Shown here piece by piece: positions 1 through 64,000 of a stretch of 64,000 nucleotides of DNA; position 1 is the stretch's first letter, and the number at the start of each line of letters is the position of its first letter. The DNA comes from Kutzneria chonburiensis (lineage in GTDB: Bacteria; Actinomycetota; Actinomycetes; Mycobacteriales; Pseudonocardiaceae). The stretch is taken from assembly GCF_028622115.1 (NCBI RefSeq), contig NZ_CP097263.1, positions 2,418,001 through 2,482,000 of the forward strand, in the 5' to 3' direction. Below the pieces are notes generated by a model. The model had not been told where the DNA came from, searched no databases, and saw nothing but the letters and a program-made list of their open reading frames with translations. The position numbers and the translations under genes are program-made.

Positions 1-1
1 G

Positions 2-868
2 TTCGAGCAGGCCCTGCGGCACCCCGACTTCGAGGTGACGTTCGCGGCCGACGCCAACCCGTCAGTGGTCGAGACGCTCCAGGCCGAGCATCCGGAGGTC
101 CCGTTCCTCGGCGCGACCGAGTTCCCGGACCACGTGGACGCGATCTACATCGCCACTCCCCCGTCGTTGCACGCCCCGTACGCGTTGCTGGCGCAGAGCC
201 TGGGCATCGCGGTGTTCTGCGAGAAGCCGCTGGCCGTGGATCTGGCCGAGGGCCGGGAGATGGTGGCGGCGGGCGGCGTGACGGCGGTGAACTTCCCGCT
301 GTCGGACACGAACGCGACCGTGTACCTGGAGAAGGCCATCCCCGACGCGGGCCGGCTGCTCGGCGTGGACGTGCGGATGACGTTTCCCCAGTGGCCGCGG
401 CCGTTCCAGGCGCCGGCGGCGTGGGTCGGCGAGCGGGCCGAGGGCGGCTTCATCCGTGAGGTCTTCTCCCACTTCGCCTATCTGACCGACCGCCTGGTCG
501 GGCCCATTCGTACGGAACAGGCCACAGTGGACTACCTCGACTCCGGAAGCGAAGTCGCCGCAAGGGGTTTGCTGCGGGCCGGGGACGTGCCGGTGCAGGT
601 GAGCGGGTACGCCAACGCTGCCACGCCCGAGCACTACGAGTGGACCCTGTGGGGCACTTCTCGCTCGTACCGGCTCACCAACTGGGCCCAGCTGTCCACT
701 TCGGACGGTGGCCCGTGGACGCCCGTCGACCTTGCCGGCGACGGCACCGGGGCCGAATCCACCCGGCTTTCCCTGTTCGCCCAGGCGATTCGCGGGCAGC
801 GCCCGCCCAACCTAGCCGACTTCGCCGACGCGCTGCGGGTACAGGAGGCCGTCGAGGCGTTCTACTAG
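2..868 (+). CDS. Gfo/Idh/MocA-family oxidoreductase, 5' end outside the window
   Basis: The reading frame is open from base 2, so the true start and the N-terminal nucleotide-binding glycine motif lie left of the window. What remains shows the family's second Rossmann half: the stretch IYIATPPSLHAPYA and then CEKPLAV, the conserved EKP motif whose lysine contacts the nicotinamide and substrate. A C-terminal alpha/beta dehydrogenase domain follows. Family members oxidise or reduce sugars, inositols or related compounds with NAD(P); the substrate cannot be told here. The GTG at base 35 is internal, not a start. The gene is followed at once by a strong hairpin. Confidence 0.85.
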   Translation, partial: FEQALRHPDFEVTFAADANPSVVETLQAEHPEVPFLGATEFPDHVDAIYIATPPSLHAPYALLAQSLGIAVFCEKPLAVDLAEGREMVAAGGVTAVNFPLSDTNATVYLEKAIPDAGRLLGVDVRMTFPQWPRPFQAPAAWVGERAEGGFIREVFSHFAYLTDRLVGPIRTEQATVDYLDSGSEVAARGLLRAGDVPVQVSGYANAATPEHYEWTLWGTSRSYRLTNWAQLSTSDGGPWTPVDLAGDGTGAESTRLSLFAQAIRGQRPPNLADFADALRVQEAVEAFY

Positions 869-876
869 GTCACATG

Positions 877-913
877 GCTGAGGGGTGTTCGGGCAGCCCG
901 AACACCCCTCAGC
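877..913. terminator. Bidirectional hairpin terminator
   Basis: A perfect 17-bp stem (877-893 pairs with 897-913) closes a 3-nt loop. It lies exactly between two convergent genes, 8 bases after the dehydrogenase stop and 10 bases before the peptidase stop on the other strand. There is no long U tract, as is usual in high-GC actinobacteria. It can serve both strands. Confidence 0.85.
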
Positions 914-922
914 GGTTATGGA

Positions 923-2749
923 CTAAATGGCGCTGAGCACGCCGGCGCCCCAGAAGTCGCCGTCGCGGTGGACGGCCCGGGCCTTGAGGATGAACGTGAG
1001 CAGCTCGGGTGAGATCCAGCGGCCGCCGAACTCCTGGCGAGTCAGGGCGGCGACGCCGGCCGAGCTCGGGGTGGCGGCGGAGGTGCCGTAGAAGCGGCAG
1101 TCACCGGGCTTGACCGAGGGGCAGGTGCCGGCGCCGAACGGGCCGACGCCGCTGACCTGGACACCATCGGTGGCGGTGTAGGTCGGTGCGCCGAAGGTGC
1201 GCGGGTGCCCACCGGGGACACCCTGGCACGGCCCGATTCCCTTGCCGGGGCAGCGAGTGGTGGTGATGATCTGCACCGGACCGGCGGCGCTGTACGCCTC
1301 GAGCGGGCTGGTGGTGGGGTCGACGGTGTTGGTGGCGTCGGTGGCCCCGGCACTGGTGGCGTAGCCCAGGTAGTTGGAGTCGGGGTTGAGCGAACCGGCG
1401 CGGTCGACCGGGTCGAGGGTCTGCACGCCGGCGGACAGGGCCCGCCAACGCAGGTCGAGGGTCGGCACGGCGCGAGCGGAGGACGTGCCGGCGACGTCGA
1501 CGACGAGGCGAGCCGGCTGGGCGGCGCCGGTCTGGTTGGTATAGGTGAACTGCTCGATGGTGTCACCGACACCGTTGGCCTGCTTGGCATTGCTGTACGC
1601 CAGGCAGTTGCCGGCGGCGTCGACCAGGTACAGGTTCAGGTCGGTGAAGCCGCCCTGGCCGGTGGTCGGGTAGATGGCCCGCGGCTCGCTCCACTGCAGG
1701 GTCGGCATGACCGAGGCGCCGGGCAGCAGGTTGAGGTTGTAGGAGTTGTCCGTGCCGCGCAGGTTCACGGTGTTGTGAATCGGCGTGGGGCAGTTGGTCT
1801 GCGGACCGGTCTGGTCGTCGGGCGTGCGGCCGGTGCCCTTGGCCGCCACGCGCGGGGCGTGCCGGGTGCCGAGGTTGCCGGCCGAGGAGGAGACCCAGAT
1901 GCCGTGCTTGGCCAGGTTCTCCGCGGTGGTCGCGCCGAGGCCCTGCTGGAAGGCGGGCTCGTCGTCGAAGGCCAGGTCCTCGGTGATGATGGTGGCGCCG
2001 TTGGCGGCCAGGTCGTGGAAGCCCTTGACGTAGTCGGCCAGCGTCTCGCCGCTGGTGGCGTACATCAGCTTCGCGTCGGGGGCGATGTCGTGGACGATCT
2101 CCATCATCGCCGTGCCCTCGTCGTTGTCGTACGCGGCCGAGCTGATGATCTTCGTGTCGGCCGGCAGCTCACCGCGGGCGATGGCCTCGGCCACGTGGTC
2201 GGCGTCGCCGGACATGACGCCGACGGTCTGTCCCTTGCCGGTCAGGCCGTGCTGCTGGGCGATGTCGGCCTTGTGCAGCTTGACGCCCTCGGCCTCGTTC
2301 GGGCCGACGTCGGTGGCCGGGCGGATGCTCGGCCGCAGCGTCGCCACCCACGGCAGGGCCGCGACGGCGTCCAGCTTGTCGGTCGGCACGAGCGTGCTGA
2401 CCAGGCCGGCCACCGGCAGGTCGTCGACGCCCGGCACCGCGGCCAGCTTGGCCGCGTTCGTCTGCACCGTCACGCCGAGTGAGCGCAGCTGGCTCTCCTG
2501 CTCGGCGGTGACCGGGCCGTCGGCGTACACCTGGACGCCGAGGCCGTGCTGGTCGGCCGTCAGCGTGTCGGGCGAAAGCTGTCTGGCCTTGGCCGCGCCC
2601 AGCTGGGAGACCTGTTGTGCCTGCTGCCGCAGCATCGACGGGATCTTGTACGACGTGTCCGGTGCCGCCGAGGCCGCCGTGCCGGTCACGGTGAGCAGCG
2701 GGGCCACCAGCGCGACACCGGCCACGAGCGCGCGTAAGCGCCGTGTCAT
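923..2749 (-). CDS. Secreted S8/S53-like (sedolisin-like) serine peptidase
   Basis: A 608-residue protein with a signal peptide (basic MTRRLR, hydrophobic core to about residue 20, AxA-like cleavage near 28). A roughly 140-residue pro-region follows, then a subtilase-fold catalytic domain. The fold is shown by an oxyanion/substrate segment around SSSAGN and by the catalytic serine in GTSAATP (Ser557). Where subtilisins carry the HGT histidine, this protein reads DNDEGTAMMEIVHDIAP, with Glu211 and nearby acids. That matches the S53-like group using a Ser-Glu-Asp triad rather than classic S8. The likely first acid is Asp182 or Asp184 in GDADH. The start ATG has a strong GAGGAGGG ribosome site. 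It probably degrades extracellular protein. Confidence 0.85.
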   Translation of the reverse strand: MTRRLRALVAGVALVAPLLTVTGTAASAAPDTSYKIPSMLRQQAQQVSQLGAAKARQLSPDTLTADQHGLGVQVYADGPVTAEQESQLRSLGVTVQTNAAKLAAVPGVDDLPVAGLVSTLVPTDKLDAVAALPWVATLRPSIRPATDVGPNEAEGVKLHKADIAQQHGLTGKGQTVGVMSGDADHVAEAIARGELPADTKIISSAAYDNDEGTAMMEIVHDIAPDAKLMYATSGETLADYVKGFHDLAANGATIITEDLAFDDEPAFQQGLGATTAENLAKHGIWVSSSAGNLGTRHAPRVAAKGTGRTPDDQTGPQTNCPTPIHNTVNLRGTDNSYNLNLLPGASVMPTLQWSEPRAIYPTTGQGGFTDLNLYLVDAAGNCLAYSNAKQANGVGDTIEQFTYTNQTGAAQPARLVVDVAGTSSARAVPTLDLRWRALSAGVQTLDPVDRAGSLNPDSNYLGYATSAGATDATNTVDPTTSPLEAYSAAGPVQIITTTRCPGKGIGPCQGVPGGHPRTFGAPTYTATDGVQVSGVGPFGAGTCPSVKPGDCRFYGTSAATPSSAGVAALTRQEFGGRWISPELLTFILKARAVHRDGDFWGAGVLSAI

Positions 2750-2867
2750 GTTCCCTCCTCAAGGTCACCCGTTAGGGGGTCACCCTAGAAGGGAAGCGAC
2801 TAATCGGACACCGGCCGTTCGGCGGGTGTACAGGGCGAAAACGACATGCTGCCCCAAGGGGTGGCCA

Positions 2868-3329
2868 TCAGTGCGAACCTTGAAGTTCGGAGCAGATGAG
2901 GCGGTGGATCTCCGCCGGGGGCGGGAACTGCCGGGTGAGGATGTCGCCGAGGGCGCTGGCTGACACGCCGGGCTTGGGGCGGACCTTGACCAGGGCGGGC
3001 ATGGCGTCGGGGCGCGCGGTCTTGAGTACGTCGGGTTGGTCGGCGAACATGCGGCGGAAGTCCTCGTAGGACTGCTGCTTGGTCTGGGTGGTCACGGACT
3101 CGACGTCCTGGTGTGTGGCCAGTACCTGGGCCTGGACCTGGGGTAAGTCGGTGTCGTTGTGGAGATAGATGTCGACTTCGTCGGGCTTCAGGCAGGGCTG
3201 AGGGGCGGCGGCGGGGGTGGGGGCGGTGGTGGTGGACCAGAGCAGGATGCCGACGCCGGCCACTGCGACGAGGCCGAGGACGAGGGCCATGACCGTGTAC
3301 TTCGTGCGCACGGGCGAAAACTCTGCCAC
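2868..3329 (-). CDS. Membrane-anchored FtsX-ectodomain-like protein
   Basis: A 153-residue protein starting with GTG. One transmembrane helix (about residues 13-31) follows a short basic cytoplasmic N-terminus, then a Pro/Ala linker and an exported domain. The domain (VDIYLHNDTD, then QSYEDFRRMFADQPDVL and the following RPDAMP) matches the extracellular domain of permease-like FtsX, which in mycobacteria and firmicutes activates peptidoglycan hydrolases. There is no ABC-permease portion and no ftsE here, so this is a free-standing version. It overlaps the apparent 3' end of the DUF302 gene; see that entry for a likely frameshift. The link to wall hydrolysis is inference from the domain. Confidence 0.65.
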   Translation of the reverse strand: MAEFSPVRTKYTVMALVLGLVAVAGVGILLWSTTTAPTPAAAPQPCLKPDEVDIYLHNDTDLPQVQAQVLATHQDVESVTTQTKQQSYEDFRRMFADQPDVLKTARPDAMPALVKVRPKPGVSASALGDILTRQFPPPAEIHRLICSELQGSH

Positions 3330-3736
3330 GCCCGCGGGTCACTCCCCGCGGCCTCCAACGACACCGAGTCCAACAGCTCGGCCATCCGGTCCAAGGTGTC
3401 CTTCTGCTCGGCCAGCTCGTAGCTGCCGGCCAACTCGCGCGGATCGTGGTGGCCGACGAAGGCCAGCTGCGGGGCGTCCTCCCAGACCACCATGCGTAGC
3501 GGCAGGTCGAGGCCGACGCGAGGGTCGGCGGCCATCAGGCCGGTGCCGGCCTTGGGGTTGCCGAAGATGACAACGTCGATGGGCGGCAGCGACAGCTCAG
3601 CCTGGCGGGCGTGGGCGGCGTGGTCGATGTGCGCGAAGATCGTCAGTTCCCGCCGCTCGAGTGCGGCGATCAGCCGCGCGACGGTGGATCTCTGGCTCAG
3701 GGTGCTCTTCCGGATCAACACGGGCCCAGTCTCCAC
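3188..3736 (-). CDS. DUF302 protein with an apparent frameshifted 3' end
   Basis: Residues 10-130 form a DUF302 domain (ELTIFAHIDHAAHARQAEL, VVIFGNPKAGTGLM, RMVVWEDA), a small fold often found near stress or sulfur genes, with function unknown. As read, the frame continues about 52 residues into a Pro-rich tail (eleven consecutive prolines). That tail is only the wrong-frame reading of the next gene's membrane helix and overlaps it by 142 bases. One extra G in the G4 run (3344-3347 on the + strand) would end the protein as EAAGE at a TGA (3339-3341). This would restore normal spacing to the downstream GTG at 3329. The tail is therefore probably an artefact or a recent mutation. Confidence 0.7.
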   Translation of the reverse strand: METGPVLIRKSTLSQRSTVARLIAALERRELTIFAHIDHAAHARQAELSLPPIDVVIFGNPKAGTGLMAADPRVGLDLPLRMVVWEDAPQLAFVGHHDPRELAGSYELAEQKDTLDRMAELLDSVSLEAAGSDPRAWQSFRPCARSTRSWPSSSASSQWPASASCSGPPPPPPPPPPPLSPA

Positions 3737-3761
3737 CCCGTGTCACGGTCTGTCCTCACCG

Positions 3762-4913
3762 GTGAACCGGCCAAGATCGGCAATACTCGCCGGCGTGCTG
3801 ATCGTGACCGGGGTGGCGGCGCTGGCGTGGCTGTACCTGCTGCTGGCGCACGGGGGCTTCTGGCGGACGTCCCAACGGCTGCCGGCGGGCGGACCACCGA
3901 GAACCTGGCCGGCGGTGGTGGCTGTGGTGCCGGCACGGGACGAAGCAGACATCCTGGGACTGACGCTGCCGACGCTGCTGGGGCAGGACTACCCAGGACC
4001 GTTCCGGGTGGTGCTGGTCGACGACGCCAGCACGGACGGCACGGCACAGGCGGCGCTGGCGGTGGGGACGGGACGGCTGGACATCGTCCGCAGCGAAGGG
4101 CCGCCGCCGGGCTGGGCCGGCAAAGTGGCGGCGATGCAGACCGGGGTCCGCAACGCCAGCGACGGCGAGTACCTGCTGTTCACCGACGCCGACATCGCGC
4201 ACCCGGCCGACGGGGTCCGGAAGCTGGTAACGGCGGCGCTGGCCGACGACCGGGCGCTGGTGTCGCAGATGGCGTTGCTGCGCACGGAAACGTGGTGGGA
4301 GCGGCTGATCGTGCCGGCGTTCGTGTACTTCTTCAGCCTGCTGTATCCCTTCGGCAAGGTGAACGACCCGAGGTCACGGATCGGCGCGGCGGCGGGCGGC
4401 TGCATGCTGGTGCGGCAGGAGGCGCTGGAGCGGGCCGGCGGCCTGGCGGCGATCAAGGACGCGCTGATCGACGACGTGGCGTTCGGGCAGCTGCTCAAGC
4501 GTGCAGGCAATCGGACGTGGCTGGGGTTGTCGACGTCGATCACCAGCCGGCGGCCGTATCCGAAGCTGGCCGACCTGTGGCAGATGGTGGCCCGCTCGGC
4601 CTACACGCAGCTGCGAAACTCGCCCTTTCTGCTGGTGGGCTGCGTGCTGGGGCTGCTGGTGATCTTCGTGACGCCGCTGCTTGCGGTGGCCTTGGGACCG
4701 CTCGACGTACGGCTGCTGGGCCTGCTGGCCTGGCTGGTGATGGCGGCAACTTACGTGCCGATGCTGCGGTTGTACCGGCTGCCGCTGTGGCTGGCGCCGA
4801 TGCTGCCGGCGGTGGCGGTGCTGTACACGGCGATGACGGTCGACTCGGCCCGCCGGCACTGGCTGGGCAAGGGCGGCGCATGGAAGGGCCGGACCGCGAA
4901 AACCTGCCAGTAG
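3762..4913 (+). CDS. HpnB-like membrane glycosyltransferase (GT2)
   Basis: About 383 residues from the GTG at 3762; GTG 3795 is an alternative. An N-terminal membrane helix is followed by a family 2 catalytic domain: PARDEADIL, VVLVDDASTDGTA and the metal-binding FTDADIAHP, with an acceptor-site region near DALIDDVAFGQLLKRAG. Two or three hydrophobic helices close the protein. Order and motifs match the hopanoid-associated glycosyltransferase HpnB and related enzymes. No hopanoid genes are nearby, so the acceptor is unknown. Upstream in-frame sequence lies under the divergent DUF302 gene and is not part of it. Confidence 0.8.
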   Translation: MNRPRSAILAGVLIVTGVAALAWLYLLLAHGGFWRTSQRLPAGGPPRTWPAVVAVVPARDEADILGLTLPTLLGQDYPGPFRVVLVDDASTDGTAQAALAVGTGRLDIVRSEGPPPGWAGKVAAMQTGVRNASDGEYLLFTDADIAHPADGVRKLVTAALADDRALVSQMALLRTETWWERLIVPAFVYFFSLLYPFGKVNDPRSRIGAAAGGCMLVRQEALERAGGLAAIKDALIDDVAFGQLLKRAGNRTWLGLSTSITSRRPYPKLADLWQMVARSAYTQLRNSPFLLVGCVLGLLVIFVTPLLAVALGPLDVRLLGLLAWLVMAATYVPMLRLYRLPLWLAPMLPAVAVLYTAMTVDSARRHWLGKGGAWKGRTAKTCQ

Positions 4914-4942
4914 CTGTCAGTCTTCTAGGCGAGGATGGTCCC

Positions 4943-5470
4943 ATGGCAACACTGATGACGCCTCCGACCGGCACCGACGAGCGTGCCGCGCTCCTGACGT
5001 TCCTGGCCAACCAGCGCGATGCGCTGATGGCCGCCGTGCAGGGCCTGACCGACGCCGACGCCGGCAAGACGTCCACGGCCAGCGCCCTGTCGCCGCTGGC
5101 CCTGCTCCGGCACGCCAACCGCACCGAGCGCCGCTGGGTGCTGGCCGCGCTGGCCGGCCAGGAGCTGCCGGGCGAGTGGCCGCCGGCGGACTGGTCCAAG
5201 GAGTTCGTGCTCGACCCCGAGGACACCGTCGCCGCGTCGATCGCCGCCTACCGCGAGACTGCCCGCGGCACCGAGGAGATTGTCAACGCCCTGGAGTCGC
5301 TGGACGTGCCGTGCCGCAACGAGCAGGCCGCGCCGTTCAACGCCCGCTGGGTGCTGCTGCACCTGATCGAGGAGACCGCCCGGCACGCCGGCCACGCCGA
5401 CATCATCCGCGAGTCACTGGACGGCGCGCTGGCCCCGGCACTGATCGACCAGCTCAACGCGGCCGAGTGA
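4943..5470 (+). CDS. DinB-superfamily (DUF664) protein
   Basis: 175 residues from the ATG at 4943. It is a helical-bundle protein with the DUF664 pattern: an N-terminal stretch around LANQRDALMAAVQGL, a mid-protein LRHANRTERRW that holds the first metal-type histidine, and LHLIEETARHAGHADIIRE with the second His pair. Relatives are divalent-metal enzymes, some of which use mycothiol as a thiol cofactor. That would fit an actinobacterium, but the substrate is unknown. It lies 29 bases after the glycosyltransferase and may be cotranscribed with it and with the 5'-nucleotidase 21 bases on. Confidence 0.8.
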   Translation: MATLMTPPTGTDERAALLTFLANQRDALMAAVQGLTDADAGKTSTASALSPLALLRHANRTERRWVLAALAGQELPGEWPPADWSKEFVLDPEDTVAASIAAYRETARGTEEIVNALESLDVPCRNEQAAPFNARWVLLHLIEETARHAGHADIIRESLDGALAPALIDQLNAAE

Positions 5471-5491
5471 CAATGAGGGCGGGAGGCGCGC

Positions 5492-6409
5492 ATGGGCTAT
5501 GACCTGGAGAAACGACTCGTGGTCGGCATCGCGTCGAGCGCCCTGTTCGACCTGGCCGAGTCGGACGGGGTGTTCCGGCGGGAGGGCGAGGAGGCCTACC
5601 GGCGCTACCAGGAGGAGCACCTGGCCACGCCGCTGCGGCCCGGGATGGCCTTCCCGTTCGTCCGAAGGTTGTTGTCGCTCAACGACATCAGCCCGGAGGA
5701 CCCGCTGGTCGAGGTGATCGTGCTGTCGCAGAACGATCCCGACACGGGGCTGCGGGTGCTGCGGTCGGTCGAGCACCACGGGCTGGGCATCACCCGGGCC
5801 GTGTTCAACCAGGGACGCGCGCCGTACCGGTTCATGCCGGCGCTGAACATGTCGCTTTTCCTGTCGGCCAACGAATCCGACGTCCGCGCGGCGGTGGCGG
5901 CCAAGCTGCCGGCCGGGCGGGTACTCGACTCGGCGTTCACCGACGACCCCGCGGACCCGGAACTGCGGGTGGCCTTCGACTTCGACGGCATCCTGGCCGA
6001 CGACGCCTCGGACCAGGTGTGGCAGCGGGAAGGCCTGCCGGCGTTCCAGGGGCACGAGGTCGCCAACATGGTCACGCCGCACGAACCGGGGCCGCTGAGG
6101 GATTTCCTGGCCGGCCTGAACCGGATCCAGCGGCGCGAGGAGCAGCAGGGCCTCGACTACCGCCGCCGCCTGCGCATCTCGATCGTCACGGCCCGCGGCG
6201 CGCCGGCGCACGAGCGGGCCGTGACGAGTCTCAAGCGGTGGGGCGTCATGGTCAACGACGCCTTTTTCCTTGGCGGTGTTGGCAAAGCGGGTGTGCTGGA
6301 CGTGCTGCGGCCGCACATCTTCTTCGACGATCAGCCGCACAACCTGGCCGGGCTGCACGTGCCCGGCGTGCACGTGCCGTTCGGCGTGATCAACGAGCAA
6401 GCCGGCTGA
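5492..6409 (+). CDS. Cytosolic-type 5'-nucleotidase (PF06189 family)
   Basis: A 305-residue protein of the 5'-nucleotidase (NT5C1) family, which dephosphorylates nucleoside monophosphates. Diagnostic segments are VVGIASSALFDLAESD at the start, VIVLSQNDPDTGLRV, ALNMSLFLSAN and the DFDGILADDAS phosphatase motif, with IFFDDQPHNL near the end. The ATG at 5492 is preceded by a GGGAGG site. Its 3' end overlaps the convergent allantoicase gene by 20 bases. Nucleotide dephosphorylation can feed purine breakdown, so the position beside the urate/allantoin genes may be functional, although the strands differ. Confidence 0.85.
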   Translation: MGYDLEKRLVVGIASSALFDLAESDGVFRREGEEAYRRYQEEHLATPLRPGMAFPFVRRLLSLNDISPEDPLVEVIVLSQNDPDTGLRVLRSVEHHGLGITRAVFNQGRAPYRFMPALNMSLFLSANESDVRAAVAAKLPAGRVLDSAFTDDPADPELRVAFDFDGILADDASDQVWQREGLPAFQGHEVANMVTPHEPGPLRDFLAGLNRIQRREEQQGLDYRRRLRISIVTARGAPAHERAVTSLKRWGVMVNDAFFLGGVGKAGVLDVLRPHIFFDDQPHNLAGLHVPGVHVPFGVINEQAG

Positions 6410-7499
6410 GCGCGTGCGGCAGGGGCTGGTCGGCGTCCAGAGGCCGGGCATCGACGATGGTCTTGTTGTCGAACACCGCCATGGCGTGGTCGGCCGGCAG
6501 GGCGTTGAACCAGCGGCGCAGCAGGAACGCCCGGCCCTTGTCGGTCGGGTCGCCGCTCAACCGCAGCCGGGCCATGCCGCCGTCGGGGAAGACGTCGAGG
6601 CGCACGTGCTGCACGGCCCGGTCGACGTCCAGCACGAAGCGGTGCCGGGTGTCGGGCTGCAAACGGGTCTTCGGCATGAGCTCGAACCACGCGGCGGGGT
6701 CGTCGACACGGTCGGCGCAGCCGCTGAGCGAAGCCCAGCCGGGGGCGTTTCCCTTGAAATGACTGGTATCCAGCTCGGCGATCCGCACGACGCCCTCGGC
6801 GGCCAGGCGCAGCAGCACCCAGTCGTTGCCGTCGTCGCGACGGCGAGCGGTTTCCCAGCCATCGCCCATCACGGCGGCGAAACCGGGGGAAATCAGGTTG
6901 GTGGGCTTGGAGTAGAAGACATTGCTGGCGTCGAGGATCTCGCCGCCGTTCTCCAACGCCGCCAGGTCGACGGCACCGATCAGTAAGCGCGGGTCGGCGA
7001 TCGGGTCGCCGTGCACACGAAGGCGGGCGACGCCGCCATCGGGATAGATCGTCAGCCGCACATGCGTCCAACGTCGGTCGGAGTCGACGTCGAAGACGTT
7101 CTCCGCGTCGCCGGCCAGCTTGGACCGCGAGACGATCGGGTGCCAGGACGCGGCGGCCAACTCCTCGGCCGAGGGATAGCCCTCCAGCGCGCACGCCTCG
7201 ACCGAGCCCTCCGGCGGGTAGTTGCCCTTGAAGAACGCGGTGTCGATGACGACACCCCGCACCACGCCGGCCACGCCGAGCCGGACGATCGCCTGGTCGA
7301 CGCCGGGCTCACGGCGGCGGCGCGTCTCCCAGCCGTCGTAGACCTGGCCCTTGTGGCCGAACGTGTACGTCTGGAACACGGGCGGTTCCGGCTTGATCAG
7401 GTTCTCCCGTTCGGCGAAGAACTCGTCGTTCGCCCACGGCACCGCGCCACCCAGCCGACGGGAGGCGAGATCGGGCAGCGTGGTCCAAGCCGGTGTCAT
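6390..7499 (-). CDS. alc: Allantoicase
   Basis: 369 residues. It hydrolyses allantoate to ureidoglycolate and urea. Both tandem jelly-roll repeats of the family are visible: the first with YDGWETRRRR and later DTAFFKGNYPP, the second with GDGWETARRR and later DTSHFKGNAP. The length is normal. It is the last gene of the leftward six-gene run, and its ATG overlaps the allB stop by 4 bases (ATGA), so translation is coupled. Ureidoglycolate lyase, needed to reach glyoxylate, is not in the window. Confidence 0.95.
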   Translation of the reverse strand: MTPAWTTLPDLASRRLGGAVPWANDEFFAERENLIKPEPPVFQTYTFGHKGQVYDGWETRRRREPGVDQAIVRLGVAGVVRGVVIDTAFFKGNYPPEGSVEACALEGYPSAEELAAASWHPIVSRSKLAGDAENVFDVDSDRRWTHVRLTIYPDGGVARLRVHGDPIADPRLLIGAVDLAALENGGEILDASNVFYSKPTNLISPGFAAVMGDGWETARRRDDGNDWVLLRLAAEGVVRIAELDTSHFKGNAPGWASLSGCADRVDDPAAWFELMPKTRLQPDTRHRFVLDVDRAVQHVRLDVFPDGGMARLRLSGDPTDKGRAFLLRRWFNALPADHAMAVFDNKTIVDARPLDADQPLPHALSRLAR

Positions 7500-8830
7500 G
7501 AATCTCCTCTGGTCAACAGCTTTCCGAACGGCAGGTCGGTGACTTCGCGGCCGCGCAACCAGGTGGTGCGCACGACGCCGGTCAGCTCACGGCCGTGATA
7601 CGGGGTGACGGGATTGCGGTGGGCCAGCTTGTGCACGTCGACCGTGAACGGCTCGTCGGGGGCGAACCGGCTCAGGTCGGCGTCGGCCCCGGCCACGATC
7701 TGACCTTTGGTGGCGAATCCGGCCACGAGTGCGGGTTTGGTGGCCATCCAGGACACGACCTGGGTCAGGTCGAAGCCGCGACGGCGGGCCTCGGTCCATA
7801 CGGCCGGCAGCCCGAGCTGGAGGCTGGCCACGCCACCCCACGCGTGCCCGAAATCGCCGGTGTCCAGGCGTTTCAGGTCCTCGGTGCACGGCGAGTGGTC
7901 GCTGACGATGAAGTCGATCACGCCGTCGGCCAGCCCCTGCCACAGCGCGTCCCGGTTGGCGTCCTCGCGGATCGGCGGGCAGCACTTGAACTGGGTGGCG
8001 CCGTCGGGGATGTCCTCGGCGTTGAAGCACAGGTAGTGCGGGCAGGTCTCGGCGGTGATGCGCAGGCCGTCGGCCTTGGCCTCGGCGATCAGCGGCAGCG
8101 CGTCGGCCGACGACAGGTGCAGGACGTGCACGCGGGCCCCGGTCCGCCGGGCCAGCGCGATCACGGCCTTGATCGCCTCGTTCTCGGCCTTCCGCGGCCG
8201 GGACGCCAGGAAGTCGCGGTAGCGGCGGCCGCACGAGGGCGGTGCGGCGTCGATGACCTCGGCGTCCTCGGCATGCACGATCATCAGGCCGTCGAACTCG
8301 CGCAGCACCTTCAGCGCGTCGGCCAGCTCGAAGTGGGTCAGCGGCGGGAACTCCGGCACGCCGGAGTCGAGCAGGAAGCACTTGAAGCCGAACACGCCGG
8401 CCTCGTGCAGCTTCGGCAGCTGCGCCAGGTTGCCGGGCACGGCACCGCCCCAGAAGCCGACGTCGACGTACACCCGGCCTTCGGCGGTCTTCCGCTTGAC
8501 CTGCAAGGCGTCCGGGTCGACGGTCGGTGGCAGGCTGTTCAGCGGCATGTCGACGATGGTCGTGACGCCGCCGGCCGCGGCCGCCCGGGTCGCGGTGTCG
8601 AAGCCCTCCCACTCGCTGCGCCCGGGATCGTTGACGTGCACGTGCGTGTCGACCAGGCCGGGCAGCAGCACCTCGTCGTCGTCGAGCGTGACCGTCACGG
8701 CCGCGGGTGGCGGGTTGTCCATCGGCGCGAGGGCGGCGATACGCCCGTCGCGAATGCCGACGGCGACCGGTCCGATCCCCTCCGGCGTCACCGCGCGCCG
8801 CGCCACCACCGTCAGATCCACTGTGGACAT
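7496..8830 (-). CDS. allB: Allantoinase
   Basis: 444 residues of the cyclic amidohydrolase superfamily. It opens the hydantoin ring of allantoin to give allantoate. The metal-site HxH is at residues 63-65 (DTHVHVNDPG). The likely carbamylated lysine lies in FGFKCFLLDSGV, further ligands in IVHAEDAEV and VHVLHLSSADAL, and the aspartate in VSDHSPCTEDL. These are the usual allantoinase features. It lies 19 bases after the glycerate kinase gene and overlaps alc. Confidence 0.95.
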   Translation of the reverse strand: MSTVDLTVVARRAVTPEGIGPVAVGIRDGRIAALAPMDNPPPAAVTVTLDDDEVLLPGLVDTHVHVNDPGRSEWEGFDTATRAAAAGGVTTIVDMPLNSLPPTVDPDALQVKRKTAEGRVYVDVGFWGGAVPGNLAQLPKLHEAGVFGFKCFLLDSGVPEFPPLTHFELADALKVLREFDGLMIVHAEDAEVIDAAPPSCGRRYRDFLASRPRKAENEAIKAVIALARRTGARVHVLHLSSADALPLIAEAKADGLRITAETCPHYLCFNAEDIPDGATQFKCCPPIREDANRDALWQGLADGVIDFIVSDHSPCTEDLKRLDTGDFGHAWGGVASLQLGLPAVWTEARRRGFDLTQVVSWMATKPALVAGFATKGQIVAGADADLSRFAPDEPFTVDVHKLAHRNPVTPYHGRELTGVVRTTWLRGREVTDLPFGKLLTRGDS

Positions 8831-8849
8831 AGATCCTCCTCGGCCCCGC

Positions 8850-9929
8850 TCAGCAGCATAGGTGATCTCTCACGATGCGCTCGGCCGTCGCCTCCAGCAA
8901 GGGGCCCGGTCTGGCCCGGCAGCGCGCCGGGTCCGGCTCCAGGTCGGTCAGCGCATACGCGGCGCGGATCCCCGTGCCGACCAGGTCGTCGGCGGTCAGC
9001 GAGCACACGCCGGCAACCGCGACCACCGGCACGCCGCGGGCCGCCCGGGCGACGCCGACCGGAGCCTTGCCGCGCAGGGACTGGGCGTCCAGGGAGCCCT
9101 CGCCCGTGATCACGAGCGAGGCGTCGTGCAGGGCGTCACCGAAGCCGAGCAGGTCGAGCAGCACGTCGACGCCGGCCCGGCGAACGGCCCCTAGCACTGC
9201 TAGCGCCGCGTAGCCCACTCCCCCAGCCGCCCCGGCGCCAGGCAGGTCGGGGTCACCGCCGACGACTGCGGCCCAGCGCTCGAGTGCCTCAGCGAGCAAT
9301 GAGACCTGGAGTGGTGAGGCCCCCTTCTGTGGCCCATAGACCGGCGCGGCATCGGACAGCGGATTGTCGACGTCAGTCGCCAACACCAGCTCTATCTGCG
9401 ACAACCGGCTGTCCAGGCCGCTGAGATCGAGCCGGTCGACACGGGCCAGGCCACCGCCGCCCGGCTCGACCGGCACGCCGTCGACGTCCAACACGAGCGC
9501 GCCGAGCGCCCGGAGCATGCCGGCGCCGCCATCGGTGCAGGCGCTGCCGCCCAGGCCGAGCACGATCCGGGCGCAGCCGAGATCCATCGCCACGCGAATC
9601 AGCTCGCCGACGCCGTAACTCGTGGCGGACATGGGCGAGCTGCCCCAGCCCAGCCCGGACGCCTGCGCGAGCTCGACGACAGCCGTGTGCCCGCGCAGCG
9701 CCAGCATCGCGCGCACGGGCGTGCCCAACGGCCCGGTCACCGTGGTGACGAGCCGGTCGAAGCCGGCCGCGCAGGCCGCGTCCACGGTGCCCTCGCCGCC
9801 GTCGGCCACCGGCACCACCCGCACCTTGACGGACGGGTCGGCCCGCCGCAGGCCGGCCGCCAGGTGATCGGCGACCTGGCCGGCGGCGAGCGTGCCCTTG
9901 AACTTGTCCGGGGCCAGCAGCACCTTCAC
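8850..9929 (-). CDS. Glycerate kinase (GlxK/GarK family)
   Basis: 359 residues of the glycerate kinase type 1 family, beginning LLAPDKFKGTLAAGQVA as that family does. It also has VVPVADGGEGTVDA, IVLGLGGSACTDGGAGML (phosphate-binding glycine region) and GEGSLDAQSL. It phosphorylates the D-glycerate made by the neighbouring reductase, delivering carbon to glycolysis as phosphoglycerate; this family usually forms the 2-phospho isomer. It starts 1 base after the gcl stop, so the two are surely in one transcript. Confidence 0.93.
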   Translation of the reverse strand: MKVLLAPDKFKGTLAAGQVADHLAAGLRRADPSVKVRVVPVADGGEGTVDAACAAGFDRLVTTVTGPLGTPVRAMLALRGHTAVVELAQASGLGWGSSPMSATSYGVGELIRVAMDLGCARIVLGLGGSACTDGGAGMLRALGALVLDVDGVPVEPGGGGLARVDRLDLSGLDSRLSQIELVLATDVDNPLSDAAPVYGPQKGASPLQVSLLAEALERWAAVVGGDPDLPGAGAAGGVGYAALAVLGAVRRAGVDVLLDLLGFGDALHDASLVITGEGSLDAQSLRGKAPVGVARAARGVPVVAVAGVCSLTADDLVGTGIRAAYALTDLEPDPARCRARPGPLLEATAERIVRDHLCC

Positions 9930-9930
9930 C

Positions 9931-11625
9931 TCAGCTGACCGGCTCGAACTCGACCACGGTGTTCAGCGCGCTGCCCATGGACGCGTTGGCGGCCCGGTCG
10001 ATCATGATCTCGACCAGCACCGGCCGGCTGGTCCGGGAGGCCTCCTTGCGGGCCCAGGCCAGCGCGTCGGTGATCTCCGACGGCTCGGTCACCCGGCGGC
10101 CGGCGCAGCCGTAGGCCTCCATGATCTTGACGTTGTCGGTGCCGTACTCGTCGTAGTGAATGTCCACCTGGTAGTTCATGTTGTAGCCGGTCTCGGCCTG
10201 CCGGATCAGGCCGAGGTACTCGTTGTTGAGCATGATCAGCACGAACGGCACGTCGTACTGCGCGGCCACCGCCAGCTCCTCGACCAGGAACTGGAACGAG
10301 TAGTCGCCGACCACCGCGACGACCTCGGCGTCCGGCTTGGCCGTGCGGACCCCGATGGCCGCCGGGATCTCCCAGCCGAGCGGGCCGGCCTGGCCGCAGA
10401 CCTGGTAGTGCCGGGGCAGATGTGCCCGCTGGAACTGGCCCGACCAGATCTGGTAGAGGCCGATCGCGGTGACGAAGTAGGTCTCCGGACCGTAGAACTC
10501 GTTGATCTCCCGGAAGACCCGCGGCGCCTTGATCGGCACGGTGTCGAAGTCGTCCCGGCGCGGCAGTTCCGTGCGCAGCTCGGCGATCCGGCCGACCCAC
10601 TGCTGCCACCGCCGCTTGGCGTCGTGCTTGCGCGCCGCCTTGAGCAGGGCCTCCAGGAACAGCTTGGTGTCGGCGACGATGCCGAGATCCGGCCCGAAGA
10701 CGCGGCCGATCTGCAACGGGTCGACGTCCACGTGCACGAACTTGCGGTCGCCGCGGTAGACGGAGAGCTCACCGGTGTGCCGGTCCCCGAACCGCGCGCC
10801 CAACGCCAGCACGAAGTCGGACTCCAGGAACAGCGCGTTGGCCCAGCGCTGGCTGGTCTGGATGCCGGCCATGCCGGCGAACAGCTCGTGATCCTCGGGC
10901 AGACAACCCTTGCCCATCAACGTGATCTGCACCGGCACGCCCAGCAGCTCGGCCACCTCGCGCAGCACGCCGGACGCCTCGCCGCCGATCACACCGCCGC
11001 CGGCCAGCAGCAGCGGCCGCTCGGCCGCCAGCAACATCTCCAGCGCCCGGTCGACCCGGGGCTGGTGCGGGTGGACGGACTCGATCGGCAGCGGCGCGTC
11101 GATCGCGCCGTCCCACTCGATCTCCTGCTTCTGCACGTCCAGCGGCAGATCGATCAGCACCGGTCCGGGCCGTCCCGACCGGGCGATGCGGAACGCCTCG
11201 CGGAAGATCCACGGGGCCTGCGCCGCCTCCTTGACCTGGACCGCCCACTTGGTGACCGGCTTGGCGATCTCCACGATGTCGACCGCCTGGAAGGCTTCCT
11301 GGTGCAGTTTGGTCGACACGGCCTGGCCGGTGATGCACAGGATCGGCACGGAGTCGGCCTGCGCGGTGTAGAGGCCGGTGATCATGTTCGTGCCGGCCGG
11401 GCCGGAGGTGCCGACGGCGACGCCGACGTTGCCGGTGGTGCGGGCCCAGCCGTCGGCCATGTGGGTGGCGCCCTCCTCGTGCCGCACGATGAGGTGGTCG
11501 ATCGGGCTTTCCTCCAGTGCCGCGTAGAACGGCAGGATGGCGGCGCCCGGGCAGCCGTACACGGTGTCGACGCCTTCGGACGCGAGCACCTCGACGACCG
11601 CCTGCATGACGGGAATCCTCGGCAT
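9931..11625 (-). CDS. gcl: Glyoxylate carboligase (tartronate-semialdehyde synthase)
   Basis: 564 residues of the thiamine-diphosphate enzyme superfamily. It joins two glyoxylates into tartronate semialdehyde with CO2 release. The N-terminal PYR domain has CPGAAILPFYAALE, the middle domain LLAGGGVIGGEA, and the C-terminal PP domain GDYSFQFLVEELAVAAQ and NNEYLGLIRQ (ThDP/Mg binding). The assignment over acetolactate synthase rests on hyi, glxR and glycerate kinase flanking it. Unusually, it reads RHEEGATHMADG, with Glu50 where the well-studied E. coli enzyme has valine in place of the catalytic glutamate. It starts 3 bases after glxR. Confidence 0.88.
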   Translation of the reverse strand: MPRIPVMQAVVEVLASEGVDTVYGCPGAAILPFYAALEESPIDHLIVRHEEGATHMADGWARTTGNVGVAVGTSGPAGTNMITGLYTAQADSVPILCITGQAVSTKLHQEAFQAVDIVEIAKPVTKWAVQVKEAAQAPWIFREAFRIARSGRPGPVLIDLPLDVQKQEIEWDGAIDAPLPIESVHPHQPRVDRALEMLLAAERPLLLAGGGVIGGEASGVLREVAELLGVPVQITLMGKGCLPEDHELFAGMAGIQTSQRWANALFLESDFVLALGARFGDRHTGELSVYRGDRKFVHVDVDPLQIGRVFGPDLGIVADTKLFLEALLKAARKHDAKRRWQQWVGRIAELRTELPRRDDFDTVPIKAPRVFREINEFYGPETYFVTAIGLYQIWSGQFQRAHLPRHYQVCGQAGPLGWEIPAAIGVRTAKPDAEVVAVVGDYSFQFLVEELAVAAQYDVPFVLIMLNNEYLGLIRQAETGYNMNYQVDIHYDEYGTDNVKIMEAYGCAGRRVTEPSEITDALAWARKEASRTSRPVLVEIMIDRAANASMGSALNTVVEFEPVS

Positions 11626-11628
11626 CGG

Positions 11629-12498
11629 TCAGTCCCTTCCGGACAGGGTCTCGACGACCTTGAGCAGGGCGGAGTGGTCGAGCGAGCCGTGGCCCATGGC
11701 GCGGGCGGCGGCGATCAGCTGGGCGGTGAGGCCGGCCATCGGCAGCGACACGCCGGCCTGCCGCGCGGCGGCCTGGACGATGCCCATGTCCTTGTGGTGC
11801 AGGTCGATCCGGAAGCCCGGCTGAAAGTTCCGGGCGATCATGGAGTCGCGTTTGAGGTCGAGAATGCGGCTGGCCGCGAGACCGCCGGCAAGAACGTCCA
11901 TACCGGCCTTGGCATCCACGCCGGCTGCTTCCAGCAGCACGATCGCCTCGGCCACCAGCGCGTAGGTGCCGCCGACGACCAGCTGGTTGGCCGCCTTGAC
12001 GACCTGGCCGGCGCCGTGCGGGCCGACGTGCACGATGGTCTTGCCCAGGCTCTCCAGAATCGGCAGCGCCTCGGCGAAGTCCTCGGCCGTGCCACCGACC
12101 ATAATGGACAGTGCGGCGTTCTTGGCCCCGGTCTCGCCGCCGGACACCGGCGCGTCCAGCACCCGGATTCCCTTGCGTGCGGCCGATTCGGCCACGTTCT
12201 TGGACGTCTCGGGGCGGATCGTGCTCATGTCGATCAGCAGCAGTCCGTCGCCGCCGGCCGCGATGACCTCGGTGGTCACCGCCTCGACGTGCTCGTCCTG
12301 CGGCAGCATGGTGATCACGACCTCGGCGCCGGCGATGGCGTCGCCGACGCTGCCGGCCCGCTGCCCACCGGCTTCGGCCAGCGTGGCCATGGCCGGTTCG
12401 GACAGGTCGAAGCCGGTCACGGTGTGGCCGGCGGCCACCAGGTGGCCGGCCATCGGCGAACCCATGATGCCGAGGCCGATGAAGCCGATCTTGCTCAT
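11629..12498 (-). CDS. glxR: 2-hydroxy-3-oxopropionate (tartronate semialdehyde) reductase
   Basis: 289 residues starting MSKIGFIGLGIMGSPMAGHL, the NAD(P)-binding glycine motif of beta-hydroxyacid dehydrogenases. It also has DAPVSGGETGAKNAALSIMVGG (substrate site) and GAGQVVKAANQLVVGG, which holds the catalytic lysine. It reduces tartronate semialdehyde to D-glycerate. The in-frame extension upstream is ignored because the ATG at 12498 overlaps the hyi stop as ATGA, the usual coupling in this operon. Confidence 0.93.
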   Translation of the reverse strand: MSKIGFIGLGIMGSPMAGHLVAAGHTVTGFDLSEPAMATLAEAGGQRAGSVGDAIAGAEVVITMLPQDEHVEAVTTEVIAAGGDGLLLIDMSTIRPETSKNVAESAARKGIRVLDAPVSGGETGAKNAALSIMVGGTAEDFAEALPILESLGKTIVHVGPHGAGQVVKAANQLVVGGTYALVAEAIVLLEAAGVDAKAGMDVLAGGLAASRILDLKRDSMIARNFQPGFRIDLHHKDMGIVQAAARQAGVSLPMAGLTAQLIAAARAMGHGSLDHSALLKVVETLSGRD

Positions 12499-13304
12499 TG
12501 CGCCTCCTGCGGTGCTTGTTGACCGAAGCATTCAAGCCAGCCGAAGCTGTCAGTGGTCGCGCCGGTCGGCCGGTACTCGGCCCCGACGTGGCCGCGATAA
12601 CCGTTGGCGGCCAAGGTGGTCAGGTGTCGCAGCAGCTCCAACTGCCCGCTGCCGGGCTCGCCGCGGCCGGGCGCGTCGGCGAACTGGACGTGGCCGATGC
12701 GCTTGATGTGCTTGCTGGTCACGGAATCGAGGTCGTCGCCGTTGACCGCGAGGTGGTAGAGGTCGCACAGCAGCGCGACGTTGTCCAGCGGTACCAGGTC
12801 GGCCACGGCCAGTGCGTCCGCCGCGGTCAGCAGCGGGTAGTCGGGCGCGCCGGACAGCGGCTCCAGCACGATCGTGCCACCGACCGCCTGCACGGCGGTG
12901 GCCGCCACGGTCAGGTTGGCGGTCGCCAGTTCGTCCTGTTCGGACGGTGTGAAACCGTTGACCCGGTTGCCGTACAAGGCGTTGAAGGTGCGGCAGCCGG
13001 TGCGGCGGGCGATGTCGACGGCGATCTCCACGCTGGCGGTGAACTCGGCCTGGCGGTTGGGCCAGGACACCACGCCGCGGTCGCCGGCCGGCATGTCGCC
13101 GGCGAAGAAGTTGAGGCCGACCAGTTCCGTGCCGGCGTCGGCCAGTGCGTCGACGAACGCGTCGACCTCGGCCGTGGTCGGGCTCGCGGTGTCGAACGGC
13201 CACCAGAACTCCACCGCGTCGAAGCCGGCCTTCTTGGCCGCCGCCGGCCGGTCCAGCAGCGGCAGCTCGGTGAACAGGATCGAGAGGTTGGCGTCGAGAA
13301 GCAC
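12495..13304 (-). CDS. hyi: Hydroxypyruvate isomerase
   Basis: 269 residues with the TIM-barrel xylose-isomerase-like fold: LDANLSILFTELPLLDRP at the start, FDAVEFWWPF, NFFAGDMPAGDRG, LEPLSG, LLCDLYHLAV and HVQFADAPGRGEPG. It interconverts hydroxypyruvate and tartronate semialdehyde, feeding the reductase next door. It is the first gene of the leftward operon. The start is GTG at 13304, with a GGAG site about 7 bases upstream. A TTCCG-N5-CGGAA palindrome lies just upstream of the start. Confidence 0.92.
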   Translation of the reverse strand: MLLDANLSILFTELPLLDRPAAAKKAGFDAVEFWWPFDTASPTTAEVDAFVDALADAGTELVGLNFFAGDMPAGDRGVVSWPNRQAEFTASVEIAVDIARRTGCRTFNALYGNRVNGFTPSEQDELATANLTVAATAVQAVGGTIVLEPLSGAPDYPLLTAADALAVADLVPLDNVALLCDLYHLAVNGDDLDSVTSKHIKRIGHVQFADAPGRGEPGSGQLELLRHLTTLAANGYRGHVGAEYRPTGATTDSFGWLECFGQQAPQEAQ

Positions 13305-13318
13305 CGGATCACTCCGAT

Positions 13319-13333
13319 TTCCGTATCGCGGAA
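13319..13333. promoter_or_regulatory. Candidate IclR-type operator upstream of hyi
   Basis: The palindrome TTCCG-TATCG-CGGAA sits 14-28 bases upstream of the hyi start codon, in the divergent gap between the glyoxylate operon and the HTH regulator. The 5-5-5 layout resembles sites bound by IclR-family regulators, which control allantoin/glyoxylate genes in enterobacteria and Streptomyces (AllR). The same arms recur upstream of the IclR gene at 30269. Binding by any specific protein is inference. Confidence 0.55.
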
Positions 13334-13405
13334 TTACTTTTCCGATTAGTGAGAGAGTAGAGCGCGCCGCTGCGGTCGGTCAACGGTCGGCGCTACGGTT
13401 CGGCG

Positions 13406-13879
13406 GTGGATCTGGAGGCCGAGTTCACCACCGAGCCGTTCCGCGCCGAGGCCGGCGGCGAGCCGCCCGCGCACGCCGTCGAGGCCGCCGAGCAGGCCCG
13501 AAAGGCCGGCCTGGACACGACATTCGGGCCGCTCGGCACCACCGTGCGCGGACCGTCGGACGAGGTGTTGGACGCCCTGCCGGCGATCTTCCGGGCGGCG
13601 CTGACCGGCGGCGCGACCCGCGTGACGTTACGGCTGGGCGTGCCGGGCAGCGACGAAGCGCCCGTGGGTATCGGCTCGCTGGAACGGGTGATCGCCGAGG
13701 TGGAGGCCGAGCTCGGCGGGCCGTTGAGCACGCTGTCGCGGGCCGACAAGCAGCGAGCCGTGCGGCTGCTGGAGGAGCGTGGGGCGTTCGAGGTGCGCAA
13801 GTCCGTGCCCGCGGTGGCCGAAGCGTTGGGGGTCACCCGCTTCACCGTCTACAACTACCTGAACCGGTCGAGCTCGTGA
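13406..13879 (+). CDS. Thiamine-binding-fold (MTH1187/YkoF-like) plus DauR-type HTH protein
   Basis: 157 residues in two parts. Residues 1-75 (DLEAEFTTEPF, then AGLDTTFGPLGTTVRGPSD and GATRVTLRLG) match the small MTH1187/YkoF thiamine-binding ferredoxin-like fold. Residues about 90-155 (LSRADKQRAVRLLEERGAF, then VAEALGVTRFTVYNYLNR) match the C-terminal HTH of YheO/DauR-type regulators. The combination implies a small-molecule-sensing DNA-binding protein. It is divergent from the glyoxylate operon and 55 bases upstream of uraD on the same strand, so it is the prime candidate regulator of the island. Ligand and target are unknown. The GTG start has no clear ribosome site. Confidence 0.7.
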   Translation: MDLEAEFTTEPFRAEAGGEPPAHAVEAAEQARKAGLDTTFGPLGTTVRGPSDEVLDALPAIFRAALTGGATRVTLRLGVPGSDEAPVGIGSLERVIAEVEAELGGPLSTLSRADKQRAVRLLEERGAFEVRKSVPAVAEALGVTRFTVYNYLNRSSS

Positions 13880-13885
13880 TCCACT

Positions 13886-13926
13886 TCAACAAATTGTTGA
13901 CACCGCCGGCCCGGCGCTTCTACCGT
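13886..13926 (+). promoter_or_regulatory. Promoter with overlapping palindrome upstream of uraD
   Basis: A perfect 7-bp inverted repeat, TCAACAA-A-TTGTTGA (13886-13900), runs into TTGACA (13897-13902), an ideal -35 box. TACCGT at 13921-13926 fits the actinobacterial -10 form TANNNT after an 18-base spacer. Transcription would start near 13933-13935, on or beside the uraD ATG at 13935. The palindrome overlaps the -35 box, so a bound protein would block the promoter. Confidence 0.55.
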
Positions 13927-13934
13927 CGCTGCAC

Positions 13935-14369
13935 ATGAACCTCGACGAGGCTTCGCTGACCCAGTGCCTGGCGGTTCCCCGCTGGGTGCGGGCCGTGCTC
14001 GACGGGCAGCCGTACTCCTCGAAGGCCGCACTGTTCGCGGTGGCCGAGCGGGAAGCCGCGACGCTGACCGCCGACGAGGTCGAGCAGGCCCTGGCCGGCC
14101 ACCCGCGCATCGGCGACAAGTCCGGCAGCGCCACCTCACGGGCCGAGCAGTCCGGAGTGGACAACGTCGACCAGTTCGTCGCGGCCAACCGCGAGTACGA
14201 GCAGCGGTTCGGGCGGATCTACCTGGTCTGCGCCGCCGGCCGCGGCGGCGACGAGCTGCTGGCCGATCTCCGTGAGCGGCTGGTGAACACCGACGAGGCC
14301 GAACTGGCCGTGACCGTCCGAGAACTCGGCAAGATCGCGCTGCTGCGCCTGGCGAAGGTCGTCCAATGA
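13935..14369 (+). CDS. uraD: OHCU decarboxylase
   Basis: 144 residues. It decarboxylates 2-oxo-4-hydroxy-4-carboxy-5-ureidoimidazoline to S-allantoin, the last step of the uricase pathway. The signature GHPRIGDKSG (His56 as the catalytic base) and the SRAEQSG segment with the partner glutamate are both present. The length is shorter than animal forms and normal for bacteria. There is no ribosome-binding site, which fits the leaderless promoter described upstream. The stop overlaps the uraH ATG. Confidence 0.93.
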   Translation: MNLDEASLTQCLAVPRWVRAVLDGQPYSSKAALFAVAEREAATLTADEVEQALAGHPRIGDKSGSATSRAEQSGVDNVDQFVAANREYEQRFGRIYLVCAAGRGGDELLADLRERLVNTDEAELAVTVRELGKIALLRLAKVVQ

Positions 14370-14683
14370 TCACCACGCATGTCCTCGACACCACCTCCGG
14401 CCAGCCCGCGCCGGGAGTGTTGGTACGACTGGAATCCGGCGGCCGGATCATCGGCGACGGCGTCACCGACGACGACGGCCGCTGCCGCACGCTCGGCCCC
14501 GAGCACGTCGAGGCCGGCGTCTACCGCCTGGTCTTCGACACCGACACCTACTTCGCGCGGGTCGGACGCGAGGCGTTCTTCCCCGAGGTGACCGTGACGT
14601 TCCGGATCACCGATCCCGACCGGCACCACCACGTGCCGGTCCTGCTGAGCCCGTTTTCCTTCACCAGCTACCGAGGGAGCTGA
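14366..14683 (+). CDS. uraH: 5-hydroxyisourate hydrolase
   Basis: 105 residues of the transthyretin-related family. It hydrolyses 5-hydroxyisourate, the uricase product, to OHCU. It begins ITTHVLDTTSGQPAPGV with the N-terminal catalytic histidine and ends SYRGS, the C-terminal tetrapeptide that separates the enzyme from transthyretin. HHHVPVLLSPF is the third conserved block. It is ATGA-coupled to uraD and followed 5 bases later by urate oxidase. Confidence 0.95.
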   Translation: MITTHVLDTTSGQPAPGVLVRLESGGRIIGDGVTDDDGRCRTLGPEHVEAGVYRLVFDTDTYFARVGREAFFPEVTVTFRITDPDRHHHVPVLLSPFSFTSYRGS

Positions 14684-14688
14684 TCCGC

Positions 14689-15567
14689 GTGGCCGTCCAC
14701 CTTGGCCCCAACCAGTACGGCAAGGCCGAGAACCGGCTGGTGACGGTGTCCCGCAACGGTTCCGTGCACACGCTGCGGGACCTCACCGTCAGCACGTCGC
14801 TGCGCGGCGAGCTCGCCGCCACGCACCTGACCGGCGACAACTCCGGTGTCGTGCCCACCGACACGCAGAAGAACACCGTCTACGCCTTCGCCAAGGAGGC
14901 TCCCGTCGGCGAGATCGAGGAGTTCGCCCTGCGGCTCGGCCGGCACTTCGTCGGCTCGTTCGACCAGATCACCGGCGCCCGGGTGCTCGTCGAGGAGCAC
15001 GGTTGGGGCCGCATTCCGGCCAACTCCCACTCCTTCGTACGGGGATCCGACGAGAAGCGCACCACCGCCGTCACCATCTCCGGCACCGACGCGTGGGTCG
15101 TGTCCGGGCTTCGCGACCTCGTCGTGCTCAAGACCACCGGTTCCGAGTTCCACGGCTATCCGCGGGACAGGTACACCACCCTGCCCGAGACCACCGACCG
15201 GATCCTGGCCACCGCCGTCAGCGCCCAGTGGCGCTTCGCCGGCCTGGACGTCGACTGGGACAAGAGCTTCGCCGAGGCCCGCGACGCCCTGCTCGCCGCC
15301 TTCGCCGACACCCACAGCCTTTCCCTGCAACAGACCCTCTACGCCATGGGCACCGCCGTGATCGAGGCCCGGCCCGAGATCGCCGAGGTGCGGCTGTCGC
15401 TGCCCAACAAGCACCACTTCGTCGTCGACCTGAGCAAGTTCGGGCTGGCCAACGACAACGAGGTCTTCTACGCCGCCGACCGCCCGTACGGGCTCATCGA
15501 GGGCACCGTCCTGCGTGACGACGCCCCCGACGAGGGCCTGGCCTGGCACACCCTCCCGGCGTTCTAG
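14689..15567 (+). CDS. Urate oxidase (uricase)
   Basis: 292 residues. It oxidises urate with O2 to 5-hydroxyisourate and hydrogen peroxide without a cofactor. Seen are the N-terminal LGPNQYGKAENRLVTVSR, THLTGDNSGVVPTDTQKNT with the catalytic Thr of the first T-fold, and near the end LPNKHHFVVDLSKFGL, which holds the conserved NKH. The start is GTG just after a GGGAGCTGA stretch. It ends 4 bases into the convergent DUF899 gene. No catalase or xanthine dehydrogenase is in the window. Confidence 0.95.
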   Translation: MAVHLGPNQYGKAENRLVTVSRNGSVHTLRDLTVSTSLRGELAATHLTGDNSGVVPTDTQKNTVYAFAKEAPVGEIEEFALRLGRHFVGSFDQITGARVLVEEHGWGRIPANSHSFVRGSDEKRTTAVTISGTDAWVVSGLRDLVVLKTTGSEFHGYPRDRYTTLPETTDRILATAVSAQWRFAGLDVDWDKSFAEARDALLAAFADTHSLSLQQTLYAMGTAVIEARPEIAEVRLSLPNKHHFVVDLSKFGLANDNEVFYAADRPYGLIEGTVLRDDAPDEGLAWHTLPAF

Positions 15568-16292
15568 TGGCAGTGTCCGTCCCGGCCCAGGGTTTCCTCC
15601 GCGGTCACGGCGGGACGGGTCCACTGCGGCGCCGGCCGGCTGGTGCCGTCCCAGGTGGCGTGGCCGTCGGCGTCTGAACGCCAGTACCAGCAGGGGTGGT
15701 TGCCGTCGGGGACGCCCTGCCAGGTCTCGCCGCGGCCGCGGGGAGTCATGTCGAGCAGGGCGAACGAGCCGGACATCGCCTCGGTGCCGCGACCGGTGGT
15801 CGAGTAGGTGAGGAACACGCGGTCGCCGTCGCGGAGGTACGAGGTGATGTACCCCATCTCGCCGCCGGCGGGGCCGTCGATGCCACGGACCGAGTACCAG
15901 GGCACGGTGTAGCCCATGAACTCGACGAAGGGCTCCACCTCGGCCCAGCGGCCGACGGTGAGGATGGCGAACGAGACGCCGCGGGCGTTCAGGTAGACGT
16001 CGGTCGCGTGCCACGCCGCGTAGGTGCAGCCCTCGCACTGCCCCTGATGCGGCGCGCCGTCCCACCACATGTGCTTGTACACCAAAAGCTCGTCCCGCCC
16101 TTGGAACAGGTCGATGAACGGGACGGGGCCGTCCGGGCCGACGACCTCGACGGTGCCGTCGAACTCGACCATCGGCAGCTGCCGGCGGGCCGCGGCGATG
16201 GCGTCGCCCTCGCGGGTGTGCGCCTTCTCGCGAGCCAGCAGCTCGTCGCGGGCGGCCTGCCAGGTCTTCAGATCGGCCAGCTTCGTCGACAT
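15564..16292 (-). CDS. DUF899 thioredoxin-like protein
   Basis: 242 residues typical of DUF899, a thioredoxin-fold family of unknown biochemical role. Conserved stretches are WQAARDELLAREKAHTREGD, LFQGRDELLVYKHMWW, CEGCTYAAWHATDVY (the CxxC pair), PWYSVRGIDG and a C-terminal CWYWRSDADGH. The ATG follows a GGAGG-like site. It converges on uricase with a 4-base overlap and shares no obvious pathway with it. Confidence 0.85.
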   Translation of the reverse strand: MSTKLADLKTWQAARDELLAREKAHTREGDAIAAARRQLPMVEFDGTVEVVGPDGPVPFIDLFQGRDELLVYKHMWWDGAPHQGQCEGCTYAAWHATDVYLNARGVSFAILTVGRWAEVEPFVEFMGYTVPWYSVRGIDGPAGGEMGYITSYLRDGDRVFLTYSTTGRGTEAMSGSFALLDMTPRGRGETWQGVPDGNHPCWYWRSDADGHATWDGTSRPAPQWTRPAVTAEETLGRDGHCH

Positions 16293-16395
16293 GAGTTCCT
16301 CCAGTGGGTGTCGGTTCCCTCATGGCGTTGTCGAAGCTGGTGTCGTCAGTTCGACATGGGAGGTCGTTTTTAGTCCTCACTGAAGTAATAGTGTA

Positions 16396-16893
16396 TTAAG
16401 CACTCTCTCGCTCGGCGCGCTGCTTGGCCAGCTGCTCGACCGGGGTCGGCAGAGTGGTCTCGAAGTCGATGAGCTTGACCCACGTCGGCGTGACGACGAC
16501 ACGGACCATGCCCTGGTAGAGGGAGTGGACCTCGGCCTCCCACACGACGCGCTGCTCGGCGCTCATCTCGTAGGAGCCGTTCATCTGGAGGTACTCCTCC
16601 GGAATGCCGTCGACGACGTCGAGCTCGACGCGGCCGCGGATGAGCAGGATCTTCGGCGGGTGGACCTCGGTGTCGATGGTGATGGCGACGTTCGGATTGC
16701 GGCGCAGCGAGTGCAGCTTGGGGGCGTTGAGGGCCGTGCAGAGGACCAGCTCGGCGCCGTTCCAGGTGAACGCGATGGGGATGTTGCGCGGCGTGCCGTC
16801 CTTGGCCACGTAGGCCAGCCGGCACAGGTCGCGGGCCAGCAGTTCCTGGCTGTACGGGCGGTTGAGGACCTCGGCGATCTCGCTGGGCTGCAT
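16396..16893 (-). CDS. Pyridoxamine 5'-phosphate oxidase-fold flavin/F420 protein
   Basis: 165 residues from ATG 16893. It is a split-barrel PPOX-type protein: LCRLAYVAKDGTPRNIPIAFTW, LVLCTALNAPKLHSL, NPNVAITIDTEVHPP and a C-terminal VRVVVTPTWVKLIDFE. Such proteins bind FMN, F420 or heme; the cofactor and substrate are not determinable. The very long open frame upstream on this strand is only the shadow of the LtrA gene. The two genes are divergent, with a 111-base gap. Confidence 0.8.
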   Translation of the reverse strand: MQPSEIAEVLNRPYSQELLARDLCRLAYVAKDGTPRNIPIAFTWNGAELVLCTALNAPKLHSLRRNPNVAITIDTEVHPPKILLIRGRVELDVVDGIPEEYLQMNGSYEMSAEQRVVWEAEVHSLYQGMVRVVVTPTWVKLIDFETTLPTPVEQLAKQRAERESA

Positions 16894-17004
16894 GACGGGC
16901 TCCTTCGTCGGCTGTTGTATCCCTGGGACGGACCCGCCGTGACGTTCTCGACAACCCGGCGCGCCTTTTTTCCGACGAGTTTGCGCGCCGGCAGAATCCG
17001 GGGC

Positions 17005-18234
17005 GTGAGCCAGGAGCGCGGCAAGCGGGTCGGCTGGGTCGAGCTGTACTTCGACCTGGTCTTCGTGTTCGCGGTGGGCCAGGTGGCGCACGGCATCGTG
17101 ACGGACCCGCACTGGTCGAGGGTGGGCGCGGCGCTGGGCCTGTTCATGACGCTGTGGTGGACCTGGATCGGCTTCGCCGTGCTGTACAACCGCCGTGGCG
17201 ACGACAGCCGCACCGCGGATCGGCTGTTCATGCTGGCCGGCACGCTGCCGTGCGGGATCGCGGCGACGCAGGCGCATCACGTGTTCGAGGGGCACCCGGC
17301 GGTGTTCGCGCTGGCCCTGGCCGGGGTGCGGCTGATCCTTGCGGTCGCGCACCGGTGGCCGGCGGAGGGCGAACTCGACCAGCATCGGGTCAGCTGGGGC
17401 TACGCGGTGTCGACCGTCCTGTTCACGGCTTCGGCCTTCGTGCCGACGCCGTGGCTGTACGTGCTGTGGGGCGTCGCGCTGGCCCAGGAAGCCGGTTTCC
17501 TGCTGCTCGGCGGTCGGCCCCGTGGTCGCAAGGGGGATCGGCCGACGCGCAAGGCCAGGTGGCGTGCGCTGCTCACGCCGCCCAAGCAGGCCAACCGCGC
17601 GGTGGACTCGGCCCACCTGTCGGAACGCTTCGGCCTGTTCATGATCCTGCTGCTCAGCGAGTTGGTGATCACCGTAGGCAGCGCCGTGCTGGAACGCCCG
17701 TCGGACGATCTCGGCTACTGGTTGGTGCTGGTCAGCGGCCTGGTGCTGGGCGGGGCGCTGTGGTGGATCTACTTCACCTCGGCGGCCGAGATGTACGAGC
17801 GGCTGCTCGGGCTGTCCGGGGGCAACCCGGCGCTGGCCTACTCCCTGTACGCCGTCGGTCACCTGCCGCCGGCCTTCGCACTGCTGCTGGTCGCGGCCGG
17901 CGTGAACCTGGCGCTGCACGAGCCCGCCCCGTCGGCGGCGGCGTGGTTCGTCACGGCCGGGCTGACCATCTATCTGCTCGGTACCAGGGTGTTCGCCGCC
18001 GGCGAGCGCCGCTGGTACCTCAGCCTGCTCCGGTTCGCACTGCTCGCGGCGACGGTGTGTCTGGCGTTCGTCAACCTGCTGCTGCCGGCGTCGGGCGTCG
18101 TCGCAGTGGTCGCGGTCTGGGCGATCGGCACCGCCGCCGTGGCCGGCCGGATCCGCCACCGGGCCTTGGACCGGTTGGGCGACACCCCCGCGGAGTTCCT
18201 GCGGCATCTCCCGACCGGGCCGGACCTCGACTGA
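17005..18234 (+). CDS. LtrA-family integral membrane protein
   Basis: 409 residues from the GTG at 17005. The family hallmark VGWVELYFDLVFVFAVGQ appears right at the start, followed by about ten to twelve hydrophobic helices, the conserved HLSERFGLFMILLLSELVI and a late YLLGTRVFAAGERR loop. Low-temperature-requirement A was named in Listeria. Homologues are widespread in actinobacteria and their transport substrate is unknown. The in-frame extension upstream of 17005 is not used because it lies over the divergent PPOX gene. Confidence 0.88.
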   Translation: MSQERGKRVGWVELYFDLVFVFAVGQVAHGIVTDPHWSRVGAALGLFMTLWWTWIGFAVLYNRRGDDSRTADRLFMLAGTLPCGIAATQAHHVFEGHPAVFALALAGVRLILAVAHRWPAEGELDQHRVSWGYAVSTVLFTASAFVPTPWLYVLWGVALAQEAGFLLLGGRPRGRKGDRPTRKARWRALLTPPKQANRAVDSAHLSERFGLFMILLLSELVITVGSAVLERPSDDLGYWLVLVSGLVLGGALWWIYFTSAAEMYERLLGLSGGNPALAYSLYAVGHLPPAFALLLVAAGVNLALHEPAPSAAAWFVTAGLTIYLLGTRVFAAGERRWYLSLLRFALLAATVCLAFVNLLLPASGVVAVVAVWAIGTAAVAGRIRHRALDRLGDTPAEFLRHLPTGPDLD

Positions 18235-18242
18235 ACCCGTTC

Positions 18243-18269
18243 GCCGGGCAAGGCGATGCCTTACCCGGC
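18243..18269. terminator. Hairpin between convergent LtrA and DUF1906 genes
   Basis: A 12-bp stem, GCCGGGCAAGGC against GCCTTACCCGGC, has one internal mismatch and a 3-nt loop. It lies 8 bases after the LtrA stop and 11 bases before the end of the opposing gene. Confidence 0.75.
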
Positions 18270-18280
18270 AAGGGAACCGC

Positions 18281-19174
18281 TCAGCCGTCCTGCTTGGCGC
18301 TGTCGGTGACCGCGGCGCCGTTCACGTGCATCTGCGCGGCGATCTTCGTGGCCAGCAGGTCGTAGTCGATGGCCGGCGTGCCGATGCCGGCGATCTTCTG
18401 CTCCACCTCGGCCTTGATCGCGTCCAGCTGCTTGCCGACCGCGTTCTTGAGCCCGTTGAGGTCCGAGTCGAACCAGGCGACGATCTGCCGCAGGCTGGTC
18501 ACGCCGGTCTCGGAGCCCTGGCGGTTGATCGGCAGGTCGAGTAGTTCCTCGGGGGTCATGGTGTCTCCCTGCTGCCCGAAGTCGTCCTTGCGGGCCTCGT
18601 TGACGTCGCAGTCGACACCGTCAACGGAGACCGTGCCGACTCGCTGGAACAGGTTGATGCGCGGGTCTTCCTGGCCGCCGGACCACGCCGCGGTCTGCCA
18701 CGCCCACTGGGCCAGTCCGGCGTCCAGCGCCCGCGACACCGCGTAGAAGCCGCCGTACACGCCGACCCGCTCGCGGGGCAGCACGCTGAGTACGCCATCG
18801 AAGTAGTCGCCGACGGGGCCGAGCTTGGCCCGGGCGCTCGCGTTGCCCGGGCTGTAGTCCGGGATGTCGAAGTCGACGCAGAAGTAGATCGGGTTGTCCG
18901 GCAGGCCGACGTCATTGGCCTGCGCCACCGCCGCCTGGGCGTCGGCAACGCCGGCCCCGTGCCCTTCGGTGGCGCGGTCCGGCTGACCGATGATCTTTCG
19001 TTCCCAGGTCAGCGCGACCGCGACGCCGTTGGCGTGCATGTCGGACACCTCGCCGGCGGACAGATTCACCCGGCCCGATAACCCGTTGACCAGGTAGCGC
19101 ACGACGAAGCCATATCCGGCGCGGGCCACCGCGGCCCCGGACGGACGGCCGCCGCTGTAGTCGAGACCGAGCAT
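18281..19174 (-). CDS. DUF1906 (Rv2525c-like) glycoside-hydrolase-fold protein
   Basis: About 297 residues from ATG 19174, or 299 from ATG 19180; a GGAAAGGG site fits the inner start better. Residues 1-200 are the DUF1906 TIM-barrel: LGLDYSGGRPSGAAVARAG, VRYLVNG, NPIYFCVDFDIPDYSP, VGVYGGFYAVSRAL and FQRVGTVSVDGVDCDVNEA. The M. tuberculosis relative Rv2525c is an exported cell-surface protein. No signal peptide is visible here. A C-terminal tail (LLDLPINRQGSETGVTSL, then helical KNAVGKQLDAIKAEVEQKI) looks like an assembly or phage-tail-associated module. The in-frame upstream extension is rejected for lack of a start signal. Confidence 0.8.
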   Translation of the reverse strand: MLGLDYSGGRPSGAAVARAGYGFVVRYLVNGLSGRVNLSAGEVSDMHANGVAVALTWERKIIGQPDRATEGHGAGVADAQAAVAQANDVGLPDNPIYFCVDFDIPDYSPGNASARAKLGPVGDYFDGVLSVLPRERVGVYGGFYAVSRALDAGLAQWAWQTAAWSGGQEDPRINLFQRVGTVSVDGVDCDVNEARKDDFGQQGDTMTPEELLDLPINRQGSETGVTSLRQIVAWFDSDLNGLKNAVGKQLDAIKAEVEQKIAGIGTPAIDYDLLATKIAAQMHVNGAAVTDSAKQDG

Positions 19175-19582
19175 GATCATCCCTTTCCGATTCGCAACGC
19201 CGACAAGGTTTTCCGACAGGGAAATACGCCCGCCGGGCCATTGTCGTTCGACACGACCGTCCAGGCCGTGCTCGCGGTTGACGATGATGCCGTCCCGCCC
19301 GAATTGTCCTCGCACGTCACGGCGACGGCAAGGCTTGTCGGCGTACCCTCCCCAGTAGCACCGGAATTCCTGTGCACACGCGACATTGTTGATCACACGG
19401 AAATAGGCGATCACGTTGTCGTCGCACGGTTATCTTGACGCACACAGCCACTCTGCGTCATCCGCATCGGACGACCTCTGCCCGATCAGGCTAACGACCC
19501 TGCTGCGGCAACGATACATTCGGTATGTGTTCGGCCACGGCCGATACGCCGGTGAAATGCCGTGCACCCTGGCTTCGACGGC
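19175..19582. other. Intergenic stretch with no convincing gene
   Basis: About 400 bases upstream of the DUF1906 gene, with short open frames on both strands, none with a recognisable domain, ribosome site or strong coding bias. It should hold the DUF1906 promoter, but none can be fixed with confidence. Confidence 0.4.
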
Positions 19583-19790
19583 ATGAGAACTCCGCGCCTG
19601 ATCGCGCTAATGGCCCTTGCGCTCGCCGCCACCCTCGTGTCGGGCGGCCGACCGACGAACCCCTTCCGTTCCGGCGTCGGCGTCGCCGCTCCACAACAGA
19701 CTGTTCACGCAGCCGCAGCCGGGCACCATCCCGTTCTTCTACACCAGCGCGTCGGCGTACCTGGGCTGGATCGTGCCGATCACGTCCTGA
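19583..19790 (+). pseudogene. Possible remnant of a small secreted protein
   Basis: An ATG at 19583 opens a perfect-looking signal peptide (MRTPRLIALMALALAATLV), but the frame then becomes unstructured and His-rich. In another frame the sequence reads sensibly as LFTQPQPGTIPFFYTSAS and then AYLGWIVPITS, ending at a TGA (19788-19790) immediately before a terminator hairpin. This suggests one small exported protein broken by a frameshift, or the two ends of a deleted gene. The family is not recognised. Confidence is low. Confidence 0.25.
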
Positions 19791-19837
19791 TCAGACCGAT
19801 CGGGCAACCGTTTCCCGGCTGCCCGATCGGGTGATCA
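19788..19837. terminator. Long hairpin between convergent units
   Basis: The core stem CCGATCGGGCA (19796-19806) pairs perfectly with TGCCCGATCGG (19820-19830). The outer TGATCA repeats at both ends extend the pairing with a one-base bulge. It overlaps the last codon of the GH59 gene and ends transcription from at least one side. Confidence 0.75.
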
Positions 19838-22141
19838 TGGCAGCCGCCAGAGCTGGTTGGCCCCGCCGTTGCAGTCCCAGATCTCCAGCTGGGTGCCGTT
19901 CGCGGTGGTGAAGCCCGGATCGTCGAGACACTTGCCGGACTGCGCGCTGCGCAGGCTGCCGTCGGCCGCCTGCGTCCACTGCTGGTTGCTGCCGCCGTTG
20001 CAGTCCCACAGCTCGACCAGCGTGCCGTTGGCGGTGGCCTGACCCGTGACGTCCATGCACTGCCCCGAATTCATCAGCGCCCCATTGCGTGCCGTCCAGT
20101 TCTGGGCCGCGGAGCCGTCGCAGTCGGCCAGCACGACCTTGGCGCCGGCCTGTGCGCATTTGCCCGCGAGGCCGGACGTGATCGGTCCTTGGCGCGTCGG
20201 CGATCCGGTGCCGGGCGTGATGGCGAGGTTGTCGAACTGGTCGGTGGCGTAGCCGACGATGCCGATGCCGGCCTGGCCGTTGGTCCAGCGGCCGTCGGTG
20301 GCGGTGCCGGCGGTGTGGCCGTCGACCGCGCCGGTGATGGTGTTTCCTTGGAACGTCACGGAAAGCGTGTGCCAGGCGTTCGTGCCGAGTGCGGTGGTGG
20401 TGCCGCTGGCCAACGTCGTGAGGGTGCCGCTGTTGTCACCGGCGACGATCGACCACGCACCGGTGTTGCTCACCCGGAAGTAGTAGGCGTCCTGATGGGA
20501 CTGCGGCCGGGACTGGCTGTTGGCCCGGCCCATCAGCTCCACCGTGCCGGCGGCGGCCAGCCGCACGTCGGCGGAGACCGTGTAGTTGCCCCAATCCTGG
20601 TCGCCCAGCAGGGAGAACGCGTCGGAGTCGTCCTGCCACTCGATCGGCCGAACCGGGGCCATCTGGGTCACGCACTTGCCGGCGCGGCCGACGCACGGCT
20701 GGATCTCGTACGAGCCCTGCATGTCCGAGAGGTACTTCGCCTCCGTGCCGGTGGCATAACCGTCGAAGTTGTCGTTGTACGGCAACGCCAGGCCGTGATC
20801 GGCCGGGCTGGTCGCGGTTCCCTTGCCCTGCCCGGTGGTCGTGGAGACGGTATAGATCATGTTCGGTTGCAGGGTGAGCGTGTAGCCGGCGCCGTTCACG
20901 TCGGCGGTGTGCTGGAAATCGGGGCCACTGCCCAGACTCGTGGCCCACACGTGCGCGGAACTCGTGTTCAGACCGCCGGTGACGGCAAACGTGGCCGTCT
21001 GCGCCGTGGTCGCCGTGGACGTCTCGATGACGGTGCTGTAGTCATGGCCGTCGGTCAGGGTGACGTAGCTGCCGCTGGTGCCGAGATAGCCGCCGGCGGA
21101 GTCGATGAAGTGCCAGCCGGGCTTGGTGAACTGGGTGACCTGCGCGGTCGCCCAGGTGCTCTTGCCCGTGCGGTAGGCGCCCGACCACGGCGACGGCGCG
21201 ACCGCGAGACCGACCGTGCTGTACGGCAGATTGGGGTAGATCGCCGCGAGCAGCGGCCAGTTCAGGTAGGCCGTCATCTTCGCGTCGAGATAGCCCCGGG
21301 TGATGGAGCGGATCAGGGCGGCGGTGCCGGAGTTGACGTCCTGAGAGCCGTTCTCACTGGCCCACAACGGCTTTCCGGTGCTCAGCGCGTCCGCCGTGGT
21401 GCCGCACGAGACCGCGTCGCCGCCGTCGCCGCCGTGGCACGGATAGTGCGCGCCGACGATGTCCACCGCCCGGGCGAAGGTCGGGTCCTTGACCATGTCG
21501 GTGGCGACCTCCCAGCCGGAGTCCGCGCCGACCACCTTCACCCCGCCGTATCCCTTGGCCGCCAGGGTGTTGTGCAGGTTCTCGTACCAGCCCTTGTCGT
21601 AGCCGCGCTCGTTCCAGCCGCCGAGGAAGTCGATCGCCAGGCCGTGCTGCCGGGCGCAGCCGAGCCAGGTCATCAGGTAGTCGACCATGTCCTGGGACCA
21701 GAAGTTGCCGTTGCCGATCCAGCCCGGGGCGGCCCAGGCCAGGCCGTACAGCTCGATGTTCGGGTTACGGGCCTTGGCCTGCTCGGCCAGCCACCACTCG
21801 TAGCCGCCGCCACAGTTCACCGTGCCCCTGGTGTGCTCGATGCTCGGCTCCGAGCCGTCGGTGGAGTTGGCGTCGCCGCCGATCTCCAGCTTCAGCACCT
21901 GGAGGTCGGCCCCGTAGCCGGGCTTGAACAGGTAGTCCAGCACCTGGCCGCGCTGCGGCTCCGGGTAGTCGATCAGCAGCCGGGAGTTGCCGCCGCCGCC
22001 GCTGATCGCGCCGATGCCGTCGAACGTCCGGCCGCCGTGCGTGCCGTCGATGGTGATCGTCGTCGCCGCCTGGGCCATGGTCGGGCCGGCAAGGGCGATG
22101 GCCGTCACGGCGGCGAGCAACGCGGTCCAGATCCTGGCCAC
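19835..22141 (-). CDS. Secreted GH59 galactosylceramidase-like enzyme with ricin-B domain
   Basis: 768 residues from GTG 22141 (GGGGA site upstream). A signal peptide ends near AQAA (residue 26). The catalytic barrel starts FDGIGAISGGGGNSRLL, as in galactocerebrosidases. The acid/base is Glu178 in GGWNERGYD and the nucleophile Glu263 in LWASENGSQD, the family 59 pair. A beta-sandwich and lectin-like domain follow (LPYNDNFDGY, FRVSNTGAWSIVAGDN), as in mammalian GALC. The last 120 residues form a ricin-B/CBM13 trefoil with QNW, QQW and QLW repeats. It probably removes terminal beta-galactose from extracellular glycolipid or polysaccharide. The ORF reading through upstream is not coding. Confidence 0.88.
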   Translation of the reverse strand: MARIWTALLAAVTAIALAGPTMAQAATTITIDGTHGGRTFDGIGAISGGGGNSRLLIDYPEPQRGQVLDYLFKPGYGADLQVLKLEIGGDANSTDGSEPSIEHTRGTVNCGGGYEWWLAEQAKARNPNIELYGLAWAAPGWIGNGNFWSQDMVDYLMTWLGCARQHGLAIDFLGGWNERGYDKGWYENLHNTLAAKGYGGVKVVGADSGWEVATDMVKDPTFARAVDIVGAHYPCHGGDGGDAVSCGTTADALSTGKPLWASENGSQDVNSGTAALIRSITRGYLDAKMTAYLNWPLLAAIYPNLPYSTVGLAVAPSPWSGAYRTGKSTWATAQVTQFTKPGWHFIDSAGGYLGTSGSYVTLTDGHDYSTVIETSTATTAQTATFAVTGGLNTSSAHVWATSLGSGPDFQHTADVNGAGYTLTLQPNMIYTVSTTTGQGKGTATSPADHGLALPYNDNFDGYATGTEAKYLSDMQGSYEIQPCVGRAGKCVTQMAPVRPIEWQDDSDAFSLLGDQDWGNYTVSADVRLAAAGTVELMGRANSQSRPQSHQDAYYFRVSNTGAWSIVAGDNSGTLTTLASGTTTALGTNAWHTLSVTFQGNTITGAVDGHTAGTATDGRWTNGQAGIGIVGYATDQFDNLAITPGTGSPTRQGPITSGLAGKCAQAGAKVVLADCDGSAAQNWTARNGALMNSGQCMDVTGQATANGTLVELWDCNGGSNQQWTQAADGSLRSAQSGKCLDDPGFTTANGTQLEIWDCNGGANQLWRLP

Positions 22142-22265
22142 GGCGGGTCCCCATTCATCCTGGCACCGTGGCGGCGGTGCTTTGACATCGTTGTCAGCGC
22201 GGAGCACCCTCCATGCTGCCCGGGTCCCGTGGGGGCGGACAAGGATCGAACGTTCACAGTTGTGA

Positions 22266-22898
22266 TCAGGCCAGGATGAGATCGACGGCCGCCGCGGCAG
22301 TGGCCACGATGTGGTCCGGCTTCGGCACCTCGGGCCAGCGACGGCCGTGGGGCAGCCAGACCGTGCGCAGGCCGGCGGCGCGGCCGCCGAGGATGTCGGC
22401 CGCGCTGTCACCGACCATCCATCCGTCGCCGAGCTCCACGCCGGCGCGGGTGGCCGCGATCTCGAACAGGCGCACATCCGGCTTCCAGATGCCCTCGGCC
22501 CCGGAAATCGCCCAGCCGTCGACCACATCGGCAATACCGGCGCTGGTCAGGGTGTTGGTCTGGACAGCCTCGTATCCGTTGGTGACAACGCCGATTCGCC
22601 AGCCGGCCGCGCGCAGGCGGGCCAGACCGGTCAGCACTCCGTCGTAGACGGGAATCAGGGTCGGCTGGCGGTCGCGGTACTGCTGCCAGAGCGCGTCGAA
22701 CGAGGACGTGAGCCCGTAGCGTGCCGTGACCTGCGCGAAGAATTCCTCCTTGGGCACCCGCCCGTCGCCGTCGGCCGCGACCAGCCAGTCGGCCTCGGTC
22801 GGCGGCAGTCCGTGGTCGGTGCAGAACTCCGCCGCCCAGGCGCGCAGGCCGGCGGCGCGGTCGACGAGCGTTCCGTCAAGATCGAAGAGCGCGAGCAC
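22266..22898 (-). CDS. HAD-family hydrolase
   Basis: 210 residues of the phosphoglycolate-phosphatase-like HAD group. Motif I is LFDLDGTLVD with the nucleophile and acid/base aspartates. The helical cap spans residues about 15-85. Motif II is in GVVTNGYE, motif III the lysine in GIWKPD, and motif IV is WMVGDSAADILGG. It likely dephosphorylates a small metabolite; the substrate is unknown. The start is GTG, 21 bases from the divergent FAD enzyme, so the two share a very short promoter region. Confidence 0.87.
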   Translation of the reverse strand: MLALFDLDGTLVDRAAGLRAWAAEFCTDHGLPPTEADWLVAADGDGRVPKEEFFAQVTARYGLTSSFDALWQQYRDRQPTLIPVYDGVLTGLARLRAAGWRIGVVTNGYEAVQTNTLTSAGIADVVDGWAISGAEGIWKPDVRLFEIAATRAGVELGDGWMVGDSAADILGGRAAGLRTVWLPHGRRWPEVPKPDHIVATAAAAVDLILA

Positions 22899-22919
22899 GG
22901 GCCGATCCTAGAATGAGGC

Positions 22920-24476
22920 GTGGACTTCGACGGGGTGGTTTTCGGGGCCGGGCCCAACGGGTTGGTGGCGGCGAATCTGCTGGCCGACGCGGGGTGGCGG
23001 GTGCTGGTCCTCGAAGCGGCGGACGAGCCGGGTGGGGCGGTGCGCAGCGCGGAGGTCACCGCGCCGGGGTTCGTGACGGATCTGTACAGCTCCTCGTATC
23101 CGCTGGCGGCGGTGTCGCCGGTGATCAAGGAGCTGAACCTGGAGCGGCACGGCCTGAAGTGGCGGCACGCGCCGGATGTGCTGGCGCACGTGCTGCCGGA
23201 CGGGCGCGGAGTGACGCTGTCGACGGACATCGAGCGGACCGTGGCCTCGGTGGCGGGGTTCGACTCCGGGGACGGGGATGCCTGGCGGGCGATGCACGAC
23301 GAGTGGGCGAAGGTCCGCGAACCGCTGATGGACGCGCTGCTGCGACCGTTCCCGCCGGTTCGGGCGGCCGGGAAGTTGTTGGGGGCGACGGGATCGGCGG
23401 CGGCGCTGCGGCTGGCCCGGATGCTGACGCTGTCGGCGCGGGGACTGGCCGACGAGCGGTTCGGCGGCGAGGGTGCGCAGTTGTTGTTGAACGGCAACGC
23501 GATGCACGCCGACGCCGGGATCGACGGTGCCGGCAGCGGGGTGTTCGCGTGGATGCTGGCGATGGTCGGGCAGGACGTGGGCTTCCCGACGCCGGAAGGC
23601 GGGGCCGGCGCGTTGACGGCGGCGCTCGTGCGCCGGTTGGAAGCCCTTGGCGGGCAGGTGGAATGCGGTCGGCGGGTGACGGAGGTGCTGATCGCCCGGG
23701 GCACCGCGGTCGGCGTACGTGATCATGAGGGCAACGTGATCCGTGCGCTGCGGGCGGTGCTCGCGGACGTGCCGGCTCCGCAGTTGTACACCGAACTCGT
23801 TGGCCCGCAGCACCTTCCGCCACGACTGCTGGACGACCTGACGAGGTTCCGCTGGGATCCGGCCACGGTCAAGGTGAACTGGGCCCTGTCCGCGCCGATT
23901 CCGTGGACGGCAAAGGAAGCGACCTCCGCGGGCGTTGTGCATCTGGGCGGCGACATGGCGATGATGTCGGGTGCCTGCACGGACATGGCGATCGGGCGGA
24001 CGCCGCGCAATCCGTTCCTGCTCCTGGGCCAGACCACGACCGCCGACCCGACCCGCTCCCCCGCCGGCACCGAGTCCGTATGGGCGTACACCCATGTGCC
24101 GCAAGGACAACGCTGGACCAAGGACCGGGTCGCCCGGTTCGCGGACAAGATCCAGCAGGTGGTGGAGAAGCACGCCCCCGGCTTCGGCGACCGGATCATC
24201 GCCCGGCACGTGCAGGGCCCGGACGGCTTTCCCGGCACGGTCAACGGCGGCACCGCGATGATCGGCCAGCAGCTGGTGTTCCGCCCCACCCCAGGCCTGG
24301 GCCGGGCCGATACGCCGGTGGACCGCCTGTACCTCGCCGGCAGCTCGGCCCATCCCGGCGGCGGCGTGCACGGCGCGCCCGGCGGCAATGCCGCTCGGGC
24401 GGCGCTGGCCCGTGAGAAATGGGGCGGGGCTTACAAGTCCTTGCTGGGCACGGCAAACCGACTGGTGTTCGGTTAG
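22920..24476 (+). CDS. FAD-dependent oxidoreductase, phytoene-desaturase-like
   Basis: 518 residues. FDGVVFGAGPNGLVAANLLA is the dinucleotide-binding site, followed by LVLEAADEPGGAVRS. YLAGSSAHPGGGVHGAPGG closes the FAD site, as in carotenoid desaturases, isomerases and CrtO-like ketolases. The real substrate is unknown because no phytoene synthase or other carotenoid gene is in the window. The start is GTG. The 3' end overlaps the convergent protease gene by 4 bases. Confidence 0.82.
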   Translation: MDFDGVVFGAGPNGLVAANLLADAGWRVLVLEAADEPGGAVRSAEVTAPGFVTDLYSSSYPLAAVSPVIKELNLERHGLKWRHAPDVLAHVLPDGRGVTLSTDIERTVASVAGFDSGDGDAWRAMHDEWAKVREPLMDALLRPFPPVRAAGKLLGATGSAAALRLARMLTLSARGLADERFGGEGAQLLLNGNAMHADAGIDGAGSGVFAWMLAMVGQDVGFPTPEGGAGALTAALVRRLEALGGQVECGRRVTEVLIARGTAVGVRDHEGNVIRALRAVLADVPAPQLYTELVGPQHLPPRLLDDLTRFRWDPATVKVNWALSAPIPWTAKEATSAGVVHLGGDMAMMSGACTDMAIGRTPRNPFLLLGQTTTADPTRSPAGTESVWAYTHVPQGQRWTKDRVARFADKIQQVVEKHAPGFGDRIIARHVQGPDGFPGTVNGGTAMIGQQLVFRPTPGLGRADTPVDRLYLAGSSAHPGGGVHGAPGGNAARAALAREKWGGAYKSLLGTANRLVFG

Positions 24477-25870
24477 CCGTTCGCGCTGGTGATCACCTCG
24501 AAGTGCGCACCCTGTCCACCGCTGAACGCGTTGACGTCGTCCAGGATCGTGCCGATGGGCGAGTAGCTGCTGGACTCCCCCACGGCGCAGGCCCCGGTCA
24601 CCAGGGTGCGGCTGCCGGCCAGAATGCCGAGCGCGGTGTTGTCGACCTGGCTGAACAGCGGGCCGCCGCTGTCGCCGGGGCGGGCGCAGATGGTGGTGTT
24701 GATACCGACGTCGGTGGACGTGACCTGACCGCACCGGGTGCCGGGCAGGTAGTCGACGCCGGCGCCGCTGTCCGCGGCCTGCGGGTAGTTCCGCTGACTC
24801 GAGGCCGAGCCGTCGGCGCACACCACCCAGCCGGGCTTGACGTCGGCCAGCGCATGCACGCCGGTGATCGGCTGGCTGCCGGACTCGGCGTAGTGGCCCT
24901 CGCAGTTCTGCTTGGAGTCCATGCAGTACAACAGAACCGAGTTGTGCGGGGCCTGCTTGTTCAGCCAGGTGTCGGCGGTGCCCTGGTCGACGTACGGCAG
25001 GAACTGGTAGTCGTACGGGTAGAAGTCCTTCTGCACGCCGTGTTGCTGCACGACCGACATGCCGTTGTGCTGCACCGGCAAGGAGTTCTTCTGGTCGCAG
25101 TGGCCGGCGGTCAGCACCCATGCCGTCTTGTCGGCGTAGCCGCCGCCGGTGGAGCGCACGTTGAAGCCGGTGGTGCAGGCGCTCGTGCCGCCGTCGGCCC
25201 GGGTGTGGTCGAGCCGCAGGCCGCCGCGCATCGGGCCGTAGCCGCCGCAGAACAGCGGATGGCAGTAGCCCCAGTCGATCGGGCCGGCCAGCGGCGTCAG
25301 CAGCGGCAGGTCCTTCACCACGACACCGTCGGGTGCGGTGATCTTCGCCGCCGCCGGGTCGCGCCGCCACAGCACCACGGTGTTGGCCTGCTGGTCGACG
25401 GCCGGCAGGTACGCCACGTCCTTGCCGGCCTCCTTGGCCAGCCGGTCACGGACCGCGGTCAGCTCGGCCAGCGAATGGTCGACCGTTCGGGTGAGAACGT
25501 GCCCGCGGTCGGGGAACTGGGCCAGCAGCGACCTGATCGCCGCCGGGTTGGTCGTGTCCACGACCAGCACGCCGCCGTGCTGGTGGTCGATCGCCATGCC
25601 GCCGTAGACCTCGGCCGCCTTGGCGCGCAACGTCTCGTCCAGCTGCGTCGCGTCGAGTTGCAGCTCCAGCCGCCGTAACGCCTCGGCCGGGGTCACGCCG
25701 TAGGCCTGCTCCAGGTAGCCCATCGAGCCGGCCACCGCCGCCGGGTCCAGCGTCGGCTTCTTGCTCACGGCCGCCGCGTTCACGGTCGACCCGACCAAAG
25801 CCGGCAGTGCCACCGCGACAGCCGCGGTCAGCACGACAACTCGACGCACTAACTCCCCCTTGGTCGTCAC
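24473..25870 (-). CDS. Secreted S1-family serine protease with long pro-region
   Basis: 465 residues. A signal peptide is followed by an about 170-residue alpha-lytic-type pro-region. The chymotrypsin-fold domain carries all three catalytic residues: His257 in LTAGHC, Asp287 in YPYDYQF and Ser401 in GDSGGPL. Six or more cysteines suggest disulfides, as in exported Streptomyces proteases. The annotated ATG gives a slightly long N-terminus; an inner GTG eight codons later (VRRVVVLTA) may be the true start. Confidence 0.87.
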   Translation of the reverse strand: MTTKGELVRRVVVLTAAVAVALPALVGSTVNAAAVSKKPTLDPAAVAGSMGYLEQAYGVTPAEALRRLELQLDATQLDETLRAKAAEVYGGMAIDHQHGGVLVVDTTNPAAIRSLLAQFPDRGHVLTRTVDHSLAELTAVRDRLAKEAGKDVAYLPAVDQQANTVVLWRRDPAAAKITAPDGVVVKDLPLLTPLAGPIDWGYCHPLFCGGYGPMRGGLRLDHTRADGGTSACTTGFNVRSTGGGYADKTAWVLTAGHCDQKNSLPVQHNGMSVVQQHGVQKDFYPYDYQFLPYVDQGTADTWLNKQAPHNSVLLYCMDSKQNCEGHYAESGSQPITGVHALADVKPGWVVCADGSASSQRNYPQAADSGAGVDYLPGTRCGQVTSTDVGINTTICARPGDSGGPLFSQVDNTALGILAGSRTLVTGACAVGESSSYSPIGTILDDVNAFSGGQGAHFEVITSANG

Positions 25871-25884
25871 ACGACCGGGGAACT

Positions 25885-26694
25885 TTACAGAGCCCGCAGC
25901 AGCGCCAGCGCTTGGGATGATCTAGAACCCGGCTCGGCGTGGAAGACCACCAGCAACTGGCCGTCCGTGCCGGTCACGGCCAGCTTCTCGTGCCGCAGGT
26001 CCAGCGGGCCGACCAGCGGGTGGACCAGGTACGACCAGCCGCTGGTGCGGGTGCGGACGTCGTGCCGGGCCCACAGCCGGCGGAACTCCTCACTGCGCAC
26101 CGACAGGTCCCCGACCAGCTCGGCCAGCGCCGGATCGTCCACCTCGGGACCGACGAGCGCACGCAGCCCGGCCACCGAGCCGGCGATGATCTCGTCCCAG
26201 TCCCGCCGGTACATCGCCCGCACGGCCGGATTGAGGAAGGCCTCGCGCATCATGTTGTTGCCCTCGCGATAGCTCGGGCACAGGGCGGTGGCCATCGGGT
26301 TGGCCACGAGCACGTCGTGCAACCGGCTCTGCACGTACGCGGGCGTGTCGGTCCAGGACAGCACCAACTGCCGGATGCCATCGGCCGCCTTCTCCGCCTT
26401 CCGGGCCCGGCGGCTCGGCCGGGCGGTCGGCCGGGCCAGCGCGTGCAGGTGCGCGGTGGCCTCCCCGTCCAGCTGCAATGCCCGGGCAATGGCCGCCAGC
26501 ACCTGCTCGGACGGGTTCTGGTCGCGGCCCTGCTCCAGTCGCAGGTAATAGTCGCTGCTGATGCCGGCGAGCAGCGCCAGCTCCTCACGGCGCAGCCCCG
26601 GCACCCGCCGCCGACCCTGGTCGGGCAGGCCGACGTCCTCGGGCCGCACCAGCTCACGCCGGGCCCGCAGGTACTCGCCCAGTCGCGTGTCCAT
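25885..26694 (-). CDS. XRE-type regulator with MmyB-like ligand domain
   Basis: 269 residues. The N-terminal HTH reads RRRVPGLRREELALLAGIS, then YYLRLEQGRDQNPSEQVLAAIARAL. The C-terminal half (ADGIRQLVLSWTDTPAYVQ, then DVLVANPMATAL) is the MmyB-like domain, which in relatives binds a lipid-like ligand. Such regulators usually sit divergent from, and control, an SDR gene, and that is what is seen here with a 101-base gap. It was probably acquired and kept with the SDR as one unit. Confidence 0.88.
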   Translation of the reverse strand: MDTRLGEYLRARRELVRPEDVGLPDQGRRRVPGLRREELALLAGISSDYYLRLEQGRDQNPSEQVLAAIARALQLDGEATAHLHALARPTARPSRRARKAEKAADGIRQLVLSWTDTPAYVQSRLHDVLVANPMATALCPSYREGNNMMREAFLNPAVRAMYRRDWDEIIAGSVAGLRALVGPEVDDPALAELVGDLSVRSEEFRRLWARHDVRTRTSGWSYLVHPLVGPLDLRHEKLAVTGTDGQLLVVFHAEPGSRSSQALALLRAL

Positions 26695-26795
26695 AACCCC
26701 AGGTTAGGGCGGCGTCCGACGCTGTGGGTGTCCCTGCTGGCCCCAGGATCACGGGAGCACTGGCCGGCCTTTGTGGACTGTAAGAGGCTTCGGCC

Positions 26796-27722
26796 ATGAC
26801 ACGTATTACAACCCCGTTCGGGTTTGCCTCCACCGCCGACGAGGTGGCCGCCGGCATCGATCTGACCGGCCGCCGGGCGGTCGTCACCGGCGGCGCGTCC
26901 GGCATCGGCATCGAGACGGCTCGCACGCTGGCCCACGCCGGCGCCGAGGTCACGCTGGCCGTCCGCGACGTCGGGGCGGGCAAGCGAGTGGCCGCCGGCA
27001 TCGGCGGGAACGTGCTGGTAGCGCACGTGGATCTGGCCGACCGGCGCACCGTCGCGGACTTCGTGGCCGGCTGGGACGGGCCGCTGCACATCCTGGTGAA
27101 CAACGCCGGCGTGATGGCGATGCCGGAGCAGCACACCTCCGAGGGCTGGGAGATGCAGTTCGCCACCAACCACGTCGGCCACTTCGCCCTGACCGTCGGC
27201 CTGTACCCGGCGTTGCGGGCCGCCGGCCGGGCGCGGATCGTCTCGGTGAGCTCCAGCGGGCACAAGCACTCGCCGGTGATCTTCGACGACCTGCACTTCG
27301 CGTTCCGGCCCTACGACCCGGGATTGGCCTATGGCCAGTCCAAGACCGCCAACGTGTTGCTGGCGGTGGAGGCGACCCGGCGCTGGGCGGCTGACGGGAT
27401 CACCGCCAACGCCGTGATGCCGGGCGCCATCCGTACCAACCTCCAGCGCCACAACACTTCCGTGCTGAACACGGCGGTCGAGTGGAAGACGCCGCAGCAG
27501 GGTGCGGCGACCTCGGTGTTGCTGGCGGTGTCGCCCCTGTTGGACGGTGTCGGCGGCCGGTATTTCGAGGACTGCAACGAAGCCGAGCTCCTGCACGCGC
27601 GGGGCGACCGGCTGCTGCACGGCGTCGCGGCGTACGCTCTGGATCCGGCCAATGCCTCGCGGCTGTGGCAGGTCACCGAGCAGATGCTCAGTGCACACCC
27701 CGTGGCCGGAACTGGACGCTGA
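26796..27722 (+). CDS. Short-chain dehydrogenase/reductase
   Basis: 308 residues. The cofactor motif is TGGASGIG near residue 32, followed by NNAGVMAMPEQ, the catalytic serine in SVSSSGHKHS and the YGQSK tyrosine-lysine pair. It belongs to the retinol-dehydrogenase-like, oxidoreductase group of SDRs commonly paired with MmyB-type regulators. The substrate is unknown. Its 3' end overlaps the convergent AlkB gene by 35 bases. Confidence 0.88.
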   Translation: MTRITTPFGFASTADEVAAGIDLTGRRAVVTGGASGIGIETARTLAHAGAEVTLAVRDVGAGKRVAAGIGGNVLVAHVDLADRRTVADFVAGWDGPLHILVNNAGVMAMPEQHTSEGWEMQFATNHVGHFALTVGLYPALRAAGRARIVSVSSSGHKHSPVIFDDLHFAFRPYDPGLAYGQSKTANVLLAVEATRRWAADGITANAVMPGAIRTNLQRHNTSVLNTAVEWKTPQQGAATSVLLAVSPLLDGVGGRYFEDCNEAELLHARGDRLLHGVAAYALDPANASRLWQVTEQMLSAHPVAGTGR

Positions 27723-28305
27723 TCCGCGGGCCGACCGGCTTCGCCGTCTTCGGCACCGCGTGCTCCCAGGTGCGCTGGCACGTGCCGCCCATGACGATCA
27801 GGTCGCCGTGGCCGAGCATGTGCCGGACGCTCTCGCCGCCGCCCTTCGGGCGCAGCAGCAGCGCCCTGGGAGCGCCCAGCGACACGATCGCCACCATGGT
27901 CCGGTCGGTGTTGCGGCCGCTGTTGTCCCCGTGCCAGGCCACGCTGTCGTGGCCGTCGCGGTAGTAGCACATGCCGGCCGTGCGGAACGGCTCCCCCAGC
28001 TCCGGCCCGTAGTGTTCGGACAGGTCGTCGCGGGCCTGGTCGAGCACCGGGTCCGGCAGTTGGACCTGTTCACGGTAGAAGCAGACCAGGCGGGGCACGT
28101 CCACGATCCGGTCGTACATCTGGCGGCGCTCCGCGTACCAGGGCACGTGTCCGACCAGCCGCTCGAACAGCAGATCCGCGCCCGTCAGCCAGCCCGGCAG
28201 CACGTCGATCCACGCGCCGTCGGTCAGCTCGGTGCGCCGCGCTCCGGTGAGTGCGCCGAGGGTGGGCGCGTCGGCCTGGTCGAACAGTGAACCTTGCAAC
28301 GCCAT
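27688..28305 (-). CDS. AlkB-like 2-oxoglutarate/Fe(II) dioxygenase
   Basis: 205 residues from ATG 28305. Iron ligands are His125 and Asp127 (AWHGDN) and His182 (WEHAVPK). The 2-oxoglutarate arginines are in GPRISVQFRPR. It fits DNA/RNA alkylation repair, removing methyl groups from 1-methyladenine or 3-methylcytosine by oxidation. It follows a protein of unknown function by 10 bases, so the two are likely one unit. The longer open frame upstream is the shadow of that neighbour. Confidence 0.87.
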   Translation of the reverse strand: MALQGSLFDQADAPTLGALTGARRTELTDGAWIDVLPGWLTGADLLFERLVGHVPWYAERRQMYDRIVDVPRLVCFYREQVQLPDPVLDQARDDLSEHYGPELGEPFRTAGMCYYRDGHDSVAWHGDNSGRNTDRTMVAIVSLGAPRALLLRPKGGGESVRHMLGHGDLIVMGGTCQRTWEHAVPKTAKPVGPRISVQFRPRGVH

Positions 28306-28315
28306 GCCACCGACA

Positions 28316-28996
28316 CTATCGAACGTCTGTTCGAACCGCCAGCCCGGTCTGGTCGAGCCACCGCTGCCAGCTGGCGCGTTTGACCGGCCGCTCCGGGTGG
28401 TCGGCAACGTGCAGCAGGAACCGGGCGCGGGCCGACACCAGCGGCTCGGGGTCGTCGACGCGATCCCGGAACACGTCGGTCGGCACGTGGTGGATCAGCC
28501 GGGCGTACAGCCAGTCCTTGCACCGATACGGCCGCAGAATCGCCGCCAGGAGAAGGTCGACGGCGTCGTCCCGCAGCGTCGCCGGCACGCCCGCGCGCCC
28601 GAACCTTCGCAGCACCGTCTCCTTCAAGGACCACGGCGAGAACATGGTCGACTCCCTCGCCCGCCAGGCCTGCGGATACCGCGCCTCCCAACGCAGGAAG
28701 AGCAGCGCGTACGAAGCACGGTCGACGTCAGGCGTGCCCGCGTTGAGCCAGCCGCTCATCGCGCCACCGAGGCTGCGCTCCCGGTTCCAGCGGACCTGCG
28801 CCACGGCCTGGTTCCATTCCGGTGCCAGCTCCGGAAACAGGATCGGCGCTCGCCAGCCGGCCCTCGCCCAGACGTCGTTCGCCCACGCCTGTGCCCGCCA
28901 CGCCTCGGCCACAAAGGACTGCTGCCGTTCGAGCGCGCGACCGCGGACCTCGTCGTCGGGGTCGATGAGGTCGTACAGCCAGGCGTGATCAGGCAC
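28316..28996 (-). CDS. Hypothetical HEAT-like protein upstream of alkB
   Basis: 226 residues, Trp/Arg-rich and all helical in appearance, with repeats of the form FPELAPEWNQAVAQVRW and SARARFLLHVADHPERPV. Spacing of hydrophobic positions suggests HEAT/ARM-type helical repeats, but no known family is recognised with confidence. HEAT-repeat AlkC/AlkD-type glycosylases also act on alkylated DNA, so its place just before an alkB gene is suggestive. None of their catalytic residues can be shown here. Confidence 0.5.
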   Translation of the reverse strand: MPDHAWLYDLIDPDDEVRGRALERQQSFVAEAWRAQAWANDVWARAGWRAPILFPELAPEWNQAVAQVRWNRERSLGGAMSGWLNAGTPDVDRASYALLFLRWEARYPQAWRARESTMFSPWSLKETVLRRFGRAGVPATLRDDAVDLLLAAILRPYRCKDWLYARLIHHVPTDVFRDRVDDPEPLVSARARFLLHVADHPERPVKRASWQRWLDQTGLAVRTDVR

Positions 28997-29014
28997 GGCC
29001 GGAGCATGCCAGAT

Positions 29015-30178
29015 CTACCAGGGCAGGCCGACGTAGTTTTCGGCGATGGCGGTCATCGCGGCGCGGCTGCCGGCGGTGTAGCGGAGCTCGGCCAGCTGGA
29101 CCTGGCGCTGGAAGGCGTCGGCGGTCGGGGACACGTGCAGCATCGAGGTCATCTTCCACGAGAAGGCCTCGGCCTTCCACACGCGGTGCAGTGCGGTGTC
29201 CGAATAGGACTCCACCAGGCGGGAGTCGTTGTGCTGCAACAGCTGTGTCACGGCACGCGAGAGCAGGCGGACGTCGGCGACGGCGAGGTTCATGCCCTTG
29301 GCGCCGGTCGGCGGGACGATATGGGCGGCGTCGCCGGCCAGGAAAAGACGACCGTGGCGCATGGGGGTGGCGACGAAGCTGCGCATGGCGGTGATTCCCT
29401 TGTCCAGCAGAGGGCCTTCCAAGACCGGGCTCTCGCCGTCGACGGCCATCCGGGTGTGCAGCTCGGCCCAGATCCGGTCGTCGGGCCACTCCTTGATGTC
29501 CTCGTCCGGCGCGACCTGGAGGTACAGCCGGGTGATCTCGGGCGACCGCATGCTGTACAAGGCGAAACCGCGCTCGTGAAAGGTGTAGGCCAACTCCTCC
29601 CGGGTCGGGGCGGCCTTGGCCAGGATGCCCAACCAGGCGAAGGGATACGTGTGGTCGTAAGCCTCGTGCGGCACGGCTTTCCGGCTCGGGCCATGGAAAC
29701 CGTCGCACCCGGCGATCACGTCGCAGACCAACTCTTGCGGCTGCCCGTCGGCGTCACGAAAGGTGATGCGGGGGCGGTCGGTGTCGATGTCGTGCACGGC
29801 GGTTTCGCTGATGTCGAAGAGGATCTGGCCGCCGTCACGGGTGCGGGCGTCGATGAGGTCCTTCACGACCTCCTGCTGTCCGTACACGGTGACGTTGCGG
29901 CCGACGAGCTCCTCGAACGCGATGCGGTGGTCGGCGCCGTCGAAACGCAGCGAGATGCCGCCGTGCACCAGGCCCTCGCGGTCCATCCGCTCCCCCAGGC
30001 CGACCTCGCGCAGCAGGTCGGTGGTGGTGTTCTCGAGCACGCCGGCCCGCACGCGCTGCCGCACGTAGTCCTCGCCGCGCTCCTCGAGCACCACCGACTC
30101 GACGCCCTCGAGATGCAGCAGGTGCGACAACAGCAGCCCCGCCGGGCCGGCCCCGATGATCCCGACCTGTGTGCGCAC
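29015..30178 (-). CDS. pobA: 4-hydroxybenzoate 3-monooxygenase
   Basis: 387 residues from GTG 30178, with a GGAGGAAGG ribosome site. It is an FAD enzyme that converts 4-hydroxybenzoate to protocatechuate. GIIGAGPAGLLLSHLLH is the FAD site, DVIAGCDGFHG the DG motif and LAGDAAHIVPPTGAKGMNLA the GD motif. RVRAGVLEN and the whole length match PobA closely. It is divergent from an IclR-type regulator, the common arrangement for pob genes. No protocatechuate ring-cleavage genes are in the window. Confidence 0.93.
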   Translation of the reverse strand: MRTQVGIIGAGPAGLLLSHLLHLEGVESVVLEERGEDYVRQRVRAGVLENTTTDLLREVGLGERMDREGLVHGGISLRFDGADHRIAFEELVGRNVTVYGQQEVVKDLIDARTRDGGQILFDISETAVHDIDTDRPRITFRDADGQPQELVCDVIAGCDGFHGPSRKAVPHEAYDHTYPFAWLGILAKAAPTREELAYTFHERGFALYSMRSPEITRLYLQVAPDEDIKEWPDDRIWAELHTRMAVDGESPVLEGPLLDKGITAMRSFVATPMRHGRLFLAGDAAHIVPPTGAKGMNLAVADVRLLSRAVTQLLQHNDSRLVESYSDTALHRVWKAEAFSWKMTSMLHVSPTADAFQRQVQLAELRYTAGSRAAMTAIAENYVGLPW

Positions 30179-30208
30179 GGTGACCTTCCTCCCTGGTTGC
30201 GAGCGTCC

Positions 30209-30225
30209 AGCATGGAAGCCATGCT
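30209..30225. promoter_or_regulatory. Palindrome in the pobA/iclR gap
   Basis: AGCATGG-AAG-CCATGCT is a perfect 7-bp inverted repeat with a 3-base centre, located 31-47 bases upstream of the pobA start codon. It could be an operator for pobA. It differs from the IclR-type palindrome 20 bases further on. Confidence 0.4.
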
Positions 30226-30244
30226 CGGTCCGGTCACCGCAGGT

Positions 30245-30259
30245 TTCCGATGGACGGAA
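30245..30259. promoter_or_regulatory. Candidate IclR-type operator upstream of iclR
   Basis: TTCCG-ATGGA-CGGAA lies 9 bases upstream of the IclR-family start codon. It has the same arms and spacing as the site upstream of hyi. It would fit autoregulation, and control of divergent pobA. Confidence 0.55.
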
Positions 30260-30268
30260 GGGTAGCTC

Positions 30269-31084
30269 GTGCCGCCTCGCACCACCGATCCCGTCAGCGT
30301 CGGGGCCCGCCTGATCGCCCTGCTGGACGCCTTCACGGCCCGGGCGTCGGCGCTGACGCTGTCCGAGCTCAGCCGCCGGACCGGGCTGCCGCTGACGTCC
30401 ACGCACCGGCTCGTCGGCGAACTGGCCGCGGGCGGGCTCCTGGAGCGCGGCGACGACGGCCGGTACCGGATCGGGTTGCGACTGTGGGAGATCGCGTCAC
30501 TGGCGTCGCGCGGCATCGGCCTGCGCGAGAGCGCGATGCCCTTCCTGGAGGACCTGTACGAGGCGACGCACCAGCACGTGCAGCTCGCCGTGCTGGAGGG
30601 GCACGAGGTGCTGTACCTGGAGCGAATCTCCGGCCGCGACGCCGTGTCGATCATCTCGCGGGTCGGCGGGCGGCTGGCCCCGCACGCCACCGGCGTCGGC
30701 GTGGTGCTGCTGGCCCACGCCCCGGTCGAGGTGCAGGACGCGATCCTGGCGGCGCCGCTGCGCCGGTTCACGCCCCGGACCGAGACCAGGCCATCGGAGC
30801 TCCGACGAATCCTGGCCGACGTCCGCCGCGACGGCTACGCGATCACCGACGGCACCATCGAGACGGTGGCCTTGTCGGTCGCCGCACCCGTGCGAGGCCC
30901 GGACGATTCCGTGGTCGCGGCGATCTCGGTGGTGGTGCCGGCGGAGTCCGCCCAGCCGCGTGAGATAGTTCCGGCGGTGATCGCCGCCGCCCGCGGCATT
31001 TCCCGGGTACTGGGCGCACCGAGCAGCCAGCGACTGGCGCGCACCGTACGCCGTGAGACCCACCGCCGGGATCTCCCATTGTGA
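30269..31084 (+). CDS. IclR-family transcriptional regulator (PobR-like)
   Basis: 271 residues from GTG 30269. The N-terminal winged HTH has ALTLSELSRRTGLPLTSTHR. The effector domain has ESAMPFLEDLYEATHQHVQLAV, YLERISGRDAVSI, PHATGVGVVLLAHAP and IAAAR. Divergence from pobA makes 4-hydroxybenzoate its likely effector, activating or repressing pobA. It may also touch the hyi promoter through the shared palindrome, but that is inference. Confidence 0.88.
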   Translation: MPPRTTDPVSVGARLIALLDAFTARASALTLSELSRRTGLPLTSTHRLVGELAAGGLLERGDDGRYRIGLRLWEIASLASRGIGLRESAMPFLEDLYEATHQHVQLAVLEGHEVLYLERISGRDAVSIISRVGGRLAPHATGVGVVLLAHAPVEVQDAILAAPLRRFTPRTETRPSELRRILADVRRDGYAITDGTIETVALSVAAPVRGPDDSVVAAISVVVPAESAQPREIVPAVIAAARGISRVLGAPSSQRLARTVRRETHRRDLPL

Positions 31085-31123
31085 AACAACCGCGTCACAA
31101 CCTCTGTGACGTAGTTGTTTCAC
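31081..31123. terminator. Large hairpin at the iclR stop codon
   Basis: Two 18-base arms (31081-31098 and 31106-31123) pair with two adjacent mismatches around a 7-base loop, starting within the stop codon. The outer part is GTGAAACAAC against GTTGTTTCAC. It may end the iclR transcript, or be an operator for the lipoprotein gene 43 bases downstream. Confidence 0.6.
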
Positions 31124-31165
31124 CGTGGCAACCATCCTTTTCGCGATGCCGGCGACTAAACCGGC

Positions 31166-32004
31166 ATGCGAATCCCAGCGGGCCTTGTCCTGGCGGTCGC
31201 GGCGCTGGCACTCGTGGGCTGCGGGCACGTGCGGGCCGGCACCGACACCGGCGTGAGCCACCCGTCGCCGGCCGCCCACACGGCCACGTCCATCGCCGTC
31301 ACCAGCAGTTCCGCCGCCGATCCCGGCGCGGCGGCGGTCGAAGCCGAGTCCGACGGCCGGTTCTCGCTGGTGGTGTTCGATCGCAACACCGGCAAGGCCG
31401 TGGTGAATCAGAATCCGTCGGCCGGATATCCGGCCGAATCGGTCGTCAAGCTGCTCATCGCGATCGCCGCGCTACAGAACGGCGAGGATCCGGGCCTCGT
31501 CACGACAATGCTGACGATGAGCGACGACCAGATCGCCAATCAATTGTGGTCACGCTACGGCAATGTCGCGATCGTCTATCGGGCGGTCGACCAGATCGGC
31601 CTGCCCGGTGTGGTCGCACCCCGGATCCGGGCCGCTGGGGCGACACCCGGATCACCGCCGACGACGTGGTCAAGATCTACCGGTACCTGCTCGAAACGGC
31701 GCCGGAAGAGCTGTCCGCGGTCATCATGAAGGCCCTGGGCAACACCTCCAGGAAGGCCGCCGACAACTTCTACCAGTACTTCGGCATTCCCGACGCCCGC
31801 GACGATCACGACTGGGCGGTGAAGGAGGGCTGGGCCTGCTGCAGCCCGGACCGTGTCCTGCACAGCACCGGCGTGGTCGGCGACGACCGGCGGTACATCG
31901 TCGTCGCCCTCAGCGCGCACGACGCCTCGACCTCCACGTGGGACCAGGTCGGCGGCGAGCTGACCGACGCCGTGCGTCGGGCGCTGGCCGGGATCCGGAG
32001 GTAG
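31166..32004 (+). pseudogene. Frameshifted beta-lactamase-like serine hydrolase lipoprotein
   Basis: The 5' frame gives a lipoprotein signal peptide with lipobox LVGC (Cys19), then SLVVFDRNTGKAVVNQN, the nucleophile motif S-V-V-K in AESVVKLLIAIAAL, and SDDQIANQLW (SDN-like motif). The 3' frame gives GRWGDTRITADDVVKIYRYL and later HSTGVVGDD, the KTG-like third motif with His for Lys. The frames differ by one base. Adding a C to the C4 run at 31619-31622 would join them through VVAPPDPGRWGD. The protein would be about 279 residues, a class-A-like penicillin-recognising protein at the membrane. It is either a pseudogene or a base-call error. Confidence 0.75.
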
Positions 32005-32174
32005 TCACCCTTGTGAACAAATCCCGGCCAGTCATCCGACCTCTTCACCGGTACAGTGAGCCGTTCGGCCTAAAAAAGCCCGGTCACGGTTGCCCGTAAA
32101 GGTTCTCCGTCCTATGTTTCGCCTCAGTTACGGCGAGGAGGTCGGATGTGTCCGGGTCCCTGGGACGGGTGGAC

Positions 32175-33011
32175 CTATTCGCCGTGCAGCTCCTGGACCG
32201 CCGACTCGATCCGGTCCAGCGCCCGTTCCATCGGCCCGAGGCCGACCGAGGGCAGCCAGAACACCGCGCGCCGGAAGCCGGCCCGCTCGAACCGCTCCAG
32301 CGACGACGCCTTGGGCTGAGCGTTCATCAGGACGAAGTCGAGCTTGCGGTCGGCCCGGTCCTGCATCTGCATGGCCCGGCCGACGATGTCGTCCGCGCGA
32401 CCGCCGTAGTTGGGCATCCAGCCGTCGCCGAAGGACAGCACGCGGTCGGCAACCGTCGGCCCGTTGCCGCCGATCAGCACCGGCGGATGCGGCCGCTGCG
32501 CCGGCTTCGGCCAGGACCAGATCCGCTCGAACTTCACGAACTCGCCGGCGTACGAGGCTTCCTCGGCGGTCCAGATCGCCTTCATCGCCTCGATCCGCTC
32601 GGCCATCAGCCGCATCCGGGTCCGCGGGTCGGTGCCGTGGTTCTCCATCTCCTCACGGTTCCAGCCGGCCCCGACGCCGAACTCCAGCCGTCCCCCGGAG
32701 AGGTGGTCGACGCTGGCGACCTCCTTGGCCGTCGTGATCGGGTCGCGCTGGTTCACCAGACAGATCCCGCTGCCCACCCGCAGTGTCGTCGTCGCCGCGG
32801 CCGCCGCCGTGAGCGTGACGAACAGGTCGTAGGTGTGGGCGTACTTGCGGGGAAGCTCGCCGCCGCTCGGATAGGGAGTGCGTCGGTCGGCCGGGATATG
32901 GGTGTGCTCCGGGAAGAACAACGACTCGTGACCGCGCTCCTCGACCAGCCGCGCGAGCGGCCCGGGAGCGACGGTCGTGGGCGTGGCGAAAACGGCGACA
33001 CCGATGTCCAT
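32175..33011 (-). CDS. LLM-class F420-dependent oxidoreductase
   Basis: 278 residues from ATG 33011. This is the bacterial luciferase-like TIM barrel: FFPEHTHIPADRRTPYP, LRVGSGICLVNQRDP, VDHLSGGRLEFGVGAGWN and PHPPVLIGGNG. The group TIGR03619-like F420 enzymes share these features. F420 fits an actinobacterium, but the substrate is unknown. It is divergent from the beta-helix gene with a gap of 47 bases. Confidence 0.87.
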   Translation of the reverse strand: MDIGVAVFATPTTVAPGPLARLVEERGHESLFFPEHTHIPADRRTPYPSGGELPRKYAHTYDLFVTLTAAAAATTTLRVGSGICLVNQRDPITTAKEVASVDHLSGGRLEFGVGAGWNREEMENHGTDPRTRMRLMAERIEAMKAIWTAEEASYAGEFVKFERIWSWPKPAQRPHPPVLIGGNGPTVADRVLSFGDGWMPNYGGRADDIVGRAMQMQDRADRKLDFVLMNAQPKASSLERFERAGFRRAVFWLPSVGLGPMERALDRIESAVQELHGE

Positions 33012-33058
33012 GGTCGAACCGTACGCCGACCGCTGTGTCATCACGATCTGGAGAACCC

Positions 33059-35635
33059 ATGAAACGATCAGTCCAGCTGGCGGTCGGCGCGGCCACGGCG
33101 GTGCTCGCCGCCGTCGCGCTGACCGGCACCCCGGCGGACGCGTCCGGGGCCGGCAGTGCGGACGTCTACGTCTCTCCGCAGGGCAACGACAAGCAAGCCG
33201 GCACGTCAGCGCAGCCGGTGCGCACGCTGCAACAGGCGCAGACCCTGGTCCGTCAGCGCGCGCCGCAAGCTACAGGTGACCTGACCGTGCACCTCGCCTC
33301 CGGGGTGTTCGATCTGTCACAGCCGCTGAAGTTCGACGCCCGCGACTCCGGTGTCAACGGCCATCGGGTGATCTGGCAGGGCAGCGCCGGCACTCAGATC
33401 AGCGGCGGCCGGCAGGTCACCGGCTGGCACGCGGTGTCCGGCAAACCCGGACTTTTTGCCGCCCCAGCACCGAAAGGCCTCGACAACACGCGGCAGCTGT
33501 ACGTCAACGGCGTGCGTGAGCAGCGGGCCCAGGGGACGGTGCCGGTCACGGTGAAGGCGACCGCCACCGGCTACACCGCCTCGTCCGACGCCATGGCGGG
33601 CTGGCGGAATCAGAGCGACATCGAGTTCGTCTACACCGCGGGCGAGGCGCTGTGGAACATCCAGCGTGACGGCCTCGGGCAGTGGACCGAGCCGCGCTGC
33701 CCCATCGCGTCCATCAGCGGTACGACGATCACCATGGCCCAGCCCTGCTGGGACAACTCCACGAAACGCGTCCAGTTCCCGAACATTCCCGGGCGCAGCG
33801 TCAACATGGTCGGACCGTACGACCTGACCAACGGCCGGCATCCCACGTACGTGGAGAACGCGTTCGAGGTGCTGGACACGCCCGGCGAGTGGTACCTGGA
33901 CCGGTCTTCGCACACCGTCTACTACATGCCGCGGCCGGGTGAGAACCTGAGCACCGCCGACGTCGAGGCGCCGGCGCTGGAGCAGCTGATCACCGCGACC
34001 GGGCTGAGCAACGTGTCGTTCCGCGGGATCCAGTACTCGTACGCGACCTGGCTGACGCCGTCGTCACCGGAAGGCTTCTCCGAGATCCAGGCCGGCTACA
34101 CCAACACCGGTCCGGACGGCTGGGCCGTGCAGGGCCTGTGCCAGTTCGTGCCCAACGGCAAGTGCCCGTACGCCTCGTGGACGCCGGAACCGGGCAACAT
34201 CACCGTGTCCGGCGGCAGCGGCCTGGAGTTCAGCGACTCCGTGTTCACCCATCTCGGCGCGGCCGGGCTGCGGCTGGCCGACAACACCGCGAACACCATG
34301 GTGCGCGGCAATATCTTCACCGACATCTCGGGCAACGGCATCGAGATCGGCGGCGTCGACCAGCCCACCACCGGCAGCACGCACGACGTGCAGGTGCTGG
34401 ACAACCACCTGTACGGCCTGCCGCGGGAGTTCCACGGCGGCGTCGCCATCCTCAACGGCTACAGCCAGCACAACACGATCTCGCACAACCAGATCGACCA
34501 CGTCGCCTACTCGGCCATCTCGATGGGCTGGGGCGGCTGGCCCGACAAGATCAAGGTCGCCGCGACGCCCAACAACTCGCACGACAACCTGGTGTCCGAC
34601 AACCTGATCCACGACTACATGCTGTCGTTGGACGACGGCGGCGGCATCTACACCCAGGGCATCACCGGCAGCTCGCTGGCCACCGGCCAGAAGGTCACCG
34701 GCAACGTGATCTACGGGCAGTTGGGGCTGGGCAAGGGAATCTACACCGACAACGGCAACACGTACGAGAACGTCGTCGGCAACGTCGTCTACGGGGTGGC
34801 GTACGCCGATGTCGGCACCGCGCACGTGGACTACCGGGACAACCTCGGCAACAACGATCCCACGCTGATCCAGGGCAACTACTGGGAGCAGGGCGACAAG
34901 GACGGCAACAACAAGGGCGTCGTCACCCAGGGCAACCACCTGCTGGACAACCCGTCCGCCGCACCGAAGTCCATTGTGGACAATGCCGGGCTGGAGCCGG
35001 CGTACCGGGGACTGTTGGGACGAGCCGTTGGCGGTAACGGTGTGCCGGAGCAGCCGACCCGGGTTGGTTCGTTCGCCGCCGACGGCAAGGTGTACGTGAC
35101 CTGGAATCCCAGCTATGCCTTCAACAATGCCGCTGTGGACAGCTATCTCGTCACCGCCGGGTCTCGCACCGTCACTGTTCCGGCTTCGCAGTTCAACCGG
35201 TTGGGCTATGCCGTTGTCGACGGGCTGACCAACGGCAAGTCCTATGTGGTCACCGTGCGGGCGCACAACCGTTACGGCGCCAGCACTCCGTCTCTGCCGG
35301 CCGGTGCCGTGACGCCCGGTCCGTTGGCCGGCAAACACGCGGATGCCCCGACCGGCGGCAAGGCGTTGCCGTCGTCGAGCGCCGTCAGCCTGCACTGGAC
35401 GCCGCCGGCCGGGATGGGTGACACGCCCGTCATCGGCTACGTGATCACCGTGTCCGACGGGCGGACCATCGCCGTCAACGGTCGGGATGCCTTGGTGTCC
35501 CAGCCCACCGCCAAGGGCATGACCCGCGTCGTCGACGGTCTCAAGGCCGGCACTGCCTACACGTTCACCATCGCCGCCGTCACCGCCGACGGTCCTGGCG
35601 CCGCGTTGACCGTGCAGACGACTACCGGTTCGTAG
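33059..35635 (+). CDS. Secreted beta-helix protein with two FN3 domains
   Basis: 858 residues from the ATG at 33059 (GGAG site). A signal peptide runs to about residue 29. The N-terminal YVSPQGNDKQAGTSAQPVRT starts a right-handed parallel beta-helix. That helix includes TRQLYVNGVREQRAQG, typical of GH141/GH120-like enzymes, and a long run of Asn/Asp-rich turns (SHDNLVSDNLIHDY, TDNGNTYENVVGNVVY). Two fibronectin type III domains close it (residues about 665-755 and 760-855). It is probably a polysaccharide lyase or glycosidase acting outside the cell; the exact activity is not assigned. Confidence 0.8.
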   Translation: MKRSVQLAVGAATAVLAAVALTGTPADASGAGSADVYVSPQGNDKQAGTSAQPVRTLQQAQTLVRQRAPQATGDLTVHLASGVFDLSQPLKFDARDSGVNGHRVIWQGSAGTQISGGRQVTGWHAVSGKPGLFAAPAPKGLDNTRQLYVNGVREQRAQGTVPVTVKATATGYTASSDAMAGWRNQSDIEFVYTAGEALWNIQRDGLGQWTEPRCPIASISGTTITMAQPCWDNSTKRVQFPNIPGRSVNMVGPYDLTNGRHPTYVENAFEVLDTPGEWYLDRSSHTVYYMPRPGENLSTADVEAPALEQLITATGLSNVSFRGIQYSYATWLTPSSPEGFSEIQAGYTNTGPDGWAVQGLCQFVPNGKCPYASWTPEPGNITVSGGSGLEFSDSVFTHLGAAGLRLADNTANTMVRGNIFTDISGNGIEIGGVDQPTTGSTHDVQVLDNHLYGLPREFHGGVAILNGYSQHNTISHNQIDHVAYSAISMGWGGWPDKIKVAATPNNSHDNLVSDNLIHDYMLSLDDGGGIYTQGITGSSLATGQKVTGNVIYGQLGLGKGIYTDNGNTYENVVGNVVYGVAYADVGTAHVDYRDNLGNNDPTLIQGNYWEQGDKDGNNKGVVTQGNHLLDNPSAAPKSIVDNAGLEPAYRGLLGRAVGGNGVPEQPTRVGSFAADGKVYVTWNPSYAFNNAAVDSYLVTAGSRTVTVPASQFNRLGYAVVDGLTNGKSYVVTVRAHNRYGASTPSLPAGAVTPGPLAGKHADAPTGGKALPSSSAVSLHWTPPAGMGDTPVIGYVITVSDGRTIAVNGRDALVSQPTAKGMTRVVDGLKAGTAYTFTIAAVTADGPGAALTVQTTTGS

Positions 35636-35641
35636 AAGTTG

Positions 35642-35672
35642 CCGCCACGCCGGCGTTCTGCCGGCGTGGCGG
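35642..35672. terminator. GC-rich hairpin terminator after the beta-helix gene
   Basis: A perfect 13-bp stem (35642-35654 with 35660-35672) has a GTTCT loop. It lies 6 bases after the stop of the beta-helix gene and 21 bases before the next start. It ends in TAATTC but has no real T run. Confidence 0.85.
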
Positions 35673-35693
35673 TAATTCGGTGGCCAGCCGGAG

Positions 35694-36614
35694 GTGGTCG
35701 GCATCACACTGCCGGGCATGCTGGAGGACTGGAAAGCGCAGGGCTTCGTCATCCTGCCGTCGTTGTTGTCGACCGCCGACCTCGCGCCGGCTCTCGGTGA
35801 GCTGGGGTTGATGTTCCCCTCGCCCCAGGGCTTTCACGACGGCACCGATCCCCGGCGGTCGCGTTTCCTCGACGACGAGTTCGACGGCATCGACTCCTTT
35901 CCTTTCGCCAGCGTCGAAGTCGGGTTGCTCGCCGTGCATCCGAAGATCGTCTCCTTGGCGGCCGAGCTGTTGGGCACTGCCGACATCCGGCTCTACGGCG
36001 CCGAGGCGTGGGCCAAGTACACCGGGGCCACGTCGTACGACCAGGACCTGCACCGGGACTACCTCAACCACACCGTGCTCGTGCCCAGCACCGAGTTTCC
36101 GCAGGTGGAGATGTTCGTCTATCTCGTCGACGTGCCCGAGGAGCTCGGTCCCCCACACCTCGTTCCGCGGCGGTGGACGTCCCACCTGGACGCCGTCCCC
36201 AACTGGTTTTCCCGTTCCGGCCCCGGCCACGGCGACTTCGTCGCCCCCGGCAGTCCCGCCTTGTACTCCCAGGAGATCTCCGCCGCCGGTCCCGCCGGCA
36301 CCGTCATCGCCTTCGAGGCCGGCACCTTCCACCGCGGCACCGAGCTCCGCCAGCCCCGCGGCGCCCGCTATTCCATGCACCTCTGCTTCCGCCGCTCCAG
36401 CGACGACTGGGCCCTCCGCCAGGGTTGGGCCGTCGAGAGCCACAAGCCCGAGTGGTACTCCTTCGTTCCCCGCGCCACCCCGTCGCAGTTGGCCCTGCTC
36501 GGCTTTCCGCCGCCCGGGCACCCTTTCTGGACCGCCGAAACCCTCGCCGGCATGGCGCTGCGCTACCCGGACCTCGACCTGTCCCCGTGGAAGAGCGCCA
36601 GCAAGTCGAGTTGA
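35694..36614 (+). CDS. Phytanoyl-CoA dioxygenase (PhyH) family protein
   Basis: 306 residues from GTG 35694; ATG 35718 (MLEDWKAQGF) is a plausible alternative. Iron ligands are His120 and Asp122 (DLHRDYLNH) and His213 (GTFHRGTELRQ), with the 2-oxoglutarate arginine nearby (PRGARYS). This is a 2-oxoglutarate/Fe(II) oxygenase of unknown substrate; relatives act in natural-product hydroxylation. A strong terminator lies just upstream, so it has its own promoter. Confidence 0.83.
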   Translation: MVGITLPGMLEDWKAQGFVILPSLLSTADLAPALGELGLMFPSPQGFHDGTDPRRSRFLDDEFDGIDSFPFASVEVGLLAVHPKIVSLAAELLGTADIRLYGAEAWAKYTGATSYDQDLHRDYLNHTVLVPSTEFPQVEMFVYLVDVPEELGPPHLVPRRWTSHLDAVPNWFSRSGPGHGDFVAPGSPALYSQEISAAGPAGTVIAFEAGTFHRGTELRQPRGARYSMHLCFRRSSDDWALRQGWAVESHKPEWYSFVPRATPSQLALLGFPPPGHPFWTAETLAGMALRYPDLDLSPWKSASKSS

Positions 36615-36672
36615 CGGCCGACGGCCGCCCTGGCCAAGATCGCCTGCAGACGGTCACTGAGGGGGCACCTGG

Positions 36673-37074
36673 ATGGCGAAGCGTGAGTGGCGGCTCAGCA
36701 ATACCCCTACCGAGTACCGGGACGCGGTGCTGAACGCGAAGTGGTACGGCTACGAGCTGATGAGCCTCTCGGCCCCGCTCCACGTCAACTGGCAGGTCGA
36801 CGGCCGGATCGACAACGTCGCACGGGACTTCCCGATGATTGACCTCAACGAGATCCGGGCGTTCCTGGCGGAGACCGGGAAGACCGTGCCGTGGGTCTGG
36901 CTGGGCCGGCTCGAACCGCTCCCGGAGGGGATGAAGTCCTACTGGCGTCTAAGCCTGGACACGGCCACCCCGGACCTCATCCTGCGAATGCGGCCGAGCC
37001 ATTTCCCGGGGAGGTACCTGGCCAGCCGGGCGTTGCAGCCGTACGACCCGTACGCGTCCGGGCGTCGGCGCTAG
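36673..37074 (+). CDS. Hypothetical protein, 133 residues
   Basis: It has an ATG start after a GGGGGCACCTGG stretch and a coding-like composition. It is rich in aromatic and charged residues: RLSNTPTEYRDAVLNAKWYG, NWQVDGRIDNVARDFP, WVWLGRLEPLPEGMKSYW. No family is recognised, and there is no signal or membrane segment. It overlaps the end of the convergent PPOX gene by 4 bases. Confidence 0.6.
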   Translation: MAKREWRLSNTPTEYRDAVLNAKWYGYELMSLSAPLHVNWQVDGRIDNVARDFPMIDLNEIRAFLAETGKTVPWVWLGRLEPLPEGMKSYWRLSLDTATPDLILRMRPSHFPGRYLASRALQPYDPYASGRRR

Positions 37075-37490
37075 ACGGAGCGGATGTCGGCCTTGATCAG
37101 GTGGGGGTCCTTGTCCTGGTCCTCGGCGGCGATGCCGAAGGCGATGATGCGGCGGGGATGGATCCGGATGATGGGCCCGGGCATCTGGCTACCGCCGTCG
37201 GCCGGATCGACGAGGGCCTCGGCGTCGCCGCGGATCTCCAGGCAGCGGACTCGCCACGGCGAGGTGGAGACGATGTCGTCGACGACAAAGGCGGCCTGGC
37301 CGTTGGCGGCGACGTTGCGGAACTTGCGGCTGGCGGCCATGTTGAAGCCGCCGATGTCGATGGTGCCGGTCGCGGCGTTGTAGCGGAAGCCGACGGGGTT
37401 GGCCTGGAGGGTGCCGTCGGGCTGGGCGGTGGCCAGCCGGCCGAGGGGCTGACCGGCGAGGTAGGACAGCTCGGCGTCGGTGAAGGACAC
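37071..37490 (-). CDS. PPOX-class F420-dependent oxidoreductase
   Basis: 139 residues from GTG 37490, chosen because family members begin (V/M)SFTDAELSYLAGQPLGRLAT. Further blocks are DGTLQANPVGFRYN, GGFNMAASRKFRNV, QAAFVVDDIVS and a C-terminal PGPIIRIHPRRIIAFGI. This split-barrel family binds F420 and reduces various substrates or quinones. A 5' extension is open but overlaps a hairpin. Confidence 0.85.
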   Translation of the reverse strand: MSFTDAELSYLAGQPLGRLATAQPDGTLQANPVGFRYNAATGTIDIGGFNMAASRKFRNVAANGQAAFVVDDIVSTSPWRVRCLEIRGDAEALVDPADGGSQMPGPIIRIHPRRIIAFGIAAEDQDKDPHLIKADIRSV

Positions 37491-37511
37491 GATGAGGAGG
37501 ACCTTTCCTGT

Positions 37512-37546
37512 GGTGGAGGCTGCGACCTCAGTCTGCAACCTCCACC
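37512..37546 (-). terminator. Hairpin between membrane gene and PPOX gene
   Basis: GGTGGAGGCTGC (37512-37523) pairs with GCAACCTCCACC (37535-37546) with one mismatch. It lies 28 bases after the stop of the upstream (leftward) membrane gene and 21 bases before the PPOX start. Confidence 0.55.
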
Positions 37547-37573
37547 ATCCTGGAGATCAAGCCCAGGAAAGGA

Positions 37574-38248
37574 TCAGGCCTCGGCGACGACGGACGCGGG
37601 CGTCGGGAAGACGTCGCCGAGGATGGCCTCGCCCTTGGTCAGCCAGGCCACGCCGAAGGCCATCACGGCGATGGTCTCCAACCACAGCTCGGGATGCAGC
37701 CCGGCGGTGGCGGCGGCGAAGAACTGGTGCACGGCGGCGATCGCCAACAGGCAGCCGATGATCACGACACCACACGTCAGGTACAGCCGGTTGCGTTGCA
37801 GCTTGCGCTCGGTCGGCCCCATCTCGCTGGTCCGGCGGAACAGGAAGATGGCGAAGAAGGCGATCGTCAGGAAGAAGATGGACGCGAACACCAGGTGCAG
37901 CACGCCGATCAGCGCGGCGGTGCCGGACGGGTCGCCCGGCGCCGTGGGGAACAGGCCGACGCCGATGGCGGCGAGGCCGGCGAGGTTGCCGGCGACGTCG
38001 TCGATGACGTCATAACCACGGTAGGACAACAGGAACGCACCCACGGCGCACATGCTGCCGACGAAAACGCCGCGCATGTCGGTGTAGAAGTAGGAGCTGA
38101 TCGAGTCCTGCAGCCCACCGCCCTGGATGATCAGCTTGCCGATGATCAGGACCGCCGGCAGGGCCAGGCCGATCAGGCCGATGGCGCGCCGCAGGTACAG
38201 GTACGAGTGGACGAGGGTGTCCGATGGGGATCGAGTAGTCGGGCTCAT
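37574..38248 (-). CDS. Integral membrane protein, DUF998-like
   Basis: 224 residues from ATG 38248. About six membrane helices: residues 20-40, 60-80, 90-107, 110-140, 155-178 and 185-205. It contains DSISSYFYTDMRGVFVGSM, a loop often seen in DUF998-type or related actinobacterial membrane proteins. Function is unknown. The in-frame extension upstream is not used; the ATG at 38248 fits the first helix. Confidence 0.65.
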   Translation of the reverse strand: MSPTTRSPSDTLVHSYLYLRRAIGLIGLALPAVLIIGKLIIQGGGLQDSISSYFYTDMRGVFVGSMCAVGAFLLSYRGYDVIDDVAGNLAGLAAIGVGLFPTAPGDPSGTAALIGVLHLVFASIFFLTIAFFAIFLFRRTSEMGPTERKLQRNRLYLTCGVVIIGCLLAIAAVHQFFAAATAGLHPELWLETIAVMAFGVAWLTKGEAILGDVFPTPASVVAEA

Positions 38249-38408
38249 GGCCGCCTCCGCGCGAAGTCGCTGTCCTCTTGATCGGCGCACGCCGCCAGGG
38301 ACCTTAGTCCTGACCTCGGGTTTTCACGTGATCGGCGGACACTTCGCGTTGTCGGCCCCCTCCCCCGGTGCGAGGATGGCCGCCTGGTTCCTACCCGAGG
38401 AGCACGTC

Positions 38409-38804
38409 ATGGGCGCAAAGCTCGATCCCTACCTCAGCTTCGACGGCGACGCCCGCCAGGCCCTGGAGTTCTACCAGGCCGTCTTCGGCGGCGAGCTGTC
38501 GCTCAACACCTTCGGGCAGTACGGCATGGCCGGCGACGGCGCGGACAAGATCATGCACGGCTCGCTCAACGGCGACTACATCCTGATGGCCTCGGACACG
38601 CCGCCGGGCATGGAGTTCAACCCGGGCAGCAACGTCAGCATGTGCCTGTCCGGCGACTCCGAGGACGTGCTGCGCGGCTTCTGGGAGAAGCTGATCGACG
38701 GCGGCACCGTGTCGGTCCCGCTGGAGAAGCAGATGTGGGGCGACGTCTTCGGGTCCTGCGTGGACAAGTTCGGCATCTACTGGATGGTCAACATCGCCGG
38801 CTGA
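38409..38804 (+). CDS. VOC-superfamily (PhnB-like glyoxalase) protein
   Basis: 131 residues from ATG 38409 with LDPYLSFDGDARQALEFYQ, FGGELSLNTFGQYG, GDYILMASDTPPG and DVFGSCVDKFGIYWMVNI, the PhnB/3-demethylubiquinone-methyltransferase-like VOC group. These form dimeric metal sites; function here is unknown. It lies 42 bases ahead of the PadR gene on the same strand. Confidence 0.88.
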   Translation: MGAKLDPYLSFDGDARQALEFYQAVFGGELSLNTFGQYGMAGDGADKIMHGSLNGDYILMASDTPPGMEFNPGSNVSMCLSGDSEDVLRGFWEKLIDGGTVSVPLEKQMWGDVFGSCVDKFGIYWMVNIAG

Positions 38805-38846
38805 ACCCCCTTGCCCATAGTCCGGTGATCGGTATATACCGATCAC

Positions 38847-39184
38847 GTGACTGACGGTGCGCTGAGGGAGCCGACCTTCCTCGTCCTGACCGCGCTCGCG
38901 GCCGGGCCCCAGCACGGCTACGGGATCCTGCTCGACGTCGAGCAGATCTCGGCCGGCCGGGTCCGGCTGCGCGCCGGCACGCTCTACACCGCCCTCGACC
39001 GGCTGGTCGCCGACGACTGGGTGGCGGTGGACCGCGAGGAGGTGGTCGACGGGCGACTCCGCCGGTACTACCGCCTGACCGACCAGGGGGCGGCCAGGCT
39101 GGCGACCGAGGTGGAGCGGCTGCGGGTGACCACCCGGGCCGCCGAGACGCGCCTGCGGGCGCGGACCGTGGGGGAACGGCATGA
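38847..39184 (+). CDS. PadR-family regulator with probable 3' frameshift
   Basis: The winged-helix protein starts GALREPTFLVLTALAAGPQH and contains [24 protein letters not shown] (split for length: [23 protein letters not shown]), WVAVDREEVVDGRLRRYYRL. As read, the frame misses its stop and runs to 40160 in wrong-frame sequence. One more G in the G5 run at 39170-39174 would end the protein as RTVGGTA at the TGA of the ATGA overlap (39182-39184) with the next gene. That is the usual ending and coupling for this gene pair. Coordinates given are for that repaired end. Confidence 0.8.
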
Positions 39185-40113
39185 GCAGGGAACAACACTA
39201 CCGGCGACTGCTGCGGCTCTATCCGCAGGACCATCGGGCCACGCACGGCGAGGAGATGCTCGGCGTGCTGATGGCCGGCGGCGGTGGCCGGCGCGACGAC
39301 CTGAACCTGGTCGGCGGCGCGATCGCGCTGCACACCCGCCGGATGTTCAATCTGGACGGTGGCGTGCCGCTGCGGGACGTGATGGCGATCGTCAGCCTGC
39401 TGGGCCCGATCATCCTGCTCACCGGGGCGGCGTCCGACCTGCACGAGATCGCCTGGTGGATCAAGGGCGGCGACCTGGCCGACATCCCGTACACGCAGAT
39501 CCCGGAGTCGCCCGCCTGGGCCGCCTGGCTGGTCGTGGCGCTGCTGGCCCTGTCCGGGATGCGCAGGCTCGCGGCGCTGATGTCCTGGGTGGCCGTGCTG
39601 ACGCTGCTGGTGATCATCACCGAGATCCGCTGGAACTACTCCGGCGACCCGTCCAACGTGGGCTGGATGCTGCTCGGCCTGATCACCGCGATCTCGCTGA
39701 CCTGGTCGGCCGGGCCGAAGCGCGGCCTCGAGCTGGTCGGCCGGCGCGGCGTCCTGTTCGCGCTGGCCGGTGTGGCGACGTCGACCCTGCTGGTGGCCAT
39801 CAGTCCGAGCCTGTACCGGCTGAGCTTCGCGGCCTACCAGCTGGGGCCGTGGCTGGCCGTGGCCGCCATCGGGCTCGCCGCCTACCTGGCCTGCAACCGG
39901 GTCCCGCACCGCCGGACGGGCCGGCACGCGGCGTTCCTGCTCGCGGTGCCGGTCCTGTCCGACGTGTGGCAGTACCTGCTGATGGAGATCGTCGGCGCGC
40001 CGCTGTTCTGGATCGGCATCGTCGAGAACAGCCTCTTCTACGGCGTCCCACTGCTGATCGTGTTGGCGGCCAACGGAATTCTCCGGACGATCAAGAAGTC
40101 GCTGCCGAGCTGA
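39181..40113 (+). CDS. Membrane protein paired with PadR
   Basis: 310 residues. A cytoplasmic N-terminus (YRRLLRLYPQDHRATHGEEML) is characteristic of actinobacterial membrane proteins encoded after PadR genes. About seven hydrophobic helices follow. Function is unknown; the pair probably forms a regulated envelope module. The ATG overlaps the expected PadR stop. The 3' end overlaps the convergent hydrolase by 23 bases. Confidence 0.75.
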   Translation: MSREQHYRRLLRLYPQDHRATHGEEMLGVLMAGGGGRRDDLNLVGGAIALHTRRMFNLDGGVPLRDVMAIVSLLGPIILLTGAASDLHEIAWWIKGGDLADIPYTQIPESPAWAAWLVVALLALSGMRRLAALMSWVAVLTLLVIITEIRWNYSGDPSNVGWMLLGLITAISLTWSAGPKRGLELVGRRGVLFALAGVATSTLLVAISPSLYRLSFAAYQLGPWLAVAAIGLAAYLACNRVPHRRTGRHAAFLLAVPVLSDVWQYLLMEIVGAPLFWIGIVENSLFYGVPLLIVLAANGILRTIKKSLPS

Positions 40114-40879
40114 GCACCTGGTGCAGCTTGGCCGCGAACGCCACCGGGTGCCGGGCGTAGCCGAGGTGCTCGCCCGGGAACTCGACGAGCGGCAGGCCCA
40201 GCCGCTCCGACAGCACGACGTTGGGGCGGTAGGCCAACAGGCCCCGTGACTCGACGCCACAGGCGAGGACCAGCTTGTCCCGGTCGAGCGCGGCCAAGTC
40301 CAGCTCGTGCCGCGGATACGGGTTGAACTCGTGGTCGAACCAGAACGGGACGTTGTGCCGCATCCGCTCGAACATCTCCCGCATGGCCGGCGGCGGCTCG
40401 AAGCCGGCCGGCGGGGACTTCGGCGGGGCGAGGCCGACGACCTTGGCGAACAGGGCCATGGCCGCCTCGTGCCCCTCGGCGAGATAGAGCTGGTACACCT
40501 CGTCCAGCTCGGCCAGCAGCTCGTCGCGGTCGGGCAGCAGGGAGACGAGCGGCGGCTCGTGCGGCACCGCCTTGAGCACGACGGACGGGTGCTGGGCCAG
40601 CAGCTCCAGCGTCACGATGGCGCCGGAGCTGCTGCCGAACACGTAACCGGGCTCGTCGGCCAGCAGCGCGCGGGCATCCTCGACATCGGCGGCCAGCTTG
40701 TCGGCCGGCACGGTGTCGACGGGGCTGCGGGCGAAGCCGGCCCTGTCGTACAGCACGACCCGGTACCGGTCGGCCAGCTGGGCGGCGGCGGCCTCGAAGA
40801 CGGTGCTGTCGCCGTTGCCGCCGACGATGAACAGCAGCACCGGCCCGCTGTCGCCGATTCTCTTGGTGTACAAGGTCAT
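40091..40879 (-). CDS. Alpha/beta hydrolase
   Basis: 262 residues from ATG 40879. The nucleophile elbow is GSSSG in YVFGSSSGAIVTLE; the acid and base are probably in the C-terminal part, with His in FPGEHLGYARHP. VVLYDRAGFARS is a typical oxyanion/strand-4 segment. Substrate is unknown. It is ATGA-coupled to the TetR gene upstream, so that regulator likely controls it. Confidence 0.85.
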   Translation of the reverse strand: MTLYTKRIGDSGPVLLFIVGGNGDSTVFEAAAAQLADRYRVVLYDRAGFARSPVDTVPADKLAADVEDARALLADEPGYVFGSSSGAIVTLELLAQHPSVVLKAVPHEPPLVSLLPDRDELLAELDEVYQLYLAEGHEAAMALFAKVVGLAPPKSPPAGFEPPPAMREMFERMRHNVPFWFDHEFNPYPRHELDLAALDRDKLVLACGVESRGLLAYRPNVVLSERLGLPLVEFPGEHLGYARHPVAFAAKLHQVLSSAATS

Positions 40880-41457
40880 TGCGTCCCCCTCAATTGCCTG
40901 AGCGCCGTCTCCACGAGGCCGAGCAGCGGGACCGGAGGGTCCGCCCGCAGCCAGTGGTCGGACGCCACCTGGGTGGCGGCGCCGACCGCCGCCGCCAGGA
41001 TCTCCGGATACATCCCGTGGTCGCCGGGCCCGAGTCGGTCGGCGATGGCTGCCGCCAGCCCCCGCTGCATCTTCACGTACGTCTTCAGCAGCTCGCCGGC
41101 CATCGCCGGCGAGCTCAGCACGGGCCGCAGGCCGGCCAGCCACCCGGGCGGCGGCAACTCGGCCGCGGGCGCGTGCACCTCGAGCACGGCGGCGGTGATC
41201 GCGTCCCACAGCGGCTCGTCGGCCGGCCGGTCGAGCAGGACCTGCCCGACGCGGAAGATGCGGTCGGTGGCCCGCGAGGAGATGGCCTCGTACTTGCTGG
41301 AGAAGTAGTTGTTGAAGGTGCGCGGGGACACGCCCGCCGCGGCGGCGATGTCCTCGACCAGCACGTTGTCCAGCCCGCGCTCGACGGCCAGCGTCAGCGC
41401 GGCCATGCTCAGCGCCTCGCGGGTGGCCTGCTTCTTGCGCTCACGGAGTCCGGACAC
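40876..41457 (-). CDS. TetR-family transcriptional regulator
   Basis: 193 residues. The N-terminal HTH reads RKKQATREALSMAALTLAVE, then VEDIAAAAGVSPRTFNNYFSS. The C-terminal ligand domain resembles the MftR/TetR group common in actinobacteria. It is the first gene of a two-gene unit with the alpha/beta hydrolase. Confidence 0.88.
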   Translation of the reverse strand: MSGLRERKKQATREALSMAALTLAVERGLDNVLVEDIAAAAGVSPRTFNNYFSSKYEAISSRATDRIFRVGQVLLDRPADEPLWDAITAAVLEVHAPAAELPPPGWLAGLRPVLSSPAMAGELLKTYVKMQRGLAAAIADRLGPGDHGMYPEILAAAVGAATQVASDHWLRADPPVPLLGLVETALRQLRGTQ

Positions 41458-41491
41458 CCCGCCACCCTAGCAAAAGTTGCGGGGCACGCAA

Positions 41492-42016
41492 TTATTTCCG
41501 GAGCAGTTGCCGGTCGGCGGCGCGCAGCGTGACCACCCGCGTCACCTTGCCGTCCTCGCCGGTCACGTCGCGCACGATCTCGAAGCCGGCCTTCATGGCC
41601 ATCGCCAGCGAGCGGGTGTTCTCGGCGGCCACGCAGCCGTGCACGGCGTCAAGGCCCAGCTCGTCGAAGCCGTAGTCGATCACGCGGTAGGACAGCTCGG
41701 TGCCGAGGCCCAGCCGCCACACGTCACGGATCAGGGCGCAGATCAGCTCGTGCCCGTCGACGTTGCCGGTCTTCTTCAGCTCGGCGTGGCCGATGTAGCG
41801 GCCGTCCAGCCGCACCGCCCACACGTCGAACATGTTCTTCGGGTACACCTCGGTGAACAGCAGCCCGAACAGCGTTCTGATCGTCTCTTCGGGCTGCCGT
41901 TCCTGCCCCATCCATCTACAGACCTCCTCGTCACGTAACAGCGCGACGAAGTCGTCGGAGTCCTCGGGCGTGTAGGGGCTCAGCAGAAGGCGCTCGGAGC
42001 GCAGCGTGGGAGTCAC
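41492..42016 (-). CDS. GNAT-family N-acetyltransferase
   Basis: 174 residues of the RimJ/RimL-like group: TLRSERLLLSPYTPEDSDDF at the start, YIGHAELKKTG, LGLGTELSYRVIDYGFDELG (acetyl-CoA region) and AENTRSLAMAMKAGFEIV. The substrate is unknown. A hairpin separates it from the P450 gene, so it is probably not part of the NRPS operon. Confidence 0.87.
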   Translation of the reverse strand: MTPTLRSERLLLSPYTPEDSDDFVALLRDEEVCRWMGQERQPEETIRTLFGLLFTEVYPKNMFDVWAVRLDGRYIGHAELKKTGNVDGHELICALIRDVWRLGLGTELSYRVIDYGFDELGLDAVHGCVAAENTRSLAMAMKAGFEIVRDVTGEDGKVTRVVTLRAADRQLLRK

Positions 42017-42052
42017 GGCCGAACGCTATCCGCAGGCCCGATCAGCGGCAAT

Positions 42053-42087
42053 CATCCCATCGTGCAAGGAAAGTAGCCGATGGGGTG
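42053..42087 (-). terminator. Terminator hairpin at the end of the NRPS operon
   Basis: CATCCCATCG (42053-42062) pairs with CGATGGGGTG (42078-42087) with one mismatch and a 15-base loop. It starts 12 bases after the P450 stop on the leftward strand and marks a likely end of the biosynthetic transcript. Confidence 0.55.
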
Positions 42088-42098
42088 AGTAACGAGGG

Positions 42099-43298
42099 TT
42101 ACCGTGCCTCGACATCCAGCGGCAGATGCCGAACGCTCACGATCATAGCCGGATTCTGGAACTCGACGGGCTCGTTGCGCGCCACGGAAAACGTCGAGTA
42201 CCGGCGGTGCAGCGCCTCGAACGCGATGCGCCCCTCCATGCGCGCCAACGGAGTGCCGAGGCAGAAGTGGATGCCGTGGCCGAAGGTCAGGTGCGGGTTG
42301 GGGTTGCGGGCGAAGTCGAACCGTTCGGCGTCAACGAAAACCGCCGGGTCGCGGTTGGCCGAGGCGATGTTGGCCATGATGATCGAATTGGCCGGAATCG
42401 TGCGACCGCCCAGTTCGACCTCGGTCGTGGTGCGCCGGCCGAGCTCGTTGAACGGCGGCAGACAGCGCAGGACTTCCTCCAGTGCCACCGGAATCCGGGA
42501 CGGGTCGTCGCGCAGCGCGGCCGACGCCTCCGGGTGCCGGTCGAAGCTGATGGTGGCGTTGCCGATCAGCGCCGTGGTGGTGATGTGCCCGGCCACCAAC
42601 AACAACGCGACGAAACCGACGATCTCCTGGTCGGTCAGGCTTTCCCCGTCGACCGAGGCGCGGATCAGCTTGCTGGTCAGGCCGTCGCTGGGATTGGCCC
42701 GGTGGTGTCGGATGTGGGCCAGCACGTACTCGTTCATCTCACGGATGGTCGGCGCGATGATCTGTAGCGCCGCCTCGATCTCGGCCATGGTGGAGGTTTC
42801 GGTCAGCTGGTCGCCGCTGAACAGCACCTTGGCCCACTTCTCGAACAGCTCCCGGTCCTGTGCCGGGATACCGAGCAGCTCGGCGATCACGAGGATCGGC
42901 AGCGGATAGGCCAGCTCGTCGACGATGTCGAAGCGGCTCTGGCCGGCCACGCCGTCCAGCAGCTGTTCGGTGATCTCCCAGATGCGCGGCTCCAGCCCGG
43001 CCACCGTGCGCGGGGTGAAGGCCTGGCTGACCAGGGTGCGCAGCTTGCGGTGGTTGGGCGGGTCCATGGTCAGGAACATGCCGCTGCGGAACGCCTCGAA
43101 GTCCTCCTGCACGGGCGCGAGACCGGAGAAGTCGCTGGAGAACAGGCCCGGTTCGGACAGCACGCGGGACACGGCGGCGTGGTCGAGCAGCCGCCACATG
43201 CCGTTCTCCTCGTCCAGGTAGACCGGTTCCGCGGCGCGGCGGTCGATCCACTGGTCGAGGCGGTCCTCGAAGGCGTACCGCGGCGGGGCGAGCGTCAT
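42099..43298 (-). CDS. Cytochrome P450 of the NRPS operon
   Basis: 399 residues from ATG 43298. The heme-binding loop is FGHGIHFCLGTPLARMEGR, the K-helix ExxR is in LEEVLR, and the meander has FDFARNPNPH. The I-helix reads VAGHITTTALIGN, so the usual acid before the threonine is isoleucine. The ATGA overlap with the MFS gene shows it belongs to the NRPS operon. It probably hydroxylates an amino acid, a carrier-bound residue or the finished peptide. Redox partners are not in the window. The long open frame upstream on this strand is only the shadow of the MFS gene. Confidence 0.9.
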   Translation of the reverse strand: MTLAPPRYAFEDRLDQWIDRRAAEPVYLDEENGMWRLLDHAAVSRVLSEPGLFSSDFSGLAPVQEDFEAFRSGMFLTMDPPNHRKLRTLVSQAFTPRTVAGLEPRIWEITEQLLDGVAGQSRFDIVDELAYPLPILVIAELLGIPAQDRELFEKWAKVLFSGDQLTETSTMAEIEAALQIIAPTIREMNEYVLAHIRHHRANPSDGLTSKLIRASVDGESLTDQEIVGFVALLLVAGHITTTALIGNATISFDRHPEASAALRDDPSRIPVALEEVLRCLPPFNELGRRTTTEVELGGRTIPANSIIMANIASANRDPAVFVDAERFDFARNPNPHLTFGHGIHFCLGTPLARMEGRIAFEALHRRYSTFSVARNEPVEFQNPAMIVSVRHLPLDVEAR

Positions 43299-44503
43299 GG
43301 GGTGGGCTCCTTGACTCGGTCGGTGACGGGGAAGGCGCGCATGGTGGGGCTGACCGTGACGACCACCGTGACGACGGCGATGCCGGCGGCGCACAACAGG
43401 ATCGCGTCGGATCCGCCGAACTGCTGCACGAGCACGCCGCCCAGCGCCGGCCCGGCGGCCGCGGACACGCCGGAGATCACCGCCATCACGCTGGTCATCC
43501 GGCCGTGCAGGCGTTCGGGGGTGAGCAGCAGTTGTGACGTGGCGATGGTGGTGTTGGCCGTGGGCGGCAGCAAAGCCATGCCGGCGAACAGAAGTCCGAG
43601 CAGGTAGCCGTTGTCGATGAACACCGCCAGCGGCGTGAGCACGGTCAGCACCCAGAACACGCCGGCAATGGACAGGAACGGGCTGATCACCTTCTGCAAG
43701 GTCGGTGCTAGCAACGCGCCCAGCAGGCCGCCGACGCCGAGCATCGCCGCCATGATGCCGATCTCGCCCGACGGCACGTCGCGTTCCTTGGCCAGCACGA
43801 CGAGAACCACGTAGTAGGCGGAGAAGAAGAAGTTCAGGCTGACCGCGCAGGCGACCGTGGCGCGGACGTGTCGCTGCCGCCAGACGAAACGCAGTCCCTC
43901 CACCATTTCCTTGGCGAGGTCGCTGCTTTCCACCTTCTCCGGCCGTCGATGCGGGACCTTCACGAACAGCAGCGCGACGAAGCTGATCAGGTGGGTCAGC
44001 ACCTCGACGGCGAACGGCACAGCCCGGCCGATCGCGTACAGGAAGCCGCCGGCGGCCGTGCCGGTGAGCTGGCCGAGCGCGCCGCGGGCGGAGTTCATCG
44101 CCACCGCCGTCGACAGCTGCTCCTGAGTCACGATCTGGGCCACGGCAGCGTTTTCCGCCGGCAGGAACAGCGCCCGGCACACACCCATCGTCGCCGCCAC
44201 GAAGATCATGTGTGGCACCGTGGCGTCGCCGAGCACCAGAGCGACGACCAGGCTGGCCACCACGATCCCTTGCGCCGCTTCGCAACACAGCATGACGATC
44301 TTGCGGTTCCAGCGGTCGACCAGCGCGCCGGCCGGCAGGCCGGCGAGCAGCTGGGCCGCCGCGTCCACGCCCAGCACGAAGCCGGACACGGCCGGCGAGC
44401 CGGTGATGGCCAGCACCAGCAACGGGAACGCGATCATCGAGCCGCTGAAGCCCGCGGTGGACAGCGCCTGTCCGGCCCACAGCAAGCGGTATGACCGGTT
44501 CAT
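43295..44503 (-). CDS. MFS exporter of the NRPS operon
   Basis: 402 residues with about 12 membrane helices, of the EntS/macrolide-efflux-like group: [20 protein letters not shown] at the start, [19 protein letters not shown] (motif A) and [13 protein letters not shown]. It is ATGA-coupled at both ends (NRPS stop to MFS start, MFS stop to P450 start), so all are made together. It likely exports the peptide product and may give self-protection. Confidence 0.88.
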
Positions 44504-47500
44504 CGGCAGTCCTCGGCGATCGCGCGCAGTGCTTCGGCGAAGTCGTGCACGACTCTCTCCACAGTGGACCGTTCGTGTCGGGCCGGTTGGTAGAGCCAGG
44601 AGAACGCCAGCTTGCCGTCCTGCACCGCGCCGACCACGTCGAGCAGATGCGCCTTGCGCTCGGCCGGATCGTGATCACGGCCGAAGGAACCGTGGGTGGC
44701 GGCGAACAGCCCGCCGCCGGCCTGGCCGTCGGCGGCGTCCCACTGGCCGAGGTAGTTGAAGGCGATGCCGGGCTCCACGACCGGCACCTCACCGCCGAGG
44801 TAGCGCAGCGCGCCGTAGCCGAAACCGTTGTCCGGCAAGGCTCGCAGCTGTTTGCGTACCGACTTGATCCGGGTCCGCCAGTCGCCGCCGACGGTGAGGC
44901 TCACCGGGAAGATCGTGGTGAACCAGCCGACGGTCCGGGTCAGGTCGACGTCGTCGAGCACGTCCTCACGGCCGTGCCCCTCCAGGTCGATGGTGACCCG
45001 CTCCTCCCCCGTCCACGTCGACAGCGCGGAGGCCAGCGCGGTCAGCAGCACGTCGTTGATCCGGGTGCGGTAGGCCGCGGGTGCCTTGCGCAGCAAGGCA
45101 TCGGTGTCGGCTTCGTCCAGGACGATCGACACGGTGTCGGTCGTCGGGTCGTCGCCGTCGTGATCGGTCGGCAGCTCTGAGGCCTGAATGTCCTGCCAGT
45201 ACTCGGCATCGAGGCCACCGTTGCGAACATGTTCGGTCAGCCGGTTCGACCACTCCTGGAAGGACGTGGTCTTCGGGCCGAGGTCGATCTCCTCGCCACG
45301 GGCGGCCTGGCGGTAGGCGGTGTCGAGGTCGTCGAGCAGGATCCGCCACGACACACCGTCGACGATCACGTGATGCGCGGCCAGGAACAGCCAGGGCTGA
45401 CCGTCGCGGTCGAAGAGGACAGCCTTGAACAGCGGGCCGGTGGTCAGGTCGAAGCTCGCATGCACCTCGTCGGCGAAGTCCTCGCTGAACTCGTGCCGGA
45501 TCAGCGAGGGGATCGGCTCCAGCGGGGCGTTGTACTGCTCGCCGTCGAAGCGCATCCGCAGGGCGTCGTGGTGGGACCACAGGGCTTGCAGGGCCTGCTG
45601 CAACGCCTCCTCGTCCACGTTGTCGACGAGTTCGGCCAACAGGGACTGGTTGAAGTGATGGGGATTCACGGTGTGGTGCTGGAAGAACCACTGCTGGATC
45701 GGGGTCAGCGGCACCGGGCCGGTGACCAGCTGGCGGCGCTCGCCGGCGTTGGCCACGGCGGTCACCGCCGACGCCAGCTGGCCGATGGTCTGGTGCAGGA
45801 AGACGTCCTTGGAGGCCAGGTGCAGGCCGGCCTGCCGGGCCCGGGACACCACCTGCATGCTGAGGATGGAGTCGCCGCCGAGCTCGAAGAAGTTGTCGGT
45901 GACGCCGACGTTCTGGACGCCGAGCACGTCCGACCAGATCTTGGCCAGCGCATGCTCGATCTCGGTGTGTGGTTCGACGTGATCGCCGCCGGCCGTCACG
46001 GTCACGTCCGGCAGCCGCTTGCGGTCGACCTTGCCGCTCGGGTTGAGCGGCAACGACTCCAGCTCCTGGAACGCGGCCGGGATCATGTAGTCCGGCAGCG
46101 TCTCGGCCAGGAAGGCCCGCAGCCCGGTCGTTTCGCCGACCACGTACGCGATCAGGCGCTTGTCACGGGCGATCACCACTGCCTCGCGGACGTCCGGGTG
46201 GCGGCGGATCGCTGCCTCGACCTCGCCGAGTTCGACGCGGAAGCCGCGGATCTTGACCTGGTCGTCGGCGCGGCCGAGGAACTCCAGCTGCCCGTCGGCC
46301 CGCCAGCGCACGACGTCGCCGGTGCGGTACATCCGTTGCCCCGGCTCGAAGGGGTTGGCGACGAAGCGGGACGCGGTCAGGCCGGGGCGGTCGAGGTAGC
46401 CTCGGGCCAGGCCGAGGCCGGCGACGTACAGCTCCCCCGGCACGCCGACCGGGACCGGCTTGAGCGCGTCGTCGAGCACGTGGACCTTGGTGTTGCGGAT
46501 CGGCCGCCCGATCGGCGGGACAACACCTGTTGTCAGCTCATCGGACCAGGTGCTGACCACGGTGGACTCCGTCGGACCGTACGCGTTGATCATGCGGCGG
46601 CCCGGGGCCCACTGGTCGACCAGCTCGGCCGGGCACGCGTCGGCGCCGACAATCAGGGTGGTGAAGTGCGGCAACGCGACGTCCGGGAGCGTGCCCAGCG
46701 CGGCCGGCGGGATCAGGGCGTGCGTGATCCGCTGCTCGTGGAGCAGCTCGGCCAGCTGGTCGCCGAGCAGCGGGCCGGGCGGCGGGACGACCAGCGCCGC
46801 CCCGGACGGCAGGGCCAGGCACAGCTCCAGGATCGAGGCGTCGAAGCTGGGCGAGGAGAAGGCCAGCACCCGGTCGCCGGGCCGGATCTGGAAGTGCGCC
46901 GCTTCGGCGGCGGCGAAGCTGGCCAGGCCGGTGTGGGTGACGACGACGCCCTTGGGGCGGCCGGTCGAGCCGGACGTGTAGATCACGTAGGCCGGCTGGT
47001 CGATCCGGTGCCGACCCGTCGGGTTCGTCTCCTCGCTGCCGGTGTAGTCATCGATGAGCAGCAGCGGGATCTCGGTGTCCGGGGCCAGGTCTCGTTGCGT
47101 GACAACGAGGTGTGGCTTGGCATCGGCCAGCATGTAGTTGATGCGCTCGACCGGGTAGGTCGGGTCGACGGGGAGGAACGCGGCGCCGGCCTTGGCCACC
47201 GCCAGTTGGGCGATGACGATCTGCACGGACCGCGGCAGGGCCAGTGCGATGATCTTCTCCGGGCCGGCGCCGCGTTCGATCAACACCCGGGCCAAGGCAT
47301 TGGCGCGGGCGTTGAGCTCGGTGTAGGTGACGCTTTCGGCCCCGGTAACGGCTAGGGCGTTAGGTGTCCGGACCACCTGGCCTTCGACCAGCTCGGCCAC
47401 CGTGCACGGCTTCGTGGCCACAGTGGAGTTGTTCCAGGCGGCCAGGTTCTGGAGTTCGCCGGCGGTCAGGAGCGGCAGCTCGGCGATCTTGGCCGACGGT

Positions 47501-50500
47501 TCGGCGGCGATGCCGTCGAGCAGGATACCCAGGTGCTCGGTGAGCCGGGCGATGGTGTCGGCATCGAAGAGGTCGGCGTTGTAGGTGATGGCGACGAGCA
47601 GGTCACCGTCCTGCTCCTGGAACTCGATGGTGACGTCGAAGTTGGCCGTCTTCAGCGGCAGCGCGAAGTCCTCGATCTCGATGCCGGGCAGCTGCGGCGT
47701 GGCCTGCGGAGCGTTCTGGAGCACGACCATCACCTGGAACAGCGGCGTGCGGCTGGGATCGCGCTGCGGCTGCACGGCATCGACGACCCGTTCGAACGGA
47801 ACGTCCTGGTGGCTGAAGGCTTCCTGGACGTTGCCTCGCACGGTGTCGAGGTAGTTGTCGAAGGTGCCGTCGACCGTCGAACGCAGGACCAGGGTGTTGA
47901 CGAAGAAGCCGACCACCCGTTCCAGCTCCGCCCGGTCGCGGCCATTGGTGACGGTGCCGACGGTCACGTCCCGCTGGCCCGTCCACCGGGACAGCAGGAT
48001 GTTGCAGGCGGCGGTCAGCGTGGTGAACAGTGTCGTCTCGTGCCGACGGCTGATCTGCCGCAGCTTCGCGGCGATGCGTTGCGGGATCACACTTTCCTGC
48101 ACGGCACCGGTGGTGGTGCGGACCGCCGGGCGGGCCCGGTCGGTGGGCAGGTCGGCCGCCGGCAGCTCGGCCAGGGCGTTCGTCCAGTAGGCCAGCTGGT
48201 CGTCGAGGTCGCGGTTTCGCTGCCAGGCGGCGAAATCCGCATACTGACGTTTCGGCCGGTCCGGATTCTCGCCACGGTAGAAGGCCATCAGCTCGTCCAG
48301 GATCACGCCGTTGGACCAGCCGTCGGTGACGATGTGGTGGATCTCCAGCGTGAGCACGTGCTCGTCGTCGCTGAGGCGCTCCAGGCGCGGCCGGATCAGC
48401 GGCCCCCGACGCAGGTCGAACGGCCGGCTGTCATTGAAGGTCACCGCGTGCGGCGGGTGCACGATCTGCACACCGTCGTCGAAGGTCGTGCGCAACGCTT
48501 CGTGCCGGGCCACGGCCTCGGTGAACGCGTCGGCCAGCCGGTCGGCGTCGAGCGGTCCGCGCAGCCTCATCGCCAGCTTGGTGACGTACTCGTCGCCGCC
48601 GGGGTTGAAGCTGTCCAGGAACCACAGCCGCTGCTGGTTGTACGACTGCGGCAACGGCAGATCCCTTGGCGCAACCGGGATTTCCTCGATCCCCGCGAAG
48701 CTGCCGACGAGTTCGGCCACGGTCGGATGGCTGAACAGCGCACGCGGTGAGATCGACACGCCGCAGTCGGCCAACAGCCGCGACACCAGCCGGATGCTCA
48801 GGATGGAGTCGCCGCCCAGTTCGAAGAAGTTGTCGTCGATGCCGACCTTGGGCAGGTTGAGCAGCTCGGCCCAGATGCCGGCGACGGTGGCCTCCAGGTC
48901 GGTGCGCGGCGCGACGAAGTCGGTGTCGGCGGCCGTCGGCTCCGGCAGCGCGCGGCGGTCGACCTTTCCGTTGCGGCTCAACGGCAGTTCGTCCAGCGTG
49001 ATCACGCTCGCCGGCACCATGTACTCCGGCAGCACGGCCCGCAGCGCCGCCAGATCGGCCGCGCCGACCACATAGGCGATCAGCCGCTTGTCACGGACGA
49101 TCACCACCGCCTGCTCGACGTCCGACTGCGCGGTCAGCGCCGTCTCGATCTCCCCGAGCTCGATCCGGAACCCGCGGATCTTGACCTGGTCGTCGGCCCG
49201 CCCGAGGAACTCCAGCACGCCGTTCACCCGCCGCACGATGTCGCCCGTGCGGTACATGCGCCGGCCCGCGTCGAACGGATCGGCCACGAACCGGTCCGCG
49301 GTCAGCCCCGGCCGGTCGTGGTAGCCACGGGCCAGGCCGGCGCCGGCGATGTACAGCTCCCCCGGCGCGCCGTTCGGCACCGGCCGCAGCTCGGCGTCGA
49401 GGACGTAGGCGCGCATGCTGTCCAGCGGCCGCCCGATCGGCACCGAGTCCGGGACGTCGCCGGTCATGCGGTGCGAGGTCGCGAAGGTCGTGGTCTCGGT
49501 CGGGCCGTAGCCGTCGACCACCGCGATACCCGGGCAGGCGTCGAGCACGCCCCGGACCGCGTTGGCCGGGACGACGTCGCCACCCGTCCAGACCTCTGTA
49601 AGACCCAAAAGGCAGTTAGGGTCTTGCATCGCGATGAGACGGAACAGGCCGGCGGTCAGCCACAGGCCGGTGATGCCTTTGTCGGCGATCACGCGGCGCA
49701 GGTCTTCGACCGTCAGGTCCGGTCGGCCTGTCAGCACGACCTCGCCGCCGCGCAGCAGCGGCACCCACAGCTCGTAGGTGGAGGCGTCGAAGGCCAGCGG
49801 CGAGTGCGCCAGTACCCGCTCGTGGCCTCGGTCGAAGCGGCGGTCGTGCGCCAGGGCGACGACGTCGCGATGCCGGACCGCCACGCCCTTGGGCGTGCCC
49901 GTCGAGCCCGACGTGTACATCACGTAGGCCAGGTTGTCCGGGTGCGTCTCCACGTCGGGGGCCATCGCGGCGACGTCTCGGGTGATCATCTCCGGGCCGA
50001 TGACCAGGCTGTCGCCCGCGATCGCCCGCCGCCGCTCCTCCGGCGCCCGGACGTCCAGCGGCACATAGGCCGCACCTGCCTTGAGGACCGCCAGCTCCGC
50101 GATCACGTGCTCGACCGACGGCTCCAGCAGCAGCGCAACCCGGTCCTCGGCCCGCACCCCCATCGCCCGCAGCCGGTGGGCCAGGTGATTGGCCCGGCCG
50201 TCCAGCTCCGTGTAGGTCAGAGTCGTATCGCCGCAGGTCACGGCCCGTGCCGACGGTGTCGAAGCCACCTGCCGGGCGAACAGCGCCGGGATGCTAGCAG
50301 CTGGCACGTTTCCGTGCTCCCCAGCCGCGTCGTGGATCATGCTCCGCAGCTCGTCCCCGCCCAACCACGGTAGGCTTGATACGGGGGCGCTCAAATCCGC
50401 CCCCAGCCCACTGATCAACTTTCCGACACGTTCCAGCAGGTCAACGGCGGTTTTCGCGTCGAACAGCGCCGGGTCGTAGCCAAGATCGAGCGTGAGCTCG

Positions 50501-52109
50501 GCGTCCATCGACGCCCGCAGGCACAGCGGGAAGTTGGTGACATCGCCGGACGACACCGACAGCACCCGCGGTGCCCCCGACACCTCCGGCTCGCTGATCG
50601 GGTAGTTCTCGAACACCACCATGCTGTCGAACTGGCTGCCTACCGGCACAAACCCGTTGTCCCGGGCCACGCTCTGCTCGTCCTGCAACCGGCGTAGCCA
50701 CTCGCCGACCGGCTCGTCGCCCACGTCGACCCGCGTCGGCACGGTGTTGATGAACAGGCCGATCATCGACTCCACGCCCGGCAGCTCGGCCGGCCGCCCG
50801 GAGATCGTGGTGCCGAACAGCACCGACCGCTCCCCCGAGTACAGCGACAGCACCAGGCCCCACACGGCCTGGATCATCGTGTTCACGGTGATCCCGTTGC
50901 GCCGAGCGACCTCCGCCAACCCGGCTACCGTGATCCGTGTCGACCCGCTCGACCGAGACCGGTGTGCCTCGGCCGGCTGCCGGTCGTACGGCAGCGCCGT
51001 CTTCGCCACGCCGTCCAGCACGCCGCGCCAGTAGCTTTGGGCCGCAACGTGATCCTGCGCGGCCAGCCATTCCAGGTAGTCACGGAACGGGCGGCGGGTG
51101 ATCGTCGGCGTGCGGCCGCAGTACTCCTCGCACACCTCGGCGAACACCTGGGCCAGGCTCCAGCCGTCCATCAGCACGTGGTGCGAGGTCCACGCCAGTT
51201 CGATCTCGTCGCCGTGCCGGGTGATGTCGATCCTGGTCAGCGGCGACCGGTCCAGGCTGATCGGGCCGTCGGTCAGCCGGGCGACCCGGTCGACGACCTG
51301 CACCGGCTCGTCGACCCCGGTCCACACCAGCCGGGTTCGCAGCGCTGGCGTCCGATCCACGACCCGCTGCCAGCACTCACGGAACCTCGGCACGTCGTCG
51401 ATGCCGGCCATGCGGATCCGCAGCGTGTCGACGTACAGGTCCGGGTCGACCAGGCTGTGGAACAACAGGCCCTGCTGCAACGGGGTGAGCGGATAGATGT
51501 CCTCCACTCCCCGCCCATCGCCGACGATCGTGTCCACTTCGGACTGACGAAGTCGGGTCAGCGGGAAGTCCGACGGCGTGCGGCCACCGTGCTCGGCGCA
51601 GTGGGCCACGATCTCCCGCAGGCCGGACAGCATCGTGTCGGCGAGGTGCTGGACCGTCGAAGCGTGGTGGATCTCCGGTGAGTAGGTCCAGCCGAGTTCC
51701 AGCCGGCCGTCCTGGACGATGCCGATCACGTCGATCAGGTAGGTGCGGGAGCCTTCCTGGTCGCCGCCGGTGATTGAGCGGTAGAAGCCGGTCGGGTCGT
51801 CGGCCCACTGGCCGTGGTAGTTGAAGCTTATGTCCGGCGTGATTTCCGGGGCGGCGCCGTGCAGGTGCCGCAGCGCCCCGTAGCCGAGCCCCTTGGACGG
51901 CACGGCCCGCAGCTGCTCCTTGACCGACTTCAGCGTGACGCCCCAGTCCGCCGCCGGAATGTCCAGCGCCACGGGATATTCGGCGGTGAACCAGCCGACC
52001 GTGCGGGACAGGTCGACACCGTCCACAATGTCCTCACGGCCGTGGCCTTCCAGACCGACCAGCACCGTGTCCTGCCCGGACCAGCCGGCCAATGCCCGGC
52101 CCAGTGCGC

Positions 52110-62858
<10,749 letters not shown>

Positions 62859-62885
62859 GATGTCCGTTTCTCTCGGGTGGGTTCG

Positions 62886-64000
62886 TCAGCGGCGGGCGGC
62901 CACGCGGCCGCCGGTCTGTAGGCCGTTGATCAGGCCGGTCGACGGGTCGCGCAGGAAGCGGCCGCCCAGCACACGCTGGCCGGATTCCGGCTCCAGCACG
63001 GAGAACGCCCAGTCGGAGTGCACCGTCAGCTCCGGGTAGAGCTCGCCGCCGACGCGCAGCACGCCGTCGCCGGCGTCGACGAAGTACTCCATGTCGCCGT
63101 TGGCGTAGCTGCCGGTCAGCCCGGCCGGCATGGGCATCTCGTCCGGGCGATGCGACAGGTCGTAGTCGGCCACGTCGAGCCCGCACGCGCGGAGCCGCTC
63201 GACAAGATCCACCCACAGCGCCGCGCCGGAAACGGCGTTCGTGGTGAGCGCGACGACCTGACCCCCGGCCGGGTCGATGCGCAGGTGGCAGGACGTGCCG
63301 TCGGCGGTGCCATCGTGGCCGACCCACCCGTCGAAGACGGCGAGGCCAAGGCCCCAGCCGTTGGCCAGTCCGAACGGCACGACGCCTGGCACCTGCCGGC
63401 GCATCGTGCGGAGCAGCTGCGGCGACAGCGGCCCGTCGCCGGTGACGTGCATCAGCCCGAACGTCACGAGATCCTCGGCGCTCAAAGCCAGCGCCCCGGC
63501 GCCGGCCTCGACCTCCAGCAACGTCTGCTCGACGGCGACGCCACGGCCGGCGTGACCAGCCATGAAGGTCTGCATCGACCGCTTGCCGCCGGGTTCGACG
63601 GTGAACGCCGGCTCGATGCCCAGCGGCGTCAGCAGCAACGCCTCGACGGCCTCCCACCAGTCCATGCCGGTGATCTCCTCGACCAGCCGGGACAGCAGCA
63701 CGTAGCCGACGTTGGAGTAGGAGAAGCCGACTCCCGGACGTAACACCAGCTCCGCGTCACGGCAGGCCCGTAAGTACTGGCGCGCCGAGGAAGTCTCGCC
63801 GCCCAGCGCCGCCGGCAGGCCGCTGGTGTGACTGAGCAGCTGCCGCACGGTCAGCTTGCCGACCTGCGGGCCGAGCTCCCCCAGGTGCTCGCCCAACCGG
63901 TCCTCCAGATCGAGGTCACCGTCCGCGACCAGCAGCATCGCCAGCGTCGCGGTGAACGGCTTGGTGATCGACCCGATCGGATACTTGCCGTCAACGCCGA
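62886..64000 (-). CDS. PBP-type thioesterase (SurE-like), start outside the window
   Basis: The protein continues past the right edge. The frame before 63938 is open and carries the catalytic SxxK as SITK (63960-63971) in YPIGSITKPF. YxN is in GVGFSYSNVGY, and the third motif is the H-D-G of VGHDGTADG. After the beta-lactamase/PBP fold comes a C-terminal beta-rich, lipocalin-like domain (LTGSYANGDMEYFVDAGDG, then VGGELYPELTV), the layout of stand-alone PBP-type thioesterases such as SurE. These release NRPS peptides whose last residue is D, often as macrolactams. It ends 27 bases before the NRPS start. This fits an NRPS ending in E without its own thioesterase. A plain esterase or D-peptidase is the alternative. 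Confidence 0.85.
   Translation of the reverse strand, partial: GVDGKYPIGSITKPFTATLAMLLVADGDLDLEDRLGEHLGELGPQVGKLTVRQLLSHTSGLPAALGGETSSARQYLRACRDAELVLRPGVGFSYSNVGYVLLSRLVEEITGMDWWEAVEALLLTPLGIEPAFTVEPGGKRSMQTFMAGHAGRGVAVEQTLLEVEAGAGALALSAEDLVTFGLMHVTGDGPLSPQLLRTMRRQVPGVVPFGLANGWGLGLAVFDGWVGHDGTADGTSCHLRIDPAGGQVVALTTNAVSGAALWVDLVERLRACGLDVADYDLSHRPDEMPMPAGLTGSYANGDMEYFVDAGDGVLRVGGELYPELTVHSDWAFSVLEPESGQRVLGGRFLRDPSTGLINGLQTGGRVAARR

Follow-up and report, generated by a model that had tools for sequence, protein, structure and literature searches.

The gene at 13406-13879 of the window (i.e., the whole analysed stretch of 64,000 nucleotides from Kutzneria chonburiensis) very probably encodes a specific regulator of urate breakdown. 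It belongs to a group, called A-B here, in which a small domain or protein A with the TBP/MTH1187-type fold is fused to, or encoded beside, a helix-turn-helix (HTH) domain or protein B carrying HTH_22. Taken as a whole, the observations are read with high confidence as those of a dedicated one-component regulator of urate breakdown, in which A senses, HTH_22 binds the palindrome TTCAACAAANTGTTGAC, and the protein most likely acts as a repressor rather than an activator. That is to say, the A part would sense a small molecule, the HTH_22 part would bind TTCAACAAANTGTTGAC over the -35 region of the uraD-uraH-uox promoter, and the bound repressor would block RNA polymerase until the A domain is occupied by a metabolite of the purine pathway. 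Most relatives would have this regulator as two translationally coupled proteins, A and B. Domains, fold, coupling, two-gene ancestry, repeated fusion, and the operator with its close co-occurrence with the regulator are computed results, and from these the binding of A-B to TTCAACAAANTGTTGAC, repression, ligand binding by A and the identity of the ligand are inferred.

First of all, the open reading frame at 13406-13879 is a TBP-type fold fused to HTH_22, and its parts are as follows.

13406-13879, plus strand: fused regulator gene, GTG start, 157 aa, with the A domain at about residues 1-80, a linker at about 81-91 and HTH_22 at 92-153
13406-13645, plus strand: A domain, TBP/MTH1187-type fold, with the subfamily signature EFTTEPF...H...GPLGT
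13679-13864, plus strand: HTH_22 (PF13309) DNA-binding domain, residues 92-153, from Pfam

In the Pfam search, HTH_22 (PF13309) was matched at residues 92-153 with 78.1 bits against a cut-off of 29.6 (E 5e-22), and Thiamine_BP (PF01910) at residues 25-77 with 26.8 bits against a cut-off of 24.9 (E 5e-6). The fused protein is a member of PF01910 by the curated cut-off with a margin of about 2 bits, and an A protein from Streptomyces, with 20.6 bits, lies slightly under it. Since the PF01910 match is near the cut-off, the fold was checked in two independent ways. The profile of the A domain matched the solved structures 1YQH (7.5e-7), TM0486/1VK8 (2.4e-5) and MTH1187/1LXN (0.0027), as well as MJ1052. 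The AlphaFold2 model of the fused protein (pLDDT 92.9) has the order beta-alpha-beta-beta-alpha-beta followed by four helices, and the top 14 Foldseek matches of this model in the PDB are MTH1187/DUF77 structures only; the A domain is thus predicted to have the ferredoxin-like fold of MTH1187/TM0486. The first-pass annotation had likened the first half to MTH1187/YkoF proteins and the second to the HTH of YheO/DauR, and both likenesses are borne out: the domain search gives Thiamine_BP and HTH_22, and the predicted structure has the TBP fold. No PAS family, as would be expected of a YheO-like sensor, was matched by Pfam in the fused protein or in B.

The relatives compared were 80 genome loci and 150 genomes of the family. 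The fused build, of about 155-165 aa, is found in Kutzneria, Amycolatopsis, Prauserella, some Nocardioides and Phycicoccus. The majority of actinobacteria (Saccharopolyspora, Nocardia, Kribbella, Tsukamurella, Streptomyces and others) have the split build with two genes, in which A is about 80 aa long and B, of about 115-145 aa, consists of HTH_22 and a small N-terminal domain of its own. At 36 of the 46 split loci, B begins before A has ended, with an overlap of 4-11 nt (offset -4, -8 or -11), as is the case for genes coupled in translation. On the tree of A plus HTH, the fused state corresponds to four changes, three of which are forced by well-supported branches; the ancestral form is two overlapping genes, fused about four times. 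Independent fusions join the identical two partners, which argues that A and B act together. Moreover, the N-terminal domain of B has been lost in three of the four fusions and kept in Actinopolyspora mzabensis; A. alba, closely related to it, still carries A and B as separate genes. This domain may dock A and become dispensable once the two are fused. Its sequence gave no fold match in the PDB and no known relative in the Pfam and fold searches; the proposal that it is a PAS remnant was given up for want of support from these same searches. The gap of about 150 bp between A and B in many relatives was at one time considered a case of recoding or an intron, an explanation that was also rejected, as the gap is the N-terminal domain of B in another frame, whose start codon usually overlaps the end of A.

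Kutzneria-group genomes of 85-90% identity, and others far beyond this group, have homologues that share its start and its order of domains, so the fusion is real. That it might be a chance frameshift product or an annotation artefact of two genes is extremely improbable. Such an origin could be suggested by one genome of the same genus, G142 (G142:C1:11297477-11298004, locus L255), where the gene is read as two overlapping frames, from a sequencing error or a recent re-split. Against it stand the four other Kutzneria-group genomes and the more than 40 Amycolatopsis/Prauserella loci where a single frame is open throughout, the clean absence of the N-terminal part of B, and the parallel fusions. 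A longer fused regulator, of 226 aa with a linker of repeated GEPGHVAAA-type units, is encoded in Amycolatopsis sp. NBRC 101858 (L045:5995-6672).

The fused gene is flanked by the divergent hyi (101 bp away) and by uraD (55 bp away), as listed below.

12495-13304, minus strand: hyi, divergent neighbour, with no candidate operator in its upstream gap in this genome
13935-14369, plus strand: uraD, OHCU decarboxylase (PF09349), first gene of the predicted target operon
14366-14683, plus strand: uraH, 5-hydroxyisourate hydrolase (PF00576)
14689-15567, plus strand: uox, urate oxidase (PF01014)

On one side, the island comprises allantoicase, allantoinase, glycerate kinase, gcl, tartronate-semialdehyde reductase (glxR) and hyi, and on the other uraD, uraH and uricase, so that the gene lies, as had been noted at first, in the divergent gap between the two halves of the pathway, with hyi on the minus strand and uraD on the plus strand. 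In nearly all actinomycete loci uraD-uraH-uox adjoins A-B, on the same strand or, in Tsukamurella, divergently. The other flank varies (gcl, allB, alc or none of these), and at many loci of Amycolatopsis, Kribbella and Nocardioides the cassette has no gcl next to it.

The stretch that follows B or the fused gene and precedes uraD was compared across all loci and showed a single conserved palindrome, TTCAACAAANTGTTGAC, which is present with at most one mismatch in 108 of the 110 A-B loci, near-duplicate species included. In the window it takes the following form.

13885-13901, plus strand: candidate operator TTCAACAAATTGTTGAC, palindrome TCAACA-N3-TGTTGA, from the cross-locus comparison
13897-13902, plus strand: predicted -35 hexamer TTGACA, overlapping the candidate operator
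13921-13926, plus strand: predicted -10-like TACCGT, 18 nt after the -35 hexamer, with a predicted transcript start at about the uraD ATG (13935)

No second copy of the candidate operator was found in the window at up to three mismatches. Of the two stretches that had been proposed earlier for DNA binding, 13880-13934 contains the candidate operator and 13305-13405 contains none.

The right end of TTCAACAAANTGTTGAC is the predicted -35 hexamer itself, whose TTGAC is invariant in the set, and TANNNT follows 17-18 nt downstream in 42 of 74 loci, with 2.4 expected. An operator overlapping the -35 hexamer fits a repressor and also a class-II activator. The regulator could thus be an activator that sits at about -40 and recruits RNA polymerase with its ligand bound, as the centre of the palindrome lies 3-4 nt upstream of the -35 hexamer. 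This is nevertheless unlikely, because a -35 near consensus, with TANNNT at 17-18 nt in more than half of the loci, is that of a promoter needing little help, and because TTGAC itself belongs to the palindrome. Repression is the preferred mode of action.

Whether the site follows the regulator could be examined because the uricase gene is present in 125 of the 150 genomes of the family sample, many of which are without A-B. For this purpose, uricase loci were retrieved both from genomes that have A-B and from genomes that lack it. Over all uricase loci compared, the site is present at 47 of 47 with A-B and at 0 of 48 without it, 23 of the latter 48 being from the same family. When only the newly fetched A-B genomes are counted, the exact core is present in 12 of 12 against 0 of 48 without A-B even at two mismatches (Fisher 7e-13), and among 346 genomes of the class the exact 17-mer occurs in 30 of 33 with A against 2 of 313 without (Fisher 1.7e-37), values which overstate independence since the genomes are related. 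One of the three exceptions bearing A (L124) has the site with one mismatch. Restriction to the same family gave a Fisher value of 1.2e-9. At three of the loci without A-B (L224, L231 and L241) the gene order is unchanged, only the regulator is missing, and there is no site. The fair test, given the relatedness, is the tree-based one, which is small: on the uricase tree of 95 loci, regulator and site switch at the same 7 places, and all 5 well-supported independent pairs agree (p 0.0625; 7 pairs when all branches are counted). The earlier proposal of a likely regulator of the purine island is strengthened by this co-occurrence of the candidate operator with the gene.

The clearest single example is a genome (G092) in which the fused A-B lies 1.6 Mb from the uricase operon, at a locus (L160) with no urate genes within about 6 kb, and the operon (L243) has kept the exact site, which argues that the regulator acts in trans. 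At three further loci (L033, L056 and L364) A-B is several kb off and the site stays with uraD. It is quite improbable that the palindrome serves a different regulator that happens to accompany the A-B cassette. Further factors in the island are suggested by a second palindrome pair (CGGAATTACTTTTCCG, 13329-13344), and an unseen regulator might in principle show the same co-occurrence. However, site and A-B change jointly at the 7 places of the uricase tree, the genome with the unlinked A-B among them, and A-B contains the sole HTH protein that constantly adjoins the site.

In the hyi-regulator gap, window 13319-13344 holds two overlapping inverted repeats, TTCCGTATCGCGGAA and CGGAATTACTTTTCCG, and CGGAA-type words follow the uraD -10 at loci of Nocardioides, Kribbella and Nocardia; these repeats and words may be sites of a second regulator, perhaps of IclR/AllR type. 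Elsewhere, at 30269-31084, an IclR-family regulator adjoins an FAD-dependent hydroxylase (29015-30406, minus strand); the two probably form a PobR/pobA pair that has no connection with the purine island.

As regards the predicted regulon, a pattern search found the exact core once in the 10.4 Mb of the host and 1-3 times per genome in 20 A-B genomes, the reversed control pattern giving 0 in all of them. In Streptomyces, a catalase gene lies downstream of the second site in 12 of the 13 regions read (L352 and L365 included), two of the catalases being confirmed by Pfam and the thirteenth region being left unresolved by the ORF filter. Uricase produces hydrogen peroxide, so an operator common to uricase and catalase makes sense, and uricase is predicted to be co-regulated in Streptomyces with a peroxide-removing catalase. 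Extra sites were also found upstream of allantoinase (allB) in Saccharopolyspora and Actinopolyspora types, and in three single genomes: in G234 upstream of a molybdo-flavoprotein xanthine-dehydrogenase-like gene, xdh; in G013 within the gap that separates hyi from the regulator; and in G012 between genes for a dicarboxylate symporter and a glxR-like protein. The genes with extra sites (catalase, allB and xdh) form a set of coherent function.

These positions bear on the ligand. The first-pass annotation had raised thiamine as an attractive but unproved idea; on this reading, A would sense thiamine or thiamine phosphate and tie the breakdown of urate and glyoxylate to the thiamine supply, as Gcl needs thiamine diphosphate and gcl is present in the host island. 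TM0486, a homologue of A with the fold of A, is cited in PMC6393860 as reported to be a thiamin-binding protein, so that thiamine is possible by homology alone. The indirect evidence points against it. The gene gcl is an inconstant neighbour of the cassette, and uraD-uraH-uox a nearly constant one; the genes with candidate operators are uraD, uox, allB, xdh and catalase, and among the places read no such site is seen at thiamine genes or ahead of gcl. Moreover, the A subfamily has in the alignment its own invariant residues (EFTxEPF, H and GP), and A varies at the Glu position of the 'TxxEG' stretch, which three of four solved relatives in the alignment retain (1LXN has Glu-Ala). Sensing of thiamine is thus improbable, and the link to Gcl is unsupported; a ligand from the purine pathway is likelier, urate or its product being the likeliest by the logic of the regulon.

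A-B pairs also occur outside urate loci. In Acidimicrobiia-like genomes (a class guessed from sequence; family code f30; L143-L151 and L157), the pairs have no urate genes beside them and adjoin a HAD hydrolase, often near a pantothenate-kinase-like gene and an M20-type hydrolase, and the candidate urate operator TTCAACAAANTGTTGAC was looked for near these pairs and not found. Therefore, the family as a whole is not specific to urate and has at least one other role. Two metagenome-assembled genomes with no urate oxidase nearby also have A next to B, but the order of the two is reversed at L058, and at L066 they are encoded on opposite strands. At L066, B is preceded by a degenerate TTCAACAGAATGTCAACA, and the locus has a gene resembling allantoinase. 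Weak A-like proteins of 37-46 bits, with no HTH_22 partner, lie within 1-3 kb of uricase at loci of another class (family code f19; L261, L262, L264, L266 and L270), so the association of a TBP-like protein with urate oxidase may be a wider one.

It is possible, and put forward here tentatively, that A-B is an undescribed regulator family in which a TBP fold was turned into a sensor of a purine-breakdown metabolite, born as coupled genes with the N-terminal domain of B as docking part, repeatedly fused with the usual loss of that part, jointly controlling uricase and, in Streptomyces, catalase, and, in the Acidimicrobiia-like pairs, using another operator and serving another pathway. If true, uric-acid breakdown would gain the local regulator and operator that it has been missing in much of Actinobacteria, including Streptomyces, Nocardia and Amycolatopsis, and a vitamin-binding fold would have been reused as a sensor of transcription. 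The simple 17-bp site and the predicted uricase-catalase pairing of Streptomyces are at hand for testing, and a ligand-responsive urate switch would be a useful biosensor part.

No published account of a TBP-HTH_22 regulator was found in the open-access literature, in keeping with the initial remark that no characterised regulator of urate or allantoin breakdown has this build. The A domain shares fold and homology with the MTH1187/YkoF proteins (PF01910; TM0486, MTH1187, MJ1052 and 1YQH), from which it differs in its invariant residues and in being fused or coupled to an HTH protein. With YheO/DauR (PAS + HTH_22) A-B has HTH_22 in common, whereas its sensor is the TBP fold and not a YheO-like PAS domain. 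HucR, of the MarR family, is a urate-responsive, dedicated regulator of uricase; its fold is that of MarR, and that of A-B is TBP-HTH_22. AllR, the allantoin repressor of E. coli, likewise exerts local control over purine-breakdown genes, but it belongs to another protein family (IclR), and its operator KTTGGAAWAWTWTTCCAAC (PMC8222616) is unlike TTCAACAAANTGTTGAC. In S. coelicolor, SCO6207 and SCO6208 are guessed from gene order to be A and B. The redox system HbpS-SenS-SenR of this species is reported to lower the expression of hpxQ-hpxT-hpxO (i.e., uraD-uraH-uox) (PMC4991794); it is a global two-component system with a different predicted site and would be an additional layer over the proposed local regulator A-B, read as a one-component regulator with an unusual sensor and an unusual two-gene history.
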